A stretch of 34,999 nt of DNA from Cytophagia bacterium (GTDB lineage Bacteria; Bacteroidota; Bacteroidia; Cytophagales; Cyclobacteriaceae), in contig JABXIP010000349.1 in the NCBI GenBank assembly GCA_013373005.1, positions 1 through 34,999 of the forward strand, given 5' to 3'. Shown piece by piece: positions 1 to 34,999 of the stretch. The position numbers and the translations under genes were made by a program. The notes beneath the pieces were generated by a model. That model searched no databases, was not told the origin of the DNA, and saw only the letters and a list, made by a program, of their open reading frames with translations. Each line of letters begins with the position of its first letter. Positions within the stretch are counted from its first letter, which is position 1.

Positions 1-119
1 AAGGAACTTCAGCAGATCAATTCAATGGTAGAAACCTCTGCCAAGACACATGATTGAATAGGAAAGATCTGATTTGATAGAGGCTTATCTCGAAACCGGC
101 AATAACCATGAACAATAAA

Positions 120-137
120 GGCCTTCCGAAGAAGGCC
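120..137 (-). terminator. Rho-independent-like hairpin downstream of the 162-1085 esterase
   Basis: Perfect inverted repeat GGCCTTC-cgaa-GAAGGCC. Read on the minus strand it is GGCCTTCTTCGGAAGGCC followed by TTTATTG, with a C(UUCG)G-type tetraloop. Confidence 0.7.
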
Positions 138-161
138 CTGAAAACAAATCAAAATTCTCTA

Positions 162-1085
162 CTAGTTTCTAAAATCATCACCAATAAACCTCAATGCTAT
201 CTCTAAGGCCGTGCGCCAATATTCAATGGTATGCCCACCATCTCTTACTCTAAATTCGAATGGGTATCCTTTACTTTTCATGATATGAACGAGGTTCGTG
301 TTCTGCTGTAAAAGGAAATCATCATCTCCACAATCAATGTAAATTTTAGGGAGCGGTGCTTGCCCTGGGCCTTGCATAAATCCAAACTGTGGCGCCTTAT
401 AAGGCTCCATTGCTTTGAACATTTCCTGAACTGAATGTTCCTTGTAATTTTCCGGGTAACCCTCTTCATTAATTGGCCCCCAGGTTTTCAAAGCAAAACT
501 TTTGTCAAATTCATTAAGCTCTTCACCCTTTTTTAATGGTTCTCTTTCTAACACGGCAGCACTCATTGCATAAACCGATGTGAATTTATCTTTATGCTTT
601 ACTCCGTGATAAAGCGCACCATACCCTCCCATAGACAGGCCGGCTATCGCTCTAAAGTTCCTATTCGCTATAACTCTATATTCCGATTCTATGTGAGGTA
701 TAAACTCCTCATAGAAAAAGTCCTCCCAACGGATAGACTGGTCATAGTTGTTGATATAAAATGCATCAAACAGTCCATCAGGCATAACGATAATCATTTC
801 GGGAGCCTCACCACTGTTAATGGCAGAATCCGAAATACGCCTAACTTCACCATCTGTCACCCAATCAGAATACTTTCCGGTCATTCCGTGTAACAGATAC
901 AGTACCGGATAAGGCCGGTTGGATTCCTCATAACCAGGAGGGAAATAAACAGAATAGGGCATCTCCCTATTCAGGATGCTGCTTTGAAGCTTTTTGGATG
1001 TATCTACCGTACCAGATTGAGCGAAGGCACTGCTTGCTATTAAGACCATCAATAAAACGATCAGGTTTTTTCTAATATGAGTCAT
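162..1085 (-). CDS. Secreted alpha/beta-hydrolase esterase (CE1 / S-formylglutathione hydrolase-like)
   Basis: Signal peptide; YPVLYLLHGMTG; GLSMGGYGAL nucleophile elbow; C-terminal DGGHTIEYW histidine region. Confidence 0.85.
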   Translation of the reverse strand: MTHIRKNLIVLLMVLIASSAFAQSGTVDTSKKLQSSILNREMPYSVYFPPGYEESNRPYPVLYLLHGMTGKYSDWVTDGEVRRISDSAINSGEAPEMIIVMPDGLFDAFYINNYDQSIRWEDFFYEEFIPHIESEYRVIANRNFRAIAGLSMGGYGALYHGVKHKDKFTSVYAMSAAVLEREPLKKGEELNEFDKSFALKTWGPINEEGYPENYKEHSVQEMFKAMEPYKAPQFGFMQGPGQAPLPKIYIDCGDDDFLLQQNTNLVHIMKSKGYPFEFRVRDGGHTIEYWRTALEIALRFIGDDFRN

Positions 1086-1100
1086 TTGAATTGGGTGATG

Positions 1101-2129
1101 TTAATAAAATACTGAGTCTAAAAATGCTATAATCTTATTCAGAGGCTCAATGGCATCCTTCTCAAATGAATTACCAAGGAATTCATTTGCACCTGAGTCG
1201 AGATAAGCATGGTTTCTGCCTTCGTGTACCCAATACTCCAAGTTTGAATGTCCTTTCTCTTTCATTTTGTCCATATAGGCCACGATGGATCTTGGAGGTG
1301 TTGTAGTGTCCTTGCTTCCAACATGAAAAAAGTGAGGTGGAAGTTTCTTCTTGTTGGCATCAGGAATCAAATAAATAGGTGAAACTGCTTCATACATTTT
1401 CACATTATCATCCACGTTATACTCATTGCCAAAGAAACCTCTTGCCTTAGCACCGCCAATTTGCCAAAAGATATTCCCATCTTTTTCAAAACCACCACGG
1501 GCATTACCAACCATATCAAAAGCTCCATAGCTCACTACAGCGGCCTGAACATCAAGGCCTCCTTCTGCAGCCACCTGCTCTGCGGTTTTCCCTTTCGGAA
1601 GATAGCTTGGTTTAAATCCATATGGCTCCTTTGAAAAGCCATGAGATTTTAGGTTATCTCCTGCCAAAACGACCATTTCTGTTAAATGACCTCCAGCGCT
1701 GTCACCTGTAACAGCCACCTTCTCAGGATTGCCCTTGTATTCGGCAATATGATCCTTTACCCATAGTACAGCACCAAATACATCTTCTACAATCTCGTTC
1801 ATGGTAACGGTATTGTTCTGGGCACTCAATAGTCTATAGTTCACGTTGACTACCACATATTCAGCATTTCCTGAGATATACTCAGACATCTGATCCATGA
1901 TGGATTTGTTATTCATTAACCAACCTCCACCGTGAATAACTACCAGCACAGGATAACTTGATTTACCGGTTTTTGGAGTGTAAACATCCAGTGTTAGATC
2001 GAACCCCTCAGGTGAGGCAAAAACAACATCTTTTTTTACCTCAACCTGATGTTTTTGAGGGGTCTGCCCTAATACCTGAGTCATGGATATCAGAGCGACA
2101 ACTAGAAAAAAAATATAAGCGCGTTTCAT
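1101..2129 (-). CDS. Secreted alpha/beta hydrolase (BD-FAE / carboxylesterase-like)
   Basis: Signal peptide; VVIHGGGW oxyanion motif; TGDSAGGHL nucleophile elbow; C-terminal EGRNHAY. Confidence 0.85.
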   Translation of the reverse strand: MKRAYIFFLVVALISMTQVLGQTPQKHQVEVKKDVVFASPEGFDLTLDVYTPKTGKSSYPVLVVIHGGGWLMNNKSIMDQMSEYISGNAEYVVVNVNYRLLSAQNNTVTMNEIVEDVFGAVLWVKDHIAEYKGNPEKVAVTGDSAGGHLTEMVVLAGDNLKSHGFSKEPYGFKPSYLPKGKTAEQVAAEGGLDVQAAVVSYGAFDMVGNARGGFEKDGNIFWQIGGAKARGFFGNEYNVDDNVKMYEAVSPIYLIPDANKKKLPPHFFHVGSKDTTTPPRSIVAYMDKMKEKGHSNLEYWVHEGRNHAYLDSGANEFLGNSFEKDAIEPLNKIIAFLDSVFY

Positions 2130-2138
2130 AAGTGTATA

Positions 2139-2161
2139 CTTAGTGTCAATTTGACACTAAG
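2139..2161. promoter_or_regulatory. Probable operator: perfect 23-bp palindrome between the hydrolase and the Nudix regulator
   Basis: CTTAGTGTCAA-T-TTGACACTAAG. It lies 10 bp upstream of the hydrolase ATG (minus strand) and 47 bp upstream of the regulator ATG (plus strand). Confidence 0.75.
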
Positions 2162-2177
2162 ATATAATACATTTCAT

Positions 2178-2185
2178 TAACTTTG
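2178..2185 (+). promoter_or_regulatory. Candidate Bacteroidetes -7 element (TAnnTTTG) for the regulator gene
   Basis: TAACTTTG about 24 nt upstream of the ATG; TTTG at 2150-2153 is a possible -33 element overlapping the palindrome, though the spacing is somewhat long. Confidence 0.4.
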
Positions 2186-2208
2186 GAGACTACTCCTATA
2201 ATTTTTGA

Positions 2209-2958
2209 ATGACTACACTTCAAACTCAATCACTATTACCATCCGTTGCCATTGATTGCGTGGTTTTTGGATTTCATGAAAATGAGCTGAAGGTTCTATT
2301 GCTTAAGCTTAAGAATATTGACCTTTGGGCCTTGCCCGGTGGCTTCGTAAACCAGGGTGTAGATTTAGATTCTGAAGCACTCAATGCGCTTGAAATAAGA
2401 ACCGGACTCGACAATATTTTCCTAAAGCAATTCCACACTTTCGGTTCTATTGAACGAAACGACACTGATCACAATAGAATGCTAGTGGATAAAAAGGTGA
2501 TTGATCCTGAATGGTTTGAATGGTTCGATCAGCGATTCATTTCTGTGGGATATTATGCTTTAGTAGAGTACTCACAGGTAAGAGAACCCATACCTGGCCC
2601 CATTTCAGAAGCCTGTGAGTGGTGTTCTGTAAACGATCTCCCTCCATTAATGCTAGATCATAGGCATATTCTTGAAACAGCCCATATGACGCTCAAGACA
2701 GAACTGAACAATCAGCCGATTGGCCTTAACCTTCTTCCTAAGCGTTTTTCTATTCCTGAACTTCAGTCGCTTTACGAAACTATTTTGGGTAAGAAGCTTG
2801 ATCGAAGAAACTTTCGAAGAAAGGTGATGAGCTTCGATATTCTGGTATGTACCAACGAAAGACGGACAGGAGTAGCTCATAAAGCACCTTTGCTCTACGA
2901 ATTCGATGAAGAGAAATACCATGCTGCACACCAGGCCGGTTTAAGTAGCGGTTGGTAG
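2209..2958 (+). CDS. Nudix-domain transcriptional regulator, NrtR/AraR family
   Basis: N-terminal Nudix fold (VAIDCVVFGFHENELKVLLLKL...WALPGGFV) plus C-terminal winged-helix region (RFSIPELQSLYETILGKKLDRRNFRRKV). The Nudix box is degenerate. Confidence 0.85.
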   Translation: MTTLQTQSLLPSVAIDCVVFGFHENELKVLLLKLKNIDLWALPGGFVNQGVDLDSEALNALEIRTGLDNIFLKQFHTFGSIERNDTDHNRMLVDKKVIDPEWFEWFDQRFISVGYYALVEYSQVREPIPGPISEACEWCSVNDLPPLMLDHRHILETAHMTLKTELNNQPIGLNLLPKRFSIPELQSLYETILGKKLDRRNFRRKVMSFDILVCTNERRTGVAHKAPLLYEFDEEKYHAAHQAGLSSGW

Positions 2959-3002
2959 CCTATTTTCTTGGCTTCATTTAAAGAATATCATAACTTCTAA
3001 AC

Positions 3003-3524
3003 ATGAAAACCTGGGTAATTCTATTGAGGGGAATAAATGTTGGTGGTCATCATATTGTTCCCATGAAAGAGCTAAGACAACTCATGGAAGACAATGGTTT
3101 CAAAAAGGTATCTACATACATACAAAGTGGCAATGTGGTTTGTCAATACCCAACAAAACCCAAAACTGAAATCGGAAGCCTGATTGAAAAGCAATTTGGC
3201 TTCAACCCTTCCTCATTTGTCTTAAGCGCAGAAGAATTGCAAAATATTGCCAATAATAGCCCCTACCCAAAAGAGGCCGGAAAAGCAGTACACTTTTTCT
3301 TTTTCCATAAACCTCCGGAGATTGTGGACTTCCAGTTACTTAATTCTTTAAAAGCCGATACTGAATATTATCAATTGCTCAATAATGTCTTTTACCTCTA
3401 CGCCCCTGATGGCATTGGACGCTCTGCCTTGGCTTCTAAAATTGATAAAGCTTTTGGTAAGGCTGAAATGACCGCCAGAAATCTGAATACAGTGAATAAG
3501 TTGTTGGACATGGTTGGTAACTAA
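3003..3524 (+). CDS. DUF1697 family protein
   Basis: N-terminal LLRGINVGGHHIVPMKELRQLMEDNGFKKVSTYIQSGNVV is characteristic of the family. Confidence 0.85.
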   Translation: MKTWVILLRGINVGGHHIVPMKELRQLMEDNGFKKVSTYIQSGNVVCQYPTKPKTEIGSLIEKQFGFNPSSFVLSAEELQNIANNSPYPKEAGKAVHFFFFHKPPEIVDFQLLNSLKADTEYYQLLNNVFYLYAPDGIGRSALASKIDKAFGKAEMTARNLNTVNKLLDMVGN

Positions 3525-3535
3525 GGACTTACAGA

Positions 3536-3946
3536 GTGGCAATAAAGGTATCCAAAATCAGCATATTTGAATGGAAGTCGCTCCTATGGATAAGCGTAAT
3601 TTGCATTCTTACATTATTATGGCTTACATATCCAGAAATCAAAGCTTATTGGAGGCAGAAACAGATTGAAAATTTTAAAGGAGTTACTAGTGTGGAGATA
3701 TTAGAAGTCAGAGACAACAAGTTTTTGAAACAGGATCAATTTGGAACAGAAGAGAAAATAATTTCAGTAACCGTCAGATACTCCTACACTGTGAATGAGG
3801 TTGTCTATAGTAGTTTTCAAAATTTCAACCCTATTGATTGGTATGTTCCGATCAGACCCTTGGATTCTTTAGGCAAGCCATTGCCATATCAGGTTAAATA
3901 TGACTTAGATAATCCGAAAAAATCAATACTACTCACTAGAGAATAG
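3536..3946 (+). CDS. DUF3592-like single-TM protein
   Basis: ORF with GTG start, one hydrophobic segment, and a Y-to-Y beta-rich domain (VTVRYSYTVNEVVYSSF). Confidence 0.5.
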   Translation: MAIKVSKISIFEWKSLLWISVICILTLLWLTYPEIKAYWRQKQIENFKGVTSVEILEVRDNKFLKQDQFGTEEKIISVTVRYSYTVNEVVYSSFQNFNPIDWYVPIRPLDSLGKPLPYQVKYDLDNPKKSILLTRE

Positions 3947-4043
3947 GTAGCACCAACCTTCGGAGCTGACGGGATCTCAACCTCTCATAAAAACTCATTA
4001 GTAGCTTCGGCTGAATGTAAGTACTTTCCGAGTTCAATAAGAA

Positions 4044-7000
4044 ATGACTATGAAATTACTACGCAACCTCTTGCTACTATTGGTTATAGCGGGAATGAGT
4101 TCAACTCTCAATGCACAAACTGATGGCAGCGATTCAACCAAAACTGAAAAGAAAAAGAAGAACAAAAACCTTCCTTTGGAGGCTGGCCGAACCTTTGATT
4201 TCGACCTGACAGAAGGCTCCTGGATAGCCTTGGATGTAAGTCCTGATGGCCAAACTATTGTTTTTGACTTCCTTGGAGACCTTTACACCATGCCCATTGC
4301 CGGAGGTGACGCTACAAAACTCACCGAGGGAATGCAGTTCGACTCGCAACCTCGATTTAGCCCTGATGGCAAGAAAGTAATCTTCATTTCAGATGAGTCT
4401 GGAGGTGAGAATGTTTGGACGATTGAATTAGACTCAAAGGAGAAAAAACAAATCACTAAAGGAAATAACAATGCCTACCAATCGCCAGAATGGGTGCCGG
4501 ATGGCAAGTACATGATTGCCTCCAAGCAGGCCAATGGCATGCACAAAATCTGGCTTTACCATGTAGATGGTGGCTCGGGTACAGCCTTGGTTAGCGAACC
4601 ATCTGGTTTGAGAATGTTAGAGGGTGCTTTCAGCAATGATTCTCGCTATGTGTGGTTCTCTCAAAGAAATGGCGCATGGACCTACAATGCTCCAATGCCA
4701 CAATACCAAATCAGCAAATATGACCGCATTACCGGTGAAATGATCACCCAGACTTCACGTTACAGTTCGGCTTTCAGGCCCACTCCAAGCAGCGATGGCA
4801 AATGGCTCGTATACGCTACTCGTCATGATGATCAGACAGGTTTGATCTTAAGAGATTTAGCTACCGGTGTTGAGAGCTGGCTGGCCTACCCTATTCAGCA
4901 TGACGATCAGGAGTCGCGTGCATCAAGAGATGTGCTTCCGGGTTTTTCTTGGACACCTGACAATCAGAACATTGTCATCTCCTATGGAGGTAAAATCTGG
5001 AAAATCAATGTATCCAGCAAATCTGCCACTGAGATTCCATTCAGAGTAAACTCAAGCATTGAGATTGGACCTTTAGTGGAATTCGACTATCCAATTTCCG
5101 ATGATAAGGAATTCGTAATCACGCAAATCAGAGATATTGCTCCATCGCCTGATGGCAAGCAATTGGCCTTTACAGCATTGAATGAGGTTTATATAATGAA
5201 TCTTCCTGACGGGGAGCCTCAGAAGTTGGTTGACTTAGACGAAACTCAGGCAGAACCTGTTTGGTCGCCAAATGGTGAGTGGATTGCCTTTGTAACCTGG
5301 AAACCCGAAGGTGGAAAGCTTTACAAAGTTCGACCTAATGGACGCAACCTAACACAACTCAACCAAGAAGATGGAGTTTTCCAACAACCTGTTTGGAACA
5401 ATGACGGAACGCGTATCGTGGCCATCAAGGGTCAATCAGAAGACTTTAGAAACGCTTTGCAAAGAACAGCTTTCAGAGGAACCAGTGACCTAATTTGGAT
5501 TAACGCCAACGGCTCCGGAAATAACTTCATTGCCTATACCAATGGCCGAGAAGCTCCTCACTTCGTAAAAAATTCCGATAGAATTTATCTATCAGGCTTC
5601 AGAGGTCTGTCTTCTATTCGCTGGGATGGTACCGATGAGAAATTCCACCTTCAAGTAAGAGGAAAATCAGGTGCCGGAGGTGGAAGCGGTGCCAGAGCAT
5701 CTTGGATTAAAATGGCACCTGAGGGTGATCAAGCCTTAGCAGCAGTAGTCAATGATCTGTTCGTGGTAACAGTTCCACAGGTAAGCGATGAAGCTCCAAC
5801 CATTTCGGTGGCCAACCCTAAAAATGCCGCCTTCCCAGCCAAACAACTGACAGATATTGGAGGACAGTTTCCTGCATGGAGTTGGGATGCTAAAAAAGTG
5901 CACTGGGCTATTGGAAATGCTTATGTAGTTTGGGACTTCGATGCGGAAGATGCCTTTAATGCCGCTCTTGAAGAGGCTAAAGAAGATGAAACTCCAGACG
6001 ATGAGGAAAAGGAAGAAAAAGAAAAAGAAGATGAGCCTAAGGAGTATAAGCCTACCGAGAGAAGAATCGAGATTATGGCTGAAAGAGATACCCCTGAGGG
6101 CCAAATATTGTTGACCAATGCTCGTATCATCACCATGAATGGAGATGAAATTTTGGAAGACACTGACATTCTTATCGAGAATAACCGTATCAAGCAGATC
6201 GGTAAAAACTTACCAACAGGAAGAAGAACCACTGTAATGGATATGGCCGGAAAAACCATTGTTCCGGGTTTTGTAGATACTCACTCCCACTTCAGACACC
6301 CAGTGAACCTGCACCGTGGTGAGTTTTGGCCATATCTGGCCAATCTGGCCTTTGGTGTTACCACCACCAGAGACCCACAAACAGCGACTACCGATGTGCT
6401 TACCTATGGTGATTTGGTAATTGCCGGAGAGTTAATCGGTCCAAGAATCTATTCTACCGGACCGGGTATTTTCAGCAGTGAAAATGTAAGTAGCCTTGAG
6501 CATACCCGTGATGTAATGAAGCGTTACAGCACCTATTACGATACCAAAACCATCAAGATGTATGGTGCCGGTAATCGTCAGCAGAGACAATGGATTATTC
6601 AGGCAGCCAGAGAACAGAGTATTATGCCAACAACCGAGGGTGGACTCGATTTTAAGGCTAACCTTACTCAAATGATAGATGGGTATCCAGGACAAGAGCA
6701 CTCCTTCCCTATTTTCCCGCTATATAAAGATGTGATTGATCTGGTAGCCTTTACTAAATCTACTTACACTCCAACCTTACTTGTCTCTTATGGTGGGCCT
6801 TGGACTGAGAATTACTTCTATGCCTTAGAGCGTCCGCATGACGATCCTAAGCTGAACTTATTTATGCCACACCATAACCTGGACGACAGATCGAGAAGAA
6901 GAAATGCCGGATGGTTTATGGAAGAGGAATATGTATTCCCAGAGCTTTCTGAGTTTACCAGCGACCTGATTAAAGCCGGTGGTAGAGCCGGTGTTGGTTC

Positions 7001-7346
7001 TCACGGTCAGTTGCAAGGTTTAGGTTACCATTGGGAGCTTTGGGCTCTTCAAGCCAGCATGTCTGAACACGATGCATTGAAAGCCGCTACCATTCTAGGG
7101 GCTGAAGGAATTGGTCTGGACAATGATTTAGGCTCTATTGAAGTTGGCAAACTAGCCGATTTGGTAATTCTGAATAGCAACCCATTGGATAACATTAGAA
7201 ACTCCAAAGATATTAGCTATGTGATGATCAATGGCCGATTGTATGAAGATGATACTTTGAATCAGGTTTACCCTGATAAGAAAGCACTGCCTAAACTTTG
7301 GTGGACAAACTTTGCTCCTACCGGAGTACCGGGGATTAAGAAATAG
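4044..7346 (+). CDS. Secreted amidohydrolase with N-terminal TolB/WD40-like beta-propeller
   Basis: Signal peptide; repeated SPDG/SPNG propeller motifs; acidic/lysine linker; C-terminal amidohydrolase with VPGFVDTHSHFR metal-binding motif and KLADLVILNSNPL end. Confidence 0.9.
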   Translation: MTMKLLRNLLLLLVIAGMSSTLNAQTDGSDSTKTEKKKKNKNLPLEAGRTFDFDLTEGSWIALDVSPDGQTIVFDFLGDLYTMPIAGGDATKLTEGMQFDSQPRFSPDGKKVIFISDESGGENVWTIELDSKEKKQITKGNNNAYQSPEWVPDGKYMIASKQANGMHKIWLYHVDGGSGTALVSEPSGLRMLEGAFSNDSRYVWFSQRNGAWTYNAPMPQYQISKYDRITGEMITQTSRYSSAFRPTPSSDGKWLVYATRHDDQTGLILRDLATGVESWLAYPIQHDDQESRASRDVLPGFSWTPDNQNIVISYGGKIWKINVSSKSATEIPFRVNSSIEIGPLVEFDYPISDDKEFVITQIRDIAPSPDGKQLAFTALNEVYIMNLPDGEPQKLVDLDETQAEPVWSPNGEWIAFVTWKPEGGKLYKVRPNGRNLTQLNQEDGVFQQPVWNNDGTRIVAIKGQSEDFRNALQRTAFRGTSDLIWINANGSGNNFIAYTNGREAPHFVKNSDRIYLSGFRGLSSIRWDGTDEKFHLQVRGKSGAGGGSGARASWIKMAPEGDQALAAVVNDLFVVTVPQVSDEAPTISVANPKNAAFPAKQLTDIGGQFPAWSWDAKKVHWAIGNAYVVWDFDAEDAFNAALEEAKEDETPDDEEKEEKEKEDEPKEYKPTERRIEIMAERDTPEGQILLTNARIITMNGDEILEDTDILIENNRIKQIGKNLPTGRRTTVMDMAGKTIVPGFVDTHSHFRHPVNLHRGEFWPYLANLAFGVTTTRDPQTATTDVLTYGDLVIAGELIGPRIYSTGPGIFSSENVSSLEHTRDVMKRYSTYYDTKTIKMYGAGNRQQRQWIIQAAREQSIMPTTEGGLDFKANLTQMIDGYPGQEHSFPIFPLYKDVIDLVAFTKSTYTPTLLVSYGGPWTENYFYALERPHDDPKLNLFMPHHNLDDRSRRRNAGWFMEEEYVFPELSEFTSDLIKAGGRAGVGSHGQLQGLGYHWELWALQASMSEHDALKAATILGAEGIGLDNDLGSIEVGKLADLVILNSNPLDNIRNSKDISYVMINGRLYEDDTLNQVYPDKKALPKLWWTNFAPTGVPGIKK

Positions 7347-7423
7347 TAAGAGCTGGTATTGTACTGAGTATTTAGACTCTAGACGCCAGATTTCAGACAT
7401 CATATATGGACTTGCTTAACGTC

Positions 7424-7443
7424 ATTCCCGCATAGGCGGGAAT
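7424..7443. repeat. REP-like palindrome (GTCATTCCCGC...GCGGGAAT)
   Basis: ATTCCCGC-atag-GCGGGAAT perfect inverted repeat in an intergenic region; resembles widely distributed REP-type sequences. Confidence 0.5.
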
Positions 7444-7463
7444 CCCAAGTAGTAGCACAACAG

Positions 7464-7496
7464 AACACCTTCTGAAGCAATTCGGAAGGTGTTTTT
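7464..7496 (+). terminator. Rho-independent terminator
   Basis: AACACCTTC...GAAGGTGTT stem followed by TTTT. Confidence 0.7.
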
Positions 7497-7636
7497 GTCT
7501 TCAGACACTTTCATTAACCTTTGATTAACAAGTGGTTAACAGCTATTGATCTGAAATTTGCGTAACTTTCTTTTAAGCTTGTCCCTTTTCTAACAAGGAA
7601 AGCGTCAAGGAAGAAACGAATCAAAAACGATAGATC

Positions 7637-8251
7637 ATGAAAAGCAAACTGTTTACCCTGTTGATAGCCTTTGGTTTCTGTGGAAGCCTAATGGCTCAAA
7701 CTCCCCTCACTAAGGAAGAAAAAGACTTTGCCATAAAGTACCTGAATGAAGCTACCAAAGAATTGGAACAAACCGTAAAAGGCTTAAGTGAAGCCCAACT
7801 CAAGTATAGACCTGACGCGAACAGCTGGTCGGTTGAAGACTGCCTGAAGCACCTTACCATTTCAGAAGCCAATATCTGGGCTGGATTTGTTGAAGCTGCA
7901 CTTCAGCAAGAGCCAGATCCATCTAAAAGATCTGAGGTTAAAGCCAGTGATGAAATGATTTTGGGTATGATTGAAAGCCGAGATCAGAAAGTACAAACCT
8001 CAGAATCGTTTCAGCCTGTAAATAAAGAGGGGGATTTCAAAACAGTATTAAAAGAGTTTAAATCACTGAGAGCAGCGCATCTAAAGTGGTTAAAGAAAAC
8101 CGATGAGGATTTGAGAAACCGCTATGCACAAACTCCTGTGGGCACAATAGATGCTTATCAGGGAGTGCTGTTCATTTCGGGCCATGTGAAAAGACATACG
8201 GCACAAATGAAAGAAGTAATGGCTAGCGAAGGATTCCCATCGGCTCAATAG
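7637..8251 (+). CDS. DinB-like superfamily protein with signal peptide
   Basis: N-terminal signal MKSKLFTLLIAFGFCGSLMAQ; four-helix DinB pattern with NSWSVEDCLKHLTISE and GHVKRHTAQMKEV. Confidence 0.8.
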   Translation: MKSKLFTLLIAFGFCGSLMAQTPLTKEEKDFAIKYLNEATKELEQTVKGLSEAQLKYRPDANSWSVEDCLKHLTISEANIWAGFVEAALQQEPDPSKRSEVKASDEMILGMIESRDQKVQTSESFQPVNKEGDFKTVLKEFKSLRAAHLKWLKKTDEDLRNRYAQTPVGTIDAYQGVLFISGHVKRHTAQMKEVMASEGFPSAQ

Positions 8252-8272
8252 GCAACCTGATAATCTTATGTT

Positions 8273-8298
8273 AAAAGCCCTCTTAGGAGGGCTTTTTT
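8273..8298. terminator. Bidirectional Rho-independent terminator
   Basis: AAAAGCCCTCttagGAGGGCTTTTTT between convergent genes. Confidence 0.85.
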
Positions 8299-8310
8299 AT
8301 TTTATTCTGA

Positions 8311-8394
8311 ATTTGAAACACTGATTAGGTAGATTATTGGATTTCACTGATTTAATCTACGAATTCATTACTCCTTGAAATCAGTGATCCACAC
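8311..8394. repeat. MITE-like sequence with ends resembling the GxxExxY cassette inverted repeats
   Basis: Left end ATTTGAAACACTGATTA (8311-8327) matches GTCTGAATCACTGATTA at 14/17. The AATCAGTGATCCACAC part of the right end (8379-8394) matches AATCAGTGATTCAGAC of 13016-13032 at 14/16. Internal perfect inverted repeat GTAGATTA/TAATCTAC (8329-8336/8353-8360). Confidence 0.5.
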
Positions 8395-8397
8395 AAC

Positions 8398-9426
8398 TTA
8401 TGCTAGTGCCTTTCTACAGAACTCAACGCATTTCTGAACTTCTTGAACAGGAGTAGATCCATCTGGTACTCTGTACTCCAACTCAATAGTTGCAGGGAAT
8501 TTGTACTTGTTCTTTTTCATCATTTGAAGCAGCTGAGGAATCGGTGTATCTCCACTTCCCCACACTAAATTACCTTTACCATTGGCTGGTGTTTGACGGT
8601 CTTTAGTATGCATGCTCAAAATGCGTTTATGATTCTTTTCAATCAATTGAATCAGGTCTGTATTGCCAGCAGCAATGTAATGGCCCGCATCCAGGTTCAT
8701 ACCATTCCTTTTACTTTGAGCTAGTGCCGTATCCCAGAAAGTAAAAGTCTCCTGCTCATGGCCATGATATCCAACAGACATTCCGTTCTTCTCTCCAAGC
8801 TTACCTAGTCTAAGTGTATGAGCGTCATTAGAAGGATGTTCCAAAGTAACATGAGAGGCACCCAAGGCCTTAGCCGCCTTCATACCGTAGGTTATATCTG
8901 CATCGGTGGCTTCCATACCAAACACACTTGGTTTAAAGGCATAGATAGAAACACCGGCATCTTTATACATTTTTCTAACCTGCTCAAACTTCTTCATATC
9001 AACACCTGACCTCCATTGACTTACCTCCTTAGCATAAGACTCGCTTTGAGCTCTGAAGTCTGCCATTTTCTTCTTTTCATCGTCAGTCATGACTTCGTTG
9101 TTTCTTTCCTTGCGCATTAGAGGAAAAAACTCACGAAAATCAACCGGATTCTTAGGCATTCCGGCAAATGTCTCTGCAGGGTCTCCCATAAGCTCAATGG
9201 CCGAAATACCACATTCCTTTACATACCCTAGAGTTGCCTCAGCACTCTGATCTGGCATAGAACGAAATGAATATGTGATACAGCCAACTTGCACTCCATT
9301 TATAAGCGAATTGGCTTTGTTATAAGAACTAACAATGGCTGGAGCTCCCTTAAGCCATGCCGGTGCAGCTACAAGTCCGGCAGCTCCCAAAGCCGATTTG
9401 ATAAGAAATTCTCTTCTGTTTTCCAT
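8398..9426 (-). CDS. Sugar phosphate isomerase/epimerase-like TIM-barrel protein with Tat-type signal
   Basis: Starts MENRREFLIKSALGAAGLVAAPAWLKG (twin Arg). Xylose-isomerase-like barrel motifs (GCITYSFRSMPDQSAEATLGYVKECGISAIEL, NLDAGHYIAAGN, SMHTKDRQ). The supplied ORF extends to 9540, but the internal Met at 9426 is the likelier start. Confidence 0.8.
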   Translation of the reverse strand: MENRREFLIKSALGAAGLVAAPAWLKGAPAIVSSYNKANSLINGVQVGCITYSFRSMPDQSAEATLGYVKECGISAIELMGDPAETFAGMPKNPVDFREFFPLMRKERNNEVMTDDEKKKMADFRAQSESYAKEVSQWRSGVDMKKFEQVRKMYKDAGVSIYAFKPSVFGMEATDADITYGMKAAKALGASHVTLEHPSNDAHTLRLGKLGEKNGMSVGYHGHEQETFTFWDTALAQSKRNGMNLDAGHYIAAGNTDLIQLIEKNHKRILSMHTKDRQTPANGKGNLVWGSGDTPIPQLLQMMKKNKYKFPATIELEYRVPDGSTPVQEVQKCVEFCRKALA

Positions 9427-9544
9427 AGGTTTTAAATTGAGAAGGTGAGTTAAACTAAGTTGTAATTTATCACATATTGGCTCAATAGGAAGTAAAATGA
9501 GATCGTAGCCGCATTTATACTTTAATCGGTCTATTTTCAATTTT

Positions 9545-9565
9545 AATGTGTCAGAAAGACACTAA
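9545..9565. promoter_or_regulatory. Candidate second operator for the NrtR/AraR-like regulator
   Basis: AATGTGTC-agaaa-GACACTAA. The right half-site matches the 2139-2161 palindrome 8/8, the left half 5/8, with the same 5-nt spacer. Confidence 0.45.
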
Positions 9566-9612
9566 CCTTTTTTCACTGGAAATCAGTATATTATGAGTCT
9601 TCAACCCATACT

Positions 9613-10341
9613 ATGCTGAATTTTCTACGCAATCTCAGAAGAAGCTCTTCATCTAAATACCTCAAATACGCCATTGGTGAGATTGTATTGGTGGTTATCG
9701 GGATTCTAATCGCTTTAAGTATTAACAATTGGAATGAGCAGAGAAAAGCAAAGGATTTTCAGGATAAAATGCTCAAAGAAATTTATAGAGCATTGGAAAA
9801 TGACATCAATACTTTTGAGTCCTATGAGCAACTGATCAAAACCCATAATGAATCGATTTCTTATCTCATTGACGCTCAAAACACGGAAAATAAAGAGTCA
9901 CTGAATATGGATTCCTTAAAATTCCATTTGGATGAAATTTGGGGTTTTGGCGTATCGATTGGTTATAATAATGGTCCTTATGAATCCTTGAAATCAAGTG
10001 GCTTAGATAAGATTGAAAATGATAGTCTTAGAAGTGAAATCGCCAAATTGTACAGCTATCACATGCCCAACACAGAAGACTGGATCAATGAAATTATTCG
10101 TGTTGATATAGTTAAAAAATTCGACCTCTTTGAAGAGCTTTTTACAATAAAACTTAGCAGGGACAGTGCTGGGGTTAATAGCGAATTAGTTATCGAAGAT
10201 TATCAGTTTTTAGACTCCCCACTCTTTTCTCAAATCCTTGACAAATCCAATACTGTCCTCAAAAGCACCGTTTCTTCCTTCCAAAGGAGTCGGCAAAGAA
10301 TGATTGAAGTAAAAAATGCCATAAACAATGAATTAGAATAA
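9613..10341 (+). CDS. DUF6090-like membrane protein, array copy 1
   Basis: MLNFLRNLRRSSSSKYLKYAIGEIVLVVIGILIALSINNWNE anchor; NNGPYESLKSSGLDKIENDSLRSEIAKLYS motif. Confidence 0.8.
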   Translation: MLNFLRNLRRSSSSKYLKYAIGEIVLVVIGILIALSINNWNEQRKAKDFQDKMLKEIYRALENDINTFESYEQLIKTHNESISYLIDAQNTENKESLNMDSLKFHLDEIWGFGVSIGYNNGPYESLKSSGLDKIENDSLRSEIAKLYSYHMPNTEDWINEIIRVDIVKKFDLFEELFTIKLSRDSAGVNSELVIEDYQFLDSPLFSQILDKSNTVLKSTVSSFQRSRQRMIEVKNAINNELE

Positions 10342-10342
10342 C

Positions 10343-11074
10343 ATGCTCAACTTCCTCCGCAACTTAAGACGCAATAACATGAACTCTAAGTATCTCAAAT
10401 ATGCCTTAGGTGAGATTATATTGGTTGTGATTGGCATATTGATCGCTTTAAGTATCAACAACTGGAATGAAGAGCGAAAGGATCGGAGCTTCGAGCGCAA
10501 CATCCTTTCTGAGATTAAGGTCGCTTTAGATAATGACATCAATTACACGCAGCGAAACATTAAAAGATTAGAAAGTCTCGATTCTGCTATTGATGTGATG
10601 CTATACTTAATAGAGCAAAAAGCCGATTTTATAGATTCATTATACAACCAAGACCAACGTAGATCATACATGCTAGCAACAGGGATTATATATCAATATA
10701 ATCAGGGCCCTTTTGAAGCTTTGAAGTCCAATGGGTTAGACAAAATCGAAAATGATTCTCTACGCAACAGCTTGATCTATCTATACGATTTTGACTTTCC
10801 TAGGCACAAAGAATTTATACAATATTATGATCAAGATTACAAAGAGCAAATAGATCGTTGGTTCGGTTTTCAAGGGGAGCCATTTATCGAGAACATAAAT
10901 GGTGAGAGATTTATAAGACAAAAGTTTCCAAAGGATCTATTACAGAATTCTGATTTTCTGTACCTACTTAATGAAATGAGATCAAGGGCACGAATAGAAC
11001 TAAATAGTTTTAAAAACTTCATACCCAGACTGAAAAGTATTCAGCGGTTAATTACCAATGAGCTAAATTCATAA
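10343..11074 (+). CDS. DUF6090-like membrane protein, array copy 2
   Basis: Same N-terminal anchor; NQGPFEALKSNGLDKIENDSLRNSLIYLY; 1-nt gap to previous gene. Confidence 0.8.
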   Translation: MLNFLRNLRRNNMNSKYLKYALGEIILVVIGILIALSINNWNEERKDRSFERNILSEIKVALDNDINYTQRNIKRLESLDSAIDVMLYLIEQKADFIDSLYNQDQRRSYMLATGIIYQYNQGPFEALKSNGLDKIENDSLRNSLIYLYDFDFPRHKEFIQYYDQDYKEQIDRWFGFQGEPFIENINGERFIRQKFPKDLLQNSDFLYLLNEMRSRARIELNSFKNFIPRLKSIQRLITNELNS

Positions 11075-11076
11075 CG

Positions 11077-11811
11077 ATGCTCAACTTCCTTAGAAAACTT
11101 AGGCGCAATAACATGAATAGTAAGTACCTCAAATATGCATTAGGAGAGATTGTGCTTGTGGTAATCGGCATATTAATCGCTCTTAGTATAAACAATGCCA
11201 ATGAAAGCCGCAAAGCTCGAAATTACGAGTTAAAAATGCTCCTTGAGATAGAAAATGCTTTGGGTCAGGATATTCCGGTTTTTGAAAATTTCGACTCCAT
11301 ATTAAGCGTGTGGAATACTTCCATTATATACCTCACCAACGAAATAAATAAACCTAAAGGACACGTGAGCTCCGTAGACTCAATACAGTTTCATTTAACA
11401 AAAATCAATGAGATTGGTGTCTTTTCCATCTATAATAACGGACCATACGAAGCATTAAAGTCTAGTGGAATGGACAAAATTTCCAATGATGAATTGAGAA
11501 ATGAAATTGCTCGCCTTTACAGCCGAGACCTCCCCTCCATTGATATTTGGATCAATGAGATCATGAGAGAACACATTTTTAATAAATACAGTGTTATGGA
11601 TGAGTTGTTCGATATTAAGATAGAAGCAGATGGCATTGTATTAAAGAAAGAAATTATCATTGAAGATTTTAAATTTTTGTCCAACCCTACATTTCATGAG
11701 TTAGTCGGAAACATGTATAGTGTTGTCAACTCTACCAAAAGGCGAATGAAGAATTGTGCTGAAAAGATGATTGCTCTTAGACTTAAAATAGACCAAGAAT
11801 TACAGAATTAG
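11077..11811 (+). CDS. DUF6090-like membrane protein, array copy 3
   Basis: Same anchor; NNGPYEALKSSGMDKISNDELRNEIARLYS; 2-nt gap. Confidence 0.8.
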   Translation: MLNFLRKLRRNNMNSKYLKYALGEIVLVVIGILIALSINNANESRKARNYELKMLLEIENALGQDIPVFENFDSILSVWNTSIIYLTNEINKPKGHVSSVDSIQFHLTKINEIGVFSIYNNGPYEALKSSGMDKISNDELRNEIARLYSRDLPSIDIWINEIMREHIFNKYSVMDELFDIKIEADGIVLKKEIIIEDFKFLSNPTFHELVGNMYSVVNSTKRRMKNCAEKMIALRLKIDQELQN

Positions 11812-11813
11812 AC

Positions 11814-12539
11814 ATGCTCAACTTCCTCCGTAACCTTAGAAGAAATAAAATGAACAGTAAGTACTTAAAGTATGCTCTCGGGGAGATCATGCTGGTTATG
11901 ATTGGCATTCTATTGGCACTTCAGGTAAATAATTGGAATGAAGGATTGAAGGAAGCCAAAGAGAGAAATGCATTCAGGTCTTCACTTGAGAAAGAATTGC
12001 AGGCTGACCGAATTTATTTAACTGACAAGATCGAGGGCCTTAAAAGTGAAAGTGATGAACTTCTCCTGTTTAAGGAAAAGGTAAACTCAGTTGATGCGGA
12101 CCTAACCCAATTAAAACTGCTTGTTCAGGAGGAACTGATCCCATTTATAACCGATTTTCGGGGATTTAATAACAACACCTATCAATCCTATTCCTCTTCA
12201 GGAAGGTTAAACCTTCTAAATAATGAGCTGCAGCAGGAGCTTTACCTCTTAAACACCATGCAGATTCAAACCTTGGCTAGTTATGAAAAACTGACCGACT
12301 TATACTTCGTTCAAATATCCAGCTTCGGACAAAAGTACCCACTTGACATTGAAATCTCATTAATAAAGAGAGGAAAGCTATACGATGAGATATGGGCTAA
12401 AGCACGTTTGGAAGAACTAGGAGCAGCACTCAATACATGGGGCACTTCAAAACGTAATTATTACCGAATAATGATCTCCAATTTGCAAGAGGCTTTGGAT
12501 CAAACGAACCATATCTTAGATAATTACTTCCCTCAATAA
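11814..12539 (+). CDS. DUF6090-like membrane protein, array copy 4
   Basis: Same anchor (ALQVNNWNE variant); divergent C-terminal helical domain; 2-nt gap. Confidence 0.8.
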   Translation: MLNFLRNLRRNKMNSKYLKYALGEIMLVMIGILLALQVNNWNEGLKEAKERNAFRSSLEKELQADRIYLTDKIEGLKSESDELLLFKEKVNSVDADLTQLKLLVQEELIPFITDFRGFNNNTYQSYSSSGRLNLLNNELQQELYLLNTMQIQTLASYEKLTDLYFVQISSFGQKYPLDIEISLIKRGKLYDEIWAKARLEELGAALNTWGTSKRNYYRIMISNLQEALDQTNHILDNYFPQ

Positions 12540-12542
12540 ACC

Positions 12543-12596
12543 ATGCTCAACTTCCTACGAAAGCTTAGAAGAAACTGTCCGAATCACGGATTATAA
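12543..12596 (+). pseudogene. Truncated 5' leader of a DUF6090-like paralog
   Basis: ATGCTCAACTTCCTACGAAAGCTTAGAAGAAAC encodes MLNFLRKLRRN, then runs into the inverted repeat and stops (CPNHGL*). Confidence 0.75.
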
Positions 12597-13032
12597 AGAT
12601 GATATGACACACACAGATTTAAAACATAGTGAGATAACAGAAAAGATTATTGGAGCCTCCTTCGAAGTTCATTCATTCTTAGGAAATGGGTTTCAGGAGG
12701 TAATCTATCAAAGAGCATTAGCTTATGAAATGAGTCAAAGAGACTTGAATTTTCAAAGGGAAATAGAACAAGATATTTATTACAAAGAATTGACTGAACC
12801 TATTGGCACCCGAAGAGCAGATTTCGTTGTCCAGGATAAGGTATTAGTTGAACTCAAAGCAATCAAAGAATTGGAGGATGTTCATATGGCACAAGCCCTT
12901 AATTATTTGAAGGCATTCCGTTTGGAAGTAGGACTACTCATCAACTTTGGCTCAAAAAGCTTAACTTTTAAGAGGCTAGTACTCACAAACAATCCGAGAA
13001 ATCCATAAATCAATCTAATCAGTGATTCAGAC
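12577..13032. mobile_element. Putative small mobile unit: one GxxExxY gene between terminal inverted repeats
   Basis: GTCCGAATCACGGATTA (12577-12593) and TAATCAGTGATTCAGAC (13016-13032; reverse complement GTCTGAATCACTGATTA) match 15/17 and flank 12604-13008. The unit follows a truncated paralog. Confidence 0.5.
12604..13008 (+). CDS. GxxExxY protein (PD-(D/E)XK nuclease-like)
   Basis: GNGFQEVIYQRAL (GxxExxYxxAL), RRADFVVQDKVLVELKAIKEL (D...ELK). Confidence 0.85.
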   Translation: MTHTDLKHSEITEKIIGASFEVHSFLGNGFQEVIYQRALAYEMSQRDLNFQREIEQDIYYKELTEPIGTRRADFVVQDKVLVELKAIKELEDVHMAQALNYLKAFRLEVGLLINFGSKSLTFKRLVLTNNPRNP

Positions 13033-13035
13033 CAC

Positions 13036-13758
13036 ATGCTCAACTTCCTCCGCAACCTTAGACGCAACCAAATGAACAGCAAGTATTTAAAATATGCCAT
13101 AGGCGAGATTGTATTGGTTGTTTTGGGTATTTTGATCGCCTTGAGTATCAATACCTGGAATGAGAACAGAAAGGAAAATAACCTATCCAAGGTCTATCTT
13201 GATAGAATTGAGCAAGACCTACATCAACTCATCAATAGAAGCAACGCACTGAGCAAGCAAAACAAAAGTATTCTTGAGGCTATTACCACCACTCAAACAT
13301 ATTTAGAAAGAGGAACTCCTCTTTCAGATGAGGAACTTAAGACTGTAGAATACGCTATGTTATGGTTTCCCAGAACCACATATCAGCTTCCGCATATGCT
13401 TACCTATGAGGAGATGAAAGAAAGCGGAAACATCAATCTCATTTACCGGCAAGAACTAAGAACTGAACTAGCAGAATTCTATAGCTACCTGGCGCAGGTA
13501 GAGTCAATCTATATTAAACTAGGCCAACAAGTAGAAGATCAGTTTGTGATTTATAATAGATATATCCGGTCTACAACCGACCCTACCACCCTGGATATCA
13601 CCTTTGAATATGACTTCGATAAGATGTCTAGAGACGATGAATTCATCAATACATTTTCGCGCCTAGCCATCCATTGGAGAGGCTTTGTCTTCTTTATGGA
13701 GGGAATAAACCAAAGGGGAGATTACATTATGATTAATTACTTCACAACCGAAGAATGA
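13036..13758 (+). CDS. DUF6090-like membrane protein, array copy 5
   Basis: MLNFLRNLRRNQMNSKYLKYAIGEIVLVVLGILIALSINTWNE anchor; begins 3 bp after the right inverted repeat. Confidence 0.8.
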   Translation: MLNFLRNLRRNQMNSKYLKYAIGEIVLVVLGILIALSINTWNENRKENNLSKVYLDRIEQDLHQLINRSNALSKQNKSILEAITTTQTYLERGTPLSDEELKTVEYAMLWFPRTTYQLPHMLTYEEMKESGNINLIYRQELRTELAEFYSYLAQVESIYIKLGQQVEDQFVIYNRYIRSTTDPTTLDITFEYDFDKMSRDDEFINTFSRLAIHWRGFVFFMEGINQRGDYIMINYFTTEE

Positions 13759-14792
13759 TGCTGAACTTCCTCCGCAAACTAAGACAAAACAACATGAACG
13801 GTAAGTACCTGAAATATGCAATTGGTGAAATTGTATTAGTGGTAATTGGAATATTGATTGCTCTTCAAATCAATAACTGGAATGAAAAACGCAAAGGTGA
13901 AGCCAAAACCAAGGCCATTCTATCTCAAATAATAGATGAACTCAAACTAGACGTAGAGGTACTTCAAAGTGTGAATAAAGCATACCTGCAAAAGGACTCT
14001 CTCATTACTGTTTTCAAAAATTCGGACTTTAGCCAACCATTGCTTAGTAACCTGGATTCTTCTGAATTTCATGATTTAATAAGAACGTACATGCCATTCG
14101 AAGTTCATGACAGAGGGTTTCAACTACTAATGAATCATACAGACGAATTAGATGAGGATTTCTCTGAAAATCTGGAACAGCTGATTTTTATCTATCAAGA
14201 CGCTATTCCTATGGTAATACAATACATGGATGGAATGCTTTCGATACTAAGTAAACATAAGGAGCACCAATACCAGAACTATGAATGGTATTCCAAAGTA
14301 TCGTTGTTCCACGAGTACTCAGAAGAAGAATATAGATATTATATGTATGACCCGATATACAAAAACTATATGACTGTGTATCGCGAAATGTACGTCAATA
14401 TTCTAATCAACTCTCGATGGACTGTTGACTTAGCTCTGAAAGCAATCGTCCAACTAGAAACGAAGCTTGAGTTGGAGAAAAGTTTAGATGAATTTTTATT
14501 GGCGGCTCCCCAGGAGCTAGTCAACTCAATGATAGGAACTTATCGTTTTGAAGAGAAAACTTCAGACCTCATTTTAGAAAATAGAAACGGACAGCTTTAT
14601 GAGTCCACTTTTGAAGGCGGTTCATTTTTTGGAAGAGCGTTTGATACCCAATACATTACGGGTGAATTAAGATATTTAGGAGACAGCCTATTTTACCATG
14701 ATGTACGAAGCAATTTGAGACTGAACCAAGATGGCTCAATAAGCCTTGAAGATATATTCGGATCAAAGATCACCTCCATTGAGAAAAAGTAA
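13755..14792 (+). CDS. DUF6090-like membrane protein, array copy 6, with extra C-terminal domain
   Basis: Anchor LNFLRKLRQNNMNGKYLKYAIGEIVLVVIGILIALQINNWNE; 4-nt overlap with copy 5 (ATGATG); about 100 aa longer at the C-terminus. Confidence 0.8.
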   Translation: MMLNFLRKLRQNNMNGKYLKYAIGEIVLVVIGILIALQINNWNEKRKGEAKTKAILSQIIDELKLDVEVLQSVNKAYLQKDSLITVFKNSDFSQPLLSNLDSSEFHDLIRTYMPFEVHDRGFQLLMNHTDELDEDFSENLEQLIFIYQDAIPMVIQYMDGMLSILSKHKEHQYQNYEWYSKVSLFHEYSEEEYRYYMYDPIYKNYMTVYREMYVNILINSRWTVDLALKAIVQLETKLELEKSLDEFLLAAPQELVNSMIGTYRFEEKTSDLILENRNGQLYESTFEGGSFFGRAFDTQYITGELRYLGDSLFYHDVRSNLRLNQDGSISLEDIFGSKITSIEKK

Positions 14793-14867
14793 TTGCCTCA
14801 TTTTATTCAAAAAGACTTAAAGTTTATAGAAATCAATTTCAATCCACTAACCAAAAACTAAACAATC

Positions 14868-15059
14868 ATGGGACTATTCTGGGACTTAGTACAACAAAGC
14901 CAAATCAGTGATCAACAGTCAAGAGCAGACTCTTTAGAAGAGCGTGTTGCTTATCTTGAAGACGAACTTCATAAGACCAAAGTGCTTTTAATCAAAACCC
15001 TCAAAGCACTTGAAGAGCATACAGGAAAGGATATTGACGGAGATGGAAAAACGGGCTAA
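14868..15059 (+). CDS. Small coiled-coil protein with C-terminal DIDGDGKTG tail
   Basis: 63 aa; heptad-like region QQSRADSLEERVAYLEDELHKTKVLL; EF-hand-loop-like D-x-D-G-D-G. Confidence 0.65.
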   Translation: MGLFWDLVQQSQISDQQSRADSLEERVAYLEDELHKTKVLLIKTLKALEEHTGKDIDGDGKTG

Positions 15060-15118
15060 AGCTCATAGCATAATTGTATTTTTTTGAGCATCTGGTCTTA
15101 TTTCTGTCAAAATAAATA

Positions 15119-15146
15119 AAAGATTTATTTATTAAATAAAATCTTT
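15119..15146. terminator. Possible terminator hairpin after the small coiled-coil gene
   Basis: AAAGATTT...AAATCTTT inverted repeat in an AT-rich intergenic region. Confidence 0.35.
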
Positions 15147-15202
15147 CTATAAGTCTATTCTATGAAAAATTCATTAGAAGATAGCCATTAAAAACAACAG
15201 TT

Positions 15203-15234
15203 TAGTGCGTAGGTAAAAAACCTATAAAGCACTA
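15203..15234. repeat. Nested inverted repeat
   Basis: TAGTGC-g-TAGGT-aaaaa-ACCTA-taaa-GCACTA. Confidence 0.5.
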
Positions 15235-15323
15235 TAAATCAATACTTAACGCAAATTTTATCACGCAAAAAATAGCCAGAATAGTAGAAATTACATACCT
15301 TAGACACTCTCAACCTCTAAGTA

Positions 15324-15854
15324 ATGTACAAGGCAACTGCTAAGCGATTTACATTCATACTTTTGGCAAGCCAAATAGTAATATTTTGCTTTATCAATTT
15401 CTCTTATGAAGAGAAGTCTGCCAACTTAAAAAAACTCCTTCCCAAGGAGATTAAAACAGTAACATTCGGTACCCCCCTCGATTCTTTCTTGAAGGAAAGA
15501 CCAAATGCTAAAGAGGAAAATCAGACCATGGATTTCAGACATGTCTACATTGAGGAAATAAATTCTGGCAACATCACTTCGGCAGTTTATTATTTCGATG
15601 CAGACCTACCCGGAAAACCACTGTACGAAATCATTGTGAACTTCAAGGATGAAGCAACAATGGAACTTCAAGCTAATGTTCTGTTGGGGCCTTCAAACTA
15701 CAGCGGGAAAGATGGCAATTCAAAAGAGTGGAAATTTGATCTCAAAAAAGAAGAATATCCTGTTCATTCCTGGACATTCAAAAACAAGATTGTCTATGTT
15801 ATGCCGCTATCTGGTACCGAGTGGAATACCAATGGCAACATAGAACTTGAATAA
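15324..15854 (+). CDS. Hypothetical protein with N-terminal hydrophobic segment
   Basis: 176-aa ORF with N-terminal TM/signal-like segment; no family recognised. Confidence 0.55.
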   Translation: MYKATAKRFTFILLASQIVIFCFINFSYEEKSANLKKLLPKEIKTVTFGTPLDSFLKERPNAKEENQTMDFRHVYIEEINSGNITSAVYYFDADLPGKPLYEIIVNFKDEATMELQANVLLGPSNYSGKDGNSKEWKFDLKKEEYPVHSWTFKNKIVYVMPLSGTEWNTNGNIELE

Positions 15855-16050
15855 ATTTTAATTTCCTGAGTAGTACACTTCCTCTAATTCAAAGAGCAAA
15901 ATATCTTCATGTTAACTCTTCAAGAGTTATAGAAAAGAGAAACTGAAACCTCAGTTGTTAGTGATAAAAAAGGCATATTTCACTTTCTTTGCACCATAAG
16001 TCGCCATTATCCTGTCAATAACTTGATGGCAGCCTTCTAAAGAAAATTTA

Positions 16051-16632
16051 ATGAAGAAAATATACGCACTTCTCTGCTTGATTTTTGTGATGGGCTGCAG
16101 CCCCCTAATGGTAAAAACCGACTATAATCATCATTTAGATTTTAACCGTTATCAGACTTTTTCCTTCAGCGTTTGGGAAACAAACGATCAAAAGCTATTG
16201 GATGACGCTCATAAAAGCTACTTAGAGGCTGCCATAACGGACCAATTAACTCAAAGGGGACTGAGTAAAAAAAGTGAAGCTGGAGATTTCATTATTAAGG
16301 TTTTTATTGTTGAAGACCGTGAAACTAGTCTTTCTGCCTATAATGATCATTACACATTGGCCAACTATAATATTGGCTGGGGATGGGGAGCTGGTGGTCT
16401 GTCCTATGGCACTTCCAATTTGCACTATGATGAATCTCATTATGAAATTGGCACCCTCATCATTGACTTAGTTGATTCAAAATCAAAGATTCTGGCTTGG
16501 CAAGGTGTAGCCAAGAGTGCAATAGATAATAATCCTGACAATGACGAAGAAATGGCACACGGCACTGTTGAAATGGTGTTTAAGAAGTTCCCTATTTCAC
16601 TCAATCAAATAACTTTTTTATTCTTCCCTTAA
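16051..16632 (+). CDS. DUF4136 domain lipoprotein
   Basis: Lipobox-like LIFVMGCSP; VKTDYNHHLDFNRYQTFSF and LIIDLVDSKSKILAWQGVA match the DUF4136 pattern. Confidence 0.8.
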   Translation: MKKIYALLCLIFVMGCSPLMVKTDYNHHLDFNRYQTFSFSVWETNDQKLLDDAHKSYLEAAITDQLTQRGLSKKSEAGDFIIKVFIVEDRETSLSAYNDHYTLANYNIGWGWGAGGLSYGTSNLHYDESHYEIGTLIIDLVDSKSKILAWQGVAKSAIDNNPDNDEEMAHGTVEMVFKKFPISLNQITFLFFP

Positions 16633-18984
16633 TGCTTCTACGGGGTTAATTTTTGAAGCTCTTATCCCAGGATAAAACAGAGCAATAGAAGAAAGTACAA
16701 ACATAAGCGTCACTGTAAGAGCAATTTCAAATACTCCAATTTCAATTCCATATTCGTAACCATTGAGCCACTGTTGAGAAAAGTAGATTCCAACTGGTAT
16801 AGCAATAAATACGGCTAGCAAACAAACCAAAGAAATAGGCTTGGCAATTTGTCCTATGATATGAAATAGCTGAGCCCCAATAGCCTTCCTCACCCCTATT
16901 TCCTTTCTTTTCTGATCGGCATAGTAGTAGGTGAGCCCGAAGATTCCGAGTGCTGCAATGGTCACTAGCAAGAAGGTAGCCCATTGATAGAATCGGGCTT
17001 TCTGAAAATCCTCCTCATAGGCCCCGTTCAGTACATCTTCCATGACTCTATACGATAACTCATGCCCAGGAAATAGTTCATTCCATTTGGCTTCCATTTG
17101 TTCGATAACAGGCTCAAAAGAAACACCTTCAACTCTTAGAGTCATGCTAAAGTAACCTCTGAGCTCATTCTCAAGCAACACAATAGGTTCTATAGCCTGG
17201 TGCATAGTTGTATAGTGATAGTCAGAAATCACTCCTGAAATTTGATAAGTCAGTGAAGTATCGCTTCCAGTCCAAATCATTTGCCGACCCAAAGCATCCG
17301 AATTATCAGCGAAGCCCAAAGTCTCTACGGCTTTCTCATTAATCAACATGGTGCGGCTACCAGATCGTATATCTTCACCTGCAATAATTGACATACGGTT
17401 TGTTCTTACGAAATCAGAATCAATGAAATTCACATTCAACAAATGGCTCACCGAACCTGTGTCCATTTGCACCGAGAAATTAGACTTCCCTTGATTGGCA
17501 AAAATTGGCGACTGGGAAATGGTAGCATCTTTTACTCCTGCAATGCTGCTAAAAGCATTTTTGATTGATTGTGCATGTTCGAAGCCGTCAACCTCATTCA
17601 ATGTTACATTGACCAAACCGTCATTACTGTAACCCATATCCAACGAATTAATATAATTGAGCTGACGTGAAATAACCAGAGCATTGAGAATGAAGAAACC
17701 CGCTAAAGCAAACTGCAGTCCGATAAGGCTTTTTCTGAAAATTGAGTTTCCGGAATGACTTCTCGAAAGATTTATCCTCTTACCTATCAAGGTAATTAAT
17801 ACAATAGAAATGGCGGATGCGACAAGCCATAGAACCCCAAAGATGCTTCCGAGGAATATCCATATTTGCTCATCAGAAAGCCAGCCATTTTTCAAATCGA
17901 GGCTAGTATAAGCTTCCAACTCATTCAGAGAAAATGAGAGCAAAAGACCAGTTAGCAATACTGCAGGAAGTAGGATAATCAAGGCCTCCTGTGCCGATTG
18001 TAAAACATTACTTAACCAAGGCTGACCCAAAGCTTTTTTGATAGACATCTCCTTATTTCGCTGCACTGCCAAGGCAGTTTGCATATTGAAAAAGTTAATA
18101 ACGGTTGAAGAGATGATGAAAATTGCTAATACTCCTAATACCCAGAGTGTCTGTTTATCATGCTTCTGCCCTTGGTCAAACTCAAGCCCTCTGGTAAAAT
18201 GAATAGAAGGGAAAGACTGTGCCTCATGCACTATTACTTCCCTTACATTTTCTGGCAATGCTTCCTGAAAATGGGTATTTAGCTTATTCTGTAAAGCTTC
18301 CCTATTAACCTTTGAGTTAGTGAGAATATAAGTATCTAAACCCGGCATTATGGCCGCATAGTTAGCATTATGCAGAGGTTCAATAAGTTCGAAATTCGCC
18401 AAAAAAGAAGGCCTAAAAGAGACATTAGTAGGATAACTTTGAAATACTCCGGCCACCTGAAAACTCCTAGACCCGAAAGGCCCCTGAGCCTGAACAAGCT
18501 GACCCACAGCCTCCTCCTCGCCAAACAGCCTTTCTTTAGCCAGTGTACTGATCAATATATCATTCAAAGCACTAGATACACTTCCATCCACTACGTCTAC
18601 TTTAAAGCCTTTATAGAATCCGGAGTCTACAAACAGCATGGGCTCATTTGAAAATATCTTATCATCTAACTCCAAATTAGCTTGCAGGTACCTTGTGCGA
18701 ATGGAAGTCTCAACTTCTGGAATTACCTCGGCAAGATTCTGTCCAGTTAGCACAGAAGAAGAAGCAAAATGCCTTTCCCCATTGGGCAGATTCAGCTTGG
18801 TGGTCAATCTAAAAAGTTTACCATCAGATTCATGATAGCCGTCAAAGTTGGCATCGTGAAGAAGAATGGATAAAAGCAGAATTGAGCCAGTGAGTCCAAT
18901 GGTAAAACCCAAAAGATTAATAAAAGATGGAACCTTGTGTTTTCTAACTGACTTGAAGGCGAACTTGAGGTGAGATTTGAACAT
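16618..18984 (-). CDS. ABC transporter permease, FtsX/MacB family
   Basis: MFKSHLKFAFKSVRKHKVPSFINLLGFTIGLTGSILL start; two FtsX domains; ERKEIGVRKAIGA-like motif (KRKEIGVRKAIGAQ); ends GIRASKINPVEALREE. Confidence 0.9.
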   Translation of the reverse strand: MFKSHLKFAFKSVRKHKVPSFINLLGFTIGLTGSILLLSILLHDANFDGYHESDGKLFRLTTKLNLPNGERHFASSSVLTGQNLAEVIPEVETSIRTRYLQANLELDDKIFSNEPMLFVDSGFYKGFKVDVVDGSVSSALNDILISTLAKERLFGEEEAVGQLVQAQGPFGSRSFQVAGVFQSYPTNVSFRPSFLANFELIEPLHNANYAAIMPGLDTYILTNSKVNREALQNKLNTHFQEALPENVREVIVHEAQSFPSIHFTRGLEFDQGQKHDKQTLWVLGVLAIFIISSTVINFFNMQTALAVQRNKEMSIKKALGQPWLSNVLQSAQEALIILLPAVLLTGLLLSFSLNELEAYTSLDLKNGWLSDEQIWIFLGSIFGVLWLVASAISIVLITLIGKRINLSRSHSGNSIFRKSLIGLQFALAGFFILNALVISRQLNYINSLDMGYSNDGLVNVTLNEVDGFEHAQSIKNAFSSIAGVKDATISQSPIFANQGKSNFSVQMDTGSVSHLLNVNFIDSDFVRTNRMSIIAGEDIRSGSRTMLINEKAVETLGFADNSDALGRQMIWTGSDTSLTYQISGVISDYHYTTMHQAIEPIVLLENELRGYFSMTLRVEGVSFEPVIEQMEAKWNELFPGHELSYRVMEDVLNGAYEEDFQKARFYQWATFLLVTIAALGIFGLTYYYADQKRKEIGVRKAIGAQLFHIIGQIAKPISLVCLLAVFIAIPVGIYFSQQWLNGYEYGIEIGVFEIALTVTLMFVLSSIALFYPGIRASKINPVEALREE

Positions 18985-19066
18985 AATAATGGAAGTTGAA
19001 TGATCAAGCTATCAATAGTCTCTCAGAAGATCAACTATTCAATTAGTTTTTCAACTAAATTAGCAA

Positions 19067-20113
19067 TTACTCCACATCCTTGACGCATCGGAAACCGGTA
19101 TGGCCAAACGCGGAATCCCTGGTAGATTTCATTCTTCTACTCACTCTGTAACCGCTGCAATAACTATCGCTGCACAAAAAGGAACCTCCTCTCATCACAA
19201 ACTTATCTACGTAGGGTTCTTGAGGATCGTAGGAGGTTTTGGGTCCTTGAGGGTTAAGGAGAGACTCTGCCTCAGACATTTGCCCATAGGCTTGAACATG
19301 GTATTTATCTTGACACCACTCCCAAACATTGCCAGCCATATCATAAAGGCCATATCCATTTGCGGGAAAGGATTTTACCGGTGCCGCATCAACATAACCA
19401 TCTTCTTCTGTATTCTGATAAGGGAATACTCCTTGCCAGAAATTGGCCTTATCAGCAGCATTTTCAACCTGAACATTTCCCCATGGATAAACAGGATCTT
19501 TCAACCCTCCCATAGCGGCCCACTCCCACTCTGCCTCAGTTGGCAACCTCTTTCCTGCCCATTGAGCATAGGCCAAGGCATCATCGTAAGACACATGAAC
19601 CACCGGGTAATCCATTTTACCATCTATGGATGAGCCAGGTCCAAAAGGCTGTCTCCAATTAGCGCCAATGGTCCACCTCCACCACTGACCTTCATAATTC
19701 AAGTTCACAGGCCCGCTTGTTGCCTGAAATATTAATGAACCTGCCTTAAGCAAAGAGTCAGCAGGTTTTGGCGTTTCTGGTGGCAAGCCCTTTTTCATTT
19801 CATCCCAGTCGATGTCTCTCTCGGCAATAGTAACATAGCCAGTAGCATCTACGAAGGCTTTAAACTCACCATTGGTCACCTCTGCTTCATCCATAAAAAA
19901 TGAAGAAACAGAAACCTGATGTCTAGGGTACTCATCCTGATCTGCCTGTAAGGTTTTCCCTCCCATATCGAAGGTTCCGGCAGGAATATAAACCATACCT
20001 TCAGGCGCTACTACATCATTATCTCTCTTACTCTCGCAATTCGATAATATCAGAGCGATGAGTATTGACAATCCGGCAAGCCATCTATTGGATTTCATAG
20101 GCATGGTTAACAT
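19067..20113 (-). CDS. SUMF1/formylglycine-generating-enzyme family protein, exported
   Basis: EGMVYIPAGTFDMGG, DEAEVTNGEFKAFVDATGY, WAGKRLPTEAEWEWAA, DMAGNVWEWCQD, MRGGSFLCSDSYCSGYRVSRRMKSTRDSAFGHTGFRC. Confidence 0.9.
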   Translation of the reverse strand: MLTMPMKSNRWLAGLSILIALILSNCESKRDNDVVAPEGMVYIPAGTFDMGGKTLQADQDEYPRHQVSVSSFFMDEAEVTNGEFKAFVDATGYVTIAERDIDWDEMKKGLPPETPKPADSLLKAGSLIFQATSGPVNLNYEGQWWRWTIGANWRQPFGPGSSIDGKMDYPVVHVSYDDALAYAQWAGKRLPTEAEWEWAAMGGLKDPVYPWGNVQVENAADKANFWQGVFPYQNTEEDGYVDAAPVKSFPANGYGLYDMAGNVWEWCQDKYHVQAYGQMSEAESLLNPQGPKTSYDPQEPYVDKFVMRGGSFLCSDSYCSGYRVSRRMKSTRDSAFGHTGFRCVKDVE

Positions 20114-20244
20114 GAAACAATGTTAAAACAAATCGCATGGAATTGAAACCTGATCAACGAGAGTTTGATGGTATTTAACCTCACATAATATTTCTAACCT
20201 TTCCGGTCAGTCATAAACTAAACAAATTAGCTCTACTGTAACCA

Positions 20245-21105
20245 ATGTTACTCCCGCCTAGCATAAAGCCTGATAGTTTTGTTCCCTATATCGACAAAAG
20301 TAATATGGACATCTTAGAGATTTTAGGTTATATAAGTGCCTCAATTATTGGCATATCATTAGGGTTGATTGGTGGTGGAGGTTCCATACTCACGGTTCCC
20401 GTTCTGGTTTATCTTATGGGCATTGCTCCAGTTCCGGCAACGGCCTATTCATTATTTATCGTAGGGTTTAGCTCGCTTATTGGAGCAGGTAAATATTCCA
20501 AAAAGCAATTGGTCAGTTATAAAACTGCCATTGTTTTCGGCATCCCTTCCCTACTTGCGGTTTTCTTGACAAGGAAATTTCTAGTACCCTCTATTCCTGA
20601 AAATATCTTCAGCCTTGGGACTTTCGATTTCACAAAGGACATCGCTCTTATGGTGCTTTTCGCCTTGCTTATGATTATGGCTTCCATTTCTATGATCAGA
20701 GGCAAAAAAGAGCAGGAAGAAACAAACACCACACAGGTTTTCAAATACCACCTGATTGTTATTGAGGGACTTTTAGTTGGAACACTTACCGGTCTTGTTG
20801 GTGCAGGAGGAGGATTTTTAATCATACCAGCGCTAGTAGTACTTTCCAAACTACCTATGAAAATGGCAGTTGGCACTTCACTGCTAATCATTGCTATTAA
20901 ATCCATGCTCGGATTCCTTGGTGATGTATCCAATATGGAGATTGACTGGGTCTTTTTGGGCGTATTCACCCTAATTTCTGGTGCCGGAATATTTGTAGGG
21001 AGTTACCTTTCCAATTTTATTTCCGGTAGTAAGCTGAAGCCTGCCTTTGGTTGGTTTGTATTAATTATGGGTGTCTACATTCTAACCAAAGAGATATTAT
21101 TCTAA
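20245..21105 (+). CDS. Sulfite exporter TauE/SafE family permease
   Basis: ISLGLIGGGGSILTVPVLVYLMG and LTGLVGAGGGFLIIPALVVL paired motifs. The real start may be Met at 20305. Confidence 0.9.
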   Translation: MLLPPSIKPDSFVPYIDKSNMDILEILGYISASIIGISLGLIGGGGSILTVPVLVYLMGIAPVPATAYSLFIVGFSSLIGAGKYSKKQLVSYKTAIVFGIPSLLAVFLTRKFLVPSIPENIFSLGTFDFTKDIALMVLFALLMIMASISMIRGKKEQEETNTTQVFKYHLIVIEGLLVGTLTGLVGAGGGFLIIPALVVLSKLPMKMAVGTSLLIIAIKSMLGFLGDVSNMEIDWVFLGVFTLISGAGIFVGSYLSNFISGSKLKPAFGWFVLIMGVYILTKEILF

Positions 21106-21133
21106 AGACTAGTGACTGTTGTATATTGAGTTG

Positions 21134-21171
21134 GCCGGACAGCTAATTAGGTGCTGTCCGGCTCTTTTTTT
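21134..21171. terminator. Rho-independent terminator between convergent genes
   Basis: GCCGGACAGC-taattaggt-GCTGTCCGGC followed by TCTTTTTTT. Confidence 0.85.
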
Positions 21172-23398
21172 ACTTCCCGAATTTACCTTTAAGGGCTGCT
21201 AGTTTAGCGGCCATATCAGTCTCAGGCTCTCGGTTTTTCTTTGGCCTTTGAGTTTTCTTAGGTTGAGGCTTAGCTTCCCCTTTCATAGAAAGTGAAATTC
21301 TCTTTCTTGCTACGTCTACCTCAGTTACGGTAACCATTACTTTTTGCTGCACAGCCACTACATCTGCCGGATTACTAATGTAATGATCAGCCAATTGACT
21401 TATATGAACCAATCCGTCCTGGTGAACCCCAACATCTACAAAGGCCCCGAAATTGGTCACATTGGTGACGATACCAGGAATCTTCATCCCAATTTTCAAG
21501 TCTTCGATGTGATTTACCCCTTCTGCAAAACTGAAGACTTCAAACTTCTCCCTTGGGTCTCTTCCCGGCTTAGCTAATTCGCTCAGCACATCCTTAAGAG
21601 TAGGTAAACCAACAGTATCTGTCACATAAGTCTTTAAGTCAATTTTATTCCTTAGCGATTCGTCCTTCACTAAATCAGCCACTTTGCAACCCAGGTCTTT
21701 GGCCATCTTCTCAACCAGAGCATATACCTCCGGGTGAACAGCACTATCGTCTAGCGGGTTGGCAGCTCCTTTAATGCGCAAGAAACCTGCTGCCTGCTCG
21801 AATGCCTTATCACCCAAACGCTGAACATTTTTGATTGCAGAACGATTCTTGAATGGCCCATGCTCATTTCTATACTCCACAATATTCTTGGCCAATTGCG
21901 GGCCTAGTCCTGCCACATAGGTAAGCAATTGTTCTGAAGCCGTATTCACCTCTACTCCAACGGCATTCACACAGCTCATCACAACATCGTCTAGTGAGTG
22001 CTTCAATGCAGACTGATCTACATCATGCTGATACTGCCCTACACCGATAGATTTGGGATCTAACTTCACCAACTCAGCTAGTGGATCCATTAATCTTCTT
22101 CCGATTGAAACCGCCCCGCGAACCGTTACATCTTGATCTGGAAACTCAGTCCTTGCTATCTCAGAAGCCGAGTAGATAGAAGCTCCACTCTCATTCACCA
22201 TAACCACGGTAATAGCAGAAGATAGCCCAAGACTCTTAACAAAGTCTTCCGTTTCACGACTGGCTGTACCATTTCCGATAGCAATAGCCTCAATTTTATG
22301 GGTATCTACCATGTGCTTGATTACAGCACCTGATTCCGCTTTTCTCTTCTGTGGCTCATTTGGGAAAATGGCTTCATAATGAAGGAGCTTACCCTGCGCA
22401 TCGAGGCAAACCACCTTACAACCAGTTCTAAATCCTGGGTCTATGGCCAACACTCTTTTGCTCCCCAAGGGAGCTGCCATCAATAGCTTATGCAAGTTTT
22501 TGGCGAATACTTCAATAGCTTCTTCATCGGCCTTCTTCTTGGAAAGCATTCTCATCTCGGTTTCCATTGAAGGGCTTAGTAATCTCTTGTAAGAATCCTT
22601 TATGGCCATTGCCACCTGCTCGGAAGCTGTATTTCTAGACTTGATGAAGAGCCTTTCCAAAAGGGCAATTGCTTCTTCTTCAGGTGGAAGAATATCGAGC
22701 ATTAGAAACAATTCTGCTTCACCTCTTCGCATGGCCAAGACTCTATGCGAAGGAGCATCTTTCAGCGCTTCTTCCCACTCGAAGTAATCTTTGTATTTCT
22801 GACCTTCTTCTTCTTTTCCAGTATATACCCTGGCTTTAATGGTGCTGTGATGCTGAAAGTATTTTCTCATCTTCTCTCTAGCTTCAGCACTTTCATTCAC
22901 AGTTTCAGCAATAATATCTCTTGCTCCTTGTAAGGCCGCATCTATATTGGCAACACCCTTTTCTTCATTAATATACTTGGCAGCTTCCGCTTCCAAGTCG
23001 AATGATTCTTGTTCAAATACCTTTAGAGCTAGCGGCTCTAGTCCCTTTTCCCTTGCCACTGAGGCTTTGGTCTTTCTCTTGGGCTTATATGGCAAGTAGA
23101 TATCCTCCAGAACAGACATCGTATCGGCATCCTTTATCCTTTTCTCCAGCTCAGCCGTCAATTTTCCTTGATCTTCAATAGACTTAAGAATAGCCTCTCT
23201 TCTTTTATCGAGCTCCTTTAATTGTTGAAGTCTATCTCTTACGGCAGCAATCTGCACCTCATCTAAACTGCCAGTGAGTTCCTTTCTATATCGAGCAATG
23301 AAAGGCACAGTACCTCCCTCTTCCAATAGTTTAATGGTAGCCTCAACTTGCTTGTTGGCCACCGAGAGTTCCTGTGCTATAAGATTAGAATATATCAT
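21170..23398 (-). CDS. tex: Tex family RNA-binding transcriptional accessory protein
   Basis: Full-length Tex architecture: VPFIARYRKELTGSLDEVQI, LAIDPGFRTGCKVVCLD, HhH region, C-terminal S1 domain (GMKIPGIVTNVTNFGAFVDVGVHQDGLVHISQLAD). Confidence 0.95.
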   Translation of the reverse strand: MIYSNLIAQELSVANKQVEATIKLLEEGGTVPFIARYRKELTGSLDEVQIAAVRDRLQQLKELDKRREAILKSIEDQGKLTAELEKRIKDADTMSVLEDIYLPYKPKRKTKASVAREKGLEPLALKVFEQESFDLEAEAAKYINEEKGVANIDAALQGARDIIAETVNESAEAREKMRKYFQHHSTIKARVYTGKEEEGQKYKDYFEWEEALKDAPSHRVLAMRRGEAELFLMLDILPPEEEAIALLERLFIKSRNTASEQVAMAIKDSYKRLLSPSMETEMRMLSKKKADEEAIEVFAKNLHKLLMAAPLGSKRVLAIDPGFRTGCKVVCLDAQGKLLHYEAIFPNEPQKRKAESGAVIKHMVDTHKIEAIAIGNGTASRETEDFVKSLGLSSAITVVMVNESGASIYSASEIARTEFPDQDVTVRGAVSIGRRLMDPLAELVKLDPKSIGVGQYQHDVDQSALKHSLDDVVMSCVNAVGVEVNTASEQLLTYVAGLGPQLAKNIVEYRNEHGPFKNRSAIKNVQRLGDKAFEQAAGFLRIKGAANPLDDSAVHPEVYALVEKMAKDLGCKVADLVKDESLRNKIDLKTYVTDTVGLPTLKDVLSELAKPGRDPREKFEVFSFAEGVNHIEDLKIGMKIPGIVTNVTNFGAFVDVGVHQDGLVHISQLADHYISNPADVVAVQQKVMVTVTEVDVARKRISLSMKGEAKPQPKKTQRPKKNREPETDMAAKLAALKGKFGK

Positions 23399-23503
23399 AG
23401 TCTGAATTTTTAGGCGGGCACAAAACTAAGGAAAGATGCTTCTCTGGAAAGTAATAAAATTAGATTTGGGAACATTTTTTATAGAGAACACGATTAATGT
23501 GTC

Positions 23504-24046
23504 ATGGGGAAATTTATAGAAGTACTAACTCCTGAACTCACGGAGTTTATTCAAAACCAGAAAATATTCTTTACCGGTACTGCCGCCACAACAGGGCGGG
23601 TTAATATCTCTCCAAAGGGTATGGATTCTCTAAGGGTAATTTCCCCAACCCAGGTGGTTTGGTTGAACCTTACGGGTAGTGGCAATGAAACAGCTGCTCA
23701 CCTCAAAGAAGTGAATAGAATGACCATTATGTTTTGCGCCTTCGAAGGAAAGCCACTAATTCTGCGCCTTTATGGATCGGCTAAAACGATACATCAGCAA
23801 GACAGTGAATGGGAACAGTATTATCAGCTCTTCCCCGCTAATAATGGGGCAAGAAATATATTCCTATTGGAGATTGAGTCGGTTCAGACTTCATGTGGTT
23901 TTGCCGTTCCATTCATGGACTATATAGAAGACAGACCTATTCTTAAAGATTGGGCTGAAAAGAAAGGACAAGAGGGCATTCAAGACTACTGGCAAGAAAA
24001 GAATCAGGTGAGCATTGACGGTTTACCAACCGGCCTATTTGATTAG
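23504..24046 (+). CDS. Pyridoxamine 5'-phosphate oxidase family protein
   Basis: FFTGTAATTGRVNISPKGMDSLRV...VVWLNLTGSGNETAAHL. Confidence 0.85.
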   Translation: MGKFIEVLTPELTEFIQNQKIFFTGTAATTGRVNISPKGMDSLRVISPTQVVWLNLTGSGNETAAHLKEVNRMTIMFCAFEGKPLILRLYGSAKTIHQQDSEWEQYYQLFPANNGARNIFLLEIESVQTSCGFAVPFMDYIEDRPILKDWAEKKGQEGIQDYWQEKNQVSIDGLPTGLFD

Positions 24047-25390
24047 CTCCAAAGCTTTTTTCATTACCGGATCACGGTCATTCAGCAAGTCTTCTATGCC
24101 GTATTGAATTGGGAAATCAGGGATTACACCTCTTCCATGAAATTCATGCCCAACATTGGCTGTAGTATACATCCACATAGGTACTCTTACCTGAATATTG
24201 CTATTTGGTAACTTTATGGTTTGTGTGCTTCCCGATGTGTTCCCATCGTAACCACCCCCAGTTTCTTCACCAACAAAAATAGCCCATTTGTTATGATGCA
24301 AAACTGCAGCCACATCAGCGCAAGTGGAGAAGCTAAAACCATCTGTCAGAACGATAACCTTTCCTGAAAAACGATTCTTCTGAGGTTTCCATTCATCCAA
24401 CCCCTTATGAGAAGTCATAAACCTGACACCTCCTCGTTCAGAAATTCGTCCATATCCATCATAAGAATCTGTCACCTGAATATTGTCGAAATACCGGAAT
24501 GGTTTATCCGAAAAATAAGAAACCAGTGTAGCACCATAATTATCGTCTCCGCCTCCGTTGCCTCGAAGGTCCAGAATTAAGTTCTTCACACTTTTCTCCT
24601 TTAATTCATCAAAGCTCTTAGAAAGAAACCTTTCATAATTAACACCCTGTTGATTCAATGCACTACTTGAAAATGTTCTTATCCGCATGAGGCTATAATC
24701 AGCCTCATTCACCATGCTCATAAAGGGCTCATTATCCGTAACTCTTAATGCTTCAACCTCTCTCAGTTCAACTCCTGATATTTCAACCTCTTTAAGCTTC
24801 CCATTTACGTCTCTAACTTCCACTACAAAAGACTTCTGGTTATCGACAAACAACTGATGATAGTAGTAAAAGAAATTCTCTACATACCTGTACTTACCAG
24901 TCTTAATAAAGCCGTCTGAGGGCAGGTATTGAAATATTGTCGCAACCACTTCACCAACCTCCCTGCCATTGATTGAAAGAATTCGATCCCCAGCATTCAA
25001 CTTGCCTTTCGTCAGTTCAGCATTTGTTATGTATAAATCGGTCCCGGAAAAGCCCACCATAAGAGGAATAAATCTTCTCTCGCTCACGAACTTTTCATAT
25101 TGATCCATTGGAAGAGAGGCGTTTGTATGCCCACACCTTACCTTGGAGAGTAAGAAACGAACACGAGCAAACAGCTCCAATTCAGCAAGTTCCTCATCGG
25201 CTTCCATACTCTTAAAAAAGTAATTCATTGAGTCGGCAGGCGTATATCTATTGATACCAGGATGTAACTCCCTGAGTTGGCTGTAGAGATACTTCAAATC
25301 ATCATTAACGGCTCTTGCGCTAAGGTTCTGGGCTGAAAGCTGATCTATAGTGCAGAAAATAAGACAGAGAAGGATAAACGAACGGAACAT
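24035..25390 (-). CDS. S41 family peptidase, secreted
   Basis: Signal peptide; PDZ-like region; KNLILDLRGNGGGDD; VIVLTDGFSFSTCADVAA; GEETGGGYDGNTSG. Confidence 0.85.
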   Translation of the reverse strand: MFRSFILLCLIFCTIDQLSAQNLSARAVNDDLKYLYSQLRELHPGINRYTPADSMNYFFKSMEADEELAELELFARVRFLLSKVRCGHTNASLPMDQYEKFVSERRFIPLMVGFSGTDLYITNAELTKGKLNAGDRILSINGREVGEVVATIFQYLPSDGFIKTGKYRYVENFFYYYHQLFVDNQKSFVVEVRDVNGKLKEVEISGVELREVEALRVTDNEPFMSMVNEADYSLMRIRTFSSSALNQQGVNYERFLSKSFDELKEKSVKNLILDLRGNGGGDDNYGATLVSYFSDKPFRYFDNIQVTDSYDGYGRISERGGVRFMTSHKGLDEWKPQKNRFSGKVIVLTDGFSFSTCADVAAVLHHNKWAIFVGEETGGGYDGNTSGSTQTIKLPNSNIQVRVPMWMYTTANVGHEFHGRGVIPDFPIQYGIEDLLNDRDPVMKKALELIK

Positions 25391-25558
25391 ATTGCAAAGA
25401 GGTTAATAATGCATTTTACCCAGATTGCGGCAATAACACCGTGCGAAAACCATTAATTTGAACTCTGAACCAATCGTAAAAAATGCCGCACTAATTGTGT
25501 TTCATACTTATTTTAAAACGTTTTTCTTTAAATTCGTGATTTACCTAAGACTATAATT

Positions 25559-26191
25559 ATGAGGAAAATATTTGCAGCCATTTTGTGCTTGAGTTTAATC
25601 GCTAGTTGCGGTGGCGGAGGTGATACTATTCCAATTGGTGGTGGAAATCAAGGAGGTGATGGCCCACTAATTGTTGGAGATACTGACCAGTCAGGCGTTA
25701 ATTACAGGTCTAGCTCAGAAAGTAGAGACTTCACAGAAACAACTGTAGTTGGTGACTCCACCTTCTATGAAGTCGCTATCAACTTAGACGAAGCCGGTGG
25801 TAATGACTTAACCTTTACACTAGTCAAATGGACTGATTTTCAAGTGGTAACTGTGAAAGGAACAAGCGACATGACTATTCCATTCTCAGGAAGTGATATC
25901 GAAATCATTGAGCTCGAATACTTTATACCAGGAGCTACATTTCTTTTAACCGGAGCAAGCATTAACACCACCACAACAGCCAACTACACAACTGCAGTAG
26001 AAGCTCTTGCTGGCTATACCTACCAAGGGGAGATTAGCATCTTAACTGAACAATCTCTGTGGAATGACAAAGTATATGTTCCCTTCAGATCTCTTTTATA
26101 TGAAGGTTGGATTGGTGTGAATATTGAGACAGATGCCAACAATGAAATCACAGGCATCGGCATCAACACAATTGCCTATAGAGGGCTGTAG
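25559..26191 (+). CDS. Hypothetical Gly-rich lipoprotein
   Basis: MRKIFAAILCLSLIASCGGGG lipobox; no family recognised. Confidence 0.6.
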   Translation: MRKIFAAILCLSLIASCGGGGDTIPIGGGNQGGDGPLIVGDTDQSGVNYRSSSESRDFTETTVVGDSTFYEVAINLDEAGGNDLTFTLVKWTDFQVVTVKGTSDMTIPFSGSDIEIIELEYFIPGATFLLTGASINTTTTANYTTAVEALAGYTYQGEISILTEQSLWNDKVYVPFRSLLYEGWIGVNIETDANNEITGIGINTIAYRGL

Positions 26192-26213
26192 AATCATTAA
26201 AGCTATAAAAGCG

Positions 26214-26240
26214 AAAAGCCCCTCTCCAGGGGCTTTTCTA
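26214..26240. terminator. Bidirectional Rho-independent terminator
   Basis: AAAAGCCCCT-ctcc-AGGGGCTTTTCT. Confidence 0.85.
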
Positions 26241-26301
26241 GGTTGACACTACATAAAACACAATAAATCAACATGACTTTATTGAGGAATTATCTTTGAG
26301 C

Positions 26302-27417
26302 CTATTCAGGCTGCTCTATTAATTTCTTATTCTCGTTCACTTGCCAATTGAAGCTGGAAGCACTCAGTTTTCTTATCAATTGTGTAACCAATACCACTCC
26401 CAGGAGAGCAAATCCAGAGGTAGCCGAAACAAGTGGGTTGGCAAAGAAATCTCCACTGGAAAGTATTCCTAAAATCAACATAGTAGATATTGGAAGAGAC
26501 AGTGCTAAAACTAGAATCGCATACTCTGTATCGAAAGTCTTACCTGATCCACCCTCCTTTTTACTAAAAACAGACAAGTGAGCAAAAGGCCAAAAGCTGC
26601 ATGAGCTTAGAGGAAATACAATTGCCAACAAAATGGTATTTGTACTCTGAATACCCATTAGCATAATCACGGCCGTACTTATAAGCAGAGTAATTCCTGC
26701 TCTAACCAATAACACATTCAGAATAGGCCAAAGGCTTTCCTTCTTCAGCTTTACAGCTATGCCTATAAAGAATAACACTAATGGTGTCATAATCAGGCTT
26801 AAACGACTGAAAGTATCTCCAAGAAAAGTCGGTAAGCTCTCAAAATTGAAACCTAGTGCTAATAGTGATATAGCCAGTAAGATGACCAGATTAATAGGTT
26901 CACTTACTAGTGAAATCAGCAACTCCTTCACCTTCCCCTTCGAACTTTTCTTAGACGCCCCCTTAATACCGTAATACATATTCATGGCTATTATATAGAG
27001 GAATATCAATACGAAGAACTTGTTACCAACGTCTGCTAAAGCAGCATCTGCCAAGCTACTTTCGCCCAAATACTCCAAGATAAATGGAAAACAGGAAAGC
27101 CCTGGAGCCAATGAAGGCAAAAGAAGCTTCAACGTTCTTCCTTTGGCGGAATCAGGCTCAATCGAAAGAAGCTTAAGTATTGCCGGAGTAATAAAGTAAA
27201 TGATAAAATTAAACGCCAGAGCAAGAACTGGCAACACCAACATATTGGCATTGATTTCTACTCCCATTAAAGCCACAAAGATGGTAGAAGGCAAAGCAAC
27301 GGTTAATATCAAGGTCTTAATACCGTTTACCTGCTCCTTTCCAAACTTCTTCTTCAGCAAAAAGCCAAGGACGATGAATGAGAGAAATGTAAAAGTCTTT
27401 TGTAGTGCTGGATCCAT
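26302..27417 (-). CDS. AEC (auxin efflux carrier) family transporter
   Basis: Roughly ten hydrophobic segments; ILTVALPSTIFVALMGVEI; general AEC permease pattern. Confidence 0.75.
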   Translation of the reverse strand: MDPALQKTFTFLSFIVLGFLLKKKFGKEQVNGIKTLILTVALPSTIFVALMGVEINANMLVLPVLALAFNFIIYFITPAILKLLSIEPDSAKGRTLKLLLPSLAPGLSCFPFILEYLGESSLADAALADVGNKFFVLIFLYIIAMNMYYGIKGASKKSSKGKVKELLISLVSEPINLVILLAISLLALGFNFESLPTFLGDTFSRLSLIMTPLVLFFIGIAVKLKKESLWPILNVLLVRAGITLLISTAVIMLMGIQSTNTILLAIVFPLSSCSFWPFAHLSVFSKKEGGSGKTFDTEYAILVLALSLPISTMLILGILSSGDFFANPLVSATSGFALLGVVLVTQLIRKLSASSFNWQVNENKKLIEQPE

Positions 27418-27436
27418 CTAAATTTTCAACTCCTTA

Positions 27437-28618
27437 TTACTCCATCACTTTACCGAGGGCAGAAGTAAACATCTCCATTTCCTTCATTGTACCCATACTG
27501 ACTCTACACCAGGTCTTATCATAGATCTCAAACGACCTTACTCCAATTCCTAAATCAGACATCTTCTTAAGAAAATCCCTCCCGTCCATTTCCTCTTGAG
27601 GGAAAATCATAAAGCTTGTATGAGAAGGAACAGGTTTAAAGCCCATAGACTTTAGTGTAGATGCCGTATAATCGCGAGCTTCCTTATTCAGTTTCTTAGA
27701 TTTCTTTTGGAAGGCAGTATCATCCATGCTAGCCATAGCTGCATAGATAGAGGTGTTTGCAATTCCCATTCCACCTCTGGTAATGCTCTGAATAGACTTT
27801 AAAGTTTCAGGAAGTGCGGCTACATAACCTACTCTAAGGCCGGCCATTCCATGAATTTTAGAGAATGTTCTGGCAACAATTACGTTTTTACCTTCATTCA
27901 GAAGTGAAACCATACTCTTACCATCTTCGCCTTCAACAAAGTCAAGATATGCTTCATCGATGAAGATTGGCACCTTCTCAGAAACCCTTGAACAAAAGTC
28001 GTATAGCTCTTTATAACCAGTTATGGTTCCGGTTGGGTTGTTAGGATTACAGATATAAACCAATTTAGTATCATCGGTTATAGCTGCTTCCATAGCCTCC
28101 AGGTCATGAGACCAGTCTTCTTTCAGCTTCACACCTTTCCATTCCGCGCCAACCGATCTTGCTACGTTCATCAGCGACATGTAAGAAGGGTCTGCGGAAA
28201 GCACTGTTCCTCCATTCATAAAGAATACCATAGCAAATTTCTCGAGCAAATCAGAAGAACCAGGTCCCATCATTAGGTATTCCTTAGGCACCCCTTCCTT
28301 AGCCGAGATCTTATCCATCAACGCAGAAAGATGACCCCAACCATATCTGTTACCCGCTTCAGCAGCAGCCTTGAGAGCCTCTACGGCCTTTGGCGAAGGT
28401 CCGTAAGGGTTCTCATTGGCGTTTAGCTTCGCCACAATCTCTGCCGTTAACGGAGCAGTGTGCTCTTTGAATAATGGTGTATAAACAATACGCTCTGCAT
28501 TATCAATTAATATACTATTCCTTGATTCTCCCCATGAGAGCTGAGGGAGCATTGTTGCTCCACCGAGCGATAGTAACCCGGTTTTTAACCATTTTCTTCT
28601 ATTGAGTGACTGTGACAT
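27437..28618 (-). CDS. PLP-dependent aminotransferase (HisC-like fold type I) with Tat-type signal
   Basis: MSQSLNRRKWLKTGLLSLGGATMLPQLSWG; KLNANENPYGPSPKAVEAL; YICNPNNPTGTI; ARTFSKIHGMAGLRVGY. Confidence 0.9.
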   Translation of the reverse strand: MSQSLNRRKWLKTGLLSLGGATMLPQLSWGESRNSILIDNAERIVYTPLFKEHTAPLTAEIVAKLNANENPYGPSPKAVEALKAAAEAGNRYGWGHLSALMDKISAKEGVPKEYLMMGPGSSDLLEKFAMVFFMNGGTVLSADPSYMSLMNVARSVGAEWKGVKLKEDWSHDLEAMEAAITDDTKLVYICNPNNPTGTITGYKELYDFCSRVSEKVPIFIDEAYLDFVEGEDGKSMVSLLNEGKNVIVARTFSKIHGMAGLRVGYVAALPETLKSIQSITRGGMGIANTSIYAAMASMDDTAFQKKSKKLNKEARDYTASTLKSMGFKPVPSHTSFMIFPQEEMDGRDFLKKMSDLGIGVRSFEIYDKTWCRVSMGTMKEMEMFTSALGKVME

Positions 28619-28933
28619 GATGAACTAGTTTTAGTTTAAGTTGATTGAAGGCTCATTCATTATTCTAAAGTTACCAAGGAATCCATTCACTCATATCTCA
28701 AACTGTTTACATCTCCATATTCGGTTTAAAAACAAACTGAAAACGAATGCAATCCTGATAAATGGGTTGATTTAGATTAATATTCAAACCTATATTAATT
28801 CAATTTACATTTTTATTGAATATTTTGATTCAGATTGAAACCTATTTTTAATTAAAAAGTGTAAAACACACACTAACCCGTTTCATTTCTAGCCTTACTC
28901 CGAACAATTATGGAAATAGAATTTTTTGGGCAT

Positions 28934-28958
28934 AAAAAAAGCCCCGATTTCTCGGGGC
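28934..28958 (-). terminator. Rho-independent terminator of the nqr operon
   Basis: On the minus strand GCCCCGA-gaaa-TCGGGGC followed by TTTTTTT, just after the nqrE stop. Confidence 0.85.
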
Positions 28959-28984
28959 TTTCAATTCTATATTTTATTTCTTTC

Positions 28985-29596
28985 TTAGATAGAGATACCC
29001 ATGAAGCTCATAAAGGCAATACCCATAAGTCCTGTAATGAACATGGTAATACCCAATCCTTTCAAACCATCTGGCACATTAGAATACTTGAGCTTTTCTC
29101 TAATAGCTGCCAAAGCAACAATAGCTAAAAAGAAACCAATACCAGATCCGAATCCGAATACCGTAGCCTCTCCTATTGTATAGTCTCTCTGAGCCATAAA
29201 TAGTGAAGAACCCAAGATAGCACAGTTTACAGCGATCAATGGAAGGAAAATACCTAACGATCCGTATAGTGAAGGCGAATATTTCTCAATAGTCATTTCA
29301 ACCAGCTGCACCATGGCAGCAATGATGGCAATGAACATGATGAAACGAAGGAAAGACAGGTCGATAGTTGCGAAGTCAGCACCTAACCATGCCAAAGCAC
29401 CTTCTTTCAATACAAACTCATTCAATAGCCAGTTCATTGGAACAGTCATACCCAATACGAATACAACGGCTAATCCAAGACCAAAGGCAGTTGAAACCTT
29501 TTTCGATACTGCAAGAAAAGAACACATGCCTAAGAAGTAGGCGAAGATCATGTTCTCTATGAAGATCGACTTAATACCTAAATTCAATAAATCCAT
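28985..29596 (-). CDS. nqrE: Na+-translocating NADH:quinone reductase subunit E
   Basis: Six-TM NqrE pattern ([34 protein letters not shown]). Confidence 0.95.
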
Positions 29597-29607
29597 GATG
29601 TTATATT

Positions 29608-30273
29608 TTAGTGTTCTACGTAACCAGTTTTAGTTCTCTGTACCCAGATGATGAATCCTAGTACCACAAATGCTCCAACAGGTGATACCATCAGACCATT
29701 GGTTGGGAAGTTTTCAATTCCGATCGCTTCGAATACAGGGTATCCGAATACATTTCCTGAACCCCATATCTCTCTAAAGAATGCTACTGCAAGGATAATC
29801 CAAGAGTAACCAAGACCAGAGCCAAGACCATCGAGCATTGAATCATATGGTTTGTTGCCCAAAGCAAAGGCCTCAAGTCTACCCATTACAATACAGTTGG
29901 TAATAATCAGACCAATAAAAACCGAAAGCTCCTTATACATATCGTAGGCATAAGCCTTCAACACCTCGTTCACCAAGGTTACCAGCGTAGCCACTACAGC
30001 TAGCTGAACAATGATACGTACACGGGTTGGAATGGCATTTCTCATCAATGAGATGATGAGGTTAGAAAACATCAGTACCAATGTTACTGATATTGCCATT
30101 ACCAAAGTAGGTTTCATTTGGGTGGTTACAGCCAATGCCGAACAAATACCCAATACCTGTACAGTTACCGGGTTGTCATCGTTCAGAGGGTCTGTAACGA
30201 ATTTTTTTCTTCTCTTCGATAGTAGAGCTTCTTTCTCTTTAACTACCGGTGCTTCTAACGTTTCAGTACTCAT
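29608..30273 (-). CDS. nqrD: Na+-translocating NADH:quinone reductase subunit D
   Basis: NqrD pattern ([38 protein letters not shown]). Confidence 0.95.
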
Positions 30274-30286
30274 TTATAATTACTGT

Positions 30287-31057
30287 TTAGTTATTGTTCA
30301 AAGTCATGGCATTAGCATTTCTCACATTCTTGTCGAAATAGCTCTGATAATACCCAAGATAATTTTTAAGCATGCTGTTGACACCATTGGCAGTCAAAGT
30401 AGCACCAGCCATACCGTCTACTTTATTTGCTCCCAATTCAGAATCAGAGTGGTTTTCACCTTTCACCATTTCTATAGAAACAAACTCCCCTTGAGCATCA
30501 TACATTTCTTTGCCTTGATAACGAGCCTGAACCTCATCGGTAGTGATTCTAGCACCCAAACCAGGAGTTTCACCTTTGTGGTCGAAACTAACACCAATGA
30601 TGGTTTCCAAATCTGGAGCAATGGCCACATAACCCCAAATAGCATCCCAAAGACCAGCCCCGAAGGTTGGTACAATGTATGCCTCTTCACCATTCTCACT
30701 GTACTTAAATACAGGGAACACTCTTTGGTCAACAGGTTTTTTATAGTTCTTCTCGATGTTTACATTCTCCGCTACAATTGGCTCACCCTTCTCGTTAGTC
30801 GTAACCAGGTTACCATTGTAATCTGCTACAACTGAACTGATCACCTCGCTATAACGAGCCAATATTTGCTCAGGAGTCATAGACTGAAGAGCAGCTTTTT
30901 CGGCCGGGATGGCTCCCAAAATCTGCTTTTTGGTATCCAAGTCAACGGCCTTTTTCTGAGCAGGTCCTAGAACCTGAGAAACACCTGACAATAATCCTCC
31001 CAAAACTACTGTAAGGATAAGGGAGAATACGATGATATAAGTATTAGACTGTCGCAC
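30287..31057 (-). CDS. nqrC: Na+-translocating NADH:quinone reductase subunit C
   Basis: NqrC pattern with FMN-attachment-like DGMAGATLTANGV. Confidence 0.93.
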   Translation of the reverse strand: MRQSNTYIIVFSLILTVVLGGLLSGVSQVLGPAQKKAVDLDTKKQILGAIPAEKAALQSMTPEQILARYSEVISSVVADYNGNLVTTNEKGEPIVAENVNIEKNYKKPVDQRVFPVFKYSENGEEAYIVPTFGAGLWDAIWGYVAIAPDLETIIGVSFDHKGETPGLGARITTDEVQARYQGKEMYDAQGEFVSIEMVKGENHSDSELGANKVDGMAGATLTANGVNSMLKNYLGYYQSYFDKNVRNANAMTLNNN

Positions 31058-32243
31058 GTGCTAACCTCCTTTTCTTGTTTGCTTGTACTACGTAAAAATC
31101 AATTAGTGGCGCAAAGACGTTCATTAAGAGAATCGCCAACATAATCCCTTCAGGATATGCCGGGTTCAATACCCTAACAATAATCGTCAGTACCCCAATT
31201 AAGAATCCATATATCCATTTACCCGCCTCTGTTTGTGCGGCAGATACCGGGTCGGTAGCCATAAATACAGCTCCAAATGCCAAACCTCCGATTACCAAGT
31301 GATAAACAGCAGGCATTTCCATATAAGTATTGGCAGCCACCTGATTCATCAATAGACCAGTCAGGAATGCTCCACCAAATACACTTACAATAATCTTCCA
31401 GCTTCCAACTCCAGTTGCAATTAGAATCAATGCTCCAAGTAAAGCAGCTAATGTAGAAGTCTCTCCTATTGAGCCTGGAATAAAACCATAGAACAAATTG
31501 GGTAGACTGAAGAAATCCGCACTCAGTGCCGTATTTGTCTGAGCCAGCTTATCTACAACACCCATTCCGCTATTAGACGCCTCAACGGCCAATGCCAAAG
31601 ATGTTGCTCCAGAATAACCATCAACCGGTGCTTTATCTCCTAGGTATGTCCAAACCTCACCAGAGATTTGAGAAGGGTATGCGAAGTAAAGGAACGCTCT
31701 AGCTGTTAAAGCCACGTTCAGAATATTCATTCCAGTTCCTCCGAACACCTCTTTACCTACTAATACAGCAAAGAAAGTAGCCAAACCAACTTGCCACAAT
31801 GGAATTGTTGGTGGAACAACCAATGGAATAAGCATACCTGTTACAAGGAAGCCTTCATTTACATCGTGTTGTCTAATCACACAAATGGTAAACTCTGTGC
31901 CTAAACCAACAATGTAACTCACTGCAATAATTGGCACAACCTTCATTGCACCTATTAAGAATTTATCGAGGAAAGTTGCGTCTACACCTGTTGCCAGGTA
32001 GTACTGATGACCAACATTCCACATACCGAATAATAGACACGGCACCATCGCAATGATTACCGTCATCATCATTCTCTTCAAATCGATACCATCTCTAATT
32101 TGAGCTCCTTTGCTACCGGTTACAATCTTAGGTGCAAAGAATAAGGTTCTGTGACCTTCATATATAGGATGGAGTTTCTCGTACTTGCCTCCCTTTTCGA
32201 AGAGTGGTTTTATCTTATCAAATCCTTTCTGTACAAACTTCAT
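31044..32243 (-). CDS. nqrB: Na+-translocating NADH:quinone reductase subunit B
   Basis: NqrB pattern with VDGYSGATSLA FMN-Thr motif; overlaps nqrC by 14 nt. Confidence 0.95.
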   Translation of the reverse strand: MKFVQKGFDKIKPLFEKGGKYEKLHPIYEGHRTLFFAPKIVTGSKGAQIRDGIDLKRMMMTVIIAMVPCLLFGMWNVGHQYYLATGVDATFLDKFLIGAMKVVPIIAVSYIVGLGTEFTICVIRQHDVNEGFLVTGMLIPLVVPPTIPLWQVGLATFFAVLVGKEVFGGTGMNILNVALTARAFLYFAYPSQISGEVWTYLGDKAPVDGYSGATSLALAVEASNSGMGVVDKLAQTNTALSADFFSLPNLFYGFIPGSIGETSTLAALLGALILIATGVGSWKIIVSVFGGAFLTGLLMNQVAANTYMEMPAVYHLVIGGLAFGAVFMATDPVSAAQTEAGKWIYGFLIGVLTIIVRVLNPAYPEGIMLAILLMNVFAPLIDFYVVQANKKRRLARATV

Positions 32244-32254
32244 ATCAACTCTTC

Positions 32255-33622
32255 TTAACTAGTTTGAATTAATGTCAGTCCTTCACGAAGCATTGCCTGC
32301 AAATCGTGTTTAGAAACATCTATGAATTCGCATAGTGCGATATCTTCTTCAATAACTTCATAGATTCCTAAAGCTTCCATGTTCTCATAATCTTCAGACA
32401 ACACTGCTTTGAATAAGTAGTCGCAATAGATATCCATTGGAACCACTTTTTCAAAAGCCCCAGTCATTACAAAAGCACGTTTCTCACCGTGGGTATTGGT
32501 ATTTACAACATACTCTTTCTTAGAACTGTTTAGGAATGATAGCAATCCGAAAGCACGGTGGAAGCTCAACTTCTTAGTTGTTGGGAGAATCCATCCGAAT
32601 GCTTCTTCAAAATCACCTTCAGGAATTACCACAACTGAGTTATGATAGAAGCCCAAATAACCATCGGCATCTATTTTCTCACCAGTGAGTACATTTCCTG
32701 AGATATATCTTACATGATCTTGCTTCAGGTTACCTTCAACCATCTTATTGATGCACGCACCAGTAAGTGTTTTGTAGTATTGAGGTTCGGTCACTTCAGA
32801 ACCTGCCAAGGCGATCACCTTAGAGGCATCATAAACCCCTTTGCTGAAAAGTTTACCAATCTGGGCAACACCGTAAGGGCTAACTGTCCAGATAAGATCG
32901 CCTTTTGCTATTGGGTCTATGTGGTGAATTTGAACACCCACATTACCTGCAGGGTGAGGACCACTGAATTTGTTATGCTGAACACCTTCAATTCCAGAGA
33001 ATACTGAAGAAACCTCTCCATTCAAATCATGATTGATATGGATTGGGCCTTCGGTGAATTTCTTAAGAATCTCGATACCGGTTTTGAAAGCCTCTTCTTC
33101 ACCTTTAAGGGTAAAGGCCAAATCGGCTGCTAACGGATGAGTATCGAACGCTGAAATGAAGATCGACTTTGGAGTATCTTCCTCTTTGGCAATCACTCCA
33201 AATGGTCTTTGGATAATGTTTGCCCAAACCCCACCTTTTGTCATCTGAGCAGTAGCCTCTTCTCTCGAAAGACTTTTGATATCAGACACATTGTAGGTTT
33301 GAAAGTTCTCGTATTCAATCTCTTTATCGGCCAGGATTTTAATTTCGAGTAGTTTCCTCTTGGCTCCCCTCTTCACTTCGACTACTTCACCGCTAACTGG
33401 AGAGCAGATCATCACGTTCTCCTGCATTTTATCATATAAAACAGGAGTTCCTGCCTTCACGCTATCACCCTCAGCTACCAATAGCTTGGGTCTTGTCATA
33501 CCAACAAAATCTGTGGGCTTAATAGCAAACGTATCCGAAGGAGGAGTATTCGCGATTTGTTTCTGCGCCTTCCCGGCAAGGTTGATGTCAAAGCCTTTTT
33601 TAAGCTTTACAATTTTAGACAT
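32255..33622 (-). CDS. nqrA: Na+-translocating NADH:quinone reductase subunit A
   Basis: KLKKGFDINLAGKAQ start and NqrA-type sequence throughout. Confidence 0.95.
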   Translation of the reverse strand: MSKIVKLKKGFDINLAGKAQKQIANTPPSDTFAIKPTDFVGMTRPKLLVAEGDSVKAGTPVLYDKMQENVMICSPVSGEVVEVKRGAKRKLLEIKILADKEIEYENFQTYNVSDIKSLSREEATAQMTKGGVWANIIQRPFGVIAKEEDTPKSIFISAFDTHPLAADLAFTLKGEEEAFKTGIEILKKFTEGPIHINHDLNGEVSSVFSGIEGVQHNKFSGPHPAGNVGVQIHHIDPIAKGDLIWTVSPYGVAQIGKLFSKGVYDASKVIALAGSEVTEPQYYKTLTGACINKMVEGNLKQDHVRYISGNVLTGEKIDADGYLGFYHNSVVVIPEGDFEEAFGWILPTTKKLSFHRAFGLLSFLNSSKKEYVVNTNTHGEKRAFVMTGAFEKVVPMDIYCDYLFKAVLSEDYENMEALGIYEVIEEDIALCEFIDVSKHDLQAMLREGLTLIQTS

Positions 33623-33763
33623 ACTGTATTGAGTTGCGAATCACTAAGGTTGATTAAAAATCGAGGCAAAATTAAAACTTTTGCACTCAAAAGAAAGGTT
33701 AATCTTCCCTTTTCGGTGCGCAATTTAGTCCAAAAAACTTGCTATTAAAAAGCTGAGTGGAAT

Positions 33764-34657
33764 TTATATTTGAACGGCTTCTTCGAAGTGATTTTCGATG
33801 TATTTGGCCACATTTTCCATCAACCACATGGGGGTAGAGGTAGCACCGCAAATACCTACATGATCTGTCGGTTTTATCCAGTCGAAATCTACCTCCTCTT
33901 CATTCTCTACAAAGTAGCTACGCTCGTTCTGTTGCTTACATACTGAGTATAAAGCCTTTCCGTTAGAACTCTTCTTTCCACTAACGAAAATTATCACATC
34001 TACCTCCTCTGCAAACTTCATCAGTTGAGGTTCGCGATTAGACACCTGGCGACAAATACTATCGTTGGCAGAAAAATCCAACTCTTGCAGCTCACCTTTA
34101 TGTTCCTTTATTCTTTGCTCAATTAATTCTCTGATATGATAAAAGCCTTTGGTGCTTTTTGTGGTTTGAGAAAAGAGAGTAACTGGTCTGCCAAAATCAA
34201 TTTTATCAAGATCTGCCTCCTCCATTACTATAATGGCTTCGTTGTTGGTTTGGCCAGTAAGGCCTATAACCTCTGCATGCCCCATCTTACCATAAATAAC
34301 AATCTGACCATCGGTCTTCATCATTTTATCGTAAGCCAGCTTCACCCTATTCTGAAGTTTAAGTACAACGGGGCAAGAAGCATCTACCAACTCAATGTTA
34401 TTCTCTAATGCCAGTTGATAAGTCTCCGGTGGTTCACCATGAGCTCTAATAAGCACTTTGGAGTCTTTGATGTCTTTAAGCTCGTCCCTCTCGATAATTT
34501 TCAAACCTTTATCGTTTAGGCGCTTTACTTCCATGCTATTATGTACAATGTCACCCAGGCAGTAAAGAGAACCTTCCTGCATTTCGTCTTCTGCCATTTG
34601 AATGGCGAATTCAACACCAAAGCAATAACCCGAATTCTGATCTATGGTAACCTTCAT
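33764..34657 (-). CDS. ispH: 4-hydroxy-3-methylbut-2-enyl diphosphate reductase
   Basis: YCFGVEFAIQMA, IRAHGEPPETYQ, VDASCPVVLK, DSICRQVSNREPQLMKFAEEVDVIIFVSGKKSSN. Confidence 0.95.
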   Translation of the reverse strand: MKVTIDQNSGYCFGVEFAIQMAEDEMQEGSLYCLGDIVHNSMEVKRLNDKGLKIIERDELKDIKDSKVLIRAHGEPPETYQLALENNIELVDASCPVVLKLQNRVKLAYDKMMKTDGQIVIYGKMGHAEVIGLTGQTNNEAIIVMEEADLDKIDFGRPVTLFSQTTKSTKGFYHIRELIEQRIKEHKGELQELDFSANDSICRQVSNREPQLMKFAEEVDVIIFVSGKKSSNGKALYSVCKQQNERSYFVENEEEVDFDWIKPTDHVGICGATSTPMWLMENVAKYIENHFEEAVQI

Positions 34658-34669
34658 ACAATTTCTACT

Positions 34670-34999
34670 CTACTTATCCTCAATGCTTTGAGAAGCCAAA
34701 TTTAATACTTTTTGCACTTGCTCTTCAAACTGAAGGTTAGAAGTATCTATCTCTATAGCATCTTCCACTTTTTTCAGTGGCCCTTCAGCTCTTGAGGAAT
34801 CAATACTATCTCTTTCTTCCAGGTTTTTGATAATCTCAGATAGTTCAACAACCTCTCCCTTCTCGGCAAGTTCCATCTGCCTTCTCTTAGCTCTCTCCTC
34901 GGTTGAGGCAGTCATAAACACTTTCAATTCAGCATCAGGAAAAACAACAGAGCCAATATCTCTTCCGTCCATTACAACTCCTCTTTCCTTCCCCATTTG
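34670..34999 (-). CDS. cmk: Cytidylate kinase, partial (5' end outside the window)
   Basis: VVMDGRDIGSVVFPDAELKVFMTASTEERAKRR; ORF runs off the window edge. Confidence 0.9.
   Translation of the reverse strand, partial: QMGKERGVVMDGRDIGSVVFPDAELKVFMTASTEERAKRRQMELAEKGEVVELSEIIKNLEERDSIDSSRAEGPLKKVEDAIEIDTSNLQFEEQVQKVLNLASQSIEDK

Follow-up and report, generated by a model that had tools for sequence, protein, structure and literature searches.

Within the window, by which we mean the whole stretch of 34,999 nucleotides that was analysed, an 84-bp gene-less element lies between two convergent genes, a DinB-like gene that ends at 8251 and is followed by a terminator-like hairpin (8273-8296, MFE z -3.7), and a xylose-isomerase-like gene with its stop codon at 8398. 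A GxxExxY gene, itself enclosed in inverted ends, lies 4.18 kb away. The initial annotation had placed the element between the terminator and the isomerase gene and had matched its ends to those of the GxxExxY unit, and all the letters and coordinates that it gave proved right to the base: positions 8311-8327 are identical to GTCTGAATCACTGATTA at 14 of 17 positions and 8379-8394 to AATCAGTGATTCAGAC at 14 of 16, GTAGATTA and TAATCTAC form a perfect 8-bp pair, and an extra copy of CACTGATT stands at 8345-8352. The features discussed here are the following:

8311..8394, no strand: gene-less palindromic unit, 84 bp (inverted four-word arms, pair score, profile matches)
8311..8352, + strand: left arm of the 84-bp element, GAAACACTGATT AGGTAGATT ATTGGATT TCACTGATT (end-profile match)
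8353..8394, - strand: right arm of the 84-bp element, degenerate, with the minus-strand reading GTGTGGATCACTGATT... (profile match at 8388-8372)
12577..13032, + strand: GxxExxY cassette with inverted ends, 456 bp (both ends matched by an independent profile)
12577..12619, + strand: left end of the cassette, which includes the start codon and, at 12612-12619, its last word CACAGATT (sequence, profile)
12604..13008, + strand: GxxExxY protein, predicted PD-(D/E)XK nuclease (PDDEXK_3), 134 aa (family profiles, invariant columns, model)
12992..13032, - strand: right end of the cassette, GTCTGAATCACTGATTAGATTGATTTATGGATT (profile E=1.1e-9)

The GxxExxY protein scored far above the cut-offs of its families (135 bits against 35 for TIGR04256, and 127.5 bits against 22 for PF13366) and possesses the catalytic set H23/E32/D73/E83/K85/Q97/Y101 at the invariant columns. 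Its AlphaFold model, computed from the window protein and the translations of our loci only, reached a pLDDT of 92.7, and the best PDB match was a weak one to the Cas4 protein SSO0001 (E=1.3e-3). The protein is predicted to be a small Cas4/RecB-like PD-(D/E)XK nuclease that has kept its catalytic residues. It shares its fold and catalytic residue set with Cas4/RecB-type nucleases (4ic1, SSO0001), yet it is only 134 aa long, contains no cysteines, and therefore no Fe-S cluster, and has no CRISPR context in the window. The cassette has no transposase, the nuclease being its only gene. A search of IMG/VR for relatives of the protein returned one. As for the surroundings of the cassette, it is preceded by 34 nt that correspond to the beginning of a DUF6090 ORF (12543-12576), and a full-length DUF6090 ORF that begins similarly (13036-13069) follows it. 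A DUF6090 start was also found just downstream of a lone right end on host contig C13 (L191, C13:560-700) and of a closely similar GxxExxY cassette in genome G003 (L339, G003:C5), which has ATC where the window copy has its ATG.

The ends of the element and of the cassette

Each arm of a GxxExxY unit of this subfamily consists of about four near-identical words that end in GATT and follow one another in steps of 8-10 bp, with the consensus (TT)GTCTGAATCACGGATT nnnACGGATT nnAGGATT nCACGGATT, and conservation falls sharply within a few bases outside GTC / GTCTGAATC. The left arm of the 84-bp element reads as a full four-word end, CACTGATT-(AGGTA)GATT-(ATT)GGATT-(T)CACTGATT, and so the internal CACTGATT is its fourth word and the second word lies within GTAGATTA. 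Decay in this arm is confined to the outermost TC(T)GAATC, all four words being kept, and the outer variant GAAACAC is also found in congeners (G006). With its outer TC(T)GAATC decayed and its right arm weak, we take this copy to be old and probably no longer active. Its predicted RNA folding is slightly better than that of shuffled sequences (z -1.5 and -1.8), and a search of Rfam gave no match.

The words themselves vary among GxxExxY subfamilies (CACAGATT, CGCAGAG, CGCAAAG, CACGAATT, ATTAAGG and others). Similarity of the arms and similarity of the proteins are weakly correlated (rho 0.17, Mantel p 0.02), a correlation that could also come from simple common descent. At three loci the outermost end GTCTGAATCACGGATTATAAAT was seen tandemly repeated two or three times (L227, upstream of the gene; L249; L287), as if the ends themselves can be amplified.

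The likeness of the element to the cassette was assessed against chance in several ways. When scored against the two ends of the GxxExxY unit, the arms of the element gave 21 and 15, a sum of 36. The highest-scoring pair downstream of the unit reached 19, and six windows shuffled by dinucleotide gave 21-22. We also used an end profile built from 44 ends, which were picked by their GTCTGAATCAC core from the loci of 80 relatives of the GxxExxY protein in genome_contigs, none of the ends being from the host; this fixed seed inflates the apparent conservation of the core and cannot create matches in the window. The four top places of this profile on the window were the two ends of 12577-13032 and the two arms of 8311-8394, facing inward. 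The right end of the cassette (13032-12992) ranked first and the left arm of the element (8315-8351) second, with E=1e-5, followed by the left end of the cassette (12577-12606, E=4e-4) and by the right arm of the element (8388-8372, E=0.58), with background matches from 1.3 upward. On the whole 4-Mb host genome, a draft of 543 contigs, a 34-end model found the left arm (8314-8351) with E=6.7e-5, and just two places had a better score, the cassette's right end and the lone right end on contig C13. The left arm is securely a cassette-type end, and the right arm is supported by its rank, place and orientation, not by its score.

Simpler motifs proved less telling. The bare 11-mer AATCAGTGATT was rejected as proof, with 166 copies against 43 in the control, but with most of the sampled exact copies inside ORFs; since most copies elsewhere in the genome lie within ORFs, this 11-mer is unspecific and the arrangement is what counts. 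A match at locus L017 (TTCTGAATTTGAACCACTG) was likewise judged to be chance, as it lies inside an ORF. The pattern CACAGATTN{12,42}AATCTGTG was found 20 times against 0 in 119 genomes, all 20 in GxxExxY-positive genomes, and was given little weight because several of its matches resemble one unrelated conserved hairpin. Hairpins of the type CACAGATTGGGGAATAGCTAAAAAATCCTTAAATCTGTG are conserved in several genera (G079, G083, G093, G148 and G130; L204-L213), apparently outside GxxExxY cassettes.

Gene-less units in the host, the genus and other phyla

Following the proposal of the initial annotation, we searched the host and its genus for ends paired in inverted orientation and listed the copies with and without a gene. 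Further pairs were neither lacking nor at chance frequency, the two outcomes named beforehand as fatal to the claim; congeners and many other phyla carry gene-less units with the same ends beside their GxxExxY genes. In the host draft genome the 84-bp element was the only gene-less pair found, next to the unpaired right end on C13. Across the 19 genomes of the genus, with arms counted at E<=1 and pairs assigned by eye, we counted at least 13 pairs that lack a gene and 5 units that carry one, in six genomes. In G006, five gene-less units of ~105 bp stand in tandem after the cassette behind mnmE, and have a spacer in common that is unrelated to the gene. G015 and G004 have different arrays at the same place, and behind mnmE G004 has a gene-less remnant where G006 has the gene-bearing unit. 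Two further observations concern this place: in G004 (C45:111-122 kb; L346/L334/L335) a stretch of some 10 kb that carries an HsdM-like gene of type I restriction-modification splits the array of gene-less units, and partial duplicates of the mnmE 3' end are found in several congeners, as at an island integration site.

More widely, the neighbourhoods of 79 GxxExxY genes from some ten phyla (Bacteroidota, Cyanobacteria, Ignavibacteria, Neomarinimicrobiota, Poribacteria, Spirochaetes, Calditrichota, Proteobacteria and others) yielded 254 arms. They contained 57 gene-less units, which are 80-153 bp long, a range that includes the size of the 84-bp element. No gene-less unit was found in shuffled sequence or in 26 unrelated loci (91 kb). 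TIGR04256 itself occurred in 78 of the 119 genomes that represent the taxonomic family, in up to 15 copies, and at 63 of 89 GxxExxY loci of the family the upstream flank matched the reverse-complemented downstream flank (score >=16), as compared to 14% of mispaired loci.

Several comparisons bear on movement. At L067 and L075 the cassettes are 97% identical and the flanks 88%, with the change falling at the terminal words TGTCCACAGATT...AATCTGTGGAC, and L075 has extra gene-less units relative to L067. At L071 and L073 the flanks are 97-99% identical and the whole array between them is different. The arrays of close relatives thus differ in the number and content of their units, and the ends of the units are the borders of change. 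Proteins of the same GxxExxY subfamily that share 75-85% of their amino acids occur in Bacteroidota, Cyanobacteria, Ignavibacteria and Proteobacteria, and the subfamily therefore moves between phyla. Target-site duplications, sought at 31 cassettes with boundaries uncertain by 1-3 bp, were not enriched over re-paired ends. A clean empty site for the 84-bp element was not found, as DinB and the isomerase are never adjacent in any congener examined (DinB is present, and the isomerase in two of them), which places the element at or close to a break in synteny.

A second kind of cassette came into view alongside the GxxExxY units. Four-helix-bundle genes (TIGR02436, S23/IVP-like) number 9 in the host (contigs C487, C401, C270, C375, C130 and C451) and occur in 52 of 60 genomes of the family. 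They are intergenic (L154-L189) and lie inside inverted arms whose words are private and vary even from locus to locus of a single genome (CGTATTGCG, ATAGTCGATAG, AAACTTTAAAC, ATTCATCATTCAT); 30 of 35 such loci had an arm score >=14, against 15% of mispaired ones. The window also contains, at 7370-7408, a TAGAC-type word string (TTTAGACTCTAGACGCCAGATTTCAGACATC) like the arms of these cassettes, with no such gene adjoining it.

Nature and proposed spread of the GxxExxY units

The 84-bp element is very probably a gene-less, REPIN-like (MITE-like) member of the GxxExxY cassette family, made of two inward-facing arms and a short spacer. By analogy, GxxExxY units would work most like REPIN/RAYT, but with a different protein. 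As in REPIN/RAYT (PMC3116915, PMC2817692), gene-less inverted arm pairs with a short spacer are extragenic and form arrays, the gene of a nucleic-acid enzyme (there TnpA-REP) is bracketed by the same arms, and the arm sequence varies with the enzyme lineage; the element is itself an inverted extragenic doublet of palindromic ends. Unlike in REPIN/RAYT, the bracketed gene is not a cognate RAYT, an HUH/Y1 transposase, but GxxExxY, a predicted PD-(D/E)XK enzyme of Cas4/RecB type, and the arms are of about four A+T-rich words in low copy number, the consensus GTCTGAATCACGGATT having neither a GTAG or CGTC head nor a G+C-rich palindrome. The element shares with MITEs its short, gene-less form and terminal inverted repeats common to a gene-bearing relative, whereas this relative has no transposase, as the MITEs of DNA transposons would require, and no target-site duplication was detected; dispersed copies, typical of MITEs, amount in the host to the one pair and the one single end, with arrays in congeners. 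The element fits a class that we define here, the GxxExxY-associated palindromic unit, whose inverted-pair profile it matches with E=1e-5 in its left arm and 0.58 in its right. A further likeness is to the 23S rRNA intervening sequences with an S23/four-helix-bundle ORF (PMC4990558), in which a small ORF also lies inside inverted terminal arms with a patchy, horizontally spread distribution; GxxExxY units differ in lying outside rRNA, in their nuclease ORF and in their word-string arms.

Other explanations of the 84-bp element were weighed against this reading. It could be the decayed remains of a GxxExxY cassette whose gene was removed by an internal deletion, and which was never mobile as a gene-less unit; this is consistent with its degenerate sequence and with the G004 remnant that replaces the gene-bearing unit of G006 behind mnmE; we nevertheless consider this rather unlikely, given that the 57 gene-less units elsewhere have a standard size and both arms full, and that the common spacer of the G006 units bears no relation to the gene. 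The arms might instead matter as RNA, the stem being cut from transcripts by RNase III and the insert tolerated between genes, as in 23S rRNA intervening sequences, which have terminal stems and may carry a four-helix-bundle ORF (PMC4990558); the four-helix-bundle genes of these genomes have private-word inverted arms of the same kind. This seems improbable for an element that stands after a terminator, between convergent genes, and folds weakly, and a stem would not need word strings, while the arrays and the exchange between species would go unexplained.

Slightly less probable still is a true REPIN, which a RAYT/Y1 transposase of the host would move and in which the GxxExxY gene would simply be carried along. 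The anatomy resembles that of REPINs (PMC3116915, PMC2817692) in its inverted doublets, in their tandem clusters and in the gene that they enclose, and Y1 transposases are encoded by the host (5 genes) and by 14 of the 19 genomes in the genus, but G003 has a full-ended cassette and no Y1 transposase, several Y1-positive congeners have no significant arms, and in every phylum examined the A+T-rich, four-worded arms, which have no GTAG/CGTC head, lie beside GxxExxY. That the element is an ordinary terminator or regulatory hairpin of the isomerase gene, resembling cassette ends by chance, is very improbable: although it is palindromic and lies at the 3' end of that gene, an end profile drawn from other organisms picks out its left arm in the whole genome (E=6.7e-5), its minus strand has no T-run, and it is absent at the isomerase 3' ends of G007 and G018.

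We favour, at a probability of roughly 80%, the explanation that the element is a gene-less, REPIN-like unit of the GxxExxY family. The initial annotation had called it a non-autonomous derivative of the GxxExxY cassette; the shared ends bear this out, mobility we infer, no transposition having been seen, and the word derivative is only partly apt, as the G004 unit behind mnmE resembles a gene deletion and most gene-less units have a standard palindromic form and occur alongside the gene. The arms would be the sites at which the GxxExxY nuclease, or a host recombinase following its cut, acts. A break at an arm would be repaired from another unit with like words, and such arm-to-arm repair would copy, swap, amplify or delete units, with gene-less ones riding along in the exchange and spreading in trans. 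That the element did spread in trans at some time is a reasonable expectation, somewhat better than even; that the GxxExxY nuclease itself is the agent acting on the arms is a more tentative suggestion.

More broadly, and just as tentatively, GxxExxY cassettes and their gene-less units may constitute a transposase-free class of mobile DNA, with a stand-alone Cas4-like nuclease, word-string ends that co-drift with it in each lineage and a break-and-copy spread across phyla, of which the four-helix-bundle (S23-like) cassettes might form a second branch. Our literature search found no description of GxxExxY (PF13366/TIGR04256) units or of these repeats; subscription journals and preprints lay outside it, and priority is uncertain. 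GxxExxY genes are small and widespread in Bacteroidota and other phyla, and their occurrence in defined, exchangeable units with gene-less companions suggests a plausible life for them as selfish or mobile DNA. The arms offer a concrete DNA substrate on which the GxxExxY nuclease can be tested and, if the explanation is true, GxxExxY units would be a nuclease-served counterpart to REPIN/RAYT.
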